Positions 1 through 64,000 of a DNA stretch of 64,000 bases are shown one piece after another. The stretch comes from Citricoccus muralis (GTDB lineage: Bacteria > Actinomycetota > Actinomycetes > Actinomycetales > Micrococcaceae): the NCBI RefSeq assembly GCF_029637705.1, contig NZ_CP121252.1, positions 806,001 to 870,000 on the forward strand, given 5' to 3'. The notes under the pieces are model-generated. The model was not told the DNA's origin. It made no database searches and saw only the letters and a list, made by a program, of their open reading frames with translations. Within the stretch, counting starts at the first letter, position 1; every line of letters begins with the position of its first letter. The translations under genes and the position numbers were made by a program.

Positions 1-46
1 GGCGCTGACCGGTGGTGCCATGGGTGCTGATGCGGAGCGCGCATGA
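1..46 (+). CDS. 3' end of an upstream gene (partial)
   Basis: The second reading frame is open from the window edge and ends with ALTGGAMGADAERA and a TGA at 44-46. The stop overlaps the ATG of the next gene as ATGA, a typical sign of translational coupling, so a co-transcribed gene probably ends here. Only 14 residues are visible and the family cannot be named. Confidence 0.5.
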   Translation, partial: ALTGGAMGADAERA

Positions 47-1428
47 GCGGGGTTGATCGCCAGCAGGTGTTGCACCGGCTGAGCCAGGTGCTGCCTCCGG
101 AGGCGATCGCCACCGATGAGGCCACCCTGGATGCGTACGCCACCGACCACGGGCCTACTGCCGACTGGGAGATCCAGCGGGCGCTCGCCGTCGTGTTCCC
201 GACCTCCACGGACGACGTCGTTGCGCTGATGTGTGCCTCGGCGGAGGAAGGGTTCGCGGTGGTGCCGCGCGGTGCCGGGACCTCGGTGTCGGGAGGAGCT
301 CACGCGCTGCGCGACGCGGTGACGATCTCGCTGGAGCGGATGAACCAGATTCTCAGTATCGACGTGGAGGACCAGACCGCTCGGGTACAGCCCGGGGTGA
401 TCAACGCCGAGCTGGGGCAGACGGTTGAACAACATCGGCTGATGTACGCTCCCGATCCGGCCAGTTACCGGATCTCCACCATCGGCGGCAATGTGGCCAC
501 CAACGCCGGAGGGCTGCGCTGCGCGAAATACGGGGTCACCCGCGACTCGGTGCTGTCTCTCGAGGTGGTGTTGGCCGATGGGACCGTGCTGCGCACCGGG
601 ACAGGGACCTTCAAGAACGTCTCCGGCTACGACCTGACCGGGCTCTTCGTGGGCTCCGAGGGCACTCTGGGGATCGTCACCGAGATCACGGTGCGGCTGC
701 GCCCGCTCCCCGTGGCAGAGGAGACCGCTTCTGTTTTTGTGGAGGATCTGGAGACGGCAGCGGCCGGGGTGCTGGCTATCAGCCAGGCCGGGGTGCAACC
801 GGCCATTCTGGAGATGATGGACGGCGCCACCATGGCCGCCCTCGACGCGGCGCATGGTTCGAACCTGGCCGGCCTGGGCGGAGCGTGTCTGTTGGTGCAG
901 ACCGACGGTTACGGTGCCGCTGCTGAGATGGACGCGATCCGCGACGCGTTGGCCCCGCTGGGTGCCCAAGTCAGCCCGCCCGGTGATGAGCGGGCCCGCA
1001 GCCTGGTTGAGCTGCGTCGTCACGCCCGCGGAGACGACACGGTCACCGATATCCGGGTTGGCGAAGACGTGGCGGTGCCGAAATCACGGCTCGTGGAGTA
1101 TGTGCGGGAGGTGCAGCGGATCGGGAGGGACCATGATGTGAAGATCAAGGTGATCGCCCACGCCGGTGACGGCAACCTGCACCCCAGTTTCTGGATCGAC
1201 GTTGACCAAGGCACGGCCGGGATGGCCCGTCTAGATGCGGCGCTGGATGAGTCCATCCAGGTAGCGCTGGAGATGGGTGGGACCATCACCGGTGAGCACG
1301 GCGTGGGCTCGTACAAGGTGCGTTGGTTCAATAGAGAGCACGATGAGCCTGCTATATGGGTACAACGGGAGCTGAAGAACCTCTTCGATCCGGAGCATCG
1401 CCTGAACCCGGGACGGGCGATCGCGTAG
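43..1428 (+). CDS. FAD-binding oxidase, GlcD / D-2-hydroxyacid dehydrogenase type
   Basis: This 461-residue protein has the full layout of the GlcD/vanillyl-alcohol-oxidase family. The N-terminal FAD-binding (PCMH) domain, about residues 40-220, contains PRGAGTSVSGGA and the IGGNVATNAGG loop that holds the flavin pyrophosphate, then GSEGTLGIVTE. The C-terminal FAD-oxidase cap carries HAGDGNLHP, the family's metal and substrate site, and ends near GEHGVGSYK. Such enzymes oxidise glycolate, D-lactate or similar 2-hydroxy acids and pass electrons to a quinone or flavoprotein. No GlcE or GlcF partner lies downstream, where a tRNA follows. The start overlaps the preceding stop as ATGA. The exact substrate cannot be read from the sequence. 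Confidence 0.88.
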   Translation: MSGVDRQQVLHRLSQVLPPEAIATDEATLDAYATDHGPTADWEIQRALAVVFPTSTDDVVALMCASAEEGFAVVPRGAGTSVSGGAHALRDAVTISLERMNQILSIDVEDQTARVQPGVINAELGQTVEQHRLMYAPDPASYRISTIGGNVATNAGGLRCAKYGVTRDSVLSLEVVLADGTVLRTGTGTFKNVSGYDLTGLFVGSEGTLGIVTEITVRLRPLPVAEETASVFVEDLETAAAGVLAISQAGVQPAILEMMDGATMAALDAAHGSNLAGLGGACLLVQTDGYGAAAEMDAIRDALAPLGAQVSPPGDERARSLVELRRHARGDDTVTDIRVGEDVAVPKSRLVEYVREVQRIGRDHDVKIKVIAHAGDGNLHPSFWIDVDQGTAGMARLDAALDESIQVALEMGGTITGEHGVGSYKVRWFNREHDEPAIWVQRELKNLFDPEHRLNPGRAIA

Positions 1429-1526
1429 TCTGCGATACGGTTTGGTGAAAACCGGGTGAACGCTCTAAGATTGACCATTGTGGTTGCTCCGTCCGACGGT
1501 TTTGTCGGTGGGTGGAACACCAACAA

Positions 1527-1600
1527 CGGGGTGTGGCGCAGCTTGGTAGCGCGCGTCGTTCGGGACGACGAGGCCGCAGGTTCAAATCCTGTCACCCCGA
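1527..1600 (+). tRNA. tRNA-Pro(CGG)
   Basis: A complete cloverleaf is visible. The acceptor arms CGGGGTG and CACCCCG pair, the D loop is CAGCTTGGTAGCG, the anticodon stem-loop is CGTCG-TTCGGGA-CGACG with anticodon CGG, and the T arm contains GGTTCAAATCC, followed by discriminator A. No CCA is encoded here (CTC follows). The displaced chromosomal 3' end at 17148-17172 does continue with CCA, which indicates that the present 3' end came from the integrated element. Confidence 0.95.
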
Positions 1601-1601
1601 C
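1577..1601. repeat. attL: 25-bp direct repeat, left copy
   Basis: This repeat spans the T arm and 3' acceptor strand of tRNA-Pro and the following C. It begins CAGGTTCAAATC and ends CACCCCGAC, and every base matches 17148-17172. It is the junction where the element's own tRNA 3' end restored the gene. Confidence 0.9.
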
Positions 1602-1605
1602 TCAG

Positions 1606-1640
1606 AGGCCGCGGAATCAGTGCGATTCCGCGGCCTTCTT
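1606..1640 (+). terminator. Terminator after tRNA-Pro
   Basis: Arms AGGCCGCGGAATC and GATTCCGCGGCCT form a perfect 13-bp stem around a five-base loop and are followed by TCTT. The hairpin belongs to the element, since it lies inside attL. It replaces the original tRNA terminator that now sits at 17202. Confidence 0.75.
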
Positions 1641-1763
1641 AGTTGGTGGAATATGACCAGGTCACGTGATTGTCACGTAATTGACCCCGTTCGGCGGCTC
1701 CGTCCGAAACGGTATCCGACACGAGTTCGTTGTCTCCGAGCACTTCCGGTTTCTCGGGTGTTG

Positions 1764-2039
1764 ATGCCCTACATCCCCGGCATGGAACTCAACAACGAAC
1801 TGCATCATCTGGGGCTCGAACCCCTGCTCGACATCGGCGACCTGGCCTCCTATCTCGGAGTGCCGGTCTCGACGATCTACGATTGGCGCACCAGGGGCAA
1901 CGGCCCCCGCGCCCATCGCTTCGGCAAGCACCTCAAGTTCGCACTCTCCGACGTGCAATCGTGGATCGCCGAACGGCGAGACGCTGATCCTTCCGCCATG
2001 GAAGAAGCGCCTCTCTCCGAGACGGAGGTGTCAGAATGA
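1764..2039 (+). CDS. Excisionase-like MerR/HTH_17 DNA-binding protein
   Basis: This 91-residue protein has a winged-helix excisionase domain (HTH_17) at about residues 20-70. LLDIGDLASYLGVPVSTIYDWRTRGNGP is followed by the wing and a lysine-phenylalanine strand (FGKHLKF) and by SDVQSWIAERR. Such proteins act as recombination directionality factors or regulators beside tyrosine integrases in actinobacterial integrative elements. The stop overlaps the start of the integrase remnant as ATGA. The start is uncertain: ATG at 1764 or at 1782 both fit, and neither has a strong ribosome site. Confidence 0.8.
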   Translation: MPYIPGMELNNELHHLGLEPLLDIGDLASYLGVPVSTIYDWRTRGNGPRAHRFGKHLKFALSDVQSWIAERRDADPSAMEEAPLSETEVSE

Positions 2040-2431
2040 GCCGCCAGCGCCTCACCATCGGCACCTACGGAGACATCTGGTTCTCCACCTCCTCGACCGG
2101 GCGCTGCACCGTACGCGCCAACTATCGAGACTGGGAGGGGAAGAACCGCGTCGTGCAGTGCAGCGGAGCCACCCGTCCGGTGGCGGAGCGGGCACTGAAA
2201 GCGAAGCTGCTCGAGCGGAGCCTCTTCAACCCTGAGCTCACCTCGACCCCGCTGACTCCCGACAGCAGCTTCGGGGAACTGGTCGACTACTGGCTCGAAG
2301 ACCTCGACCTCGAGGGGCGAATCGCGAAGTCGACCAGGGAGCTCGACGAAAGGAACATGCGCGCCCTTGTCTGGTCGTCGAGCAATGCTCGAACGCCGCA
2401 CGAATGTCATAGGGTGGGGGCTCTGCTGTGA
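2036..2431 (+). pseudogene. Truncated tyrosine integrase (N-terminal part only)
   Basis: The first roughly 110 residues look like the N-terminal arm-binding region and the start of the core-binding (SAM-like) domain of a phage-type integrase. There is an early GTYGDIWF motif, a Gly/Arg strand region (CTVRANYRDWEGKNR), and then SSFGELVDYWLEDLDLEG and STRELDERNMRALV. The frame then runs into unrelated sequence and stops at residue 131. The whole catalytic domain (R-H-R-Y) is missing and is not found elsewhere in the window, so the gene cannot catalyse recombination. It is coupled to the xis-like gene by ATGA and faces away from the tRNA. Confidence 0.82.
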
Positions 2432-2483
2432 GACGAGATACCGGTGATTCGGAGACGCGGAAAGTTTCGCTCAATTCGGTCGG

Positions 2484-2532
2484 CTCCTTCGCCACCGCCC
2501 CGCAACCATCTCAAGGAGTGGTGGCGAAGGAG
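2484..2532. repeat. 13-bp inverted repeat
   Basis: CTCCTTCGCCACC (2484-2496) pairs perfectly with GGTGGCGAAGGAG (2520-2532) around a 23-base spacer. It lies between the integrase remnant and the 3' end of the minus-strand aldehyde dehydrogenase. It may terminate the latter, but no T run follows. An IS end or recombination scar is the alternative. Confidence 0.5.
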
Positions 2533-2544
2533 ATAAGGGATCGT

Positions 2545-3999
2545 TCAGTTCACCTGCTGCGGGACACCCAGCGGGTTGGAATCGTGCAGCTGTGCGGGTA
2601 GCAGCGTTTCGGGGAAGTTCTGGAACACCACCGGACGCAGGAATCGTGCGATCGAGGTCGTTCCGACCGCAGTCGTCGTCGGAGCGGTAGTCGCCGGGTA
2701 GGGGCCTCCGTGCTGCTGTGCGTAGGTGACCGACAGGCCGGTGGGCCACTGGTTCCACAGCAGGCGTCCGGCCTTCTCTCGCAGAATCGGTAGCAGATTG
2801 CGAGCGATCTCAAGATCGGAATCCTTCTCGGCTTCGGCGAAAATCGTCGAGGTAAGCTGCCCCTCCAGACCCTTGGCCACCTCGGTCAGTGCAGCTGGGT
2901 CGGAGTAGGCCACCACGACTCCAGCAGGGCCAAAGACCTCAGCAATCAGTTTCTTGGGATCCGCAAGTACCTGGTCGATTCTGGTGAACAGCACCGTCGC
3001 CTGCGGAGGATTGTTGAGGCTGTTGTCACCCGACTTGATGGGTTCAACGCCCTCTGCGGCCTGGATGCGCTGCAGCTCGCGAATATACGACTCCTGAATC
3101 CGATCGTTGAGCAGCGGGGCGGGGGAGGGAGCCGGCGCAGCACGAAGGTGCTCCACAACCATCGAATCCTCAGGAACGAACAACAGTCCCGGCTTCGTGC
3201 ACAACTGCCCCTGGCTACCCGTGATCGATCCAAGATAGCCTTCAGCAATCTCTTCTGGGCGTGCAGCAGCAATAGCCGGTGCGACGAAGGCAGGGTTGAC
3301 GCTGCCCAACTCGCCATAGAACGGGATCGGCTCCGGCCGCGCATTCGCGATATCGAACAGCGCCCGCCCACCCGGAATGGAGCCAGTGAACGAGGCAGCC
3401 TTGATCGCGGGATGCTTCAGCGCGTCGACACCCTCCTGCTGGCCATGAATGACCTCGAGCAGGCCTTCAGGTGCGCCCGCCTCTGCCGCAGTGCCGGTGA
3501 TTACCGTAGCTGTTGCGTCGGAAAGCTTTGGGTGCCCCGGATGAGCCTTCACCACTACAGCGTTGCCCGCCGCGAGCGCAGCAGCGGTATCACCGCCGGC
3601 CACGGAGAACGCGAAGGGGAAGTTGCTGGCTGAGAACACGAGCACCGGGCCGATCGGAACGAGCATACGTCGCAGATCGGGGCGGGGAGCACCCATCGGC
3701 CATACCGGGTCGGCATGGTCGATTATCACGCCCAGGTACTCGCCCTTCTCGACGGTCTCAGCGAAGAGGCGAAGCTGGAACGTCGTGCGCTTCAACTCAC
3801 TCTGCAGACGAGGCGTCGGAAGGTTCGTCTCTTCCTGAGCGATCGGGATCAGTGAGTCGGCTGCCGCGTCCAGGGCATCTGCCACAGCCCGAATCACTCG
3901 TGCTCGCTCGGTCTCCGGGGTGGCTGCCCAGACCGCGGAGGCCGCCGCAACCTTGACTACAGTGTCTTCAACAGACGCGACGATTTGGTTCTCAGTCAT
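2545..3999 (-). CDS. NAD(P)-dependent aldehyde dehydrogenase, 2-ketoglutarate-semialdehyde dehydrogenase type
   Basis: This 484-residue ALDH-superfamily enzyme has catalytic Cys267 in GQLCTKPGL, the general-base Glu230 in GELGSVNP and the oxyanion Asn126 in SASNFPFAFS. The GELGS and GQLCTKPG variants, together with the C-terminal NQWPTG and GGPYPATT motifs, place it in the ketoglutarate-semialdehyde dehydrogenase (AldH/KGSADH) branch. That branch also oxidises glycolaldehyde and other short aldehydes. The start at 3999 has AAGGAAGAG eight bases upstream. The longer open frame to 4083 lacks such a site. The gene is transcribed away from the IclR gene next to it, its likely regulator. In this island the substrate could be lactaldehyde or glycolaldehyde, which is inference. 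Confidence 0.88.
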   Translation of the reverse strand: MTENQIVASVEDTVVKVAAASAVWAATPETERARVIRAVADALDAAADSLIPIAQEETNLPTPRLQSELKRTTFQLRLFAETVEKGEYLGVIIDHADPVWPMGAPRPDLRRMLVPIGPVLVFSASNFPFAFSVAGGDTAAALAAGNAVVVKAHPGHPKLSDATATVITGTAAEAGAPEGLLEVIHGQQEGVDALKHPAIKAASFTGSIPGGRALFDIANARPEPIPFYGELGSVNPAFVAPAIAAARPEEIAEGYLGSITGSQGQLCTKPGLLFVPEDSMVVEHLRAAPAPSPAPLLNDRIQESYIRELQRIQAAEGVEPIKSGDNSLNNPPQATVLFTRIDQVLADPKKLIAEVFGPAGVVVAYSDPAALTEVAKGLEGQLTSTIFAEAEKDSDLEIARNLLPILREKAGRLLWNQWPTGLSVTYAQQHGGPYPATTAPTTTAVGTTSIARFLRPVVFQNFPETLLPAQLHDSNPLGVPQQVN

Positions 4000-4106
4000 T
4001 CGTGCTCTCTTCCTTGCTGTGAAATGAAGCGTTCGTTCTGCGCGCACGGGCTTACTTGCCTGGCGCATCTCTCCATTCAACAACGTGGGGCCGCTAAACT
4101 GGGGCC

Positions 4107-4889
4107 ATGCGATCCGATGAGCGGAACGAAAGAAAAGGGATGATTGCCCGGGTTTCTGACGTGATGGCGGTCTTCACTGCAGATGAACCGGTACTCCGCG
4201 TTTCTGAAATTGCGCGAAGGACAGGACTTGCCAAATCTGTCACCTCGCGAATTGTTGCCGATCTCCTTGACGTAGACTTCCTCGAACCAGCAGGCAAGGG
4301 CGTGCGTGTCGGTATACGCATGTTCGAGCTTGGCGAGCTGGCGCAACGGGCGAAAGAGCTTCGGCAACTCGCGCTGGGCGCGATGGCTGACTTGCGTCAG
4401 GCGACCGGGCTCACGGTGCAACTGAGTGTGCTAAAAGACATCGACCAGGTCTATGTCGAGATTCTCCGAGGCCGTGGCGAGGCTGCTCAGCTTGAGATCA
4501 AATCCCGTATCGGTGGCCGAGTTCCCGCCTACGCAACTGCGGGAGGCAAAGCGGTGCTTGCCGCGCTGCCCGACGAAGAGGTCGAACGGATCTTGTCTGG
4601 CCCGCTCGAGAAAGTCGGACCAGGCACGATTACCGATCGTGCGATTCTGAAGCGGCAGATCGCCCAGATTCGCAAGGAGGGCGTCGCGTATGAAATCGAA
4701 GAATCCAACCCCGGTGTAACTTGCGCTGCCGCCTCGATTCTGCGTGCCGACAAATCGCCACTTGCAGCGATTTCGGTGACTGGCCCAGTCGCAGAGATCA
4801 ACGTGAAAATGTTTGGTAGCGCCGTGCAGACAGCGGCACTCGGCTTGAATCGGCGCATCCGTGCCAGTAGTGTCTTCAGCGACCTCTAA
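4107..4889 (+). CDS. IclR-family transcriptional regulator
   Basis: This 260-residue protein has an N-terminal winged helix at about residues 10-70 (MIARVSDVMAVFTADEPVLRVSEIARRTGLAKS) with helix-turn-helix ARRTGLAKSVTSRIVADLL, and a C-terminal IclR effector domain at about 80-250. The latter has the family landmarks GGRVPAYATAGGKAVLA, the GPL and TITDR motif region, and GVAYEIEESNPGVTCAAASI. It is divergent from the aldehyde dehydrogenase, with a shared 107-bp promoter region, and is followed by the alcohol dehydrogenase. IclR proteins usually repress or activate an adjacent catabolic gene in response to a small acid. Confidence 0.9.
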   Translation: MRSDERNERKGMIARVSDVMAVFTADEPVLRVSEIARRTGLAKSVTSRIVADLLDVDFLEPAGKGVRVGIRMFELGELAQRAKELRQLALGAMADLRQATGLTVQLSVLKDIDQVYVEILRGRGEAAQLEIKSRIGGRVPAYATAGGKAVLAALPDEEVERILSGPLEKVGPGTITDRAILKRQIAQIRKEGVAYEIEESNPGVTCAAASILRADKSPLAAISVTGPVAEINVKMFGSAVQTAALGLNRRIRASSVFSDL

Positions 4890-5027
4890 GTGATCCGATC
4901 AGCGGATCAGGAGTTCGTGAAACCAGCTGGAGGGAATTTACAGTGTGACCGTATCCGCGCGGCGGGTTGTTCTAAGTTTAGCGACTAACGAAGTCGCTCT
5001 AGTTTCACACAAAGGAGTGCATTCGCA

Positions 5028-6128
5028 ATGAAAGCGAAAGCAATGGTCATGCATGAGATCGGAAAGCCAATGGTTCTCGAAGAGCTGGAAGTCGACCAGC
5101 CGGGGCCAGGCGAAGTGCTCATGAGAATTGAGGCGACGGGTGTCTGCCACAGTGACCTGCATTACCTCGCCGGGGACTTCATTGCGAAGACCCCCATCGT
5201 TCTCGGTCACGAGGGCGCAGGCGTTGTTGAGGCCGTAGGTGAGGGCGTCGCTGCGTTCAAGCCAGGTGACAAGGCCGTATTGATGTGGCGTCCGCGCTGC
5301 GGCAGCTGCGAGTACTGCCTTGCAGGCCGTCCTGCGCTCTGCTCGCTCGGCCGAATCCATGCACAGAAGAACGAACTCCTCCGTGGCGGTACCAGACTGA
5401 GCAAAGACGGTGTGCGCTACCACCACCTCATGGGCGACTCTTGCTTTTCGGAACGCGCCGTGGTCTCCCAGGAGTCGCTTGTTGCGATCGATCAGGACGT
5501 GCCCTCTGAGATTGCCGCGATCGTCGGATGCGCCGTGATCACTGGGATGGGCACCGTCATGAACTGCATGCCTGAGCCCGCGGGCAAGAGCATCGCGATC
5601 ATTGGGGCGGGCGGCGTGGGTCTCGCAGCCGTCATCGCCGCACAGCTCGTCGGTGCCGCGCAGATCATCGTCTCCGATGTCGTTGACAGCAGGCTCGAGA
5701 AGGCGCGCGAACTTGGAGCGACTCACACGCTCAATTCCGCGAGGGAAGACTTCGCCGATCGGGTGCAAGAGATCACCGGCGGCGGCGCGAACTACGTCTT
5801 CGAAGCCATCGGCAAACAGCCGACGATCCGAGCGGGGTTCGACGCGCTCCGCTCGGGTGGCACCCTCGTGGTAGCCGGCCTCGGAAGCATAAAGGATGAA
5901 ATCACGCTTCCGCTCAATCAGCTCGTTCAGGGCGAGAAACGAGTGGTCGGAGCCCTCTATGGATCTTCGAACATTCCCCTGCAGCTGCCTGAGATTCTGG
6001 GCCTGTATCGCTCGGGTCGTATCCCGCTCGACAAGCTGCTCGATCAGACCTTCCCCCTGGCCGAAGCGAACGAAGCCGTGGAGCATCTGCGCACCAAAGC
6101 CGTTGGTCGTCCGGTCTTGCTTCCGTAA
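5028..6128 (+). CDS. Zinc-dependent alcohol dehydrogenase (MDR superfamily)
   Basis: This 366-residue medium-chain dehydrogenase has Cys40 and the His61-Glu62 pair (GHEGAGVV) for the catalytic zinc. Cys91, 94, 97 and 105 (CGSCEYCLAGRPALC) bind the structural zinc, and a Rossmann GAGGVGLAA motif follows. It resembles the class III/NDMA-like group of alcohol dehydrogenases acting on primary or vicinal alcohols with NAD. AAAGGAG lies about 11 bases before the ATG. It is read from its own promoter region, 138 bp after the IclR gene. Paired with the aldehyde dehydrogenase it would oxidise an alcohol to an acid in two steps. Confidence 0.9.
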   Translation: MKAKAMVMHEIGKPMVLEELEVDQPGPGEVLMRIEATGVCHSDLHYLAGDFIAKTPIVLGHEGAGVVEAVGEGVAAFKPGDKAVLMWRPRCGSCEYCLAGRPALCSLGRIHAQKNELLRGGTRLSKDGVRYHHLMGDSCFSERAVVSQESLVAIDQDVPSEIAAIVGCAVITGMGTVMNCMPEPAGKSIAIIGAGGVGLAAVIAAQLVGAAQIIVSDVVDSRLEKARELGATHTLNSAREDFADRVQEITGGGANYVFEAIGKQPTIRAGFDALRSGGTLVVAGLGSIKDEITLPLNQLVQGEKRVVGALYGSSNIPLQLPEILGLYRSGRIPLDKLLDQTFPLAEANEAVEHLRTKAVGRPVLLP

Positions 6129-6337
6129 AACGTATATCAACTCCGATGAGCCGGTTTGGTCACAAGGACAGGTGCTTCGAATGCCGGTCGTCGCCAACGC
6201 CCGTTCCAGTTAAAGGTCTCCTGTCGCGTGAAGCGGGTACTGGTACCGTCTCGTGCGGCAGGAACTCGCGTAGATCCAGCTGCTATTCGCCAGATTGATT
6301 CGGGAGAATTAGGGTACTCAGCGAGGGTGTTTGGGGC

Positions 6338-7078
6338 CTAGCGAGTGATGGTGAAATCGTTCCATATCTCGGAAGGTGTTGTTTGCCGCAACGGCGAATC
6401 CTCGGGTAGCGCAGACCAAGTCTGTTCCACCAGGAGCAAACCCGTCCGGTAGAGATGATCGTGCATTGCTTTCGCCGCTCGCTGAGGGTCTCTTTCGCGG
6501 ACTGCCTGCAAGATCGGGGCGTGCTCGCGCAGGATCTGGTCGAGGGAGCGCTCCTTCCCTGCCGTCGATACCCCCAGTCTGCTCGTGGACACGCGGAGGC
6601 GATTCACTACGTCTCGACCGCGATGCGACCCCGATGCGTCCATGATTAGATCATGCAACCGCCGGTCTTGCTCCATGAAAGCCTCCGCGTCATCGGCAGA
6701 GGCGAGCGCGGTCATTCGCGCCGTAATCTGATCGGCATCGGCGGACCAAGCTCGATCCGCGCGCTTCGCCACTCGGGCGGCAGCTGGAACTTCCACGGCT
6801 ATTCTCATGCTGAAGATCTCCGCGACGTCTTGCGGGCCGACCGGGAGTATCTTAAAGCCCTTGTTTCGGGAGAACTGGATCAGGCCAGCCTCTTCAAGTC
6901 GTAAGAGCCCCTCACGAACGGGGGAGCGGGAGATGCCGAGTTGCTCTGCCAGCTGATAGACGCTGTAGAACTGCTCGACTTCCAGTTCCCCTGAGGCCGC
7001 TGCATTCGTCACGAATCGCACGACCTGGTCGGCGAGTGAAGCTCCGAGACTGATCGACGTCTCGCCTGATTTAGCCAC
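6338..7078 (-). CDS. GntR-family regulator, FCD (FadR) type
   Basis: This 246-residue protein has an N-terminal GntR winged helix at about residues 15-80, with YQLAEQLGISRSPVREGLLRLEEAGLIQ as the recognition region. The helical FCD ligand domain follows at about 90-220, with the conserved Arg in FSMRIAVEVPAA and a metal/ligand motif set in DRRLHDLIMDASG and REHAPILQAV. The start codon is GTG with AAGGAG eight bases upstream (AAGGAGTGGATAGTG). FCD regulators commonly sense lactate, glycolate, fatty acids or sugar acids, which fits the cargo. It may control the alcohol dehydrogenase, which converges with it at 6128. Confidence 0.9.
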   Translation of the reverse strand: MAKSGETSISLGASLADQVVRFVTNAAASGELEVEQFYSVYQLAEQLGISRSPVREGLLRLEEAGLIQFSRNKGFKILPVGPQDVAEIFSMRIAVEVPAAARVAKRADRAWSADADQITARMTALASADDAEAFMEQDRRLHDLIMDASGSHRGRDVVNRLRVSTSRLGVSTAGKERSLDQILREHAPILQAVRERDPQRAAKAMHDHLYRTGLLLVEQTWSALPEDSPLRQTTPSEIWNDFTITR

Positions 7079-7292
7079 TATCCACTCCTTGAGCTATACC
7101 GAAACTTGCTGCGCTCATGTTGAGCCGGGCACCACGATTCTTCCATAACGACCTTCAGACTGACCGCAGTATCCCTTCTCGCCGACGGATTCCTGTCGCA
7201 AGCAGCTCCCCGGTACCGGGGTGAGTGGTCGGCATCTTGCCCGGTGCTTCAACGCGCTTTGGCTGAGCCGGAGGGTGCGTAGCTGCTCAGGG

Positions 7293-7943
7293 CTACGCCG
7301 ACGCCGCTCTGTCGGGAAACAGCGTGTCGAGCTTCGCCGCTCCGAGGTCGAGATGAGCCTTGAGTAGCCCGGGCCAGCGGGAATCGTTCGCTTCGATAGC
7401 GTCGAGGATCTCCCGATGCTCGACGGTCATGCTGGGCATGTCATTCTTCACGGTGGGGGTGAGTTCGAGTAGCACCTCGAGCGTGCGTTCGATGGTGCGA
7501 GAGGCGTGCGTCACTCGCCGTTGCGGGGTTGCTTCATAGAAGCCTCGGTGGAATTCGAGATCAGCGAGCGCAAACGCGGCAGCGTCGCCCTGCTCGGCTG
7601 CTGTATGCATCGACTCGAGCGCCTTGTGGCACCGCGACCAATCGGGGGCGGAATGCATGGCGCGCTCCACCGCGAGCCTTTCCAATGAGAACCGCAGGTC
7701 ATAGAGTTCTCTGACGTCGTCTCGGGTGAACTCGGACACTCGATAGCTTCGCCCCTGCATCTCGATTAGTCCTTCTTGGGTCAGTTGCCGGAATGCGTCG
7801 CGAACCGGGCCTCTGCTCAGGCCGAACTCTGCGGAGAGCGTGTTCTCGATTAGGAGGTCCCCGGCGCTACGGGTTCCGTCGAGGATCTCTCGGCGTAGCC
7901 GCTTGGCGAGCTGAACGCCGAGGGGCTGATTCTTGATGATCAC
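7293..7943 (-). CDS. GntR-family regulator, FCD type, divergent from the TRAP operon
   Basis: This 216-residue GntR protein has its winged helix at about residues 5-70 (ENTLSAEFGLSRGPVRDAFRQL) and an FCD domain at about 80-205 with LYDLRFSLERLAVERA, ADLEFHRGFYEA and VEHREILDAIEA. The start codon is GTG, with AGGAGAGG close upstream. It points away from the TRAP transporter genes, and the shared intergenic region carries a tandem operator-like repeat at 8045-8083. Divergent FCD regulators with TRAP transporters for sugar acids or hydroxy acids are a common arrangement. It is a different paralogue from the regulator at 6338: the two share fold but little sequence. Confidence 0.9.
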   Translation of the reverse strand: MIIKNQPLGVQLAKRLRREILDGTRSAGDLLIENTLSAEFGLSRGPVRDAFRQLTQEGLIEMQGRSYRVSEFTRDDVRELYDLRFSLERLAVERAMHSAPDWSRCHKALESMHTAAEQGDAAAFALADLEFHRGFYEATPQRRVTHASRTIERTLEVLLELTPTVKNDMPSMTVEHREILDAIEANDSRWPGLLKAHLDLGAAKLDTLFPDRAASA

Positions 7944-8044
7944 ATCCGTCCTCTCCTGGTGCGGGCTTCAAACGCATCCTACTTTGCAGGCAGGCCGATC
8001 CCTGCAAGGTGGCGCTGTGATCGCTGAGTTGCGGCGACTGAAAT

Positions 8045-8083
8045 GATCACTTAGCATGTTACCTGGATCACTTAACATGTTAC
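8045..8083. promoter_or_regulatory. Tandem operator-like repeat before the TRAP operon
   Basis: Two copies of GATCACTTARCATGTTAC, at 8045-8062 and 8066-8083, match at 17 of 18 bases. They recur with a 21-bp period, two helical turns. Each contains the near-palindrome TAACATGTTA (GCATG in the first copy). The position between the divergent GntR gene and dctP suggests a double operator for that regulator. Confidence 0.6.
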
Positions 8084-8131
8084 ATGCGGGAAACCGTCAA
8101 AGGATTGTTCTTCCTAAAGACCGAGGTGTCT

Positions 8132-9169
8132 ATGAATCACCAGAAGATGAGAAAGCGGCGTGCATCGGCCGCGCTCGGATTGGGGAGCCTCCTCGTGCTC
8201 CTGAGCGGGTGCAGTGCCACGGCAGAGGAAACCAAGCCGGAGTTCTCGCTCGTGGTCGCGCACGAGGTACCGACCGATCACTACTACCACGAGACCTACT
8301 TGTTGTTTGAAGAACTCGTGGAGGAACGGTCGAACGGGAGAATCGACGTCAAGGTCGTTCCCAACGCACTGTTCGGGACTGCTGATGCCTTGACCACTGC
8401 CGTGCAACTCGACAGCATTCAGATGACGGCCACCACCTCTGGGATCCTGGGCCAGTTTTCGCCAGAGCAGAACGTGTGGGATACCCCGTATCTCTTCGAT
8501 GATCCCGATCATGCACACCGGGTGCTTGACGGCGAGTTCGGGCAAGAGGTTCTCGCCGCCCTCGAGCACATCGATCTCGTGGGCCTGGGGTATTTGGAAA
8601 ACGGCGTACGTCATCTCACCACGCGAGGCATCGAGGTCGACGGGCCTGACGACCTGAACGGGGTGAAGATCCGCGTGCAGCCAAACACCCTCCAACTCGA
8701 AGCGTGGGACGCAACGCAGGCGAACCCAACTCCGATGGCTTTCGGTGAGGTCTATACCGGACTGCAGCAGCGCACGATTGACGCACAGGAAAACCCACTG
8801 GCGCTCATCGTCTCCCAGCGCTTCTACGAGGTGCAAGACCGGGTGACATTGACCGCGCACGTTCACTCGACGAGCACGCTCATCCTGTCGAAGATTTTCT
8901 ACGACCGGCTGCCTGAAGATCTGCAGCAAGTTGTGGTCGAGTCCGCGCAGGAGAGTGTCGAGTTCAACCGGATCCGTGCCGCAGAATCAGACATCGAATC
9001 CGCCGAGATCATCAAAGAAGCCGGTGTCACAATTGCCGAAATCTCTGATGAGGGGCGCGAGGAATTCCGGGAAGCAATGCAGGGTGCCGCCCTGCCATAT
9101 CTGCGCGAAACAGTCGGGGATGAGACCGTAGACCACCTTGAGGCGGCAATCGAGGAGGAACGTCAATGA
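8132..9169 (+). CDS. TRAP transporter solute-binding lipoprotein (DctP family)
   Basis: This 345-residue protein starts with a lipoprotein signal peptide: positive MNHQKMRKRR, a hydrophobic core and lipobox LLSGC at about residue 26. It is therefore a membrane-tethered binding protein, as expected in a Gram-positive. The mature part is a DctP/TAXI-type domain with GTADALTTAVQLDSIQM, NGVRHLTTR, the conserved GVKIRVQPN containing the substrate carboxylate-binding Arg, and MAFGEVYTGLQQRTIDAQENP. It delivers a carboxylate to the DctQM permease. The start at 8132 follows GAGGTG. The stop overlaps the dctQ start as ATGA. Confidence 0.92.
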   Translation: MNHQKMRKRRASAALGLGSLLVLLSGCSATAEETKPEFSLVVAHEVPTDHYYHETYLLFEELVEERSNGRIDVKVVPNALFGTADALTTAVQLDSIQMTATTSGILGQFSPEQNVWDTPYLFDDPDHAHRVLDGEFGQEVLAALEHIDLVGLGYLENGVRHLTTRGIEVDGPDDLNGVKIRVQPNTLQLEAWDATQANPTPMAFGEVYTGLQQRTIDAQENPLALIVSQRFYEVQDRVTLTAHVHSTSTLILSKIFYDRLPEDLQQVVVESAQESVEFNRIRAAESDIESAEIIKEAGVTIAEISDEGREEFREAMQGAALPYLRETVGDETVDHLEAAIEEERQ

Positions 9170-9711
9170 CGACGAACACGACAGTAACCAGTCTCAGCCA
9201 GCCCAAAGTCTGGTGGAAACGACACTCGATCGAAGAATACGTCGGCGGCGCGCTGCTCGGTGTCATGGTCGTCGTGATCTTCCTGCAGGTGATCGCAAGA
9301 TACGTCTTCGGTGACTCCTTTTCCTGGAGCGAAGAGCTAGCACGCTACTGCTTCATCTGGCTGATCTACTTCACGCTCGGCGCAGTCGTACTCAAGGCCC
9401 AGCACGTCACGGTCGACGCCGTTATCTCCCGGCTGCCCGCGAACGCTTCACGCTGGTGGGAGCAGGGAATCCAGGTAGTGATCTTCGCCCTCAACGTCCT
9501 CATTCTGATCTACGGGATGATCCTCGTCGTGCGAATGTTCAGCCTCGGGCAGACTTCCTCAGCACTAAACCTGCCGATGTGGGTGGTGTACACCGCGCTG
9601 CCGGTAGGCCTCCTTCTTGCTTCGATCCGAGCCGTGCAGGCGAGCATCGCCATCTGGAAGCCACCGCCCGGCGGGCGAGCGTCCTCGCTAGATGAAGAAA
9701 CGGAGGTGTAA
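9166..9711 (+). CDS. TRAP transporter small membrane subunit (DctQ family)
   Basis: This 181-residue protein has four predicted membrane segments, roughly residues 26-46, 61-80, 102-123 and 140-159, and the conserved family stretch FSWSEELARYCFIWLIYFTLGA. DctQ subunits bridge the binding protein and the large permease. It is coupled to dctP by an ATGA overlap and lies two bases before dctM. The hydrophilic C-tail ends in DEETEV, and its codons supply the ribosome site GGAGGTG of the next gene. Confidence 0.92.
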   Translation: MTTNTTVTSLSQPKVWWKRHSIEEYVGGALLGVMVVVIFLQVIARYVFGDSFSWSEELARYCFIWLIYFTLGAVVLKAQHVTVDAVISRLPANASRWWEQGIQVVIFALNVLILIYGMILVVRMFSLGQTSSALNLPMWVVYTALPVGLLLASIRAVQASIAIWKPPPGGRASSLDEETEV

Positions 9712-9713
9712 TC

Positions 9714-10988
9714 ATGGATGCACTGCTCCTCACCATCGTCATGCTGATCGGCCTGGCCTGCGGAATCCCCGTGGTCTACGCCTTCCTGCTCGCCAGCGCG
9801 GTGACCATCCTCTTCGCCGACACCGGCATCACTTACACCTTCGTCGCTCAGTCACTGACGGTAGCCGGCGATTCCTTCCCGCTAATGGCGATTCCTTTCT
9901 TCATCCTCGCCGGTCTCATAATGGGACGGGGCGGCATATCGAGGCGCCTGTTCGTCCTTGCCAACGCCCTTGTCGGCCACCTACCCGGCGGAATCGGAGT
10001 CGCGGCAGTGTTGACGGCAATGTTTTTCTCCGCGATCTCAGGATCAGGGCTTGCGACGGTCGCCGCCGTAGGCAGCATCATGATCCCAGAGATGGTCAAG
10101 TCCGGCTACACTCGGAAATACTCGGCCGCGCTGATCGCAGCAGCCGGAACCATCGGTGTCGTCCTGCCGCCGAGCATTCCTCTCGTGCTCTTCGGAGTCG
10201 TGACCGGCACCAGCATCGGAGATCTCTTCATCGCAGCCGTGATTCCGGGTATCCTCATGGGACTCGTGCTCATGGGCTGGGTCATCGTCCACGCGAAACG
10301 CCACCACATCCGCGGGGTCGAACGGAGTACCTGGCGCGAGCGTGCTCAGGCACTCTGGGGTTCCATTGGCGGACTCCTAATGCCAGTAATCATTCTTGGT
10401 GGCATTTACGGTGGCGTTTTCACCCCGACCGAGGCGGCTGTCATCGCCGTCGTCTATGGACTGGTCGTCAGCCTCGGCTTCTATCGTGAAACCACCCTTC
10501 GCGAGATCCTTAACACATTCGGAAGCGCAGCTATCTCGACGAGTGCCCTCATGGTGATGGTGACCGCGGCCGTCGTATTCGGACACTTCCTTACGATCGA
10601 GGACGTGCCTGCGACGATCGTTTCCGCAATGAGTGGCATCAGCGATAACCCAGTAGTGATCGTGCTCCTTGCGAACCTGCTGCTACTTCTGATTGGCACG
10701 TTCATGGATACGATTCCAGCGATTCTCCTCACCTCACCGGTACTCATGCCGGTGCTCGCTGAAGCAGGGCTTGATCCTATCCATATCGGTATCATCGTCG
10801 TTGTCCAGATCTCAATTGGCTTCGTGACGCCACCGCTCGGCCCGAACGTGTTCATCGCATCGAACACTGCGAAGGTGAGCAGCGAGCAGACCATGGTCGC
10901 GATCATGCCTGGAATCGCGCTACTGCTCGGCGTCGCCCTTCTCGTGAGCTTCGTGCCCTGGCTCTCGATGGCCCTTATCGCCCCGTAG
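9714..10988 (+). CDS. TRAP transporter large permease (DctM family)
   Basis: This 424-residue polytopic membrane protein of the ion-transporter superfamily has about a dozen hydrophobic segments. Family signatures visible include PLMAIPFFILAG, MFFSAISGSGLATVAAVG, the VLPPSIPLVLFGVVTGTSIGDLF motif and the second-repeat equivalents NLLLLLIGTFMDTIPAILL and TPPLGPNVFI. It forms the sodium-driven channel of the TRAP system with DctQ and takes substrate from DctP. The length is usual for the family and no defect is seen. GGAGGTG precedes the ATG. Confidence 0.93.
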   Translation: MDALLLTIVMLIGLACGIPVVYAFLLASAVTILFADTGITYTFVAQSLTVAGDSFPLMAIPFFILAGLIMGRGGISRRLFVLANALVGHLPGGIGVAAVLTAMFFSAISGSGLATVAAVGSIMIPEMVKSGYTRKYSAALIAAAGTIGVVLPPSIPLVLFGVVTGTSIGDLFIAAVIPGILMGLVLMGWVIVHAKRHHIRGVERSTWRERAQALWGSIGGLLMPVIILGGIYGGVFTPTEAAVIAVVYGLVVSLGFYRETTLREILNTFGSAAISTSALMVMVTAAVVFGHFLTIEDVPATIVSAMSGISDNPVVIVLLANLLLLLIGTFMDTIPAILLTSPVLMPVLAEAGLDPIHIGIIVVVQISIGFVTPPLGPNVFIASNTAKVSSEQTMVAIMPGIALLLGVALLVSFVPWLSMALIAP

Positions 10989-11187
10989 ATGGGCAAGTGA
11001 CGCCGAGAAAGTGTCCGAATCAGCCGGCCCTTTCCCGGCGTCGCTCAGGCAAAGCAGGCAAGTTTCTCTTGGTGGAGAAGCGATGATCGAAACAGCAAAG
11101 GATCTCAACACATGCAGTATCGGTGTCGGGAGAGTGGGGAACGTGCCGGGAGTTCGTTCGAGAACAATGAAAAGAGGCTGATCGAAA

Positions 11188-12900
11188 ATGCATGATGACA
11201 GACCCCGAAAGTCTGAAAAGACACTGAAAGCGTTCGTCGACATTCTGGGGACGAGCCAAGTTCTGACTTCCCCTCAAGCGACGGCCCCGTATGCGCGTGG
11301 GAGCCGTTTCGGGGCCGGGAAGGTGCTCGCGGTGCTCCGCCCTGGCACTCTCGTTGAGATGTGGCTAGCGTTGCAGGTCTGTGTCGATAACGATCTCATC
11401 GTCATCCCTCAGGCCGCCAACACCGGCCTGACCGGAGGCTCTGGCCCGGGGGACCAGGACTACGACCGCGAGGTGGTGATCATCTCGACGATGCGCATCA
11501 ATCAGATCCACGTGATCAACGATGCGCGTGAGGCGGTGTGCCTGGCCGGGGCCAGGCTGTACGAGCTCGAGGAGGCTCTGGCACCCCACGGACGGGAGCC
11601 GCATTCGGTGATCGGCTCTACTTCTATCGGGGCGTCCGTGGTCGGTGGGCTCGCCAACAACTCGGGAGGCAGCCAGGTCCGTAAAGGCCCCGCCTTTACG
11701 GAGTACGCGATCTATGCTCGTGTGAATGAGGACAACAGGGTCGAACTCGTCAACCATCTCGGCATCGAACTGGGAGACGATCCTGCGCAGGTGCTCGATA
11801 GGCTGCAGCGCGGCGACTGGGATGCGGCCGACGTCACTCCTCCTCCGGCCGATTCCCTCGACACGGAGTACGGGGAGCATGTACGTCAGATCGTCGGCAC
11901 ACCTGCGCGGTACAACGCCGACCCGAAGTTCCTCTTCGAGTCGTCCGGGTGCGCTGGCAAGCTCATGGTGTTCGCAGTGCGCACGCGAACCTTTCCGAAG
12001 GATTGGCGCACCACGACCTTCTACATCGGCACGAACGATCCGTCCGAGCTCGAGGATCTGCGGCGCGTCGTTCTCACCGCCGACCGACAGCTGCCCATCT
12101 CGGGCGAGTACTTCGACCGCGCGACCTTCGACCTAGCCGAGAAATACGGCAAGGACACCTTCGTCGGTTTGAAACACTGGGGAAACCAGCAGGTGCGACG
12201 AATGTTCGCCCTCAAGAGCTGGGCGAACGGGGTCTTCGCGAAGCTCTTCCCGTTCCTAGGTCAGACATTCGCCGACACGATCTCCCAGAAGGCCTTCGCG
12301 TTGCTGCCCCAGCAGCTGCCGAAGCGGATGCTCGACTACAGGGACCGCTTCGAGCATCATTTGATCATGGAGGTCGGGGACGCCCAGAAAACGGAGACCG
12401 AGAAATTTCTGGCCTCGTTCTTCGCCGAATCCGGGAGGGCTGGCGCGTTCTTCGTCTGCACCGACGAAGAAGCGCAGAGTGCCATGCTGCAGCGCTTCGG
12501 CGCGGCCAGCGCGATCGCGAGATACTTCAACCTCTACCGCAAGAACGTGGGCGGCATGGTGACCTTCGACGTGGCGCTTCGGCGGGACGACGAGGACTGG
12601 CTCGAGACACTACCACCCGAGATCGCCGATAAGCTCGAGGTGAGCGCGTACTACGGCCACTTCTTCTGCCATGTCCTTCACCAGAATCATGTGGCGAAGA
12701 AAGGTGTCGACTTGGTCGAGCTCAAAAAGCAGATGACGAAACTGCTCGAAGATCGCGGAGCGGCGATCCCTGCTGAGCACAACTACGGCCGATTGTACGA
12801 GGCGCCTCCCGCGCTGGTGGAGCACTACAAGCGGCTCGACCCGTGCAACGTCTTCAACGCCGGAGTGGGTAATACGTCGCCGCGCAAGAACTGGGGATAA
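11188..12900 (+). CDS. dld: Quinone-dependent D-lactate dehydrogenase
   Basis: This 570-residue FAD enzyme is close in length and layout to E. coli and Corynebacterium Dld. The PCMH FAD domain is N-terminal (IPQAANTGLTGGSGP, then IGSTSIGASVVGGLANNSGG). The D-lactate-dehydrogenase membrane-binding domain follows (HHLIMEVGD and the surrounding basic, hydrophobic stretch). The C-terminal cap has YYGHFFCHVLHQNHVAKKG and AEHNYGRLYEAP. It oxidises D-lactate to pyruvate and reduces membrane quinone. It follows the TRAP genes by 199 bp on the same strand, which supports uptake and oxidation of D-lactate or a related hydroxy acid by this island. Confidence 0.93.
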   Translation: MHDDRPRKSEKTLKAFVDILGTSQVLTSPQATAPYARGSRFGAGKVLAVLRPGTLVEMWLALQVCVDNDLIVIPQAANTGLTGGSGPGDQDYDREVVIISTMRINQIHVINDAREAVCLAGARLYELEEALAPHGREPHSVIGSTSIGASVVGGLANNSGGSQVRKGPAFTEYAIYARVNEDNRVELVNHLGIELGDDPAQVLDRLQRGDWDAADVTPPPADSLDTEYGEHVRQIVGTPARYNADPKFLFESSGCAGKLMVFAVRTRTFPKDWRTTTFYIGTNDPSELEDLRRVVLTADRQLPISGEYFDRATFDLAEKYGKDTFVGLKHWGNQQVRRMFALKSWANGVFAKLFPFLGQTFADTISQKAFALLPQQLPKRMLDYRDRFEHHLIMEVGDAQKTETEKFLASFFAESGRAGAFFVCTDEEAQSAMLQRFGAASAIARYFNLYRKNVGGMVTFDVALRRDDEDWLETLPPEIADKLEVSAYYGHFFCHVLHQNHVAKKGVDLVELKKQMTKLLEDRGAAIPAEHNYGRLYEAPPALVEHYKRLDPCNVFNAGVGNTSPRKNWG

Positions 12901-13059
12901 CCCTGCGGGAGAACAGACGTAGACCGGAGGTCGCTGGCCGAGGAGAGGCGCATAGCGCGGGCTCGTTCCACATTACGCGGGCATGGCCTATCGCGAGGAA
13001 CAGCGATTGCTCCAAGCAAATGGGCTGTGAAGTGAGTTCTCGCCCGTCTGCTCTGATCT

Positions 13060-13412
13060 TGGCTGATGCGTCGGCCCAGCCGCCCTATGATCTGCTGCGC
13101 GTTCTTCGAGGTGAATGCGGTGTAGGGAACCTCCGCGACCTCGGCGCGGGAGATCAGGAGACCGGTCTCCTTGTCGCGAGTGGTGCCGGGGTACTCGATC
13201 GGTGTCCACTCCGTATCGGGAATCTGCTCGATCGCGCGCCTGATCGAGGGAATCATCCGAACGGTCACCGAGACCGCCGCGCCCTGCTGCGTGGCGGCGG
13301 TAACGACCGCATGCGAGTAGTACGCCGAGTCTGCCCGAACCAGCACCCGGCGGGCGCTGCCGCCATTCATACGGCGCAGCTGGGCGATGGCATCACCGAC
13401 GACACGTTTCGC
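13060..13412 (-). pseudogene. IS1380-family transposase fragment
   Basis: Read on the minus strand, the stretch encodes KRVVGDAIAQLRRMN and then VLVRADSAYYSHAVV, the DDE-transposase strand with its catalytic Asp in the IS1380 family. VSVTVRMIPSIRRAI, TPIEYP and SRAEVAEVPYTAFTSK follow. The N-terminal half is missing because an ISL3 left end abuts it at 13413. Similarity fades near 13060, so the C-terminal part with the last acidic residue is lost as well. The exact lower border is uncertain. Confidence 0.75.
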
Positions 13413-13578
13413 GGCTCTTCCCAGATGAGGGTGTAGGTCGGCCGGGCGCGTCGGTCCGCAGATAGACGTCGAGGTCTCCCGACGATGGAGGTTCCTACGC
13501 CATCCATCCGAAAGACCTCGACGTGTCCGACGCTACCCCGCCGGCCGGCTTCGGCCGCCCTGACCTGACCGCCTTCGC
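13413..13578 (+). mobile_element. Truncated ISL3-type left end
   Basis: These 166 bp align without gaps to the left end of the ISL3 element at 15691-15856. They are identical over roughly the last 130 bases and include the terminal inverted repeat (GGCTCTTCCCAGATGAGGG) and the transposase start. The copy ends abruptly inside the first 20 codons. It sits in the IS1380 fragment. The base run CGTTTC precedes both copies. Confidence 0.85.
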
Positions 13579-13807
13579 GTCTCATCCCAATCGACCCTGA
13601 TCGAGTCTGCTGACCCCCTCGACGAGAACGCAGCGACATCACGGCCGCCCAACCCCGACCGTCCGGGAAGTCGGGACACGTCACATGGCCTGTGCTGCGG
13701 GTGTGTCGAGTGGGTCGTCCAGGGGGTGACGCAGGAGCGTCGACGCGACGTGCTGAGAGGTGGTTCCAGTCGAGCGCTAGGACACCGGCTACAGGCATGG
13801 CGATAGG
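13579..13807. other. Stretch without a recognisable gene
   Basis: No open frame here has a recognisable domain. CTCATCCCAATCG (13581-13593) is the reverse complement of the ISL3 right end at 17112-17126, which suggests another IS terminus or rearrangement debris. The rest shows nothing I can name. Confidence 0.4.
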
Positions 13808-14749
13808 TCAGGAATGGCGTCGCTCCCTGCGCAGGAGGGAGCGGAGAGTCTCGGCGTTCGCGTAGCCGACCCGTCGCGCGATCTCGGCGGAGGTGAGGTC
13901 CGTGGTTGCTGAGAGGTGCCGAGCTCGTTCGATGCGAAGCCGTTGGACGAAGCCGAGCGGAGTGAGGTTGAGCGCCGCACGGACTCGTCGTTCGAGGGTG
14001 CGCCGGCTGGTGCCGAGCGACTGCGCGACGAAGGCGAGGTTGAACGGTTCGTCCAGGCGGGCGCGCACGAAGCGTTCGAAGTCGACGACGATAGGGTCCT
14101 CGTGCTGGAGATGTTCGTAGGCGACGAAGGCGGCCTGCGACGGGCGCTCGTCGATGATGAGGAGCTTGGCGACATGTTGGGCCAGGTCGGGGCTGATCGA
14201 TCGCACGAGTGAGAGCGCGAGGTCGATGTGGGCGAACGCGGCGCCGGCGGTGACGAGGTTCCCGTCGGCCACGACCATGGTGTCGAGATCGAGGGCGACG
14301 GTCGGATAGCGCTTCAGGAACTCCGGACCCAGGAACCAGCTGGTCGTCGCCCGCCGATGATGCATCCGTCCGGTCTCGGCGACAGCGAACACGCCGGTGC
14401 ACGCCGCGGCGATCCGGGTGGTCGCCTCGTCGAGGCGCCCGAGCGAGGCGATGACCGAACGAGTATCTCGGCTCTGGAGGGCGTCGTTGGTAGCGGCGGC
14501 CGTAAGGGTTCCAAGCGCAGGGACGACGACGACGTCGAACTCTCCGGACTCCGACAGCGGGTGGTCCACCGACAGGGTCATCGATGACGTCGTGGTCACT
14601 CGCCGTTTCGGTCCGAGGATGGCGAGTTCGATCGGGTCGATCCGCGGGTCGACATCGCCGCGGGCTCCGTCGGCCACCCGCACGATGTCGATGATCGACG
14701 CGATAGCCGAACCGAAGCAGCCGTCGATCGCGATTAGTCCGATACGCAT
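13808..14749 (-). CDS. GlxA-type AraC regulator (DJ-1/PfpI-like plus HTH_18)
   Basis: This 313-residue protein has an N-terminal DJ-1/PfpI (GATase1-like) domain at about residues 1-175. FDVVVVPALGTL is followed by RIAAACTGVFAVAETG, whose Cys is at the nucleophile-elbow position. The C-terminal AraC domain, at about 215-310, has two helix-turn-helix units (LAFVAQSLGTSRRTLERRV and SAEIARRVGYANAETLRSLLRR). I place the start at the ATG at 14749, because the further upstream part of the frame lacks a ribosome site. It is divergent from the small monooxygenase gene and may regulate it. Nothing indicates its ligand. Confidence 0.85.
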   Translation of the reverse strand: MRIGLIAIDGCFGSAIASIIDIVRVADGARGDVDPRIDPIELAILGPKRRVTTTSSMTLSVDHPLSESGEFDVVVVPALGTLTAAATNDALQSRDTRSVIASLGRLDEATTRIAAACTGVFAVAETGRMHHRRATTSWFLGPEFLKRYPTVALDLDTMVVADGNLVTAGAAFAHIDLALSLVRSISPDLAQHVAKLLIIDERPSQAAFVAYEHLQHEDPIVVDFERFVRARLDEPFNLAFVAQSLGTSRRTLERRVRAALNLTPLGFVQRLRIERARHLSATTDLTSAEIARRVGYANAETLRSLLRRERRHS

Positions 14750-14856
14750 GACGTAAACAATAGCATTACTGCCGTATACGCCACTCCCCACGGGCCCTCG
14801 CTCGTCATAGGCTGAACCCGTACCACTAAGAACACCGATTTCAAGGAGAGTCTCTC

Positions 14857-15168
14857 ATGTCAACACCCGCATCACTTCCCTATGCTTTCGTCGCCAAGAT
14901 CGTCGCGGCCGATGGACAGCAGGACGCGCTTGCCGATCTGCTTGCCGGCGCTGTCGCGCTCGCCAACGAAGAAGTAGGAACGATTGTCTGGTTCGCGGTC
15001 AGGACCGACGCCGACACCTTCTGGATCTTCGATGCATTCCCCGACGAGGCCGCTCGCGACGCCCACGCCAACGGCGCCATCGTCGCAGCTCTGACGGCTA
15101 ACCAGCACCTGCTCGGCGCAGCACCCGAGATCCTGGCGGCCGACGTTCTCGCGTCCAAGCTTCCGTAG
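14857..15168 (+). CDS. Small antibiotic-biosynthesis-monooxygenase (ABM) fold protein
   Basis: This 103-residue protein has the ferredoxin-like ABM pattern. The strand FVAKIVAADGQQDALADLLAGAVALANEE is followed by TIVWFAVRTDADTFWIFDAFPDEAARDAHANGAI. AAALTANQHLLG-type helix ends and DVLASKLP complete it. Members include quinol monooxygenases (YgiN-like) and heme-degrading or stress proteins. The function cannot be fixed. AAGGAGA lies about ten bases before the ATG. It is divergent from the GlxA-type regulator with 107 bp between them. Confidence 0.75.
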   Translation: MSTPASLPYAFVAKIVAADGQQDALADLLAGAVALANEEVGTIVWFAVRTDADTFWIFDAFPDEAARDAHANGAIVAALTANQHLLGAAPEILAADVLASKLP

Positions 15169-15380
15169 TCCGCCAACGCACGAGACGATCGCGCCCCGCC
15201 GAGCCGTCGCCAGGTCACGACGCAACGCCCGGTTGCGTTGCCGAGCGGTGCGAGGCCTATCGGCACACGGACAGGATGCCGGCCGCGAGCGCTGAGCCGG
15301 CGAGGGGTCCGTCGCAGAGGAGAGCGACGTCGGTGTCGGGCAGAGCCGTGAGGCCAGCGCATCGCGCGACCACCAGAACC

Positions 15381-15422
15381 GAACCGCCCCTGACCTGCGG
15401 AAACGCAGGGCAGGGGCGGTTC
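15381..15422. terminator. Long hairpin beside the tRNA remnant
   Basis: GAACCGCCCCTG (15381-15392) pairs perfectly with CAGGGGCGGTTC (15411-15422). The inner bases ACCTGCG and CGCAGGG extend the stem with one mismatch around a GAAA loop. On the minus strand it follows directly after the tRNA-like remnant, as a native tRNA terminator would. Confidence 0.6.
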
Positions 15423-15425
15423 GCC

Positions 15426-15461
15426 GGAGCCGCCTTTCGGAATCGAACCGACGACCTCATC
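15426..15461 (-). pseudogene. 3' fragment of a tRNA-Thr-like gene
   Basis: The minus strand reads GGTCGTCGGTTCGATTCC and then an acceptor-like AGGCGGCTCC, matching the T arm and 3' acceptor strand of actinobacterial tRNA-Thr. One T-stem closing pair is broken and no 5' half or anticodon arm is present upstream. It is a remnant, perhaps a fossil attachment site. The 15169-15690 interval otherwise shows no gene. Confidence 0.6.
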
Positions 15462-15690
15462 ACGTCGGCTTTGCGTCTATCGCTTGATGCGCCCACTGGG
15501 CGAACGAGCCGCTGACCCGCGCAAACGCCGAGCGTGGGGGACGCCGCCATCCGGTGGTGACCGACGACGACCGACCAGTACCGACCGTTTCACCGGAGCT
15601 TGCGGCGGCGTCGAAGCCGAGCAAGCTCCATTCCTTTAGCTCACCGCTCCCTCCTCCTCGCCGGCCCCGTCGTCGTCGAAGTCGTTTCAG

Positions 15691-17128
15691 GGGTCTTCTC
15701 AGATGACGGTGTAGGTCGGCCGAGCGCGTCGGTCCGCAGATAGACGTCGAGGTCTCCCGACGATGGAGGTTCCTACGCCATCCATCCGAAAGACCTCGAC
15801 GTGTCCGACGCTACCCCGCCGGCCGGCTTCGGCCGCCCTGACCTGACCGCCTTCGCTCGACTCGACGGCCTCGGTCTGAGCGTGACCGGACAACGACTTG
15901 AACCGGAGCGTGCGGTCCTCGCGTGCCGCGTGGTGGAACCAGATCAGTGGTGCCGACGGTGCGGCAGCGAAGGCGCTGCTCGTGACACCGTGATCCGGCG
16001 GTTGGCCCACGAGCCGCTGGGCTGGCGACCGACCGTGCTGGAAGTTGTAGTGCGCCGCTACCGCTGTGCCGACTGCGGACACGTGTGGCGCCAAGACACC
16101 AGCGCCGCGGCGGAGCCACGTGCGAAGCTCTCGCGCACCGGGCTGCGGTGGGCGCTGGAAGGGATCGTGGTCGCACACCTCACCGTCGCCCGTGTCGCCG
16201 AGGGACTCGGGGTCGCGTGGGACACCGCCCACAACGCGGTCCTGGCTGAAGACAAGCGGCTGCTGATCAACGACCCCACGCGGTTTGAGGGCGTGAAGGT
16301 CGTTGGCGTCGATGAGCACGTCTGGCGCCACACCAGGCGTGGCGCAAGTACGTTACCGTGATCATCGACCTCACCCCGGTCCGCGATGGCGCCGGCCCAG
16401 CAAGACTGCTGGACATGGTCGATGGCCGGTCGAAGGCGGCGTTCAAGACCTGGCTCGCCGACCGCGACGACGCCTTCCGTGACGCGGTCGAGGTGGTCGC
16501 GATGGACGGCTTCACCGGGTTCAAGACCGCCGCTGCAGAGGAGATCCCGGACGCGGTCACGGTGATGGATCCCTTCCACGTCGTGCGCCTGGCCGGTGAC
16601 GCCCTCGACAGGTGCCGGCGCCGGGTCCAACTCGCGATCCACGGGCACCGTGGGTTCAGGGACGACCCGCTCTACAAGTCGCGGCGCACGCTGCACACCG
16701 GCGCGGACCTGCTCACCGACAAGCAGAGCGACAGGCTACGCGCGCTGTTCGTTGATGACGCTCACGTCGAGGTCGAGGCTACCTGGGGTGTCTACCAGCG
16801 CATGATCGCCGCCTATCGCCACGAGGACCGGCAACGTGGCCGCGAGCTCATGGAGAAGCTGATCACCGACCTCAGCGCCGGCGTCCCCAAGGTGCTCACC
16901 GAGCTCACCACCCTGGGCCGGACCCTGAAGAAGCGAGCCGCTGACGTGCTCGCCGACTTCGAACGACCCGGCACCAGCAACGGGCCGACCGAGGCGCTCA
17001 ACGGACGGCTCGAACACCTGCGCGGCTCCGCACTCGGGTTCCGCAACCTGACCAACTACATCGCCCGAAGCCTGCTCGAGACCGGCGGCTTCAGACCCCA
17101 ACTCCTACACCCCCGATTGGGATGAGCC
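15691..17128 (+). mobile_element. ISL3-family insertion sequence
   Basis: The left terminus (15691, GGGTCTTCTCAGATGACGG) and the reverse complement of the right terminus (17128, GGCTCATCCCAATCGGGGG) share the outer GG-TC-TC bases and an inner GGTGTAGG, the expected imperfect inverted repeats. The single transposase gene fills the element. No 8-bp target duplication is visible (CGTTTCAG on the left, TTTTTAAA on the right), which points to later recombination. The right end lies 19 bp from the island border. Confidence 0.85.
15801..17125 (+). pseudogene. ISL3 transposase with a frameshift
   Basis: The N-terminal part (residues 1-180) has the zinc-ribbon CRRCG and YRCADCGHVW and the start of the DDE domain, GVDEHVWRHTRRG. 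The rest follows in the next frame from about 16345: KYVTVIIDLTPVRDG, AMDGFTGFKTAAAEEIPDAVTVMDPFHVV and the terminal GPTEALNGRLEHLRGSALGF. The two pieces join as one normal ISL3 protein if a single base is missing in GGCGCAAG near 16344. The start codon is GTG. The lesion inactivates the gene unless it is a sequencing error or programmed frameshifting. Confidence 0.85.
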
Positions 17129-17147
17129 TTTTTAAAGGACGGGTCCC

Positions 17148-17180
<33 letters not shown>

Positions 17181-17201
17181 GACGCTCTCGCCAGGGAGCG
17201 C

Positions 17202-17235
17202 AACCCGGTCCACTGTGGTGGTCCGGGTTTTTTGC
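17202..17235 (+). terminator. Original terminator of tRNA-Pro
   Basis: AACCCGGTCCAC and GTGGTCCGGGTT form a 12-bp stem with one mismatch and are followed by a T6 run. It lies about 30 bp past the displaced tRNA end, as expected for the native gene. Confidence 0.8.
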
Positions 17236-17254
17236 GTCTGGGGTAGCCCAGGGA

Positions 17255-17298
17255 AATGGGCCGCCCCCAGCCACCTTGGTGGTTGGGTGCGGCCCATT
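17255..17298 (-). terminator. Terminator of argG
   Basis: AATGGGCCGC and GCGGCCCATT pair, with an inner CCAGCCACC and GGTGGTTGG extending the stem. It lies 39 bp beyond the argG stop on the minus strand. Confidence 0.75.
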
Positions 17299-17336
17299 CG
17301 CCGTGACCTCGACGTCACGTCGTGATCACGGAATGT

Positions 17337-19074
<1,738 letters not shown>

Positions 19075-19866
19075 ATGACTTCGACCGATACCCGTATGTC
19101 GCATATTCACGACTATCCCGGCGACGGCCCCACCGTGGTCCTCTTGCACGGGTTGTTGGCGTCTGCCAAATACTGGGGACCGGTCCGGCGTCGTCTGAGT
19201 TCCGACGGGTACCGCGTGGTCACCATCGATCTACTGGGTTTCGGCTCCGCGGCCAAAGCGCCCGCGACGAGCTACGACTACACCGAGCACGTCGAGCACG
19301 TCCGCTCGGCCGTCGAAGCCGTCGCGGAGAAAGAGCCCGTGATCCTCATCGGGCACTCGCTGGGTGGCCTGGTCTCCATGAAGTTGGCACGCCGTCACCC
19401 CGAGCTGGTATCTCAGCTGGTGATTCTCAATGCTCCGCTGTACCGCGACGGCGACGAAGCGCGCTCCTCCATTCTGGATACGAGTGCCCTCTACCGGTTC
19501 CTGTTGACCTCGAAATTCCGCGCGGCCGGCTGGGTCACCGCACGACTGCTCGGCTTCCCGGTGATCGGGCGCCACTCGGCCAAAGCGCGAGAAGGCGCTC
19601 TAGAAGAAGTGGTGTTCCGCGGCAAAGGTCTCAGCGATCTGCGGAAGCTGGAGGTGCCTGCCGTGGTGGTGACCGGGGCGCAGGACCGTGAGATCTACCT
19701 GTCGAACCTGAATGAGGCCGAACTGCCGGATTCGATCGATGTGTTCGTGTCGCAGACCGGGCATCACCTGCCCACTCAGGCCCCGCATTACGTGAGCTGG
19801 ATTCTGAACGCGCTCGGAGTCGCGCCGGCCAGCCGGGCCTCCGGCTCGTGGGCGCCGGCCGCCTAA
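19075..19866 (+). CDS. Alpha/beta-fold hydrolase
   Basis: This 263-residue protein has the alpha/beta hydrolase core. The oxyanion HG motif is in VVLLHGLLASAKYWGPV, the nucleophile elbow is GHSLGG (Ser at about residue 101), the acidic residue is in VTGAQDREI and the catalytic His is in SQTGHHLPTQAP. It has no signal peptide and is probably cytosolic. Relatives include esterases, meta-cleavage hydrolases and haloperoxidase-like proteins, and the substrate cannot be told. It stands alone, with argG divergent on one side and a convergent gene on the other. Confidence 0.85.
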   Translation: MTSTDTRMSHIHDYPGDGPTVVLLHGLLASAKYWGPVRRRLSSDGYRVVTIDLLGFGSAAKAPATSYDYTEHVEHVRSAVEAVAEKEPVILIGHSLGGLVSMKLARRHPELVSQLVILNAPLYRDGDEARSSILDTSALYRFLLTSKFRAAGWVTARLLGFPVIGRHSAKAREGALEEVVFRGKGLSDLRKLEVPAVVVTGAQDREIYLSNLNEAELPDSIDVFVSQTGHHLPTQAPHYVSWILNALGVAPASRASGSWAPAA

Positions 19867-19882
19867 TCCGGAATCGGGTCGC

Positions 19883-20518
19883 TCAGAGGACTTCGCGGAT
19901 CTGCGCGGCGGTCATGGGGCGGTTGAACAAGGGGCCGCCAGGCTCGGCGATGCGGCCTTTGTGCAGACGCGGCACGTGCACCGGGTCGTAGCCAAGCTGG
20001 GTGATCAAGCTCGAGACGAGTGCGGCCGCGGCATCGTCGTCGGACGCCACGAGCAAGCCCCTCCGCGGTGAGGCGGTGGCTCGGTCAGGAGCATCGAGAT
20101 CCCAGTGGCTCAAGTGATTCAGCGCCTTGACCACCCGGGCGGTGGAGAAGTGGGTGGCAATAGCCTCAGAGCTGGACATCCCCTCATCGAGATGTGCTTG
20201 CAGCCAGCGCGGCACCGGTTCTTGCTGCCAGCGATTGGTGGCGTCCACGAGCACCGTGCCGGCCAGGGTGGGGGCGTCGACGTCGTCGAGATCCTCCTGC
20301 GGCACCATGAGGACCACGATCTGGGCGCGCTCGCCGATCTCCTCGGCGTTCACAGCGCGAGCACGTGGGGCGTACTGGGCCAGATGGTACTTCAGCTGGA
20401 CGGGGGTGCGGGTGGCGGCGATGTCGACCTCGATGCCGCAGCTGTCGGCGACCCGGGCGAGTGCAGTGCCCGCGCGGCCGGCCCCGAGCACGCCAATGAC
20501 GGTGATGGGCTCGGTCAT
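19883..20518 (-). CDS. NADP-binding oxidoreductase (F420-reductase-like)
   Basis: This 211-residue protein has an N-terminal Rossmann fold (TVIGVLGAGRAGTALARVA) typical of the NADP-oxidoreductase, coenzyme F420-dependent family. It also has IVVLMVPQEDL and a VDATNRW stretch, followed by ARVVKALNHL and a GLLVASDD segment. These proteins often reduce F420 or a small oxidised metabolite with NADPH. I start it at the ATG at 20518, whose A overlaps the preceding stop as ATGA, so it is translated from the same message as the FAH-family gene. The C-terminus is usual for the family. Confidence 0.78.
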   Translation of the reverse strand: MTEPITVIGVLGAGRAGTALARVADSCGIEVDIAATRTPVQLKYHLAQYAPRARAVNAEEIGERAQIVVLMVPQEDLDDVDAPTLAGTVLVDATNRWQQEPVPRWLQAHLDEGMSSSEAIATHFSTARVVKALNHLSHWDLDAPDRATASPRRGLLVASDDDAAAALVSSLITQLGYDPVHVPRLHKGRIAEPGGPLFNRPMTAAQIREVL

Positions 20519-21420
20519 GCGATGGTGTTGCGCTGAGCGCCGAGGCCTTCGATGCGGACTTCTACGACGTCGCCGGAGCGCAGCCATGGGTGACGGCCCT
20601 CATCGTTGCGGCGTCCCAGGGCGACCCCGGCCGGGGTGCCGGTGAGAATGAGGTCGCCGGGCAGCAGGGTGATCATGGTGGAGATGTAGGAGACCAGTTG
20701 GGCGGGGGAGAACACCTGATCGGCGACGTCGTCGTACTGCACCCGCTCGCCGTTGACGAAGGTGGAGATGGTGCCGGTGCCGTCGAACTCGTCGGCAGTG
20801 ACCAGCCAGGGGCCGACCGGGGTGGTGGCCTCGAAGATCTTGCCCTGCAACCACTCGGTGGTGCGGCCTTGGAAGCCGCGCAGGGAGACGTCATTGGCGA
20901 CCGCGTAGCCGGCGATGTGGTCGGCGGCGTCGGCCTCGGCGATGCGGCGGCCGGGCTCGCCGATGACGATGCAGAGCTCGCCCTCGTAATCGAGACGGTG
21001 GTCCTCGGCCGGGATCTCAATCTCGGCACCGGCGGCGGTGAGCGACTGACCGAACTTGGCGAACAGCGAGGGATACTCGGGGCGCTGCTGGCCGGTTTCC
21101 TCGATGTGGTTGAGATAGTTCAGGCCCACGCAGAACACCTTGGTGGGGAAGGGGACCAAGGTGTCATACGTCAGCTCGGCCGGATCGAGCACGGAAGCGG
21201 GCTGTTCTTCAGCCTGCTCCAGCGCGGCCGCGACAATGGCCTCGCGCTCCTCAGTGGGGTAAGCCAGGAACTCGCCCACATCCTGCACCTCGGGCAGGGC
21301 GACTGCTGCGGTGGCGGTTTCGACGCCGTCGTGGGTCTCCACGGAGGTGATCAGGGCGGCAAAGGTGGCGCCGGGCTGATCGGTGGCGGCATCGGGCTGG
21401 CGGAACGTGGCAAGCTTCAT
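20515..21420 (-). CDS. Fumarylacetoacetate hydrolase (FAH) family protein
   Basis: This 301-residue protein has an FAH C-terminal-like domain at about residues 90-295: VFCVGLNYLNHIEETGQ, LDYEGELCIVIG with metal-ligand Glu residues, and ANDVSLRGFQGRTTEW with the metal Asp, ending in TPAGVALG. Family members hydrolyse or decarboxylate 2-oxo acids such as oxaloacetate, acylpyruvates or catechol breakdown products, with Mg. It is the first gene of a two-gene operon with the reductase. The substrate is unknown. Confidence 0.88.
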   Translation of the reverse strand: MKLATFRQPDAATDQPGATFAALITSVETHDGVETATAAVALPEVQDVGEFLAYPTEEREAIVAAALEQAEEQPASVLDPAELTYDTLVPFPTKVFCVGLNYLNHIEETGQQRPEYPSLFAKFGQSLTAAGAEIEIPAEDHRLDYEGELCIVIGEPGRRIAEADAADHIAGYAVANDVSLRGFQGRTTEWLQGKIFEATTPVGPWLVTADEFDGTGTISTFVNGERVQYDDVADQVFSPAQLVSYISTMITLLPGDLILTGTPAGVALGRRNDEGRHPWLRSGDVVEVRIEGLGAQRNTIA

Positions 21421-21487
21421 GCCTCCATCTCATCACACCGGCTGACCTACGCCCAAGAGGGCCGGGCGGAGATGGGACAATGGAGAC

Positions 21488-21988
21488 ATGTACGAGCCAC
21501 TCGATCTCCAGACGACGCAGGTCACCCTCTGGGCTGCCGTCTTGTTCCTCGCCGCCGGCGTGGTGGTGCTATTGCACTCCCGCTGGCGCCAACGCCGCTA
21601 TGTTCGCCTCGACGCCACCGGCGGAATGGGAGCGGAAGACGGCGAAGACACTCGCTACGAGGGGGCAGACCGTGGATTCGATGCCCGCCGCGAAATGTAC
21701 GCGGCGTTGGCGATGATTGCACTCGGTGTGGTCGCTGGGGTGTTTTCGTACGTAACGGTCAACCACCTCGAGGAGACCGTCGACCAGAACGTGTCGATCA
21801 AGTATGGCACCGAGGATGTGCAGGGCAACGGCTGGCGCGGCAACGCCCTGAACGCCACGGTGGTGATGCCCGATGGCACCGTTTATGAGGAGGTGCTGAT
21901 CGCCTTCGACCCGCAGACCGGTGAGCCAACCGTCATGGGTGACCACCCGGGACTGACCGAACCGGAGGAATCGGCCGACGAGGACTGA
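21488..21988 (+). CDS. Membrane protein with two transmembrane segments
   Basis: This 166-residue protein has hydrophobic segments at about residues 13-30 and 70-90, separated by a charged loop. The outside domain carries the mostly beta, acidic stretch NATVVMPDGTVYEEV and an acidic tail (EPEESADED). No family is recognised. A TGGAG ribosome site lies close before the ATG. It is convergent with the MFS gene, with only 11 bases between the stops. Confidence 0.65.
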   Translation: MYEPLDLQTTQVTLWAAVLFLAAGVVVLLHSRWRQRRYVRLDATGGMGAEDGEDTRYEGADRGFDARREMYAALAMIALGVVAGVFSYVTVNHLEETVDQNVSIKYGTEDVQGNGWRGNALNATVVMPDGTVYEEVLIAFDPQTGEPTVMGDHPGLTEPEESADED

Positions 21989-21999
21989 CGCGGTTGACG

Positions 22000-23253
22000 T
22001 TAGTTGGGGTATTCCTCCAACGGGGCGGCCGGCGGTAGGAAGGCACGCCAGGCGCAGGCGACAATGATGAGGCATACCAGCGCGATGCCGGTGCCGATGG
22101 CGAAGAGTGCGGCGTAGCTGAGGTAGGCCGAGAGGGTGGCCAGCACCATGGGCACGAAGAACCCCAGGTAGGTCAGCGAGTAGTACACGGCGGTGAGACC
22201 GGCGAGATCATCCGGGGTGGCGATGCGCTGCACCTCGGAGAGCCCGGCCACCAGGGTGAGACCGTACCCGGCGCCGAGTACGGCCGCGGCGACCAAGCCG
22301 AGCGCGAGCTGATGGGTCGAGGCGGCGCCGGCTCCGAGCAGGGTGCCGGTGGCGGCGATCGACAAACCGACCACCGTGGCCCGGGAACTGCGCGGGGTAT
22401 CGATCCGGCGGCCTAGGGTCTGGATGCCGACACCGCACCCCAGGGTCACGACCGTCATCATGCCGGAGAAGGCAATGGGGAGGTCCCCGGCGGCGTCGCT
22501 GAGGAACATGGGCAGCACCGCATAGGCGGCACCGGCGCAACTGAACACCCACGGTGCGGCCGGGACCACGACGAGCAAAAACCGTGGATGTCGTGCCGAA
22601 GGGATGGCGAAGAGTCGCACGAGTTGCCGGCCCGAGAGCTCGGAGCGGCGGGGGCGAGTTTCGGGCACGGTGAACAGCCAGCATCCGGCGGCCACAGTCA
22701 GCACCAGATGCACCACATAGGCCAGGTACGTGGGGCCGGGTGCCCACTGAGCCAGTGCTGCGGCCACGCCGGCGCCCAGCAGGAACCCGCCGGTCAGCGA
22801 GAGAGCGGCGCGGCGTGCCCCCGCGGTGGGGTCGGTGCCGGCGCGATCGCAGAGTTCCTTGACCCAGGTGCTGCCCACCGCCATCACCATGCCCAGCGCT
22901 GCACCACAGAGCACGCGCCCCACCGCCAACAGGGGCGCTGAGTCGGGAGACAGGGCCAACACGGTGGATCCGAGAAATGACACCGGCGCGGCCGGTAGCA
23001 TCACCATGCGTCGGCCCCAGGCCGTGGAAAGCGGTCCACCGATCAACAGGGCGGGCACGATGCCCACCACATAGGCGGCCAACAACCCGTACACGGTGAA
23101 CTCGGTGAATCCGCTGACGTCGCGGTACATCACCAATAGGGGGGTGAATTCATTGCCGCCCCAGGCCACCGCCATCATGGCGGCGGCCACCGGGAGCCAG
23201 GCCCGTTCCGGGTGCCGCGCCCAGGCGGGGGCGGACTGCGTCCGGCGGCTCAC
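22000..23253 (-). CDS. MFS transporter
   Basis: This 417-residue protein has about twelve hydrophobic segments and a major-facilitator layout. Segment 1 is WLPVAAAMMAVAWGG, the 2-3 loop contains GGPLSTAWGRRMVM (a variant of the MFS signature), and a long central hydrophilic loop follows PETRPRR. The C-terminal half ends in ALVCLIIVACAW. The substrate is unknown. The start codon GTG overlaps the GntR stop (GTGA), so the regulator and the transporter form an operon. Confidence 0.85.
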   Translation of the reverse strand: MSRRTQSAPAWARHPERAWLPVAAAMMAVAWGGNEFTPLLVMYRDVSGFTEFTVYGLLAAYVVGIVPALLIGGPLSTAWGRRMVMLPAAPVSFLGSTVLALSPDSAPLLAVGRVLCGAALGMVMAVGSTWVKELCDRAGTDPTAGARRAALSLTGGFLLGAGVAAALAQWAPGPTYLAYVVHLVLTVAAGCWLFTVPETRPRRSELSGRQLVRLFAIPSARHPRFLLVVVPAAPWVFSCAGAAYAVLPMFLSDAAGDLPIAFSGMMTVVTLGCGVGIQTLGRRIDTPRSSRATVVGLSIAATGTLLGAGAASTHQLALGLVAAAVLGAGYGLTLVAGLSEVQRIATPDDLAGLTAVYYSLTYLGFFVPMVLATLSAYLSYAALFAIGTGIALVCLIIVACAWRAFLPPAAPLEEYPN

Positions 23254-23897
23254 AGCAGCGTCCCCTTCGCGGTGTTCAGGTGTTCGGCCAACGTGTCGGA
23301 GTATCCGACAGGATCGCGGTCACGCAGCCGTTCATACAGGGCGCGATGGCCTTCAAGATAGACGCGTGCCCGGTCAGCGTCGCGGTCCACCGAGGCGGCG
23401 ACGAGGCGCTGCTGGCGCTCGCGGATGCTGGTGGCGAATTCGGTGAGTAGGGTGTTGCCCCCAGCGCCAATGAGATGGTGGTGAAACTGCGCGTCGAGTT
23501 CGGCGTAGCGCTGCAGTTCGCCGTCGTCGATGGCTTGGGACTGCTGGTTGATCACCACCGAGAGGATCTCCAAGAGCCGGGCGTGGCTGGCCTCGGGTGC
23601 GGCGCAGGCGACGTGGGCAGCGTGGGATTCCACGAGCAGCCGGGCGTCGAAAATCTCGTGAATCTGAGCCGGGGCGATCGGCACCACCAGGGCGCCGCGC
23701 TTCGGGTACAGGCGCAAGTGCCCTTCGACCTCCAGGCGCAGCAAGGCCTCGCGCACCGGGGTGCGGCTGATGCCTAACTGTTGGGCGACCTCGCCTTCGG
23801 TGATCATCTCCGAGGGCGGCAACTCCCCGGACAGGATCCGCGCCTTAACGGACTGGTAGGCCTTCTGGGCGGCCGTGACCTCGGATGATGCAGACAT
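23250..23897 (-). CDS. GntR-family regulator, FCD type
   Basis: This 215-residue protein has a GntR winged helix at about residues 10-75 (EGEVAQQLGISRTPVREALLRLEVEGHLR) and an FCD domain at about 85-210 with FDARLLVESHAAHVACA, ELDAQFHHHLIGAGG and EGHRALYERLRDRD. The start at 23897 gives the usual N-terminus, and the further upstream frame is unlikely. It is translationally coupled to the MFS gene, which it probably controls. It diverges from treY. Confidence 0.85.
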   Translation of the reverse strand: MSASSEVTAAQKAYQSVKARILSGELPPSEMITEGEVAQQLGISRTPVREALLRLEVEGHLRLYPKRGALVVPIAPAQIHEIFDARLLVESHAAHVACAAPEASHARLLEILSVVINQQSQAIDDGELQRYAELDAQFHHHLIGAGGNTLLTEFATSIRERQQRLVAASVDRDADRARVYLEGHRALYERLRDRDPVGYSDTLAEHLNTAKGTLL

Positions 23898-23977
23898 GAT
23901 GTATCTATGTTGCATGCCAGTGTGGAGCGGGCGCAAACTCTTCTCGCTCGCCAGCGGTTCTGTTAGCGTCCAGAAGA

Positions 23978-26362
23978 GTGAGCACTCCACTGGCATCGCC
24001 CTCTCCGCGCAGCACCTACCGGCTTCAGATCAGCCCGTCCTTCACGGTGGACGACGCGCTCGAGGTGGTGCCGTATCTGCGTGATCTCGGCGCGGACTGG
24101 GTGTACCTGTCGCCCATGATGGCCTCGACCTCGGGCTCCGATCACGGATACGACGTCGTGGACCCCACCCGGGTGGATGAGCAGCGCGGGGGAGAGGGGC
24201 GACTGCGTCGGCTGGCCGAAGCGGCACATCAGGCCGGCATGGGTGTGTTGCTTGATGCCGTGCCCAACCACGTGGGTGTGGCCGACCCTCGACAGAACCC
24301 CTGGTGGTGGGACGTGTTGCGCGAGGGGCAAGCCTCAGCTTCGGCGAAGATGTTCGACATCGACTGGGCGGCCGGAGAAGGAAAAGTGCTACTTCCGGTG
24401 CTCGGCGACGGCAACGAAACCGACCCGGAAGCCGAGCTGGACCAGCTGCGCATCGAAGGGGAGACCCTGCGCTACTACGACCACGTCTTTCCATTGGCCG
24501 AGGGCAGCCTCGATGCCGGGCTCACCCCGCGGGAGGTGCACGCCCGCCAGCACTACCGGCTGGTGCCGTGGCGGTGGGCGGATGACCGGCTGAACTACCG
24601 GCGGTTTTTCGCCATCAATGAGCTCGCCGCGGTGCGAGTGGAGGACCCAGAGGTGTTCGCAGCGGTGAACGCGGTGACGCTGCGCCTGCTGCGCGAGGGC
24701 GTGGTGGACGGGCTGCGCCTGGACCACGTGGACGGGCTCGCCGACCCGGGCGGCTACTGTGCCCGGCTACACGAGGCGACCGATGGGGCACACGTCGTGG
24801 TCGAGAAAATCCTGGAGCCCGGGGAAGAGCTGCCCGCCGACTGGTTGGTGTCCGGTACCACCGGCTATGAGGCGCTGGCCGTCATCGACCGGGTGCTCAC
24901 CGACCCCACCGGTGCTGAGGCGCTGGACGCTGCCGCCGGTCAGCGCGACCCGGCGAGGGAGTGGGCTGAACTGACCCATCACACCCGGCTCACCGTGGCG
25001 CGCACCCAACTGGGCTCGGAGGTGAACCGATTGCTGCGCGAGCTGGGGTGGGCTGACAACGTGGACGTCGATGCTCGGAAAGAAGCACTGAACGAGCTGC
25101 TGGCGTCGTTGCCCGTCTACCGCAGTTATCTGCCCACCGGGCGCGCCTCTCTGGAGGAAGCCTTCGCCGCGGTGCGCGCTCGCCGTCCAAAGCTGGCCCC
25201 GGTGCTGGACGAACTGCACCCCATCCTGACCGACGCCGAGCAGCCGGTGGCGCGGCGCTTCCAACAGACCTCGGGCGCGGTCATGGCCAAGGGCGTGGAA
25301 GACAGCGCGTTCTATCGGTACACCCGGTTGAGCTCACTGAACGAGGTGGGCGGCGATCCCTCCCGCTTCGCCGTGGACCTCGACGAGTATCACCGTGCCC
25401 AGTCCCAACGTCAGGCGGAGACCCCGCACGCGATGACTGCGCTGTCCACCCACGACACCAAGCGCAGCGAGGACGTGCGGGCCCGCATCGCCGTTCTCTC
25501 CGAGTGCGCCGCCGACTGGGCTGCACAACTGGAACAGCTTCACCGGGCAGCGCCCCAGTATGACCGGACCTTCGCCAAGCTGTTCTGGGAAACCCTGCTG
25601 GGGGTGTGGCCCGCTGACGGCACGGCGCCCGATACGGAGCGTCTGGCCGACTACGCGGTCAAAGCCGCGCGAGAGGCGGGCACTGCCACCACCTGGACCG
25701 ACCCCGACGATGACGTCGAACAGGCTCTCATCCGTGCCGCCGAAGCCGCCACCGCCGGCACTGGTCCGGTGCGCGAGATCCTCCAGCACGTCAGCGACCG
25801 GATCAGCGAGGCCGGGGCCCGCAACCAGCTGGTGATGCGGTTTCTGCACCTGGTGAACCCTGGCGCCCCCGACGTCTATCAGGGCACCGAGACGGTGTTC
25901 CCCACCCTCGTAGACCCGGACAACCGGCGCAGCGTCGACTTCACCTCGCGTGCCTCGGCCCTGCGCCGCCTCGAGGAACAGCCACCGACGGCGTGGACCC
26001 TGCCCGATGATGTCGATGACGCCAAGCTGCTCATCACCGCCCGCACCCTGCGACTGCGCCGCGACCACCCGGCCCTCTTCACCCGCTACGCCCCGGCCGA
26101 GGTGGTGGGTGCCCAAGCAGATCGCGTCATTGCGAGTCACCGGGGTGAGGCCGTGGCCGTGGCCGGACGCTGGTGGCTCGAGCGATACTGGGACGACACC
26201 GCCGTGGTGCTGCCCGAGCGCGAGTTCGTCGACGCGTTTACCGGAACCCGCATCGACGCCCGGCAGCACCGGGTGGCGCCGGTCGCCCAGCTACTGGAAC
26301 ACCTGCCGGTGGCGCTGCTGATCCCCGCCTCGCACACACTCACCCCGGAGTCGCAGTCATGA
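23978..26362 (+). CDS. treY: Malto-oligosyltrehalose synthase
   Basis: This 794-residue GH13 enzyme (family 13_26) rearranges the reducing end of a maltodextrin into an alpha-1,1 trehalosyl unit. STYRLQISPSFTVDDA opens the barrel. LLDAVPNHVGVADP, GLRLDHVDGLADP (nucleophile Asp), VVEKILEPGEELP (acid Glu) and MTALSTHDTKRSEDVRAR (third Asp) are the active-site strips of TreY. Start codon GTG. The final codon overlaps treZ as ATGA, so the two enzymes are made together. Confidence 0.95.
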   Translation: MSTPLASPSPRSTYRLQISPSFTVDDALEVVPYLRDLGADWVYLSPMMASTSGSDHGYDVVDPTRVDEQRGGEGRLRRLAEAAHQAGMGVLLDAVPNHVGVADPRQNPWWWDVLREGQASASAKMFDIDWAAGEGKVLLPVLGDGNETDPEAELDQLRIEGETLRYYDHVFPLAEGSLDAGLTPREVHARQHYRLVPWRWADDRLNYRRFFAINELAAVRVEDPEVFAAVNAVTLRLLREGVVDGLRLDHVDGLADPGGYCARLHEATDGAHVVVEKILEPGEELPADWLVSGTTGYEALAVIDRVLTDPTGAEALDAAAGQRDPAREWAELTHHTRLTVARTQLGSEVNRLLRELGWADNVDVDARKEALNELLASLPVYRSYLPTGRASLEEAFAAVRARRPKLAPVLDELHPILTDAEQPVARRFQQTSGAVMAKGVEDSAFYRYTRLSSLNEVGGDPSRFAVDLDEYHRAQSQRQAETPHAMTALSTHDTKRSEDVRARIAVLSECAADWAAQLEQLHRAAPQYDRTFAKLFWETLLGVWPADGTAPDTERLADYAVKAAREAGTATTWTDPDDDVEQALIRAAEAATAGTGPVREILQHVSDRISEAGARNQLVMRFLHLVNPGAPDVYQGTETVFPTLVDPDNRRSVDFTSRASALRRLEEQPPTAWTLPDDVDDAKLLITARTLRLRRDHPALFTRYAPAEVVGAQADRVIASHRGEAVAVAGRWWLERYWDDTAVVLPEREFVDAFTGTRIDARQHRVAPVAQLLEHLPVALLIPASHTLTPESQS

Positions 26363-28287
26363 GCCGTTCTGCCCCGCGCCCGCCCTACGCCGTCTGGTCC
26401 CCGCACGCCGAGCGGGTGGAACTGGTTCTTACCGACACTGCCCCCGGGGAGTTGCGCCCCGGATTCGCCGCTCAGCTTGCTACCGAGGAGCCCGTGAGCT
26501 GGCCCGTCGCCGCGAGCCTGGACCTGACTCGCGACGACGACGGCTGGTGGGCGCCTGCGTCGGTCGCCCTCGATGAGGCGCTGGCCCAGCTGGCGCCGGA
26601 ACATCGCACCGACCCCGGCTACGGCTACGTGATCGACGGCGCCGGGCCTTTCCCGGATCCCCGCGCTCGCCGATTGCCCGACACCGTGCATGGCCCCGCC
26701 CGCCGTGACACCGCCGGCACCGAGCATCGCGCCTCAGCACCCACAGTGCCGACCGATCACACGCTGCGCCACGCGGTCATCTACGAACTTCACCTGGGCA
26801 CCTTCACCCACGACGGCACCCTCGACTCCGCTATCGAGCGCCTCGACCACCTGGTACGCCTCGGTATCACCCACGTCGAGCTGATGCCGGTCAACTCCTT
26901 CTCCGGCGACCACAACTGGGGTTACGACGGGGTGGGCTGGTTCGCCGTCGACGAGTCCTACGGCGGCCCGGATGCATACCGTCGCTTCGTCGCCGCCTGT
27001 CATACCCGCGGGCTGTGTGTGATTCAGGACGTCGTCTACAACCACCTCGGTCCCGACGGCAACTATCTGCCCGCCTTCGGCCCGTATCTCAGCGACGCCA
27101 CCACCGGCTGGGGCGACGGGCCCGACCTGCACGGCGAGCACTCCGTGACCGTACGCGAGCTCATCCTCGACAACGCCGCCCTCTGGCTCGAAGAGTACGG
27201 GGTGGATGGGCTGCGCCTGGACGCCGTGCACGCTCTGATGGACACCAGCGACGACGATGCCGCCCGCGCTCCAGGCACGCCCCGGTTGCTGGCTCAGCTG
27301 GCCGCTCTGGCCGATGAGATCACCGAGCGCACCGGGGTGCCCCGCCACCTGATCGCCGAGTCCGATCTCAACGACCCGCGGCTGATCACCCCGCGCCCGG
27401 ACGGCGACGGGTTGCACGCCCAGTGGTCCGATGACTACCACCACGCCGTGCACTCCGCCGTCACTGGGGAACACCACGGGTACTACCGCGACTTCGCCCC
27501 GCTGGCCGCCCTCGAGAAAACCGTGGCGCACGGATTCTTCCACCACGGCACCTACTCCAGCTTCCGCGGCCGCGACCACGGTGCCCCCTTGCCAGCCGAG
27601 ACCCCGAACTGGCGGCTGGTGGTTTCCGTGCAGAACCACGACCAGGTGGGCAACCGCGCGGCCGGCGACCGCCCGTCCGCCGTGCTGGACGCCGGTCAGC
27701 TCGGCATCGAAGCCGCCCTGCTGCTACTCGGCCCGTACACGCCCATGCTCTTCATGGGGGAGGAATGGGGCGCGACCACCCCGTTCGCATTCTTCACCGC
27801 CCACCGCTCCCCGCAGCTCGCCAGCGCGGTGTCTGAGGGGCGCCGCCGTGAATTCGAGCGCATGGACTGGGACGCCGACGCTGTGGTCGACCCGCAAGAT
27901 CCGGCCACCTTCCGCGCCTCCCGGCTTGACTGGTCCCAGACCGAAAACTCCACCCTGCTGGAGCTCTATCGCCGCCTGATCCGGCTGCGCGCCGACACCC
28001 CCACGCTCACCGAGCCGGACCGGTCCCTGACCCGGTGCCACGTGGACGAGCACTCCCGCTATGTGATGCTCGACCGCTGGCGTTCCCACGACGACGAGCT
28101 ACCCCACCTCAGCATCCTGCTCACCCTGGGGGAGGCCCCGATGCCCGTGCCGCCGGACCTGCACGCCGAGGCCGAACTCGTGCTGGCCCACGGCCCTGAA
28201 AGCTTCCTCGACGAGTTGCCCGTGATCAGTGGTCTGACGGTGGTTCCTCGGCACGCCGTGGCGGTGTTTCGGCGTCCTCTGGATTGA
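26359..28287 (+). CDS. treZ: Malto-oligosyltrehalose trehalohydrolase
   Basis: This 642-residue GH13_10 enzyme cleaves trehalose from the product of TreY. An N-terminal early-set domain (PPYAVWSPHAERVELVL, about residues 5-100) precedes the barrel. The barrel has YELHLGTFTHDGT, DVVYNHLGPDGNYL, GLRLDAVHAL (nucleophile), HLIAESDLNDPRL (acid) and VVSVQNHDQVGNRA. The start overlaps treY by four bases. The 3' end overlaps the convergent DUF4032 gene by 62 bp. TreX, the debranching partner, is not in this window. Confidence 0.95.
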   Translation: MSRSAPRPPYAVWSPHAERVELVLTDTAPGELRPGFAAQLATEEPVSWPVAASLDLTRDDDGWWAPASVALDEALAQLAPEHRTDPGYGYVIDGAGPFPDPRARRLPDTVHGPARRDTAGTEHRASAPTVPTDHTLRHAVIYELHLGTFTHDGTLDSAIERLDHLVRLGITHVELMPVNSFSGDHNWGYDGVGWFAVDESYGGPDAYRRFVAACHTRGLCVIQDVVYNHLGPDGNYLPAFGPYLSDATTGWGDGPDLHGEHSVTVRELILDNAALWLEEYGVDGLRLDAVHALMDTSDDDAARAPGTPRLLAQLAALADEITERTGVPRHLIAESDLNDPRLITPRPDGDGLHAQWSDDYHHAVHSAVTGEHHGYYRDFAPLAALEKTVAHGFFHHGTYSSFRGRDHGAPLPAETPNWRLVVSVQNHDQVGNRAAGDRPSAVLDAGQLGIEAALLLLGPYTPMLFMGEEWGATTPFAFFTAHRSPQLASAVSEGRRREFERMDWDADAVVDPQDPATFRASRLDWSQTENSTLLELYRRLIRLRADTPTLTEPDRSLTRCHVDEHSRYVMLDRWRSHDDELPHLSILLTLGEAPMPVPPDLHAEAELVLAHGPESFLDELPVISGLTVVPRHAVAVFRRPLD

Positions 28288-29545
28288 CCGCGCTGAGCAT
28301 ACTCGTGGTCGGGTTCAGCACAATGGCATCCTCATCACGACGGGCGGGTAGCACCTCCGCCAGGTAGGAATCCAGCGCCTCCTGCAGGCTCACCGACCGT
28401 TGCGCGCGCTCCGAGAGGTACCAGCGGTGCTCCAGTAACTGGTGCATCACCTCGGCCGGTTCCAGCTTGCCCTTCAAATGCTCCGGGATCGCCGCCACCA
28501 TCGGCTCGAAGACCTCCGTGGTCCAATAGTGCGCCGCCTCGTGCTCGTCCAGCCCCGGGTGCACCTCCGCCCGGTACTCATCCAGATCATGCAACAACCG
28601 TCGCGCCTGATTCTCCTGCACTCGCAACCCGGTCAACCGCTCCAAACGCCGGGTGTGATGCCCCGGGTCCACCACCTTCGGCTGCAGCACCAGCTCCGAG
28701 CCACCCGCTCGCGGACGCAGCGCATACTCCTCGACGTCGAAACCCAGCTCGTTCAGCCGGCGGATCCGATCCTCAATCCGCCACCGCTCTGAGGCGGAGA
28801 ACGTCATATCCGCGGTGAGCTCATCCCAGAGCGACCGGTAGGCCGCCATGATCAGCTCTGAGGTGCCCAGCGGGTCGACATCCGCCTCGATCATCCCGCC
28901 GCCCTGCAGATCCATCAGCTCCCCGGCAATGTTCACCCGGGCGATCTCCAGGTCGTGCTCGCGCTGCCCGCGGGACAGGTTCCCGTGCAGTTCACCCGTC
29001 TCCGCATCCACCAGATACGCGGCGAAAGCACCGGCGTCGCGGCGGAACAGCGCGTTCGACAGCGACACATCCCCCCAGTAAAACCCCTCCAGATGCAGTT
29101 GGACCAGGAGCAGGGCCAGCGCGTCGATGAGCCGGGTCAGGGTGTCACGGGTCAGCTGCTGCGAAAACACCGCGCGGTAGGGCAGAGAAAACGCCAGATG
29201 TCGGGTCACCAGCATGGTGGGTAGCGGATCACCCTCGGCGGTGGTGCGTCCAGAAATCACCGCCACCGGTTCCACGCACGGCACTTCGAGTCGACGCAGC
29301 TGCCGCAGCAGCCCGTATTCGTGATGCGCTGCGGCGTCTGTGGTCTCTTTCATCGCCACCACCATCCCGGGCAGTCGCACGAAACGCACCACGTGCCGAG
29401 AAATACCCCGCGGCAGGGCGGCCAGATAACCAGCCGGCCACTCCAGCAACGGCAGATCCAAAGGGAGCTCGAGCACGTCAGCCGTGCCCACACCGGATCC
29501 TGATTCTCCTCCGGCGGTGATCTTGAGTTCGACCCCTGCACTCAT
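28226..29545 (-). CDS. DUF4032 protein-kinase-like protein
   Basis: This 439-residue protein has a lipopolysaccharide-kinase-like fold, at about residues 45-215: VVRFVRLPGMVVAMKETTD with an invariant Lys, LHLEGFYWGDVSLSNALF as a catalytic-loop-like HxxGxxxGD(x)N motif, and YLVDAETGE as the metal-binding Asp strand. The DUF4032 domain follows. The kinase motifs look intact, but the substrate is unknown. The last 62 bp overlap the convergent treZ. Confidence 0.85.
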   Translation of the reverse strand: MSAGVELKITAGGESGSGVGTADVLELPLDLPLLEWPAGYLAALPRGISRHVVRFVRLPGMVVAMKETTDAAAHHEYGLLRQLRRLEVPCVEPVAVISGRTTAEGDPLPTMLVTRHLAFSLPYRAVFSQQLTRDTLTRLIDALALLLVQLHLEGFYWGDVSLSNALFRRDAGAFAAYLVDAETGELHGNLSRGQREHDLEIARVNIAGELMDLQGGGMIEADVDPLGTSELIMAAYRSLWDELTADMTFSASERWRIEDRIRRLNELGFDVEEYALRPRAGGSELVLQPKVVDPGHHTRRLERLTGLRVQENQARRLLHDLDEYRAEVHPGLDEHEAAHYWTTEVFEPMVAAIPEHLKGKLEPAEVMHQLLEHRWYLSERAQRSVSLQEALDSYLAEVLPARRDEDAIVLNPTTSMLSAVNPEDAETPPRRAEEPPSDH

Positions 29546-29658
29546 GAGTCGAGTCTACCCACGTCATCTCAGGTGTAGTTCAGATTTGAGCGGTAAAGTG
29601 TCGCCCGTTGAACGTACCGTGCCCTCCGGCACCCACCACGATTGGACCAACAGACTTC

Positions 29659-30534
29659 ATGGCCTCGAACAACCGCCCTTCGAAGAAGGAACGTCAGGAA
29701 TCGGCGCGCGATAAAGCACGTCAGATGGCAGAGCAGCAGCGTCAGCGTGAAAAGCGCAACCAGATGATCACCATTTGGTCGATCGTGGGTGTCGTGGTGG
29801 TGGTCGTCGCGGTGGTCGTCGGCTTTATCTGGATGAACTCTTCCCGCTCCATCCCCACCACTGGCCCCGCTCCGGCCGTTGCTACCGAGCAGGGTGGCGT
29901 CGTGCTGACCTCCACCACGGAGATCGCCGACGGTGCTGACGTGGGAGAGGTCGACGTCGAATCCGTCGGTGAAGCCAATGTCGGCGACGGTCAGCCCTCC
30001 GAGCTGGAAGGCGCCGAAGCCTCCGCCGAAGGCGAGCCCGTGAACGTTATCGTCTACGCCGATCCGAACTGTGTGCACTGCGCCGATTTCGAGCAGACCA
30101 ACGGTGAACAGCTCAATCAGTGGCTCGATGCCGGAGACATCACCCTGGAATACCGCCTCGTGAACTTCCTGGACTCGCCCGGCACCGAGAACTACTCCTC
30201 CCGCGCAGCCAACGCCGCCATCTGCGTGGCCGAGGAGTCCCCGGAGTCCTACAACGATTACATCGCCCAGATCTTCGCCGCCTACGACGGTCAGGGCATG
30301 AGCAATGATGAGCTCAAGGAGATGGCCTCCGGTCTCGGCGTGGACATCAGCTCCTGCGTTGACGGGAACACCTACCGTCCGTTCGTGGACTGGACCTCCG
30401 ATCTCGCACTGGCCGACGGCGTGGCCGGTACCCCCTCCGTGTGGGTGCAGGGTAAGAACTGGGCCGTGGACGGCGCCGACCAGGGCTTCGCTGAGTGGAC
30501 CCAGTCCATCATCGACGAGCACCAGGGTGCCTGA
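29659..30534 (+). CDS. Membrane-anchored DsbA-like thioredoxin protein
   Basis: This 291-residue protein has a basic N-terminus, one membrane helix at about residues 36-58 (WSIVGVVVVVVAVVVGFIW), a linker, and a C-terminal thioredoxin domain of the DsbA/Com family. The domain begins NVIVYADPNCVHCADF, whose Cys-Val-His-Cys is the redox pair, and has the cis-Pro loop GVAGTPSVWVQG. It faces the outside and probably assists disulfide formation. I take the ATG at 29659 because MASNNRPSKKERQESARD is the usual actinobacterial start of this family. It ends just before tRNA-Thr. Confidence 0.9.
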   Translation: MASNNRPSKKERQESARDKARQMAEQQRQREKRNQMITIWSIVGVVVVVVAVVVGFIWMNSSRSIPTTGPAPAVATEQGGVVLTSTTEIADGADVGEVDVESVGEANVGDGQPSELEGAEASAEGEPVNVIVYADPNCVHCADFEQTNGEQLNQWLDAGDITLEYRLVNFLDSPGTENYSSRAANAAICVAEESPESYNDYIAQIFAAYDGQGMSNDELKEMASGLGVDISSCVDGNTYRPFVDWTSDLALADGVAGTPSVWVQGKNWAVDGADQGFAEWTQSIIDEHQGA

Positions 30535-30597
30535 TTTTCCGCTACCCTAGATAAGGTCGTTCTCGAGCTGTCACGAAATTGGCACGTGAACGATCCC

Positions 30598-30674
30598 GCC
30601 TCCTTAGCTCAGTTGGCCAGAGCATCTGTCTTGTAAACAGAGGGTCGCCGGTTCGAATCCGGCAGGGGGCTCCA
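30598..30674 (+). tRNA. tRNA-Thr(TGT)
   Basis: The cloverleaf has acceptor GCCTCCT with AGGGGGC (one T-G pair), D arm TAGCTCAGTTGGCCAGAGCA, anticodon stem-loop TCTGT-CTTGTAA-ACAGA with anticodon TGT, T arm GCCGGTTCGAATCCGGC, discriminator T and an encoded CCA. Confidence 0.96.
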
Positions 30675-30687
30675 CCACACCACTGAA

Positions 30688-30745
30688 GACGACGAAGGCC
30701 TTCACGCATTCTGGAGATCCAGAGCAAAGTGAGGGCCTTCGTCGT
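30688..30745 (+). terminator. Hairpin after tRNA-Thr
   Basis: ACGACGAAGGCCTTCAC and GTGAGGGCCTTCGTCGT pair with one mismatch around a loop of about 24 bases, followed by a T-rich TGAATTTT. It is probably the tRNA terminator. Confidence 0.7.
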
Positions 30746-30772
30746 TGAATTTTCGCCTGGTAGGGTCTTGCT

Positions 30773-31420
30773 ATGGGAGACCAGATGATCACGGTGGGCG
30801 GACGCTCAAGTTCCGCGCAGAAACTTCTTTGCTATGCCGAAGCGTATTTAACCGAAGAAGGGAAATGGGCCTATCCGGCATACGACAGTTACGAGAGTTC
30901 TACCGCGTCGAAGGTTGTCGGGGACGCCGACCTTTTGGCGGTTTCATTGCTTAACGCAGGGCAAAAGCCGATCCCCACTTTCTACACGTTTCGTCGCCTC
31001 CTGGCGCCGCTGAATGAACGGCTTGCTGACCCGGCATTGGACGGAACGCTCGAAGACGCTGGTGACGAGACTCTCGACGCCATTGCTGATCTCTTCGGTG
31101 TGCTCGACGAATACGCGCCGACTCCACAGGTCGGCAAAACCAAGCTCAGTAAGGTCCTTCATCGAAAGCTACCTGCTCTACTTCCGCTCTTCGACAAGCA
31201 AGTATGGCGCACATACTCCGAAGGCGACGCGGCGCCGCTTCCGAAAGACAGGAATCGGTCGCATCGGGACTATGTTCGTTCGTGGTTGCCTTTACTGCAG
31301 GAAGATCTCACTAAGAACCGAGCATTCTTAGAAGAAGTGACCAAACTAGCTTTGCCGGACGTGCAAATTACTAGGCTTCGGGCTCTCGACATCATTGCGT
31401 GGCATCTGGGCGGAAAATAG
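30773..31420 (+). CDS. DUF6308 family protein
   Basis: This 215-residue soluble protein matches the DUF6308 pattern: the motif YPAYDSYESS, then DADLLAVSLLNAG, PTFYTFRRLLAPLNERL, LSKVLHRKLPALLPLFDKQVW, and YVRSWLPLLQED near the end with RLRALDIIAWHLG. No catalytic residues are known. It follows the tRNA-Thr terminator, looks less GC-rich than the core genes around it, and is followed by an AbiEi-like gene. A defence or accessory role is possible but unproved. Confidence 0.75.
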   Translation: MGDQMITVGGRSSSAQKLLCYAEAYLTEEGKWAYPAYDSYESSTASKVVGDADLLAVSLLNAGQKPIPTFYTFRRLLAPLNERLADPALDGTLEDAGDETLDAIADLFGVLDEYAPTPQVGKTKLSKVLHRKLPALLPLFDKQVWRTYSEGDAAPLPKDRNRSHRDYVRSWLPLLQEDLTKNRAFLEEVTKLALPDVQITRLRALDIIAWHLGGK

Positions 31421-31524
31421 CGGTCATCGACGATTCAAGAACCTGCGGCGGTGAGCCAAGAAATTCGAACCGGTCCATCCTAACTCTCTACCGATACCCT
31501 TGATGTGTAAAGGGTGAGGAGGCC

Positions 31525-32106
31525 GTGATGCCGATATCCGAGCTTATTCCTGCTGCCTTCACTCTTGAAGATGCGCGCTCAGTCGGTCTGACCAAGGAAC
31601 ATGTCTATTCCTTGCTCCAGCGAGACGAAATCGAGCGTGTTGAGCGAGGTGTCTATCTGCGTCCAGACGTTATTCAGCCAGAACTTACTGCAATAGCCAT
31701 CGTTACGGCTCTGCGTGGCGATGCCACACTGTGCCTGGCGAGTGCACTCGTTCACCACGGCCGGAGTGATGTGGTCCCGTTTGCTTCCGATATCGCACTT
31801 CCTCGAGGGGCCCATCGGCCAACCGGTCTCTCGAACGTGACCTGGCATAGCTTCAATCCAGCAACATTTTCGATCGGTCGTGAGCACGCGGATGCCGGCG
31901 GCTCCATCGTGGCGATCTACTCGGCTGAACGGAGCATCGTTGACAGCTTTCGACTGATGCACCGGGAAGGAAGTGACGTTGCGTATGAAGTACTCCGTCG
32001 TTGGCTACGGAATCGAGGGAACACTCCGGCGCGGTTACTGAAGGTTGCGAGCTCGTTCCCGAAAGCGCTCCCTCGAATCCGGGACGCATTGAAAATTCTC
32101 CAGTGA
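31525..32106 (+). CDS. AbiEi-like antitoxin, apparently without its toxin
   Basis: This 193-residue protein has an N-terminal winged helix of the AbiEi antitoxin family (FTLEDARSVGLTKEHVYSLLQRDEIERVERGVY, about residues 12-45) and a second domain (ATLCLASALVHHGRSD, then RSIVDSFRLMHREG and RRWLRNRG). In type IV AbiE systems the partner AbiEii is a nucleotidyltransferase directly downstream. Here CdaR follows, so this is an orphan. The reading starts GTG-ATG, and either codon may serve. GAGGAG lies upstream. Codon use is less GC-rich than in the flanking genes. Confidence 0.75.
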   Translation: MMPISELIPAAFTLEDARSVGLTKEHVYSLLQRDEIERVERGVYLRPDVIQPELTAIAIVTALRGDATLCLASALVHHGRSDVVPFASDIALPRGAHRPTGLSNVTWHSFNPATFSIGREHADAGGSIVAIYSAERSIVDSFRLMHREGSDVAYEVLRRWLRNRGNTPARLLKVASSFPKALPRIRDALKILQ

Positions 32107-32162
32107 CACCGCCAGCACCTATCGGAGGCGACTAGCCAAGATGCACTGATACCGTTCATGAA

Positions 32163-33284
32163 ATGAAGAAGCGTGCTCCGGAGCTGATGACGCGTGACAT
32201 GGCGCAGCACGTGATCGACACCATCAAACCCACGGTGCGTCACAACATCAACATCATGGACTCCCACGGTGTGATCATCGCTGCGGTTGACCCGGATCGG
32301 GTGGGCACTCACCACGCAGGCGCACTGCAGGTCGTGGCCGCCCAAAATTCCGTGGAGATCTGGGACCGTGACGATGAATCGGGCGTGCGTCCCGGCGTGA
32401 ACATCCCGCTGTGGCACGACGGTGCGGTCCGCGGTGTTGTGGGACTCACCGGCAACCCCGACGAGGTGCGCTCCACGGCCGAGCTCATCGCCCTGACCGT
32501 GGAACTCTTGCTCACTCAAGAACGGCAAATCAACGACGACGTTCAACGGGACACCCAAGCCCGCGATGTGCTCGCTGCCCTGAGCTCCGGGGCCAGTGAT
32601 CCCAGCGACCTCGGCTCGCGCCTGTCCGCGCTGTCGATCCTGGGGCCGTGGACGCTCGCGGTCAGCCTCAACATCGACGCTCAGGACCCTCTGCGGACGG
32701 TCACGCCGGGGCGGTTGAGTGAACGGCTGCGCCGACTCAACAGGACGCCGGGGGTCATGGCAGCCGAACTCTTCGGCGCGGTCTGGACGCTACGGTCTGG
32801 TGCCTCCGCGCCACGGGGAGGAAAGCTGGTGGACGAGCGACGCATCGCTGTACCGGCCGCATCCTCCATGGCACAGCTCCAAGCGCAAGCGGTCACTTTG
32901 CGCCACGCCTGCGCGACCCCGGGGATCTTCCCCGCAGTCAACGCCTCTACTGAGTCGGACGAGATGCAACAGCCACCGATGTGGCGGTGGGAGATTGCCT
33001 CGGTGGTGGCCTCGATGCCGCGGACCGCCATCTCGCACCGTGCCGAGGTAGTGTCCAAGCTGACCCGAGAACAGTGTCGAACGGTGCTGGCACTAGGCGA
33101 GCACTCTTCCAGCCACGCCGCGGCTGCGGGGCTGTACATCCATCGGAACACCATGGCTCAGCGGATCGACCAGATCATCGCACGCACAGGGCACGATCCG
33201 AGGATCGGGGCGGAACTATCCGCCTTGCTGCTATCCGTATATGCCCGCGCGGCACTGGGTGATCTGCACATATTCGGCTCCTGA
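32163..33284 (+). CDS. CdaR-family sugar-diacid / glycerate regulator
   Basis: This 373-residue protein has an N-terminal sugar-diacid-recognition domain at about residues 5-140 (RDMAQHVIDTIKPTVRHNINIMDSHGVIIAAVDPDR and HDGAVRGVVGLTGNPDEV), and a PucR-type C-terminal helix-turn-helix that ends AAAAGLYIHRNTMAQRIDQI. CdaR proteins activate glucarate, galactarate and glycerate use. It lies 65 bp upstream of glycerate kinase and reads in the same direction, with a GntP permease after it. This supports D-glycerate as the inducer. Ribosome site and start (32163) are adjacent to AAATG. Confidence 0.9.
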   Translation: MKKRAPELMTRDMAQHVIDTIKPTVRHNINIMDSHGVIIAAVDPDRVGTHHAGALQVVAAQNSVEIWDRDDESGVRPGVNIPLWHDGAVRGVVGLTGNPDEVRSTAELIALTVELLLTQERQINDDVQRDTQARDVLAALSSGASDPSDLGSRLSALSILGPWTLAVSLNIDAQDPLRTVTPGRLSERLRRLNRTPGVMAAELFGAVWTLRSGASAPRGGKLVDERRIAVPAASSMAQLQAQAVTLRHACATPGIFPAVNASTESDEMQQPPMWRWEIASVVASMPRTAISHRAEVVSKLTREQCRTVLALGEHSSSHAAAAGLYIHRNTMAQRIDQIIARTGHDPRIGAELSALLLSVYARAALGDLHIFGS

Positions 33285-33349
33285 CTAGGTGCGCGATGTA
33301 GTGCTTTTGCACGTCGAAATAGATGTGACCTGTGTCATAATCTGCAAGG

Positions 33350-34516
33350 ATGAGCCGTGCAGATCGACCGTCGCCACTACGTGTGGCAGTGATTCCTGAC
33401 TCCTTCAAAGGCACCCTCGACGCCCGTCGGGTGGCTACGGCCATCGCTGATGGTGTCCGTCGTGCAGCGGGTGAAGCGCAACAGGACATCATTGTCGATG
33501 AACTGCCCTTTGCCGATGGGGGAGAAGGCACCCTGGATGCAGTGCTCGCCGCGTGGGGGACATCTGCCCAGAGCTGTACGACCACGGACGCGATCGGCCG
33601 GCCCTGCAATGCCGAGTACGCCGTCTCTGCCGATGGCCGCATCGGACTGATCGAGGCGGCCCAGGCGAACGGGCTCGCCGCCGTGAGCGATGTCCCGCTA
33701 CGGGCTGCCGAAGCCACCACGCGGGGAGTGGGCACTTTGGTGCGCGCCGCCCTTGATGAAGGCGTGGACGAAATCCTGCTGACCATCGGCGGATCAGCCA
33801 CCACCGATGCCGGTACCGGTTTGCTGCGCGAACTCGGCGCGCGCTTTTTCGATGTGAACGGCGTCGAGTTGCCCGACGGTGGTGGTTCGCTGCTGAACCT
33901 TGCCACCATCGACCTCTCCGGAATTGATCCTCGAGTACGAGACGTCACCTGGCGCATTGCCACCGACGTCACCAACCCGCTCACCGGGCCGCAGGGCGCG
34001 GCGCATGTTTTCGGCCCACAGAAGGGCGCCGCTCTTGAAGACGTGGAGCACCTGGACCGGTGCCTGAAGCACCTGGCTGAGGTGGTGGCGGAATCTGGCG
34101 GAAAATCCCTCGATGGCGTGGCCGGATTGGGCGCGGCCGGCGGGCTGGGAGCGCTGCTCTATGCCTTCTTCACCGTCGAGCTAGTGCCCGGATGGGAAAT
34201 GGTCAGCGACGCACTCGGTGCGGCCGAAAAAATCGGTCAAGCGGACCTCGTGTTCACCGGTGAAGGCCGGTTCGACACCCAGTCGCTGGACGGCAAAGTC
34301 ATCCACGGCGTCCGGCAGCTCACCGCAGAAACGACCCCAATGATCGTCCTGGCCGGCCAGGTGGCCGTGGATGCCGAGGCGCTGCAGGCCAGTGGCGTGA
34401 CAGCGGCGTTCTCCATCGGCCGCGGTCCGGGCACTCTGGAGGAGACGGCGCCGCACACCGCCGAGAACCTGACCTGGACCGCCTATCAAGTTGCTCGTCT
34501 GCTGCTGACACCCTGA
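33350..34516 (+). CDS. Glycerate kinase (GlxK/GarK family)
   Basis: This 388-residue enzyme phosphorylates D-glycerate to 2-phosphoglycerate. The family signatures are present: VAVIPDSFKGTLDARRVATAI at the N-terminus, ADGGEGTLDAVL, LLTIGGSATTDAGTGLLRELGARF, the FGPQKGA loop and LVFTGEGRFDTQSLDGKV. The C-terminus is normal. It is the metabolic enzyme of the CdaR-GlxK-GntP unit. The product would enter lower glycolysis. Confidence 0.93.
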   Translation: MSRADRPSPLRVAVIPDSFKGTLDARRVATAIADGVRRAAGEAQQDIIVDELPFADGGEGTLDAVLAAWGTSAQSCTTTDAIGRPCNAEYAVSADGRIGLIEAAQANGLAAVSDVPLRAAEATTRGVGTLVRAALDEGVDEILLTIGGSATTDAGTGLLRELGARFFDVNGVELPDGGGSLLNLATIDLSGIDPRVRDVTWRIATDVTNPLTGPQGAAHVFGPQKGAALEDVEHLDRCLKHLAEVVAESGGKSLDGVAGLGAAGGLGALLYAFFTVELVPGWEMVSDALGAAEKIGQADLVFTGEGRFDTQSLDGKVIHGVRQLTAETTPMIVLAGQVAVDAEALQASGVTAAFSIGRGPGTLEETAPHTAENLTWTAYQVARLLLTP

Positions 34517-34595
34517 CGCGCATCCCCTCTGTCACTCACCTCATCACTCCAACGCACACCGTCGTGACGAACCCCTTGAAGTAAGCACCCCCGAA

Positions 34596-35957
34596 ATGTA
34601 TGAACTCATCGTTCTGATCGTGTTGGTGATCGGCATCGTGCTGGTCACCGCGCGGTGGAAAATTAGCCCCTTGCTGGCACTACTGGGTGCCGCCATCATC
34701 GCGGCATTCGCCTACGGCGTGCCTATGGACGAAGTCGTCACCGCCATTGGCGGAGCGTTTGGAAGCACCATCGGCAATATCGGTTTGGTGATTCTGGTTG
34801 GCACGATGCTCGGGGCGATCCTCGAGCGTTCCGGTGCGGCGATCGCTATGGCCGATTTTCTGGTGAGAGTGCTGGGACCGCGATTCCCCAACCTCACCAT
34901 GAGCTTGGTCGGCTACATCGTGTCTATTCCGGTGTTCTGCGACTCCGGCTACGTGATTCTGAACTCCCTGCGCAAGGCGATCACCGTGCGCACCGGGGTC
35001 TCACACATCGCCACTGCTATTGCGTTGATGACCGGCCTCTACGCGACACACACCCTGGTACCTCCCACCCCCGGTCCACTGGCAGCAGCGGAAAACGTCG
35101 GCATCTCCCACAACCTGGACTTCCTGATTCTGGTGGGTCTGCCGGTGGCCATGGTGGCCGCCATGGCGGGCCTGCTCTACGCGCAGCGCTTCTCCAAGAG
35201 CACGCTGCCGCTGTTGGAGCCGACGTCGGAATCCGACCTGGACAACAAGACCTACGAGGAACTGCGCTCCAGCTACGGAAAACTGCCCTCGGCGGCCGCC
35301 TCCTTCTTTCCGATCGTGCTGCCCCTGGTGCTCATCATGCTGTCCTCGATTGCGAAGCTGCCCGCCCAGCCGTTTGGTGACAGCATCGTCACCGAGATCA
35401 TCATCTTTCTGGGCACCCCGCTGATCGCGCTCATCCTTGGCCTGGCATCCGCAGTGTTGCTGATGCGCGGCAAGGGCAAGCTCGAACGGTTCAACGCGCA
35501 GATCTCCGAGGCGGTCACCGTTTCCGGCCCCATCATCTTCATCACCGGTGCCGGTGCCGCGTTTGGTGCGGTGCTGGGCGGCTCCCGTCTCACCGACTTC
35601 CTGGCTGATGGGCTGAGCTCACTGGGGCTGGGACTGCTGGTTCCGTTCTTGGTGGCCGCCGCACTGAAGACCGCGCAGGGTTCCTCCACCGTCTCCCTGG
35701 TGACCACCTCGGCGATGATGGCACCGCTGCTGCCGTCCATGGGGCTGGGATCTGACCTGGGCATGGTGCTGACGGTGCTGGCCATCGGTGCAGGCGCGAT
35801 GGTGGTTTCGCACGCCAACGATTCCTTCTTCTGGGTGGTGTCGCAGCTCAGCCGCATCCCGGTGGGCACGGCATACCGCACGCTGACGGTGGCCTCCGGG
35901 ATCGAAGGCCTCGCCGCCTTCATCGTGGTCTGGATTCTGGGGGCCGTGCTGCTCTAA
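34596..35957 (+). CDS. GntP-family gluconate/glycerate permease
   Basis: This 453-residue polytopic protein of the Gnt (gluconate:H+ symporter) family has about twelve membrane segments. Visible landmarks are AFGSTIGNIGLVILVGTMLGAILERSGAA, SIPVFCDSGYVILN, HTLVPPTPGPLAAAENVG, GAGAAFGAVLGGS and AALKTAQGSSTVSLVTTSAMMAPLL. It follows glycerate kinase by 79 bp on the same strand, so glycerate is the most likely substrate. Gluconate remains possible. Confidence 0.92.
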   Translation: MYELIVLIVLVIGIVLVTARWKISPLLALLGAAIIAAFAYGVPMDEVVTAIGGAFGSTIGNIGLVILVGTMLGAILERSGAAIAMADFLVRVLGPRFPNLTMSLVGYIVSIPVFCDSGYVILNSLRKAITVRTGVSHIATAIALMTGLYATHTLVPPTPGPLAAAENVGISHNLDFLILVGLPVAMVAAMAGLLYAQRFSKSTLPLLEPTSESDLDNKTYEELRSSYGKLPSAAASFFPIVLPLVLIMLSSIAKLPAQPFGDSIVTEIIIFLGTPLIALILGLASAVLLMRGKGKLERFNAQISEAVTVSGPIIFITGAGAAFGAVLGGSRLTDFLADGLSSLGLGLLVPFLVAAALKTAQGSSTVSLVTTSAMMAPLLPSMGLGSDLGMVLTVLAIGAGAMVVSHANDSFFWVVSQLSRIPVGTAYRTLTVASGIEGLAAFIVVWILGAVLL

Positions 35958-36001
35958 GGACCGGCCGGAATCATCACGACCGAGCACGCCTCATGAGCGG
36001 A

Positions 36002-36235
36002 TCAGCGTAACCACCATGAGGCGTGTTCGTGTCCGTGCTGCGGGCACTGTGGGTCGGATTCGGTGCGATAACGGTGATCCAGGTACGTCCCGCCCCACTG
36101 GCGGATCCGCTCGGTCGCCCAGGTGCACGTACACGTTTCGGAGGCCAGAAGTTCCTCGATGAGTTGGCCGTACTGATGCTGCCAGGCGCGGTGTGCGGCG
36201 CGGTCGGAATGATCCAGAGGACGAGGGTCCGTCAT
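36002..36235 (-). CDS. Small hypothetical protein, cysteine-containing
   Basis: This 77-residue soluble protein contains a CTCTWATERIRQWGGTYLDHRY stretch with a Cys-Thr-Cys motif and PQCPQHGHEH, a Cys/His pair that could bind metal. No family is recognised. A strong ribosome site (GGAGGAAAACG) lies immediately before the ATG, which argues for a real gene. It converges with the permease and diverges from the LLM monooxygenase. Confidence 0.65.
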   Translation of the reverse strand: MTDPRPLDHSDRAAHRAWQHQYGQLIEELLASETCTCTWATERIRQWGGTYLDHRYRTESDPQCPQHGHEHASWWLR

Positions 36236-36341
36236 CGTTTTCCTCCTGCCGCGCTAGCGTGTTGGGTGCACCGCCATTCTAGGCCGAGGTGCACGTCACT
36301 CCGCGAGCACCTGCGCGGGTGAGGTGAATCCGCGTGTGACA

Positions 36342-37727
36342 ATGAGAGCCATGTTCCTCAGCGCGCTCGACATGATGGTGCCCACTCACCAGACGTCCGG
36401 GCTCTGGCGTCACCCCGATGCCGATCCCGACCAGTTCACCGACCTGAGTTTCTGGGTCGAGCACGTGCAACTGCTGGAATCCGCGGGCTTCGACACCGTG
36501 TTCTTTGCCGATGTGGCCGGGGTGTACGACGTGTACGACGGGTCGGGGCGCACTGCGATTCAGGCCGGCATGCAGTACCCGGCGCTCGATCCGCTACTGC
36601 TGATCAGCGCGCTGGCGGCGGCGACCGAACGGATCGGCTTCGGCGTCACCGCGAACGTCTCCTACCTGCCCCCGTACCTGCTGGCCCGCACCTTCGCCAC
36701 GCTCGACCACCTCACCGGCGGGCGTATTGGCTGGAACATCGTGACCGGCTACCAACAGTCGGCGCTGCGCAATCTCGGTACGGAAGAGCTCATGCGCCAC
36801 GACGAGCGCTATGACCGGGCCGATGAATACATGGACGTCGTCTACGGGCTCTGGGAAGCCTCGGTCGAGCCCGGCGCTGTGGTGAACGACGCCGCGGCGA
36901 ACACCTACCTGGACCCCGACAAGGTGCACACCATCGACCACCAGGGCCGGTGGTTCTCGGTGCCTGGGCCCGCGCTGGTGACGCCGGGTCCGCAGCGCAC
37001 CCCTTTGCTTTTCCAAGCGGGCTCGTCACCGCGGGGTATCGACTTTGCCGTCAAGCACGCCGAAGCGCTCTTTTTCTCGGGCACCTCCCCGGCCAACGTA
37101 CGCCAACTGGTGGACCAGGTAGAAGCGCGTCTGGCGGCGGCCGGGCGCGCCCGCGACGAGGTGCGGCTGATCACCTCGATCACCGTCATCGCCGCTGCCA
37201 CCGATGAAGAAGCGCAGGCACGGTTCCGCGACTACACCCACTACGTGGACGAGGACGCCGCGCTGGCCCTGTTCGCCGGGTGGACCGGCCTGGACCTGGC
37301 CCAGCTCTCCGGCGACGACGTGATCGAAGAAGTGCACATCGAGGGCAACCGCTCCGCACTGCAATCGTTCACCTCCATGGACCCGGACCGGCAGTGGACC
37401 GTGGCAGACTTGGCCGCCTATATGGCCATTGGCGCTCGCGGCCCGGTGATCATCGGCTCGGGCAAGACGGTCGTTGACGAACTGGAGCGGTGGATGGCCG
37501 AGGCCGGGGTGGACGGCTTCAACGTCGACTACGCCCTGCGTCACATCGACCTGCAAGCCTTCGCTGAACACGTCAGCCCCGAACTGCGTGCTCGCGGATA
37601 CCTCGACGCCGTGCCGGACCATACGGACGTCGACGTGCAGCAGTCGCAGACGTTGCGCGGCCGGGTCTTTGGATACGACTGGTTGCCGACGCACTCCACC
37701 GGAGGATCGCGCCGCCGCCAGGGCTGA
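36342..37727 (+). CDS. NtaA/SnaA/DszA-type flavin monooxygenase (LLM family)
   Basis: This luciferase-like monooxygenase (about 461 residues from 36342) has the family's TIM barrel. FWVEHVQLLESAGFDTVFFADVAG is at the N-terminus, TLDHLTGGRIGWNIVTGY gives the flavin-phosphate region, and the barrel ends with GARGPVIIGSGKTVVDELE. FMNH2-dependent members attack nitrilotriacetate, sulfonates, dibenzothiophene and similar compounds. No flavin reductase adjoins it. The start is uncertain: GTG at 36324, ATG at 36342 and ATG at 36351 are in frame. Confidence 0.88.
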   Translation: MRAMFLSALDMMVPTHQTSGLWRHPDADPDQFTDLSFWVEHVQLLESAGFDTVFFADVAGVYDVYDGSGRTAIQAGMQYPALDPLLLISALAAATERIGFGVTANVSYLPPYLLARTFATLDHLTGGRIGWNIVTGYQQSALRNLGTEELMRHDERYDRADEYMDVVYGLWEASVEPGAVVNDAAANTYLDPDKVHTIDHQGRWFSVPGPALVTPGPQRTPLLFQAGSSPRGIDFAVKHAEALFFSGTSPANVRQLVDQVEARLAAAGRARDEVRLITSITVIAAATDEEAQARFRDYTHYVDEDAALALFAGWTGLDLAQLSGDDVIEEVHIEGNRSALQSFTSMDPDRQWTVADLAAYMAIGARGPVIIGSGKTVVDELERWMAEAGVDGFNVDYALRHIDLQAFAEHVSPELRARGYLDAVPDHTDVDVQQSQTLRGRVFGYDWLPTHSTGGSRRRQG

Positions 37728-37738
37728 AGAAACCCGGT

Positions 37739-38050
37739 TTAGGGGAAGCCCAGCAGACGCAGTCCCGCAGCGACGATCGCGCCGACCAGCACCACCACCA
37801 GGAACGGAGCCCGATGGATCAGGGCTACCGCAGCGGCAACAAGCGCACCGATGCGAGAATCCGCGGTGAGTGAAGTGCCATCACCCAGGGCGTTCATCGC
37901 CACCAATGCTGCGAGGAGTCCGATGGTCACCGCGTTGGCGGTGCGCAGCACCCGCTCGTGCTCGAGCCAGGCCTGTGGCATCAAATAGCCCACGAATTTG
38001 GTGGCGAAGGCAATCACCGAGGCCAGCAGTATCCAGAACCACAGGCTCAT
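37739..38050 (-). CDS. azlD: AzlD branched-chain amino acid transport subunit
   Basis: This 103-residue protein has four predicted membrane segments. The first is WFWILLASVIAFATKFVGYLMP, and the next contain ANAVTIGLLAALVAMNALG and IGALVAAAVALIHRAPFLVVVLVGAIVAAGLRL. AzlD pairs with AzlC to export branched-chain amino acids. The start overlaps the stop of azlC by four bases (ATGA). Confidence 0.9.
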   Translation of the reverse strand: MSLWFWILLASVIAFATKFVGYLMPQAWLEHERVLRTANAVTIGLLAALVAMNALGDGTSLTADSRIGALVAAAVALIHRAPFLVVVLVGAIVAAGLRLLGFP

Positions 38051-38808
38051 GAGGCCTCCTCTCGCAGAATCTCGGCGCGGGGGCGCGGCTCGGCAATGAA
38101 CCAGCCCCAGATGCCGGCGACGGCGGCGGCCAACAGAATCGGCAGCCCGGCCGGCAACATCGGCAGGGTAATCGAAGTGACCAGGGCGGCGGTGACCGCC
38201 AGTGCCCAGGTGTTGCCGCTGCGCAACCGGGGCCAGAGCAGCCCCAGCATCGCTGCGGTGGCCGCACCATCCAAGCCCCAGTTGGCTGGGTCACCGAGCG
38301 CGGTCCCTGCCACCGCGCCGACAATCGTGAACAGATTCCACAGCAGATAAACACCGATGCCGGCACTCCAGAAACCAATGCTGATGCCACGGCGGTCTGT
38401 CTGCGTGGCGGCCGTGGCGGCGGACTCATCGATGGTCACGTGCGCCGCCAGCGGTCGCAGGGCCGGGCGCGGACGCAACAGTGCCTTCATCTGCATGCCG
38501 TAGACGGCGTTACGCACCCCGAGCAGCGAGGCAGCCCCGGTGGCGGCCCCGCCCAGTTGGGCTCCGGATCCGCCGCCGAGGACTCCGATAAAGGCGAACT
38601 GGGATCCTCCGGTGAACATCAGGGCGCTCAGGGCGATGGTCTGCCAGACGGAGAGCCCGGCGGTGACGGCCAGGGCGCCGAAAGAGATACCGTACAGTCC
38701 AGTAGCGATGGCCACCGAGACGCCGGTGCGCAGGGCGGGATGCGACCAGAATGAAGGGTCGGGCTGTTCCCGTGCGAGCTCGGAGGGGGTAGCGGGCATA
38801 GCGCCCAT
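38047..38808 (-). CDS. azlC: AzlC branched-chain amino acid transport protein
   Basis: This 253-residue protein has seven or so membrane segments and the AzlC signature: GISFGALAVTAGLSVWQTIALSALMFTGGSQFAFIGVLGGG, then LGVRNAVYGMQMKALL and GLYLLWNLFTIVG-type segments. It forms the exporter with AzlD, encoded downstream with overlapping codons. An Lrp-type regulator is not adjacent. Confidence 0.9.
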   Translation of the reverse strand: MGAMPATPSELAREQPDPSFWSHPALRTGVSVAIATGLYGISFGALAVTAGLSVWQTIALSALMFTGGSQFAFIGVLGGGSGAQLGGAATGAASLLGVRNAVYGMQMKALLRPRPALRPLAAHVTIDESAATAATQTDRRGISIGFWSAGIGVYLLWNLFTIVGAVAGTALGDPANWGLDGAATAAMLGLLWPRLRSGNTWALAVTAALVTSITLPMLPAGLPILLAAAVAGIWGWFIAEPRPRAEILREEAS

Positions 38809-38901
38809 CTTATGATCAACCCCAGGTCGTGACGGTTGCGTTTCTCACGCACGATGGATTTCTGCGCGCCGGTCTTCTCTGCTAAACTCACTAAGTCGCT
38901 T

Positions 38902-38978
38902 GGATCTTTAGCTCAGTTGGTTAGAGCGTTCGCTTCACACGCGAGAGGTCGCTGGTTCGAGTCCAGTAAGATCCACCA
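38902..38978 (+). tRNA. tRNA-Val(CAC)
   Basis: Acceptor GGATCTT pairs with AAGATCC. The D arm is TAGCTCAGTTGGTTAGAGCG, the anticodon stem-loop TTCGC-TTCACAC-GCGAG has anticodon CAC, and the T arm is GCTGGTTCGAGTCCAGT. Discriminator A and an encoded CCA follow. Confidence 0.96.
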
Positions 38979-38981
38979 CCC

Positions 38982-39014
38982 ATCAGGGCCCTGTACAGGG
39001 GTCCTGATCTCGTT
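38982..39014 (+). terminator. Hairpin after tRNA-Val
   Basis: ATCAGGGCCCTG and CAGGGGTCCTGAT pair imperfectly (one bulge and one mismatch) and are followed by CTCGTT. It probably ends the tRNA transcript. Confidence 0.55.
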
Positions 39015-39161
39015 AAGAGCGGGTCGTCCGCCCGTGAAATTCCATTCCTCGTCGATCGTGGTTCACCGCCGCGAAGGCGTCATGACACACACATCAGAGA
39101 TGGTCCGTCACGGACCCGCGGTCCGCCGACGGCCGCGAGTGAGCCGACAGGAGGTGGTCGA

Positions 39162-41003
39162 ATGACCCGCGAACCGCACCCCGACGCATCCTCACCCGAT
39201 GAGGTGCCGCACGGTTCTACCGCCGCCGGTGCGGCCATGGAATCAGAAACGGCGCCAGCCACCGGCCAGATCACCATTCCCGTGATCCGTCCCGCGGTCA
39301 CCCTCCCCAACCCGGACGCTCAGGCGCCCCAGATGGACCCCTCGGACGGGTTCGGCCCTGAGACCGCGCCCACGGCTGCGCTGTCGGCAACGGAGACGCC
39401 GAGCACGGACACCCGTGACCTCTACACGGTGCCCGCGGCGGATCCCGAGCCCGCCCCGACCGTCGGCGCGCTGCCGGTGATCTCCGCCCCGGAAGCACCC
39501 CGCCCGCAACCAACCCGCCCCCGGAAAGCTCAGCGAGAGCCGGGCACCTCGACCGGCCGCCCGTCCCGCGGTCTGCGCCTGCCCGCGCGTCGCCCGCGCC
39601 GTCGTGAGGAGTCAGAGTCCCAGCCGGCCGAACCGTACCAGGAGCGGATGCCTACTCAGGTGATGAACCTGGTGAGCCGCCTGGAAACCAGCCCGTTTGC
39701 AGCTGCAGCGCGCAAGGAATACCAGAAGGCCGCTGAGGCCGCCGATATTCGCAACACCCTGGACTTCGCCATGAAGTTGGGGGAGACCATGTTCCGTTTC
39801 GGTGCCGGCGCCCTGGAGGTGGAGACTTCGATCATCGTGGTCACCCAGGCGTACGGGGTGCACGAGACCGAGATCGACATCACCAACCAGGCGTTCTCGC
39901 TGAACTATGCGCCTCCGGGGGAGACTCCGTACACGCTGCAGCGCGTGGTGCGCTCCTGGTCGCAGAACTACGCCGGGCTGGCGTTCTTACATCGGTTGGT
40001 CTCCGCGATTGCATCCGGCGACATCACCCGCGAAGACGCTGAGCGGCAACTGGCTGAAATCCGGCACCGGCGCAAGCCGTTCCGGCCGTGGATGACGGTG
40101 TCGGCCAACGCCCTGTTCGCCGCCCTGTTCGTGCTCTACATCGGTGGCAGCCCGCTGGCCGGGCTGATGACGCTGGTGTCGGCGGCCGTCGTGGTGATCG
40201 CCATGTATTCCATGGCCCGGTTGCGAGCGCCCGAGTTCTTCACCACCATGCTGGGTGGGTTCTTGGCCACCGTGATCTCGTTAGGGTTGTTCTCCTTCGA
40301 CGTGTTCAAGGACCCGGCTACGGTGGTGGCCGGCATCTTGATGATCATGTTGCCCTCGGGGCGCATCGTCTCCGCGGTGCAGGACGGCATCAACGGCTTC
40401 CCGATCACCGCGGCCGGCCGTTTTGTCTCCGCAGCGCTGACCTACGTCGCCATGGTTGGCGGCATCGTGCTGGCCGCCGTGTCCGCCTCACAAATGGGGG
40501 TGCCCGAGGTCGACGTGACCGCAGCCCCGGTCAACTCGTACCCTGTGTGGGTGCTGGGCATCCTGGTGTTCTTCGCCTCGGCTGGAGTGGCGGCCGCGGA
40601 GCAATCCGAGTGGCGGTTGCTACTGCCCACCGGCATTGTCGCCACCCTCGGATTCATCGGCTACGAATTCGCTCTGTTCCTGGGACTCGGTCCGGTGATT
40701 TCACCTGCCGTGGCCGCCGTCATCATCGGTTTCCTAGCGCGCATGGTCGCATTGCGTCTCGGTGCACCGCAGCTGGTGATCGCGGTGCCCTCGGTGCTGT
40801 TCCTGTTGCCCGGTCTGGCCATCTTCCGCTCCATGTACGAGATCGCCATGAACACCGGTGCCGTCAGCGGCATCGTCGGCATGGTGATGGCCTCCATCGT
40901 CATCCTGGCGGTCGCAGCCGGCTCCGTGCTGGGCGACACCCTAGCCCGCCCGCTCACCTCGAATCTGCAAGGGAACGAACGACGGCGCATCGGCCGCCGC
41001 TGA
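39162..41003 (+). CDS. ThrE-type threonine/serine exporter with long N-terminal extension
   Basis: This 613-residue protein is a fused ThrE (DUF1212 plus DUF3815). About residues 165-390 contain LDFAMKLGETMFRFGAGALEVETSI and the first group of membrane helices, and about 400-600 the second group, with MLPSGRIVSAVQDGINGFPITA and LFLLPGLAIFRSMYE. It exports threonine and serine, as in Corynebacterium. The first 165 residues are a low-complexity Pro/Ala/Glu-rich extension, longer than usual, with no membrane segment. AGGAGGTGG lies six bases upstream of the ATG. Confidence 0.9.
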   Translation: MTREPHPDASSPDEVPHGSTAAGAAMESETAPATGQITIPVIRPAVTLPNPDAQAPQMDPSDGFGPETAPTAALSATETPSTDTRDLYTVPAADPEPAPTVGALPVISAPEAPRPQPTRPRKAQREPGTSTGRPSRGLRLPARRPRRREESESQPAEPYQERMPTQVMNLVSRLETSPFAAAARKEYQKAAEAADIRNTLDFAMKLGETMFRFGAGALEVETSIIVVTQAYGVHETEIDITNQAFSLNYAPPGETPYTLQRVVRSWSQNYAGLAFLHRLVSAIASGDITREDAERQLAEIRHRRKPFRPWMTVSANALFAALFVLYIGGSPLAGLMTLVSAAVVVIAMYSMARLRAPEFFTTMLGGFLATVISLGLFSFDVFKDPATVVAGILMIMLPSGRIVSAVQDGINGFPITAAGRFVSAALTYVAMVGGIVLAAVSASQMGVPEVDVTAAPVNSYPVWVLGILVFFASAGVAAAEQSEWRLLLPTGIVATLGFIGYEFALFLGLGPVISPAVAAVIIGFLARMVALRLGAPQLVIAVPSVLFLLPGLAIFRSMYEIAMNTGAVSGIVGMVMASIVILAVAAGSVLGDTLARPLTSNLQGNERRRIGRR

Positions 41004-41012
41004 GCCGAGCGG

Positions 41013-41699
41013 TCAGCGCACCTGCCAGTCCACTGGCTCCGCACCTTGGGCCCGCAAAAACTCGTTGGCCCGCGAGAAGGGCTTCGAACCGAAGAACCCG
41101 CGACGTGCCGACAGCGGGGAGGGGTGGGCGGACTCGATCACCAGCACGTGCTCGCCCGTCTGCAACACCGGGGCCATGCGGCGGGCATCGTTGCCCCAGA
41201 GGATCGCCACCAGTGGTTGGTCCCGAGCGGCCAGCGCCCGTACAGCGGTTTCGGTGATCTGCTCCCACCCCAGGCCACGGTGCGAGCCCGGTGTGCCGGC
41301 CTGCACCGTGAGCACCCGGTTCAGCAGGGCCACACCTTGCTCGGCCCACGAGGTGAGATCACCGTGCTCGGCCGGGGCGATGCCGAGGTCGTCGTGCAGT
41401 TCCCGATAGATATTCGTCAGCGAACGCGCCAGGGGACGCACGTCGCGGGCCACGGAGAAACTCATCCCCACCGCATGTCCCGGGGTGGGGTAGGGGTCCT
41501 GACCCAGGATCAGCACCTTGACCTCATCGAAGGGCTGGCGGAACACGCGCAGAATATTCTCGGCCGCCGGCAGCACCTGTTCCCCGGATTTCTGCCGCTC
41601 CTGCAGGGTTTCCGCCAACGCGGCGAAGGTGCCGGTGTGCTCGGCCAGCACCGCATCCCAGCCCTGATCCAGGGGTTCACGTACGTCAGAGATCAGCAT
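41013..41699 (-). CDS. ung: Uracil-DNA glycosylase
   Basis: This 228-residue family 1 UDG removes uracil from [24 protein letters not shown] contains the water-activating Asp, [18 protein letters not shown] forms the uracil pocket, VAILWGND and the leucine loop [17 protein letters not shown] with catalytic His follow. The length is typical of bacterial Ung. It converges on the exporter gene with nine bases between stops. Confidence 0.95.
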
Positions 41700-41809
41700 C
41701 CCACCAGCCTAACCAGCCGTCGGGACCATGGCCGACGTCCGAGCGCGTAAAATGGAGGATCACCGACACCCGTCGTTATGCTGGTTACCGATTCAACGAG
41801 GAGCGATCC

Positions 41810-42067
41810 ATGCCCGGCTCTGAGCTCTCTGAGCGGGACCGGAACATCCTCGCCTTCGAAGAACAGCGTTTCACCTACCAGGGAGCGAAAGACCAGGCCA
41901 TCCGCGATACGTTCGGGCTCTCGGCGACGACGTACTATCAGATTCTCGCCCGATTGCTCGACGACGAACGCGCCCTGGCCTATAAACCTCTGGTAGTGCG
42001 ACGATTGCGTAGACTCAGATCGACCCGATTTCGTGCCCACGGCAGTCCAGAGCAGGGGAGCTCATGA
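41810..42067 (+). CDS. DUF3263 protein
   Basis: This 85-residue basic protein has the DUF3263 signature: LSERDRNILAFEEQRFTYQGAKDQAIRDTFGLSATTYYQILARLLDD, a helix-turn-helix-like set, then arginine-rich VVRRLRRLRS. Its function is unknown. GAGGAGCG precedes the ATG. It overlaps the next gene by ATGA, as in many actinobacteria. Confidence 0.88.
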   Translation: MPGSELSERDRNILAFEEQRFTYQGAKDQAIRDTFGLSATTYYQILARLLDDERALAYKPLVVRRLRRLRSTRFRAHGSPEQGSS

Positions 42068-42738
42068 CCAAGTATCCGCAGGACCACTACGATGACGTCC
42101 CGGAATACACCGACCAGGTCGGTGCTCACCGCGCCGCCGTCGCCAAGCCCGAGTCCAACACCGGGCTCAATGTGCTGATCATCGCCGCCGCGTTGGCGCT
42201 GGTCGTGGGCATCGTCTCTTTCCTCCTGTTGCCCCAGCTGCGCAACGACTGGTTCGGTGCCTCCGCACCCACGGATGAGCAGACCACCGAAGCCCCCGCC
42301 GATCCTTCCGGCACGGACGCCGACGCTGAGACCGATGCCGGGGCTGGTGAAGCTGAGGCCACTGACGAGGACGCTGCCCGGGGCGATGAGACCGACCCGA
42401 CCGGTGGCGAAGCGGGAGCGGGCGACGACCTGGAGGGCGGGGAGGAGCCGGACCCGACCGGTGCCGCCAACGTCGATTACAGCCAGGGCATCGAGGTCTA
42501 CAACGCGACCATGACGCCGGGGCTGGCTGGACAAGCAACCCAGCAGCTGACCAGTGCGGGCTTCAACGTGCCGATCACCGCGAACTGGCAGGGCTCCGCC
42601 GTGTCCTCATCGGTCGTGTATTACGCTGACGACGAAGCCACCGCTCAGGCCATCGCCGACGAGCTTGGCATCACCGCCGTCCACGTGCCCAGCATGGGTG
42701 CCATCGCCGTGGTCCTCGCCGACGACTTCGCCGACTGA
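42064..42738 (+). CDS. LytR_C-domain membrane protein
   Basis: This 224-residue protein has a cytoplasmic N-terminus, one membrane helix at about residues 38-60 (VLIIAAALALVVGIVSFLLL), a long acidic low-complexity linker, and a C-terminal LytR_C domain (IEVYNATMTPGLAGQATQQLTSAGFNV and SSVVYYADDEATAQAIADELG). LytR_C proteins are linked to cell-wall polymer attachment. It is co-translated with the DUF3263 gene. Confidence 0.85.
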   Translation: MTKYPQDHYDDVPEYTDQVGAHRAAVAKPESNTGLNVLIIAAALALVVGIVSFLLLPQLRNDWFGASAPTDEQTTEAPADPSGTDADAETDAGAGEAEATDEDAARGDETDPTGGEAGAGDDLEGGEEPDPTGAANVDYSQGIEVYNATMTPGLAGQATQQLTSAGFNVPITANWQGSAVSSSVVYYADDEATAQAIADELGITAVHVPSMGAIAVVLADDFAD

Positions 42739-42768
42739 CCGTCGCAGTTCGTTCCGGGCGTCAAGCAC

Positions 42769-44574
<1,806 letters not shown>

Positions 44575-44616
44575 TCAGCTGATCACGGATGACGCCTCGC
44601 TGACCCGAGGATCACC

Positions 44617-44663
44617 GACGGTGGCCCGCACTCCTGAACGGAGTGCGGGCCACCGTCGTTTTG
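44617..44663 (+). terminator. Terminator of groEL
   Basis: GACGGTGGCCCGCACTCC and GGAGTGCGGGCCACCGTC form a perfect 18-bp stem around TGAAC, followed by GTTTT. It may also serve the minus-strand gene that ends just beyond. Confidence 0.9.
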
Positions 44664-44670
44664 TGGTTCG

Positions 44671-45645
44671 CTACTCTTGCTGAGTCTCGTCGGGCTGTTC
44701 TGGTGTCTCGTCGGATTTCTTGCGGGCCTTGCCCGAGGGGTAGAGCTCGGCGATGAGATTCTTGCGCGCCTGTCGTTCCCAGCGTTTGATCGCGGTGCGG
44801 GTGTTGAAGATCGGGTTCTGCGCCAGCAATGACCGCAGCACTTTCTCCCGACCGGCGAAGAACTGCTCGTCGGGGATATGGGCGAAATCCTGCCGGACGG
44901 CGTCACGGTAGCGGCCGTAGGCGCCCGGATTGCGTCCCAGCACCTCCAAGTCGGCATCACAGAGCACCTGGCCGCCGGGATCGTCCTCGTGGGGATCGTG
45001 GGTAAAGGTCAGCCGCACCAGCCGGGCCGTTTCGATGATCTCTGAGGCCGGCAGCCCCAGCTCGGGCAGGGTGCGCTCGGCCAGCCGGGCGGAGTCTTCT
45101 TCATCCTGCCCCGGGGGGCGGGCCGGACTTCCTAGGTAGATTGCATCGTGAAACCACGCCGCCAATTTAACGGCCCGCGGGTAGGGGCCAAAGGATTCGC
45201 CTTGTCGCTCCAACAGATCCAACGCTTTGAGTACCGAGAGCAGGTGCGAGAGGTCATGGTAGTGCCGGTGAGGTTCGCGCCAGCGCTCGATCAGACCTGT
45301 GGCGATCGGATCCCGGTCCAGCTCCGAGGTGCCGGGGAAGAGCCGGTCGAAGCGCTGGTGCAGGATTTTCTGCAGCTTGCTGGGGCGCTGTGCGGCGGGG
45401 ATGCGCAGCCCCGAGGCGACGAGGCGGCGAACCAGCTCGCTGCCGGAGACCTCCACGGCGCCGGCAGCGACGAGATCCCCGTACATTTCCACGGGCACGT
45501 CGTAGTGGTCGCCGTCGAAGGCGCGCGGGGCGACGTCATTGGCGCGGGCGAATCGGTGCAGCTCATCCAGCGATTCATCTGAGACCAGATGGGAGAAGAC
45601 GGTGCCATGTGCCGGCCACCGAGCTGGATCGATGAGAACTGCCAT
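44671..45645 (-). CDS. DUF4031 domain fused to an HD-type phosphohydrolase
   Basis: This 324-residue protein has an N-terminal DUF4031 domain, at about residues 1-90 (MAVLIDPARWPAHGTVFSHLVSDESLDELHRFA and DHYDVP), then an HD domain from about 120: RHYHDLSHLLSVL, KLAAWFHDAIYLGS (HD pair) and LCDADLEVLGRNP. The acidic tail is low complexity. Metal-dependent HD proteins often cleave nucleotides or phosphodiesters. The reaction here is unknown. Confidence 0.85.
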   Translation of the reverse strand: MAVLIDPARWPAHGTVFSHLVSDESLDELHRFARANDVAPRAFDGDHYDVPVEMYGDLVAAGAVEVSGSELVRRLVASGLRIPAAQRPSKLQKILHQRFDRLFPGTSELDRDPIATGLIERWREPHRHYHDLSHLLSVLKALDLLERQGESFGPYPRAVKLAAWFHDAIYLGSPARPPGQDEEDSARLAERTLPELGLPASEIIETARLVRLTFTHDPHEDDPGGQVLCDADLEVLGRNPGAYGRYRDAVRQDFAHIPDEQFFAGREKVLRSLLAQNPIFNTRTAIKRWERQARKNLIAELYPSGKARKKSDETPEQPDETQQE

Positions 45646-45732
45646 GGTCCCAGCCTACCGAGGATGCAGGCCGGAACCATGGCGTTCACCTTTCAACGGG
45701 GCGATATTCGTGCGCGCAGGTCACGGAGGTGA

Positions 45733-46023
45733 CTATCCGCGGAACATGGAGGCGTTCGCAGTCTCCGTCTGCAGGTACTGGTCCGCGGCGTGGCTCATGG
45801 CGGTACGGATGGAGGTCAGCGACTCTTCCACCCGAAGTTGGGTGGCGCGCCACTGAGTGAGTACCTCCTGGAAATTATTGGACGCCTGTCCGCGCCAGGT
45901 GTCCTGTAGCTGGCGGAGGTGGGCTTCCATTGCGTTCACTTCGGATTGCAACCTCCCAATGGAACCCTCCACGGCGGAGGATTTCGCGAGAAGGTCGTCG
46001 GTGTCGATCTGAACCAGTGCCAT
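45733..46023 (-). CDS. WXG100 (ESAT-6-like) protein
   Basis: This 96-residue all-helical protein has the WXG motif at the turn (DTWRGQASNNF, about residues 42-52) between two long amphipathic helices. There is no signal peptide. Such proteins leave the cell through type VII (ESX/Esat) secretion as dimers. No partner WXG gene or secretion gene (EccC/FtsK-type) adjoins it. AGGAG lies close before the ATG. Confidence 0.88.
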   Translation of the reverse strand: MALVQIDTDDLLAKSSAVEGSIGRLQSEVNAMEAHLRQLQDTWRGQASNNFQEVLTQWRATQLRVEESLTSIRTAMSHAADQYLQTETANASMFRG

Positions 46024-46138
46024 GGGTGTCTCCTGAGTCGTCGTCGGGGAACGGGCTGTCCGTTCTGATGACCACGCTAGAAGTCTGGTGCGGAGTGGGC
46101 CGAGCCGCGAGCCTGCGGTGGGGGAGAAGACCCGTGGC

Positions 46139-47779
46139 TCAGGAGGCTGTGGAGGAGCCGTTCTCGTCTTCCTCGGTGGCGTCGGAATCCTCCGAATCCT
46201 CGTCGTCCTCGATGGGATGCCAGGGCAGGCGCACCGACATGGTGGCGCCGCCGCCTTCGGTTTCGCTCAGGCGCACGGAGCCGTCGTGCTGCGCGATGAT
46301 GGCGGCGACAATCGCCAGGCCGAGCCCGGTGCCACCGGTCTCACGGTGCCGGGAAGTATCGGCGCGGTAAAAGCGCTCGAAGATCCGGTTCGCATCCTCT
46401 TCCGAGATGCCGGGGCCGTGGTCGCGGATTTCGATGACGGCATCGCGTGCCACCCCGCGATCCGAGCCCAATGCGCCGGCGGAGCCGTCGTCGTCGAGTC
46501 CCGAGAGCACGTCCACGGTGCCCACTGCGATCTCCAGCGGGGTGCCCTCCGGGGTGTAGCGCAGCGCGTTGGTGACCAGGTTGACGATGACCTGGCGCAG
46601 CTTGTGTTCGTCGCCGATGGTGGGAGCGGACGCGGGCAGATCAGAATCGATTCCCACCAGGGACACGGTACGGTCCGGGGCGTTGACCCGGGTGTCGACG
46701 ACGGCGTCGGTGGCCAGCATGAGCAGATCCAACGGCACCAGGTCCAGGGGGCGCTGCTCATCCAAGCGGGCCAGGGTGAGAAGGTCCTCGACCAGGTGGG
46801 TCATCCGGGTGGATTCTGACTCGATGCGGCTCATGGCGGTGGCGACGTCGTCGGGCTTGACGATGCCGCCGTGACGGTAGAGCTCGGAGTAGCCGCGGAT
46901 GGTGACCAGCGGGGTGCGTAGCTCGTGGGAGGCGTCCTGGATGAACCGGCGCATCTTGTCTTCGGAAACTTCTTTGGCCCGGAATGCGGTCTCGATGCGG
47001 GCGAGCATGGCGTTCAGGGAGCGCGAGAGTCGGCCCACTTCGGTGTCGGGTGGGCCGTTGGTGATGCGCTGGGAGAGGTCCCCGGCCGCAATGGCCGCCG
47101 CGGTACGTTCCATTCGGTTGAAGGGTCCGAAGGCGCGGGTCACCACCGTGTAGGCGATGAGAGAAGCACCGAGGGTGGCGAGCAGGCCGATGGTGACCAC
47201 CAGGGTGGTGACCCGGTCGGCGGATTCGTAGACGGTGTCCAAGGGTAGGGCGATGGCAATGGAGCCGGCTCCGGATTCGAGGCGGTAGAGCTGGACGCGC
47301 CAGCCGCGGGAGTCATCGGCGGTGCCGGGCACGTTGTAGGCCTCGGTGCCGTGGGCGTTGACTTCTTCCTCGGTGAGCGGCGGGATATCGGGGGAGTCGG
47401 CCCGGGTGCGGATGGCGACGGTGACGTTGCCGTCGTTGTCCCACGCCTCGGCGTAGAACCGGACGATGGATTGCTGCACCGAGTCGCTGTCGAGCTCACT
47501 GGAGCTGCCCAGGGTAATCAGGAAGGTGGAGACCGCTCCGGCGTTGGCGTGGATGTCCTCGTCGATCTGGCGCATCAGCTCCTGGCGGTACAGGGAGCTG
47601 GTGAGCAGGGCCGTGATGAACACGGTGGCCATCATCAGCACCGAGGTGATCACCACGAGCTGGGAACGCAGGGAGGCGGCGCGCCAGGTGCTGGAGATCC
47701 AGCGGAAGGGTGCAAAACCACGGCGCACCCGAGGCGGTCGGCTCGGGCGCGCCGGAATCTGTTTGGTGGGGGACGCCAA
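46139..47779 (-). CDS. Sensor histidine kinase, TcrY/TrcS type
   Basis: This 546-residue membrane sensor has a helix at about residues 38-60, an extracellular sensor of about 130 residues, a second helix at about 192-215 and a HAMP domain (AFGPFNRMERTAAAIAAGDLSQRI). The HisKA domain with DASHELRTPLVTIRGYSELYRHGG carries the phospho-acceptor His. The HATPase domain has NLVTNALRYTPEG, IEIRDHGPGISEED and GTGLGLAI. The start codon appears to be TTG (47777-47779), three bases after the regulator's stop. The acidic tail is unusual. The signal sensed is unknown. Confidence 0.92.
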   Translation of the reverse strand: MASPTKQIPARPSRPPRVRRGFAPFRWISSTWRAASLRSQLVVITSVLMMATVFITALLTSSLYRQELMRQIDEDIHANAGAVSTFLITLGSSSELDSDSVQQSIVRFYAEAWDNDGNVTVAIRTRADSPDIPPLTEEEVNAHGTEAYNVPGTADDSRGWRVQLYRLESGAGSIAIALPLDTVYESADRVTTLVVTIGLLATLGASLIAYTVVTRAFGPFNRMERTAAAIAAGDLSQRITNGPPDTEVGRLSRSLNAMLARIETAFRAKEVSEDKMRRFIQDASHELRTPLVTIRGYSELYRHGGIVKPDDVATAMSRIESESTRMTHLVEDLLTLARLDEQRPLDLVPLDLLMLATDAVVDTRVNAPDRTVSLVGIDSDLPASAPTIGDEHKLRQVIVNLVTNALRYTPEGTPLEIAVGTVDVLSGLDDDGSAGALGSDRGVARDAVIEIRDHGPGISEEDANRIFERFYRADTSRHRETGGTGLGLAIVAAIIAQHDGSVRLSETEGGGATMSVRLPWHPIEDDEDSEDSDATEEDENGSSTAS

Positions 47780-47782
47780 GAC

Positions 47783-48490
47783 TTAGCGTTTGTCCGCCGA
47801 CCGTAGCAGGTAACCCACGCCACGCTTGGTCTGAATCATGTTCGGCAGGTCCTTGCGGTCAATCTTGCGCCGCAGGTAGGAGATGTAGGACTCCACGATG
47901 GAGGCGTCCCCATTGAAGTCGTACTCCCAGACGTGGTCGAGGATCTGCGACTTCGACAGCACCCGGTTCGGGTTCATCATCAGGTAGCGCAGCAGCTTGA
48001 ATTCGGTGGGGGAGAGGTCGATGATCTCCCCGGCACGGCGGACCTCGTGGGCGTCGTCGTCGAGCTCCAGATCATCTACGCGCAGGACGGCCTCGTCGTC
48101 CTCCAGTGAAGCGGTGCGGCGCAGCACCGCGCGGATGCGGGCCACGACCTCGTCGAGGGAGAAGGGCTTGGTCACGTAGTCGTCGCCGCCCACGGTGAGG
48201 CCGGTGACCTTGTCTTCGGTGTCATCGCGGGCGGTGAGGAAGAGCACCGGGAAGTGTTTGCCAGCGGCGCGGAGTTTGCGGGTGACGGTGAAGCCGTCCA
48301 TATCGGGCAGCATCACGTCGAGCACGGCGAGATCGGGCTGTTCCTGTTCTGCGGCGGCCAGGGCCTCCCGACCGTTGGCGGCGGCGACCACCTCGAACCC
48401 GGCGAAGCGCAGGGAGGTGGAGAGCAGCTCGCGGATATTGGGTTCGTCGTCGACGACGAGCAGCTTTGCTTCAGGATTCTCTGAGTTCAT
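47783..48490 (-). CDS. OmpR-family response regulator
   Basis: This 235-residue protein has a receiver domain (LLVVDDEPNIRELL and LAVLDVMLPDMDG with phospho-acceptor Asp58, plus the conserved Lys in DYVTKPFSLDE) and a C-terminal winged helix with a LSPTEFKLLRYLMMNPNRVLS strand and RTKRGVGYLLR end. It resembles TrcR/TcrX. It is the cognate regulator of the downstream kinase, which follows within three bases. Confidence 0.95.
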   Translation of the reverse strand: MNSENPEAKLLVVDDEPNIRELLSTSLRFAGFEVVAAANGREALAAAEQEQPDLAVLDVMLPDMDGFTVTRKLRAAGKHFPVLFLTARDDTEDKVTGLTVGGDDYVTKPFSLDEVVARIRAVLRRTASLEDDEAVLRVDDLELDDDAHEVRRAGEIIDLSPTEFKLLRYLMMNPNRVLSKSQILDHVWEYDFNGDASIVESYISYLRRKIDRKDLPNMIQTKRGVGYLLRSADKR

Positions 48491-48567
48491 GTCGTTAAGT
48501 GTGACGGTGGAAGCTGTGCATTGGCTAGATGTTGGCTGGCCGAAGCTGTGACTTCAGCTGAACGCGA

Positions 48568-50247
48568 TCAGCTGGCGGTGACGTCCTCGGCGTCGATGAT
48601 CGTGTAGGCGTAGCCCTGCTCGGCGAGGAAGCGCTGACGTTTGGCGGCGTAGTCCTGGTCGAGAGTGTCGCGGGTGACGATGGTATAGAAATGCGCCGAG
48701 CGGCCGTCCTGCTTGGGGCGCAGCAGCCGACCCAACCGCTGGGCCTCTTCCTGCCGGGAACCGTAAGCACCGGACACCTGGATAGCGACGGTGGCCTCGG
48801 GCAGATCCAGGGAGAAGTTGGCAACCTTGGACACCACCAGCACCTGTTCGTCGCCGTTTCGGAAGGCATCGAAGTGCTGCTGGCGGACCTTCACCGAGGT
48901 GTCGCCGGTGATCAGCGGAGCCCCGAGCAGCTCGGATATTTCGCGTAGCTGGTCCAGGTACTGCCCGATCACCAGCAGCTGTTCTCCGGCGTGACGGCGG
49001 CCCAGAGCGTGGACGATGGGTAGTTTCACCTCGGAGGTGGCGCCGAGGCGGTATTTATCGGCGTCCTCGGCCATGGCGTAGGTGACGCGTTCGTCGTGGG
49101 GCAGGTCCACCCGCACCTCGGTGCACACGGCCGGGGCGATGTACCCCTGGGCCTCAATGTCCTTCCACGGGGCGTCGTAGCGTTTGGGGCCGATGAGGGA
49201 AAACACCTCGGCCTCGCGCCCGTCCTCGCGAACCAGCGTTGCTGTGAGTCCGAGGCGGCGTCGAGCTTGCAGGTCCGCGGTCATCCGGAAGATCGGGGCC
49301 GGGAGCAGGTGGACCTCGTCGTAGATGATCAGCCCCCAGTCGTTGCCGTCGACCAGTTCAAGATGCGGGTAGATACCGCCGCGTTTGGTGGTGAGTACCT
49401 GGTAGGTGGCGATGGTGACGGGGCGGACCTCTTTAGCGGAGCCCGAATATTCACCGATGTCGGATTCGGTGAGGGTGGTGCGTGCGAGCAGTTCCGCTTT
49501 CCACTGGCGTGCCGAGACGGTGTTGGTGACCAGGATCAGCGTGGTGGTCGAGGAGGTGGCCATGGTGGCGGCCCCGACCAGGGTTTTGCCGGCGCCGCAG
49601 GGCAGCACGACGACGCCCGAGCCGCCTGCCCAGAAGTTCTCGACGGCGAGCTGCTGGTAGGGGCGCAACTCCCAGCTGGAGTCTGGGTCGGCGTCGGGGT
49701 CGTCCTTGCCGTCGGTCAGGGCTATGGGATGCGGGGTGCCATCGACGTAGCCGGCGAGGTCTTCGGCGGGCCACCCGATTTTGATGAGCGCTTGTTTCAG
49801 CTGGCCGCGGGCCGCAGAGTGGACTACCACAGTGGTGGCGTCGATGCGCGGACCGAACAGCTCGGCGGTCTTCTTCGCGTGCAGCACTTCCTCGAGCACC
49901 GGGTAGTCGGTGGTGCGCATGACGAGGCCGTGCTGTTCGTCGCGTTCGAGCCGCAGCCGGCCGTACCGAGACATCACATCGGCAATATCCATCAGCAGGG
50001 AGTGCGGCACCGGATAGCGGGAGTGGCGCAGCAGCACGTCCAGCACCTGCTCGGCGTCGACCCCGGCGGCGCGGGCGTTCCACAGCCCCAGGTCGGTAAT
50101 CCGGTAGGTGTGTACGTGTTCCGGGGCGCGCTCCAGTTCCGCGAAGCTGGCGAGCTCACCGCGCGCCTCGGTGGCGGCGAGGTGGTCGACCTCGAGCAGC
50201 ACGGTCTTGTCGGACTGGACGATCAGGGCGCCGGTGGACTCGGTCAC
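48568..50247 (-). CDS. XPB/Rad25-type DNA repair helicase
   Basis: This 559-residue SF2 helicase has VVLPCGAGKTLVGAATMA (Walker A), IIYDEVHLLPAP (DEVH box), LGLTATLVREDG (motif III region) and GSRQEEAQRLGRLLRPK (motif VI). An N-terminal XPB-like damage-recognition domain at about residues 1-170 precedes them. Bacterial XPB homologues unwind DNA with 3' to 5' polarity. It is co-translated with the helicase-associated protein upstream through a GTGA overlap; start codon GTG. Confidence 0.95.
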   Translation of the reverse strand: MTESTGALIVQSDKTVLLEVDHLAATEARGELASFAELERAPEHVHTYRITDLGLWNARAAGVDAEQVLDVLLRHSRYPVPHSLLMDIADVMSRYGRLRLERDEQHGLVMRTTDYPVLEEVLHAKKTAELFGPRIDATTVVVHSAARGQLKQALIKIGWPAEDLAGYVDGTPHPIALTDGKDDPDADPDSSWELRPYQQLAVENFWAGGSGVVVLPCGAGKTLVGAATMATSSTTTLILVTNTVSARQWKAELLARTTLTESDIGEYSGSAKEVRPVTIATYQVLTTKRGGIYPHLELVDGNDWGLIIYDEVHLLPAPIFRMTADLQARRRLGLTATLVREDGREAEVFSLIGPKRYDAPWKDIEAQGYIAPAVCTEVRVDLPHDERVTYAMAEDADKYRLGATSEVKLPIVHALGRRHAGEQLLVIGQYLDQLREISELLGAPLITGDTSVKVRQQHFDAFRNGDEQVLVVSKVANFSLDLPEATVAIQVSGAYGSRQEEAQRLGRLLRPKQDGRSAHFYTIVTRDTLDQDYAAKRQRFLAEQGYAYTIIDAEDVTAS

Positions 50248-52598
50248 GAATGCTCCTCAGCAGGCACGGTGGATTCGGTGGGTTGCGCTGGATGAACGGG
50301 GACGGCGGAGACCACGCGGTGCAGCGGGACGATGACGTCCGTATCGCGTTGCAGGTCGCGGCCGCGCAGCCGGCCATCGCCGACGGCGGTGGGCAACAGG
50401 CGCCGGGTGACGTGAGCACCCTGGTGGTTGGCGGTGGTCACGGAGAGTTCGCGCCGGTGTGCGGCGGCCTCGGTGAGCCCGGCGATGAGTTCCTCGGGGC
50501 CCTCACCCGTCGGGGTCGGTCGGGTGGGGGCTGTGCGCAGGTGTCGGATCTGGGCCTCGATGTCGTCCTCGGTGAGCTGTTGGGAGGCCACCGTGACGGC
50601 GAGACCGGAAGCAGGCGTCACACGACCGGTCGGGACAGCGGCGCCGCCCGGCCCGGGGATCAGTGGGGATCGGGAGTTCTCGGTATGGTGCCCGCGGCGG
50701 GCGGCCCGGCGTCCGGTTTCGGCGAGCAGGGCGTGCAGTTCGGCGTCGTCGAGCCGGCTCAGGGCTATGGTGTCACTGAGCCGCTGCAGTCCGGCCGGAG
50801 CCAGTTCGGGCATCGCCAGCAGGGTGGTCAGCGTGGCCGGCTCCTCCACCGTCAGCACTGCGCCGGCGCGGTGAACGGCCAGGGCCAGGTGCCGGCGCGC
50901 CGTGTCGTCGATCAGGTAGCGCAGGGTCTGCGGCAGGGCATCGGAGGAGTGCGCGGCGAGCAGTTCCAGCATCGCCTCGGCAGTGAGCCCATCATCGAGT
51001 CCGCGGCGCACACTCTCGGCGGAGAACCGGAATACCGCGGCGGTGCCGTCGCCCTCGTCATCGGCGAAGCGCTCCAGATGTGCCGCCAGCTCGGGGTCAA
51101 GGAATCCTGGGGCGACCGCGGTGAGGTCGGCCTGCAGGCGCAGGGTGCGGATCGGGGCGGGCAACAGTTCAGCCACGGCATCTGCGGCGGCGTCGAGCCC
51201 CTCGAGACCCTGCTCGGCCAGCGCCCGGCCCGGGGAGGTGAGGGCCTGCGCTCCGAAGAGCCCCAGCCGTTCGGCTTCGCCCGCCAGCGGGGTCGTAAAA
51301 GCCTGGGTGCGAGTAATCGAGCGGGGGTGTTGCCAGCGGCGGAACGTTTCCAGCTCGTTGACGACGGCGGTGCCGGGATGCCGGGCGTCGAGGTCGGCGG
51401 CGGCGTCGAGCAGTCCTTGGCGCAGCCGTGGGGCGTCGGCGCGTGCCCGGTCCGGGGCGAGTGCGCGACCCGGAGTAGCACCTGACGCAGAGGAAGATCG
51501 CTGTTGTGCCGGAGCGGCCAGCGGGGCCGTGAAGGGGGCGCGCTGACTGCTCAGCCATCCGGCCGCCAGCAGGTGCCACTGCCGGTGGCGCGGCAACCGG
51601 CCCCACAGTGCCGTGGTGTAGCGGGATTCCCAACGGGAGGTGTCAGGATTCAGGGCAATGACATCTGCTGCAGCGGCCAGTTCCAGCAGCCAGGTGGTGT
51701 CCTCGACGTCGGCGTCGAGACGGCGCGCCAACTGCTGCACCTCGCGCACCCCGACCCCGCCGGAGCGCAGCGTGGGCACCCCACGGGCCGAACTCGCCGC
51801 GCGCACCAGGTGAGTCATCCCCCGCAGGAGGTCCGAGATCGCAGCAGCCGCCGCGTTGTTGACCAGCATCGGAAGCACCCGGGCCGCTCCGGAAGTGGGC
51901 GGGGCGATCGAAAACGCGGGAAACAGGGTGCCGCCACGCAACGCCAGCCCGGTCTCTCGTGGCAGCTCGGCGGTGTCCTCCGTGACCCGCACCAGGATCC
52001 CGGTGTCCAGCAACACCGTCAGTACCGCACCGGCCGGATCCGGCACCCGGGCCACGGGGGAGTGAGCGAGTAACTCGAGACCGCGCTGCACCCTGGCGGC
52101 GTCGTCCTCCTGGGTCACCGACGGGTGTTCTACGATCCGCCGCCGAATCTCCTCCCGGCTGCGCGCCGAATGGTCGGATCCCAGCACCGCCGCGGGGCGA
52201 CCCAGCTCCGCCGGATAGGTGCCCAGGGCGCGGTGCACCGGGCCGGGCACGTTCCACCGCTCGTCCTCTGCTGGCAGCAGCAGCACCCGCTCGACTAACT
52301 CAGCCACCGTGGCGGCTAATTCGTCCTCGTGCTCAGCCGCATCCGGGGCCAGCAGGGCAGCCAGCTCGGCGAGGCTCACAGAGTCCTGCCCGTGTACCAC
52401 CGCGGTAGAGAGCGCCTGTAACTGCGGTTCGTTCAGTCGCTCCAGAGCGCGCAACACCGACATTTGGGTGGAAGCGCGGGTTGCTAACGCAGAGAAGTCA
52501 GCGACCCCGGGAATGCAGAGGTCGGGGCGGAGCCGGAACAGAAGACGCAACTCATCGTCGCTGCGGTCACTCAGATGCTGAAGCAGCGTGGTCATCAC
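50244..52598 (-). CDS. Helicase-associated protein (XPB/Ssl2-like, Helicase_C_3)
   Basis: This 784-residue protein contains no Walker A or DEAD motif. It matches the helicase-C_3 (XPB/Ssl2-like N-terminal) family in length, position and C-terminal TLTTLLAMPELAPAGLQRLSDTIALSRLDDAEL and REL-SVTTANHQGAHVTRRLLP segments. The N-terminal LLFRLRPDLCIPGVADF is characteristic. It probably partners the XPB helicase that follows in the same operon. Start codon GTG or the next ATG (52595). Confidence 0.85.
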   Translation of the reverse strand: MMTTLLQHLSDRSDDELRLLFRLRPDLCIPGVADFSALATRASTQMSVLRALERLNEPQLQALSTAVVHGQDSVSLAELAALLAPDAAEHEDELAATVAELVERVLLLPAEDERWNVPGPVHRALGTYPAELGRPAAVLGSDHSARSREEIRRRIVEHPSVTQEDDAARVQRGLELLAHSPVARVPDPAGAVLTVLLDTGILVRVTEDTAELPRETGLALRGGTLFPAFSIAPPTSGAARVLPMLVNNAAAAAISDLLRGMTHLVRAASSARGVPTLRSGGVGVREVQQLARRLDADVEDTTWLLELAAAADVIALNPDTSRWESRYTTALWGRLPRHRQWHLLAAGWLSSQRAPFTAPLAAPAQQRSSSASGATPGRALAPDRARADAPRLRQGLLDAAADLDARHPGTAVVNELETFRRWQHPRSITRTQAFTTPLAGEAERLGLFGAQALTSPGRALAEQGLEGLDAAADAVAELLPAPIRTLRLQADLTAVAPGFLDPELAAHLERFADDEGDGTAAVFRFSAESVRRGLDDGLTAEAMLELLAAHSSDALPQTLRYLIDDTARRHLALAVHRAGAVLTVEEPATLTTLLAMPELAPAGLQRLSDTIALSRLDDAELHALLAETGRRAARRGHHTENSRSPLIPGPGGAAVPTGRVTPASGLAVTVASQQLTEDDIEAQIRHLRTAPTRPTPTGEGPEELIAGLTEAAAHRRELSVTTANHQGAHVTRRLLPTAVGDGRLRGRDLQRDTDVIVPLHRVVSAVPVHPAQPTESTVPAEEHS

Positions 52599-52647
52599 GA
52601 ATCCGCGGCCGCGCTCATCGTGGCGAGGGGGCGTGTCGGGATTCGAC

Positions 52648-52935
52648 TCACGCCTGCCGACGGCGCCGCAGGGCCGCGATCACCAGGTAGAGCAGAATCA
52701 ACGTGAAGCCGATCGGGAACGCGAACAGCGCCAACCAGAACAGCGCGGGCAGCTGCGCGGTGCCCACAAAATAGACCACCAACAGTGCCACCGTGGCGAC
52801 AAACGATGCCAGGGTCATGACGACGCCGACCCAGAGCAGCACCTGCAATCCGAGCGGCACCGGAGCGACGCTGGGTGCTGCCATCAGCGGGGCCGAGGGG
52901 GTGGTGGTGTGGCGTGGCGCGGTCGGTGTGGTCAT
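52648..52935 (-). CDS. Small membrane protein
   Basis: This 95-residue protein has a proline/threonine/alanine-rich N-terminus and two membrane segments at about residues 28-53 and 60-88 (LLWVGVVMTLASFVATVALLVVY and ALFWLALFAFPIGFTLILLYLVIA), ending in an arginine-rich AALRRRRQA tail. No family is recognised. It lies 49 bp upstream of the XPB operon on the same strand and may share its promoter. Confidence 0.65.
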   Translation of the reverse strand: MTTPTAPRHTTTPSAPLMAAPSVAPVPLGLQVLLWVGVVMTLASFVATVALLVVYFVGTAQLPALFWLALFAFPIGFTLILLYLVIAALRRRRQA

Positions 52936-53139
52936 CTGCTCAGTCTACGCCGAAGCGTGCCAGGGGGTATCCTTGTCTGAACTATAGACTCTCCCGCTAT
53001 CGGGCGTGACGACGATTCCGTCTCCGGTAGCGGCCACTGCGACGCGACGCAGCATGTTAGCCACTAGAGCCGCATCGGCTAGTCCGCGTCGAGGGTGGAG
53101 CCCGTGTCACGACAATGTACGCAAGAGGAAACGAAGAAG

Positions 53140-53523
53140 ATGCCCACCGGCAAAGTGAAGTTTTACGATTCGAAGAAGGGTTTCGGATTTCTGCAGAGCG
53201 ATGATGGTCAGGAAGTTCACCTGCCCTCTTCGGCCCTGCCCAGCGGGGTGACCGAGCTGCGCGCCGGCACCCGCATGGAATTCGGAATCGCCGAAGGCCG
53301 TCGCGGCCTGCAGGCCCTGTCCGCCACCGTGATCGACCGCGGCACCTCCGTGGTGCGCAATCAGCGCCCGAAGCCGCAGGATATGGCCACCATCATGGAT
53401 GACCTGATCCGCTGGCTGGACACCGCCTCCACCTCGCTGCGTAAGGGGTCCTACCCGTCACGCTCGCAGTCAGAGAAGCTCGCCCAGGTGCTACGGAAGG
53501 TGGCGGACGATCTCGATGCCTGA
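53140..53523 (+). CDS. Cold-shock protein with C-terminal extension
   Basis: This 127-residue protein has a cold-shock domain over about residues 1-68 with GKVKFYDSKKGFGFL (RNP1 region) and EVHLPSSALP (RNP2-like), then an extension of about 60 residues (PKPQDMATIMDDLIRWLDTASTSLRK) found in actinobacterial paralogues. It binds single-stranded nucleic acids and may act as an RNA chaperone. GAGGAAACG lies nine bases before the ATG. The stop overlaps the DUF3027 start by eight bases. Confidence 0.9.
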   Translation: MPTGKVKFYDSKKGFGFLQSDDGQEVHLPSSALPSGVTELRAGTRMEFGIAEGRRGLQALSATVIDRGTSVVRNQRPKPQDMATIMDDLIRWLDTASTSLRKGSYPSRSQSEKLAQVLRKVADDLDA

Positions 53524-54304
53524 GCCCGCAGAGACCCTTGACGCTCCCCCCGAGGAGAGCCTGACCCTGGGTCCGGTGCGCTCCGGCCGTCGTCGGCCCA
53601 AGCTTGACCAGACGCTGGCTGCCGCGGTGGAGACCGCCCGCGAGGCGCTACTGGAATCGGTCGACGCGGCCGAGCTCGGTGAGCACGTCAGTGCGATGGC
53701 CGACGACGACCGCGTGGTCACCCACCGGTTCGTTGCCCACGTGCGCGGCTACCGCGGCTGGGAATGGTTCTGCACCCTGGCCCGCGCCCCGCGCAGCAAG
53801 ACGCTGACCGTGTGCGAGGTGGGCATGCTCCCCGGTGAGGGTGCGTTGCTCTCTCCGCCGTGGGTGCCGTGGTCCGAACGCGCCTCCGAAGAAGAGCGCG
53901 TGCGCCTGCGTGCCATCGCCGAAGGACGAGACCCGGAGAAAGCGCTGGCCGAGTTCCGCGGTGAAACCGAGGACGACGAGCACGCCGAGGACAGCACCTC
54001 ACAGGAATCCTCAGACTCGTCTCACTCTTCGGAACCCTCCAGCAAGGGCAAGAAGAAGAACAAGTCCAAGAGCAAGGGTGGCAAGTCCAAGAAGAAGTCG
54101 TCGGACTCTCACGCAGGCAATGCTGACGACGCCGTGACCCCTGAGGCAGAGTCGGATACCGACGACGACGCCGAAAAAGCCGCGAAAAAGGCAGCCAAGG
54201 CCGCCCAAAAGAAGGCCGCCAAAAAGGCCAAGAAGAAAGCCGAGCGGAAAGCCGCGAAAAAGGCTGCTCAACGAGCCGAGCAGGCCGCGCACGAGGCTGA
54301 ATAA
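53516..54304 (+). CDS. DUF3027 protein with lysine-rich tail
   Basis: This 262-residue protein has a DUF3027 domain at about residues 25-160: RPKLDQTLAAAVETAREALLE, VTHRFVAHVRGYRGWEWFCTLARAPRSKTLTVCEVGMLPGEGALLSPPWVPWSER. About 100 residues of acidic and then lysine-alanine-rich low complexity follow (EKAAKKAAKAAQKKAAKKAKKK-type repeats). The tail may bind nucleic acid. It is coupled to the cold-shock gene, a conserved actinobacterial pairing. Confidence 0.85.
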   Translation: MPEPAETLDAPPEESLTLGPVRSGRRRPKLDQTLAAAVETAREALLESVDAAELGEHVSAMADDDRVVTHRFVAHVRGYRGWEWFCTLARAPRSKTLTVCEVGMLPGEGALLSPPWVPWSERASEEERVRLRAIAEGRDPEKALAEFRGETEDDEHAEDSTSQESSDSSHSSEPSSKGKKKNKSKSKGGKSKKKSSDSHAGNADDAVTPEAESDTDDDAEKAAKKAAKAAQKKAAKKAKKKAERKAAKKAAQRAEQAAHEAE

Positions 54305-54325
54305 CAGCACCTCGCCGCACCACAG

Positions 54326-54360
54326 CAGAGGGCCGAACCCGGATAGGGTTCGGCCCTCTG
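54326..54360. terminator. Bidirectional terminator between DUF3027 gene and serC
   Basis: CAGAGGGCCGAACCC and GGGTTCGGCCCTCTG form a perfect 15-bp stem around a GGATA loop, located between the two convergent stops. Confidence 0.85.
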
Positions 54361-54390
54361 CAGTCTGATGCCCTGCCGGGCGGGCCCGAC

Positions 54391-55527
<1,137 letters not shown>

Positions 55528-55816
55528 TTATAGTGCTTGTCCGTTATCGGCCGGGCGGGGTCGGCTCAGGGTCGGCTCCGCGCCGTTCCTATTGTCTCTG
55601 GTCACGAGAGAAAGCGCGCGTACGGTCATGACATGCCCGGTTTTATGTCGCTGAACGCGAACCCGGGGGATTGACCCATGAACATTGTTGACCCAGGTGG
55701 GTAGGATATGCACGATACTTGATGGGCCGCTGGCCGACCCCTGCTGGTCGGACGGCGGTCGTTCTGGGAGCCGCGATTCACGCGGCTCCCCATGGTGACG
55801 AGGAGCGTAGGCGAGC

Positions 55817-56551
55817 ATGACCGACTTGATCGACACGACCGAAATGTATCTGCGTACGATCTACGAGCTGCAGGAGGAAGGGATTACTCCATTGCGGGCG
55901 CGGATCGCGGAGCGCCTGGATCATTCCGGTCCCACCGTGTCTCAGACGATTGCGCGCATGGAGCGTGACGGACTGGTGAAGGTGGCTGGCGATCGACATC
56001 TTGAGCTGACCGACACCGGGCTGGACACCGCGTCCAAGGTGATGCGCAAACACCGTCTTGCCGAGCGTCTGCTCTCCGACGTCATTGGTCTGGACTGGCC
56101 CTACGTGCATGAAGAGGCCTGCCGCTGGGAGCACGTGATGAGCGATCAAGTCGAGCGTCGTCTCGTCGATCTGCTGAACCAGCCGGTGTACTCGCCCTTC
56201 GGCAACCCAATTCCGGGTCTGGGTGAAATCGGCGGCCCGGACACGGCAGAAGGCCCCACTCGGTATGAGGGGGAGCACCTGACTGTGGCCCTGACGACTC
56301 CGGGCACGTTCCGCATTCTGTTGCTCACCGAAGCCATCCAGACTGATCCCGAGCTGCTGGCCCAGCTGGCTGCAGCAGGCATCCGCCCCGGCGCGGTCAT
56401 TAAAGCAAGCCCCTCCGACGGTTACGTTGCGGTGCGCACCATCGAGCCGGGCCCTGCCGTGGCGCTGGATGATTCTCGCGAAGACTTCTCCGATGAAGGT
56501 CTGGAGATCTCCGAAGAGACCGCACACCACATTCGGGTGGTCCGTTCCTGA
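55817..56551 (+). CDS. dtxR: Iron-dependent repressor DtxR/IdeR
   Basis: This 244-residue repressor begins MTDLIDTTEMYLRTIYEL, almost as in Corynebacterium DtxR. The helix-turn-helix is RIAERLDHSGPTVSQTIARMERDGLV. Metal ligands Met10, Cys102, Glu105 and His106, and His79, Glu83 and His98, are all present (KHRLAERLL, HEEACRWEHV). The C-terminal SH3-like FeoA-type domain follows at about residues 150-240. With Fe2+ it represses iron-uptake genes. Its own target sites are not obvious here. Confidence 0.95.
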   Translation: MTDLIDTTEMYLRTIYELQEEGITPLRARIAERLDHSGPTVSQTIARMERDGLVKVAGDRHLELTDTGLDTASKVMRKHRLAERLLSDVIGLDWPYVHEEACRWEHVMSDQVERRLVDLLNQPVYSPFGNPIPGLGEIGGPDTAEGPTRYEGEHLTVALTTPGTFRILLLTEAIQTDPELLAQLAAAGIRPGAVIKASPSDGYVAVRTIEPGPAVALDDSREDFSDEGLEISEETAHHIRVVRS

Positions 56552-56598
56552 TCTCAACTCAGGAGAAATCACCAGAATCGCTTCTCCGGAACCTCCCA

Positions 56599-56629
56599 GC
56601 ACCGGCGCCGCACAACGCGGCGCCGGTGC
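56599..56629 (+). terminator. Terminator of dtxR
   Basis: GCACCGGCGCCGC and GCGGCGCCGGTGC form a perfect 13-bp stem around ACAAC, 48 bp after the stop. Confidence 0.85.
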
Positions 56630-56759
56630 CGTTAAAGAGGAATATGGATCACGGCAACACGCCGTAGGACACGAAAATCACAGCAAAGATCACAGAAGAT
56701 CACTGCCGAAAATTGGCGAAATTCCGCGGAAGTTGAGGATCCGTCGTGACATTTTTCCA

Positions 56760-56954
56760 CCATGCCGTTATCTCAGCGTGACATTCGGTATCGGTTTGAT
56801 ATACGCTGAAGCGGTGCCCAGGCAGGAGAGATCTCCGGGTCACACATCAAGAGCTTGCTGAACCCCCGCGGCTCACGATGAAAAAGCAGTCGTCAAACAC
56901 CATCATGGCGGGGGCAGGCCTATGTCCTGAAAGCACCTGAGAGAGGTTTCTATC
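56760..56954 (+). promoter_or_regulatory. Long structured leader of the NlpC/P60 gene
   Basis: The 403-bp gap before the NlpC/P60 gene holds no open frame of note. CCCCCGC (56863-56869) can pair with GCGGGGG (56908-56914), and GGAGAGATCTCC at about 56824-56835 is a perfect palindrome. The gene's ribosome site is GAGAGAGG. I could not match the conserved core of the c-di-AMP (ydaO) riboswitch, which often precedes such genes. No class is assigned. Confidence 0.45.
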
Positions 56955-57803
56955 GTGTCGAAGCGCGCTTCCGTCGCCCGCCACCGCGCGACCCCTGCGT
57001 CAAACTTCACCCTGGACGCAATGTCCAAGGCAGTGACCATCAACGCCGGCAACTTCGGTCGCCAAACCGCTGTCGTGGCTGCTGCTTCGACCATGGTGCT
57101 GACCCTGGGCGCCCCTGCAGTCAACGCTTCGCCGGTTCCGACCGCACGCGACACCAGCGTTCTGCCAGCCGCCAACGTTGACCTGGAGCGCGCCTCCAAG
57201 GCAACCACCCTCACCGTGGCAGAGGCCGACGCTGAAGTCACCATCGAGCGTGCCTCCGTGTCCTCCACCCCCGCTCCCGAACCGGAGCCGGAAGAGGACC
57301 TGACCCCGGTCACTAACGCAAACGTGGGTCAGCAGTCCACCACCGCCACCGATTCTTCCGCTTCTTCGACTCAGCAGTCGCAGGAAAGCGTTCAGACTTC
57401 CGCTCATGAAGCCGAAGAGACCGTCGAGCAGGAAGCTCCGGCCTCCTCGGCCTCCGGCAGCATGGGCGCCGTGGTGTCGGCCGCTTACTCGGGTATCGGT
57501 CAGCCTTACGTTTTTGGCGGCAAGGGCCCCGGCGGCTGGGACTGCTCCGGCTTCACCGCGTGGGCCTATGCCCAGGCCGGCATCACCATTCCTTCGCAGA
57601 CTTCCGCGATCCGCAACTCCGGCCAGTTCGTGCGTACCTCGAACCCGAAGCCCGGCGACCTGGTCTACCAGAATGGCGGCAGCCACGTAGGCATCTACGT
57701 GGGCAACGGCCAGATGATCGGCGCGCAGAACCCCTCCGTGGGCACCTTCCTGCACTCCGTGAGCCGCAACCCCCTGATGGGCTACTACACCTACGTTGGC
57801 TGA
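56955..57803 (+). CDS. Secreted NlpC/P60 peptidoglycan hydrolase
   Basis: This 282-residue protein starts with a long basic leader (MSKRASVARHRATPAS), a hydrophobic stretch TAVVAAASTMVLTLGAPAVNA as the signal peptide, a Ser/Thr/Glu-rich linker, and an NlpC/P60 domain at about residues 170-280. The domain has SAAYSGIGQPYVFGGKGPGGWDCSGFTAWA (catalytic Cys), PKPGDLVYQNGGSHVGIYVGNG (catalytic His) and GAQNPSVG (third polar residue). It cleaves peptide stems of the cell wall outside the cell. Start codon may be GTG at 56955. Confidence 0.92.
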   Translation: MSKRASVARHRATPASNFTLDAMSKAVTINAGNFGRQTAVVAAASTMVLTLGAPAVNASPVPTARDTSVLPAANVDLERASKATTLTVAEADAEVTIERASVSSTPAPEPEPEEDLTPVTNANVGQQSTTATDSSASSTQQSQESVQTSAHEAEETVEQEAPASSASGSMGAVVSAAYSGIGQPYVFGGKGPGGWDCSGFTAWAYAQAGITIPSQTSAIRNSGQFVRTSNPKPGDLVYQNGGSHVGIYVGNGQMIGAQNPSVGTFLHSVSRNPLMGYYTYVG

Positions 57804-57849
57804 TCGGACCACAGCCAATACCCCGGAATGATGGCCGGGTAAAGACTGC

Positions 57850-57887
57850 AACGAGAGACCCTCTCCCCTCGGAGAGGGTCTCTCGTT
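57850..57887 (+). terminator. Terminator of the NlpC/P60 gene
   Basis: AACGAGAGACCCTCTCC and GGAGAGGGTCTCTCGTT form a perfect 17-bp stem around CCTC, followed by GTC. Confidence 0.85.
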
Positions 57888-57950
57888 GTCTGTGTACGCT
57901 GTGACGGCCGGTCAGAATATCGGGCGGCGGGTCCGCCGTACACTAGGGCA

Positions 57951-58217
57951 ATGACTTCTCTACCGTTGTGGTTCACCGACGTCGCCTCTGCTATGGAGTT
58001 GGGGGATCCGCAGCTTGACGACGAACGTCTGCGGAATTTCCTCACAGCCGTTCAATCGCGGGCTCAGGGGGAAGATTTAGACATCCTTCTCGGAGGCTTT
58101 CTCGCCGGTTATGCCACCGGTATGGCGGAGGGCAGTGAGCAGGCAGATTTCAACCGCGCGCACCGTGCGGCCTTGGGATTTCTGACACACCACCTGCGGG
58201 CCGACACGGACCGTTAG
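57951..58217 (+). CDS. Small hypothetical protein
   Basis: This 88-residue, mostly helical acidic protein contains PLWFTDVASAMELGDPQLDDERLRNFLTAVQ and LLGGFLAGYATGMAEGSE. No known family is recognised, and no signal peptide or membrane helix is clear. The start at 57951 follows a GGGCA stretch with no strong ribosome site. It lies between two terminators of neighbouring genes and is probably a separate transcript. Confidence 0.6.
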   Translation: MTSLPLWFTDVASAMELGDPQLDDERLRNFLTAVQSRAQGEDLDILLGGFLAGYATGMAEGSEQADFNRAHRAALGFLTHHLRADTDR

Positions 58218-58275
58218 TGCGTCCCCCTCGCCGGTTCGCGGTGTCAGGAGGTCGCTCCGGGATTATTCCCGGACG

Positions 58276-58641
58276 CTAGGCGCCGCGGATGACGGTGAGC
58301 AGAAAAACGCTGTTCTCCAATGCGGTCACGGAATGACGCTCCGGCGGAATCGGCAGAAGCTGGCCCGCGGTCAGTTCCCACGAGCGGTCCTTGCCATGGA
58401 GGCGAATGCGTCCGGTCAGCACCTGCAACACGGCTTCGGGCGGACTGTCATGCTCAGCCAGTTCTGCTCCGGCCAGCAGTGCGAGTACGGTTTGGCCCAT
58501 CTTCGTGTCTCGCGAACCGTAGACGGACTTGGCCGCCCGCTGGGCACGCGACGAGCGGGCCGCGGCCAGCAACGACTCCTGGATCTGCTTCAGGCCGACC
58601 GGCGAAATTTCCGGTGCACCGTGTGCTTCGGCGTCTGTCAT
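58276..58641 (-). CDS. Small cupin-fold protein
   Basis: This 121-residue protein has a C-terminal cupin-like strand set from about residue 60: ELAEHDSPPEAVLQVLTGRIRLHGKDRSWELTAGQLLPIPPERHSVTALENSVFLLTVI. The first motif keeps the H(x)3-4E spacing only loosely (HDSPPEA) and the second has an ERHSV His, so metal binding is uncertain. The N-terminus is a helix (LLAAARSSRAQRAAKSV). A strong ribosome site GAGAGGACG precedes the ATG. Confidence 0.7.
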   Translation of the reverse strand: MTDAEAHGAPEISPVGLKQIQESLLAAARSSRAQRAAKSVYGSRDTKMGQTVLALLAGAELAEHDSPPEAVLQVLTGRIRLHGKDRSWELTAGQLLPIPPERHSVTALENSVFLLTVIRGA

Positions 58642-58766
58642 AGCTTCGTCCTCTCTACAGAATCAGGTCTCGCTCTCGATGAGCCCAGCATACGTCGAAC
58701 CGATATGACCGACGTAGCATGAGAGCACCGCCGAAGAGGTGGCTCCGGCTGAAAGGGTGATAGGTG

Positions 58767-59363
58767 ATGACTGAAGTCGAGATCGATCTCCGCGACATTC
58801 CGCGACCCCGGAGACATCGGCAGATTTTCGTGCGATTCGACCACTTAAACGTCGGTGACGCTCTGCTCTTACTCGCCGACCACGAACCTGAGCGGCTGCA
58901 CCAAGATTTTGACCGCGAGTTGCCCGGGTCTTTCGTGTGGGAATCGCTGGGGGAGAACGCTGGGGTGTGGCGGGTGCGGATCACCAAGCTGACGAGTACT
59001 GCACTGCCACGGTGGATGGGTTCCACTGAGACAGCCGACCATGATGACGACGTCACCTCTGGTGGGTCGATCTGGCAGCTCACTCCTGCCGCACGGGACA
59101 TGGATGCCAACGTCATCGCGCTCGGCGCAGGGGACCGCATCGACACCCACAATGGTCCGGAACTAGATGTGCTGATCCACGTGGTCGCGGGGAGCGGAAC
59201 CCTGAGTACCGAAGGCGGCGACGTTCAGTTGGTGCGGGGCGATATTGTCTGGTTGCCGCGACGATCTCAGCGCCGCTTCCAGGCCGGCCCAGAAGGATTG
59301 CGCTACCTGTCAGTGCACCACCGCAAGCCAACCTTGAACATCACCGCGGCCCCGCCGAGGTAA
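58767..59363 (+). CDS. DUF2249 domain fused to a cupin
   Basis: This 198-residue protein has an N-terminal DUF2249 domain, at about residues 1-75 (VEIDLRDIPRPRRHRQIFVRFDHLNVGDALLLLADHEPERLHQDFDRELPGSFVWE and GVWRVRITK), followed by a cupin (LGAGDRIDTHNGPELDVLIHVVAGSGTLSTEGGDVQLVRGDIVWLPRRSQRRFQAG). DUF2249 proteins occur with nitrogen-oxide or redox-stress genes. The partner cupin suggests sensing or detoxification. An in-frame GTG at 58764 is an alternative start. Confidence 0.82.
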   Translation: MTEVEIDLRDIPRPRRHRQIFVRFDHLNVGDALLLLADHEPERLHQDFDRELPGSFVWESLGENAGVWRVRITKLTSTALPRWMGSTETADHDDDVTSGGSIWQLTPAARDMDANVIALGAGDRIDTHNGPELDVLIHVVAGSGTLSTEGGDVQLVRGDIVWLPRRSQRRFQAGPEGLRYLSVHHRKPTLNITAAPPR

Positions 59364-59368
59364 CAGCG

Positions 59369-59408
59369 AAGCCCTCGGTCTCCGAACAGTCGGAAACCGA
59401 GGGCTTTT
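59369..59408 (+). terminator. Terminator of the DUF2249-cupin gene
   Basis: AAGCCCTCGGT and ACCGAGGGCTT form an 11-bp stem (with CTCCGA / TCGGA inner bases) followed by TTCG. Confidence 0.8.
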
Positions 59409-59548
59409 CGCGGTCAGAGCGGGGTGCCCCTCAATGGACTAAAACCGAACGTACAGCATCGGTTCGATCGCCTAGAAGCGGTGTGGGAGCAGGCACGGCG
59501 GGGCGTCTACGATGGCGAAGCCACGCGGCAGGAGAGCGCTTCGATATC

Positions 59549-59704
59549 GTGACAGAGCCGAGCAGACCGCCTAGAACGCCTCCCACGCCAGAGGAAGTGG
59601 ACGCTATTAGAACGGCGAGGGCCAGCGGCGAGAGCGTCCGCCTTATCGCTGAGCGCTTTAACAAGCACCGCGGCACGATCTGGCTGCACACGAAAGACAT
59701 CTGA
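59549..59704 (+). CDS. Mini helix-turn-helix protein, recombinase remnant
   Basis: The short frame (51 residues from GTG) reads PPRTPPTPEEVDAIRTARASGESVRLIAERFNKHRGTIWLHTKDI. The last 25 residues look like the C-terminal Hin/resolvase helix-turn-helix of serine recombinases. The catalytic domain is not found upstream, so it is a remnant or a tiny DNA-binding protein. GGAG is twelve bases upstream. It lies at the edge of the minus-strand P-type ATPase cluster, a place where an element border may be. Confidence 0.5.
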   Translation: MTEPSRPPRTPPTPEEVDAIRTARASGESVRLIAERFNKHRGTIWLHTKDI

Positions 59705-59978
59705 CCTGACTCGCGCCATCTTTGGTTAGTCTGGTTCGTGGTGTGGTTGGGATTGTTGATTTTCTGGGGCTCGTGTTGCGGCTTAGTGCCTTGCTGGCGC
59801 ACCAAAATCGGCACGACTCAGGTCAGACTCCGGGTCATTCAAGCATTCGCGAAGTGCGCTTGAGGTCATCAGGAATCCTGCAAAGGCGAACGCTTGGAGA
59901 CGGCATCCAACTGATGAACAACGTCACGGCAATGCACCTCATCTTCCCAACGCGCGAGCACCTGCTCCGCAATCAGCG
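59705..59978. other. Gap before the P-type ATPase cluster
   Basis: No convincing gene is visible. Both long frames crossing it lack recognisable domains, and base composition drops relative to the flanks. It may be debris of a mobile element. Confidence 0.4.
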
Positions 59979-61919
59979 CTACACGCGTGGCGTGAAATCT
60001 GCACGGTGACGTAGCGGCTGTCCGGCCTCACGGAAACGAGTCACACTTCGGTATGCGCGCAGGGCACGCAGTGCGGAGAGGATCGCGACAAGATCCACGA
60101 TCTCCTGCAACAACGCGCCCGCTACCGCCGGAAGGTACCCGAACGCTGCCACAAGCATGAGCCCGACCGAGATGATGATGCCCATCCAGATCGACTGCAA
60201 TGCGATCTTCACCGTCATGTGCGATACCTGCACCACATCGGCCACGCGCGACACGTCGTCGGAGGTGATCACGGCGGATGCTGACTCGCTTGCCGCGGTT
60301 GCCCCGCGGCCTGCGATCGCGACCCCGACATCGGCAGCAGCGAGCACCGGAGCGTCATTGATGCCATCGCCCACCATCATCACGGGCCGAGGCCGCAATG
60401 CCACCACGATGTCCACCTTGCTCTGAGGTGTTGTTTCGGCGTGCACCGTGGTGATGCCCGCATCGGCGGCGATTGATTCCGCAGTCGGCGCGACGTCGCC
60501 GGTCACCATCACGATCTGCTCCACGCCGGTTTCGCGGAGGCGGGCGATCGTCTCGGAAGCGTGGGAGCGCAGCGGGTCGGAGACCACGATGACACCGGCA
60601 AAATCACTGTCAACCGACACGTACACGGCCGTTTCCCCAGCCGCGAGCGGGGTACGCGCGAACGCACCGGCGACTTCTTCGATGAATGCCGGTTTTCCGA
60701 CCGGCACCACGCTGTCGTCGGCGAGTGTCGCCTGCACTCCGTTCGTAGCGAACTCCTCAGCCGCCGTTACCTGGGGCAACTGCAGCTGCTTCTCCACAGC
60801 GTGGGCGACAATCGGCCCAGCGAACACATGCACCGAATACTGTTCCGCAGCAGCGGCGAGCCGGAGTATCTCATCTGTAGAGCGGGTGATTGGGCGGATC
60901 TCGACCACATCTGGTCTGCCCTGCGTAAGGGTTCCGGTCTTATCGAACGCAGCCGTACGCACACGGGCAAGTACCTCTAACGCGCCACCGTCTTTAATGA
61001 TCACGTTCAACTTTGCCGCGGAACTCATGCCGCCCATGAAGGCCACTGGTGCGGCGATCAACAACGGGCACGGGGTGGCTACGACGAGCACCTCCGCAAA
61101 TCGCACCGGATCCCCACTGAGGTACCAGGCGAGACCCGCGATGAGCAGCGACACGATCGTGAAAGGCACGGCATAGCGATCGGCAAGGCGCACCATTGGC
61201 GCCCGAGATTCCACCGCTCCCTCAACGAGGCGCACGATCGACGCGTAGTGCGAGTCGTGTGCGGCTTTGTCCGCGCGCATTGTGAACGTTTCGGTGTTGT
61301 TTATCGTGCCCGAGAGCAGCGCGTCACCGGCCTGGTATGTGACGGGGAGCGGTTCGCCGGTGACCGAGGATTCGTCGATGACTGCTCGCGCCGAGATGAG
61401 GGTGCCGTCTACGGGCAGCACTTCGGTGGATCGCACCAGGAGTTCATCCCCGATCACCACATCTGCGATCGGGATACGATCCACCTCATCGGTATGCGGG
61501 TCCACACGCTGCGCGTAGACCGGTGCCCGGTTCAGCAAGGTGTCGAGTTCGCGGCTCGCCCGGCGCGCGGCGAGTGTTTCGAGCGCTTCGCCGCCGGTCA
61601 GCATCAGCGCGATGATGAGACCCGCCACATACTCACCAACCGCAAGGGTCGCGATCATCGCGATCACTGCGAGAATGTCGAGTCCCCAGTGCCCGCTCAT
61701 CAGATCGCGCACCATACCAACGGCAGTGACGAAGATCACGACTCCGATGACGATGTATGCGACCATGGCGAGGGGCAGGGTCTGCCCGAGAGACCACAGA
61801 GTTACACCGGCAGCTAGGCCGATCACGACGAAGATCATGAGCGGCCTGCTACGAAGAAACGGCAGCACCTCATGCATGGGTCGCCGCTTCGTGCCGCGTT
61901 CAGACTGAGGAGCTGCCAT
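59979..61919 (-). CDS. Heavy-metal P-type ATPase (P1B type, TPC motif)
   Basis: This 646-residue ATPase has at least six predicted membrane segments, an actuator domain (IDESSVTGEPLPV), the ion-site helix VVATPCPLLIAAPVAF, the phosphorylated FDKTGTLTQG, and MMVGDGINDAPVLAAADVGVAI. Instead of the CPC or SPC ion motif it has TPC, associated with the P1B-5 group. The usual His-Pro of the nucleotide domain is replaced by SVHV. No N-terminal metal-binding CXXC domain is present. Nickel, iron or another transition metal is possible. Start ATG 61919, or GTG one codon earlier. Confidence 0.85.
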   Translation of the reverse strand: MAAPQSERGTKRRPMHEVLPFLRSRPLMIFVVIGLAAGVTLWSLGQTLPLAMVAYIVIGVVIFVTAVGMVRDLMSGHWGLDILAVIAMIATLAVGEYVAGLIIALMLTGGEALETLAARRASRELDTLLNRAPVYAQRVDPHTDEVDRIPIADVVIGDELLVRSTEVLPVDGTLISARAVIDESSVTGEPLPVTYQAGDALLSGTINNTETFTMRADKAAHDSHYASIVRLVEGAVESRAPMVRLADRYAVPFTIVSLLIAGLAWYLSGDPVRFAEVLVVATPCPLLIAAPVAFMGGMSSAAKLNVIIKDGGALEVLARVRTAAFDKTGTLTQGRPDVVEIRPITRSTDEILRLAAAAEQYSVHVFAGPIVAHAVEKQLQLPQVTAAEEFATNGVQATLADDSVVPVGKPAFIEEVAGAFARTPLAAGETAVYVSVDSDFAGVIVVSDPLRSHASETIARLRETGVEQIVMVTGDVAPTAESIAADAGITTVHAETTPQSKVDIVVALRPRPVMMVGDGINDAPVLAAADVGVAIAGRGATAASESASAVITSDDVSRVADVVQVSHMTVKIALQSIWMGIIISVGLMLVAAFGYLPAVAGALLQEIVDLVAILSALRALRAYRSVTRFREAGQPLRHRADFTPRV

Positions 61920-61940
61920 CACCCTACGAGTCCTTCTTCT

Positions 61941-62657
61941 TCACGAGTTTGTTGAGAGCGTGCTCAGTGCGTCGATGTCGGTGATCGTGATCTTGCCTCG
62001 GGGTGCTTGTGTGATTACGCCGGAGTCGCTGAGATGGCGCAGCTGTCGACTCAACGATTCCGGGGTGGTGTCCAGCAATGAGGCAATATCCTTCTTCGCC
62101 AATGGCAGCAAGACCTCCGGGTAGATCCCTGATCCATGCCGCGTGGGCAAAGTCAGCAGATAGCTTGCGAGTCTGGAGGTGACATCTCCCGAAATGACAG
62201 AGGCCAATCGCGCTTCGGTTTCTCTCAGACGCCGGCTGACACTCTCCAGCATTCGCAACCCGATACTCGGGTGCTTCTCCACGAGGCGACCGAGATCAGC
62301 ATGATGGAAGACACACAATTGTGCTGGTTCGAGTGCGGTCGCTTCATGATCAGGGCGGACACCGCTGAGAAACGCTGACTCTCCGATGAAATCCCCGGCG
62401 CCGAGCACCCGAATGATCTGCTCATGCCCGTCGGGGCTCGTTCGCGAGATCTTGACTCGGCCAGTGTGCACCACCATCAGTTGCGAAATGTTCGAGCCTC
62501 CCGAGTACACTCGTTCAGTGCGATCGAGCAGTGTCGGGCGTGCCACCCGGGCGACCTCGAGCTGATGTTCGTGCGTGAGCCCGCGAAAGAGCGGAACCCG
62601 TGCCACGCAGAGTTCTTCGGAGCGAGCTGTGTCCACGGCTGGCAGCGGCGTAAACAT
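61941..62657 (-). CDS. Crp/Fnr-family regulator
   Basis: This 238-residue protein has a cyclic-nucleotide-binding-like domain at about residues 15-140 (VYSGGSNISQLMVVHTGRVKISRTSPDGHEQIIRVLGAGDFIGESAFLSG) and a C-terminal winged helix (LPLAKKDIASLLDTTPESLSRQLRHL). Cysteine is present at position about 17 and 115, without the Fnr four-Cys set. GAGAGAGGAGG lies right before the ATG. It is read in the same direction as the downstream ATPase with 21 bp between, so one transcript is likely, and it may control this cluster. Confidence 0.88.
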   Translation of the reverse strand: MFTPLPAVDTARSEELCVARVPLFRGLTHEHQLEVARVARPTLLDRTERVYSGGSNISQLMVVHTGRVKISRTSPDGHEQIIRVLGAGDFIGESAFLSGVRPDHEATALEPAQLCVFHHADLGRLVEKHPSIGLRMLESVSRRLRETEARLASVISGDVTSRLASYLLTLPTRHGSGIYPEVLLPLAKKDIASLLDTTPESLSRQLRHLSDSGVITQAPRGKITITDIDALSTLSTNS

Positions 62658-62810
62658 AGGCCTCCTCTCTCACTAGTATGGCAACGCGCGATATTCCGTG
62701 AGCCGTATGAGTTACGCGAGTAATCTGAATGCTACGCGTTCGGGCGCATATGTTGGAGTGGCCTCAGGTTCGTGCGGCCCTCCCATGTTCCTCATTCGGA
62801 TGTCGTTCGC

Positions 62811-63239
62811 TCAGTTCGCGTGCGGAGGGGTATCTTCACCTGCGGCCTCGGCGGCGTCTGCCAGTTCCTTGGTGGTGTACTCTGCATCGACCGCGTGCTC
62901 GGGTGGTGAATACACCGTGTAGAGCACCAACGGTTCGTCACCGGTGTTGCGGAAGTTATGGCGTGTGCCTGCGGGAACGGCACACAGATCGCCGGCATCG
63001 ACCGCGTGGGTGTGACCGTCGAGATCGGCTTCACCAGTACCGGAAACGAAGCTCAGCAGCTGGTCGGTGGTCTCGTGCACCTCGTCACCGATTTCTCCTC
63101 CCACCGGAACCGTCATTGCCACGAGCTGGGAGTGCTCTCCGGTCCAGAGCACCTTTCGGAAGCTCACGTTCTCCTTCGCAATGTCCGCGATGATGAAGTG
63201 CTCGACGTTCCTACCGATATTGGTGTGTTTGTCGGTCAT
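62811..63239 (-). CDS. Cupin-domain protein
   Basis: This 142-residue protein has a cupin fold: VPVGGEIGDEVHETTDQLLSFVSGTGEADLDGHTHAVDAGDLCAVPAGTRHNFRNTGDEPLVLYTVYSPPEHAVDAEY. The first motif supplies a His and Glu (EVHETTDQ) and the second a His (GTRHNF), so metal binding is likely. The C-terminal PPEHAVDAE tail is typical of a common bacterial mannose-6-phosphate-isomerase-like cupin. It sits between the Crp/Fnr gene and the second ATPase on the same strand. Confidence 0.88.
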   Translation of the reverse strand: MTDKHTNIGRNVEHFIIADIAKENVSFRKVLWTGEHSQLVAMTVPVGGEIGDEVHETTDQLLSFVSGTGEADLDGHTHAVDAGDLCAVPAGTRHNFRNTGDEPLVLYTVYSPPEHAVDAEYTTKELADAAEAAGEDTPPHAN

Positions 63240-63273
63240 GTTGTCCTCATTTTCTTTCTGAGAGTTTGTTCTG

Positions 63274-64000
63274 TTAGCGCTCGGCAACTGCCGGTTCAGC
63301 CGTGCGGCTGGGTGTGCGTTCGGATTTCGGCATGGTTGTGGCACCTTGTGTGTTGCGCAGCAGTCGCATCGCATTGAGAATCACCACAAGTACTGACCCT
63401 TCGTGTACGAGCATCCCGATTGCCATGGTTACGCCTCCGGCGAAAACGCCGACCAGGAGGAGGACCACGGTGGTCAGTGCGATGATGATGTTCTGTCGCA
63501 TCACACTCACCGTGCGTTTAGCGAGTCGGATCGCCTCGGGCAGTTTCAGGAGGTTGTCTCCCATCAGGGCGATGTCTGCGGTTTCGACCGCGACGGCAGA
63601 CCCGGCAGCCCCCATTGCTACCCCGATGTCTGCTGTTGCCAGCGCAGGAGCATCATTCACTCCGTCACCGACCATCGCGACGGTGTGGCCCTCGCGTTGC
63701 ATCTGGGCGACGGCGTCCAGTTTATCCTCGGGTAGCAGCGACGCATGAATCTCATCAATCCCAACGGCCCGCCCAATGGCCTCTGCCACAAGCCGAGTGT
63801 CGCCGGTGAGCATCACGACCTTCTTTACCCCGGCCGCGTGCAAGCGTCGGATCATTTCGGGCGCATCCTCCCGGACGGTATCGGCAACACCGATCACACC
63901 GATCACTGCGTCGCCCACGGCGACGATCATCGGGGTCTTGCCGGCAGCGGCCAACTCATCAGCGACCACCGCTGAACCCGCGTCGTCCGTGATGCCGTAT
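63274..64000 (-). CDS. Heavy-metal P-type ATPase, C-terminal part (runs off the window)
   Basis: The frame is open at the window edge (YGITDDAGSAV upstream of the first in-window codons). The visible 240 residues hold the haloacid-dehalogenase part of the P domain (VVMLTGDTRLVAEAIGRAVG, VAMVGDGVNDAPALATADIGVAMG) and the last membrane pair (IIIALTTVVLLLVGVFAGG). A C-terminal tail ends in PKSERTPSRTAEPAVAER. It belongs to the P1B transition-metal ATPase group. The metal motif lies outside the window. It is the upstream gene of the same minus-strand cluster. Confidence 0.88.
   Translation of the reverse strand, partial: YGITDDAGSAVVADELAAAGKTPMIVAVGDAVIGVIGVADTVREDAPEMIRRLHAAGVKKVVMLTGDTRLVAEAIGRAVGIDEIHASLLPEDKLDAVAQMQREGHTVAMVGDGVNDAPALATADIGVAMGAAGSAVAVETADIALMGDNLLKLPEAIRLAKRTVSVMRQNIIIALTTVVLLLVGVFAGGVTMAIGMLVHEGSVLVVILNAMRLLRNTQGATTMPKSERTPSRTAEPAVAER

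Follow-up and report, generated by a model that had tools for sequence, protein, structure and literature searches.

A tRNA-Thr(CGT) 3' end and its terminator most probably carried as cargo by a 3.7-kb ISL3-type transposon in Citricoccus muralis

The stretch at 15381-15461 of the analysed window (64,000 nucleotides of the Citricoccus muralis contig NZ_CP121252.1, positions 806,001 to 870,000) is most probably the 3' end of a tRNA-Thr(CGT) gene together with its terminator, both carried as cargo by a 3.7-kb ISL3-type transposon. We put the probability of this reading at about 0.88. A tRNA 3' end with a terminator usually suggests that an element once integrated at this very place, and a sequence-only reading of this DNA had taken the piece as an old attR of a second element integrated in a tRNA-Pro island. 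Because the piece lies inside a mobile unit that is surrounded by target duplications in other genomes, it would have reached the tRNA-Pro island by transposition.

The tRNA piece and its terminator

The piece runs on the minus strand from 15462 to 15426 and comprises the 3' strand of the anticodon stem, the variable loop, the T arm, the acceptor strand, and the CC. In the comparison with tRNA-Thr(CGT) genes of related genomes, 34 of the 37 bases are identical to intact genes, and intact genes with the reference 37-base 3' part were found in six of the 396 genomes, all actinobacteria of the order. Within the window the reference 3' part fits only here, with three mismatches, against nine mismatches at the second-best place, which is the real tRNA-Thr(TGT) gene, and a chance match can thus be ruled out. 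The tRNA-Thr-like T arm and 3' acceptor strand, which had been proposed from the sequence alone, are therefore present. ARAGORN did not call a tRNA at 15426-15462, and no Rfam tRNA match above the threshold was obtained at the piece in the window. For copy L041, which is less mutated, the Rfam tRNA model gives 17.1 bits at a cut-off of 29.

No significant 5' half was found, which agrees with the earlier claim. The match of the upstream 52 bases to six tRNA-Thr genes is weak: it is equalled in 0.3% to 44% of mononucleotide shuffles, and against one of the six genes 230 of 9840 52-mers from the window do as well as the upstream bases. A complete tRNA with a long anticodon loop, to whose D arm and acceptor the upstream bases can be aligned, was considered and rejected because this alignment is not significant. 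The piece is cut at the anticodon arm, which, like the T arm, is a place where the 3' fragment of an integrase island is expected to break.

Behind the 3' end, the bases 15380-15423 of the minus strand fold into a tRNA-type terminator hairpin of 13 bp, a mismatch, and 6 bp, whose loop is inverted compared to the other aligned copies. Comparable hairpins are found in other genomes directly behind tRNA-Phe (L063) and tRNA-Val (L064), and also behind tRNA-Thr (L071, L072, L080). The hairpin that the sequence-only reading had placed after the tRNA 3' end thus resembles those that terminate tRNA genes elsewhere, and the tRNA-Thr 3' end and a native-type terminator stand together.

The 3.7-kb transposon and its target duplications

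The whole unit spans 3716 bp (13413-17128) and consists of an insertion sequence of about 1.44 kb, the cargo, and a second copy of the insertion-sequence end. The transposase gene (15801-17125, plus strand) contains the Pfam domain DDE_Tnp_ISL3, as expected for an ISL3 transposon, and is split by a frameshift into two overlapping reading frames, with a one-base deletion compared to a plasmid copy. The inner copy of the insertion-sequence end (15691-15856) is a direct repeat, with 97% identity, of the 166 bases that form the outer end on the cargo side (13413-13578). Between these copies lie a gene for a DJ-1/PfpI and AraC-type helix-turn-helix regulator (AraC/GlxA-like; domains by Pfam; 13808-14791, minus strand), a gene with an ABM domain (antibiotic biosynthesis monooxygenase; Pfam ABM; 14857-15168, plus strand), the hairpin and the tRNA piece, and a spacer of 228 bases (15463-15690) that separates the piece from the inner end. 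Homology between copies stops at 13412/13413 and at about 17128, and the outer ends of the unit are inverted repeats, as in ISL3 transposons.

Insertion of ISL3 elements duplicates 8 bp of the target. The duplications were evaluated in 16 units that contain the piece and both outer ends, the window copy included. Ten of these are flanked by a perfect 8-bp duplication (L068, L069, L101, L105, L107, L117, L122, L133, L137, L143), as is typical of an ISL3-type transposon with passenger genes, and L157 has seven of eight bases duplicated. The flanking octamers of L066, L116, L129, L158, and the window copy agree at one to three of eight bases, the window copy having three. Among the inner insertion-sequence pairs listed, none is surrounded by a perfect 8-bp duplication. 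Therefore, the whole unit, insertion sequence plus cargo, is what moves. The transposase would act on the adjacent outer end (17128) and on the extra copy of the other end (13413), so that insertion sequence and cargo would be moved jointly. That they do move jointly is shown by the shared ends and the target duplications in other genomes, and the piece would have entered the tRNA-Pro island together with the transposon. Since the window copy has no matching target duplication, its own insertion is not directly readable; one of its flanks may have been rearranged later. As a separate observation, a fragment of another transposase (12825-13370; DDE_Tnp_1_4, below the cut-off) abuts the outer transposon end and may explain the missing duplication.

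Distribution in genomes and plasmids

The 513 bases at 15170-15682, with the piece inside, served as query against 396 genomes of the order, among them the own genome. Some match was obtained in 327 of the 396 genomes; apart from the long matches, those listed mostly cover the tRNA or hairpin part, which is short. Matches that are long (E-value of 7.8e-73 or better) are present in 20 genomes besides the own one, and these genomes belong to six families. In 17 of the 395 other genomes the match extends over the full or nearly full length with 86-96% identity. The matches in G391 and G257 are shorter and cover part of the piece, and a shorter match in G289 does not contain it. G358 has a copy of the cargo without the tRNA piece (L062). 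In G029 (L061), only 114 bases from spacer and piece are present, adjoined by another insertion-sequence end and by a gene of the chromosome, and the rest of the unit is absent, so that piece and unit do not strictly go together in every case. Because the same junction occurs in L112 and L131 together with the remaining cargo, L061 would most simply be a remnant.

Seventeen plasmid records match the 513 bases, and 14 of these, from Rhodococcus, Tsukamurella, and Dietzia, cover at least 80% of the query. Six of the 17 records were examined for their annotation: in three (L065, L068, L069), a transposase of the ISPfr2 family of ISL3 elements adjoins the piece. In two further stretches the transposase is not annotated beside the piece, yet the DNA match extends into the transposase region, and in one the match ends before this region. 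All six contain the ABM gene and the gene of the helix-turn-helix regulator on the other side of the piece.

A pattern spanning the spacer-tRNA junction, which by itself selects copies that retain this junction, was found in 89 stretches of genome_contigs. The titles of 80 of these name at least 35 genera. The search for elements carrying the same 3' end, which had been suggested together with the attR claim, thus revealed stretches that all (89 of 89) overlap the transposon unit. Parts of both the ABM gene and the transposase were present in 50, only the ABM gene in 27, only the transposase in eight, and neither in four, and these numbers are affected by the ends of contigs or stretches, which cut some of the copies. 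The longest match to the unit (L107) has 97.4% identity over 3718 bases. A phage as carrier was rejected because 140 bases had no match in phages and the junction pattern had none in viral_contigs. Several copies, among them L053, L054, L055, L066, L069, L122, and L137, contain about 360 extra bases between the positions corresponding to 15209 and 15210, which are absent from the window copy.

Relation to known systems

The unit resembles ISPfr2-family ISL3 insertion sequences in the DDE_Tnp_ISL3 domain of the window copy and in the annotation of the transposase in the three plasmid copies ("ISL3-like element ISPfr2 family"), but adds a second end and cargo. ISPfr2 has been reported in Brevibacterium aurantiacum, and the available part of that report does not mention cargo (PMC6579920). 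According to the accessible parts of the respective sources, ISPst2a/b are ISL3 elements that carry passenger genes (PMC6305408), and a mobile insertion cassette is bounded by ISPfr11 ends (PMC2909200). Passenger genes combined with insertion-sequence ends are thus common to these systems and the present unit. In contrast to what those parts describe, the cargo is a different one here, the inner end is retained, and a tRNA piece is included. The class of anticodon-type attR breaks has been described for islands in tRNA genes (Islander; PMC4383910). As far as the accessible text of that source goes, the layout of the fragment and the anticodon-type break are the same as in islands with a displaced 3' fragment, whereas the present replicon has no matching intact tRNA and the fragment moves by transposition. 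Literature searches listed no description of the unit or of tRNA pieces in such transposons.

What looks like a local scar has here travelled with a transposon through at least 35 named genera of actinobacteria and onto plasmids. Mapping of islands based on tRNA fragments could therefore be misled in hosts whose tRNA-Thr(CGT) resembles the carried piece. It also exemplifies clearly how an insertion sequence acquired mobile cargo: an additional copy of its own end was retained in the unit.

The tRNA-Pro island and the origin of the truncation

The tRNA-Pro island is real. Its left edge is the tRNA-Pro(CGG) gene found by ARAGORN (1527-1601, plus strand), and its right edge is a copy of the 3' end of this gene (17138-17172, plus strand; 35 bases, 91% identity). 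Just inside the tRNA-Pro edge, a short reading frame at 2036-2431 lies beside an excisionase-like one and resembles, by eye, a shortened start of a tyrosine integrase. The island cargo at 8084-12900 includes a DctP solute-binding protein, followed by reading frames that look like those of a TRAP transporter by eye, and a D-lactate dehydrogenase (Pfam Lact-deh-memb).

The break of the tRNA piece is located beside the anticodon loop, the 3' end is complete, and the terminator follows, which is the layout of an anticodon-type attR. This layout would also be left if a second element had once integrated at a tRNA-Thr gene of this chromosome and its attR had come to lie inside the later tRNA-Pro island. 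However, the host genome contains three tRNA-Thr genes (TGT, GGT, and CGT), and the piece is derived from none of them: in local alignments the best match is to TGT (26 of 31 bases), followed by CGT (25 of 31), while only 21 bases could be aligned to GGT. The host's own genes were thus rejected as source, and no intact tRNA gene from which the piece would derive was found in the replicon. In addition, the piece is present at a single place in the host genome, and the same piece with the same flanks is part of transposon units in many genera. Such an integration in this chromosome can thus be practically dismissed. Of the earlier attR claim, the layout with the 3' end, the terminator, and the cut in the anticodon arm has survived, but not the integration at this place; if there was an integration, it would have happened before the capture and in another genome. 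The suggestion that the island was assembled by at least two integrations at different tRNA genes has lost its basis as well: the piece came as transposon cargo and gives no evidence for it.

The insertion sequence itself did not make the break in copies of the main form, because its inner end is 228 bases away. In six copies (L098, L100, L104, L113, L150, L153) an insertion-sequence end immediately precedes the piece, and we read these ends as later insertions. We rather lean towards an origin of the truncation as attR of an element that integrated in the tRNA-Thr gene of another actinobacterium, an earlier host. The insertion sequence would then have captured the tRNA scar and, with it, the ABM and regulator genes beside it. 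It is also possible, but somewhat doubtful, that the tRNA was truncated before the capture by a plain deletion or recombination and not by a site-specific integration. Such a deletion would agree with the spacer, which contains no convincing repeats, and with the few loci in which an integrase or an att partner was looked for and not found. In an island with an attR, an integrase is expected between tRNA and fragment, but this genome offers no matching partner tRNA and hence no such interval. No integrase is annotated in the six plasmid stretches, and none was recognised by eye next to L109, L118, and L149, three copies whose 5' side is broken. A plain deletion would, however, have had to break the gene beside the anticodon loop and to keep everything to the 3' end, as in anticodon-type att sites. 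Among the 396 genomes, no tRNA-Thr gene that could be the donor, having T at position 42 like the carried piece, was detected at up to one mismatch, and six of the genomes have the ordinary stem. Among the matches listed, the flank beyond the hairpin is found outside the unit only in L062 and in stretches of at most 40 bases close to the cargo gene. At an E-value of 1e-60, 149 genomes contain no homologue of the regulator beyond two transposon copies and the own one. No ABM gene was found beside tRNA-Thr genes within about 300 bases on each side (16 loci) or within 1500 bases (six loci).

Variation among copies and possible function

The copies found by similarity were aligned (28 rows), and all 26 rows that cover tRNA position 42 have T there, a change from the ordinary tRNA-Thr stem. 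All copies therefore probably go back to one ancestral piece. The T in 84 copies retrieved with the junction pattern was left out of this argument, as the pattern itself requires it. The two further changes of the window copy are shared by the Micropruina copies L097 and L168. In this alignment, departures from the commonest base amount to 9 of 1056 cells in the tRNA part, 35 of 3632 in the spacer, 36 of 3621 in the stretch beyond the hairpin, 16 of 1175 in the upstream 47 bases that adjoin the piece, and 29 of 1009 in the hairpin, which is the most variable of the five segments. Among the 87 copies judged (two further stretches are cut off), 78 keep the tRNA part and the hairpin, five keep most of the tRNA part and have lost the hairpin, and four have lost both. 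Selection on the tRNA part is thus not apparent: its variation in the 28 rows is similar to that of the flanks, and several copies have a damaged tRNA part. Judged by this pattern, the piece looks like a passive passenger with no evident function. In L128, L146, and L155 the T arm and the acceptor strand are changed differently, as if they had been swapped with another tRNA gene.

Piece and hairpin might still be a working part of the transposon, either as a terminator that stops read-through from the ABM gene into the transposase or as a regulatory RNA. The piece is located between two genes that are read in the same direction, the 141 bases holding piece and hairpin have a fold z-score of -3.5, and the hairpin arms change together in some copies (e.g. 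L138, L104). However, such matched changes could stem from function or from palindrome repair during replication, which would give matching arms too. Given also that the hairpin varies most, that its commonest forms have one or two mismatches in the arms, and that nine of the 87 judged copies lack it, we regard a working part as unlikely and keep to the passive passenger. It is highly improbable, in our opinion, that plasmids and chromosomes receive with the transposon a portable tRNA-Thr attachment site. If so, integrases that target tRNA-Thr(CGT) could land on the piece and spare the real tRNA of the host.
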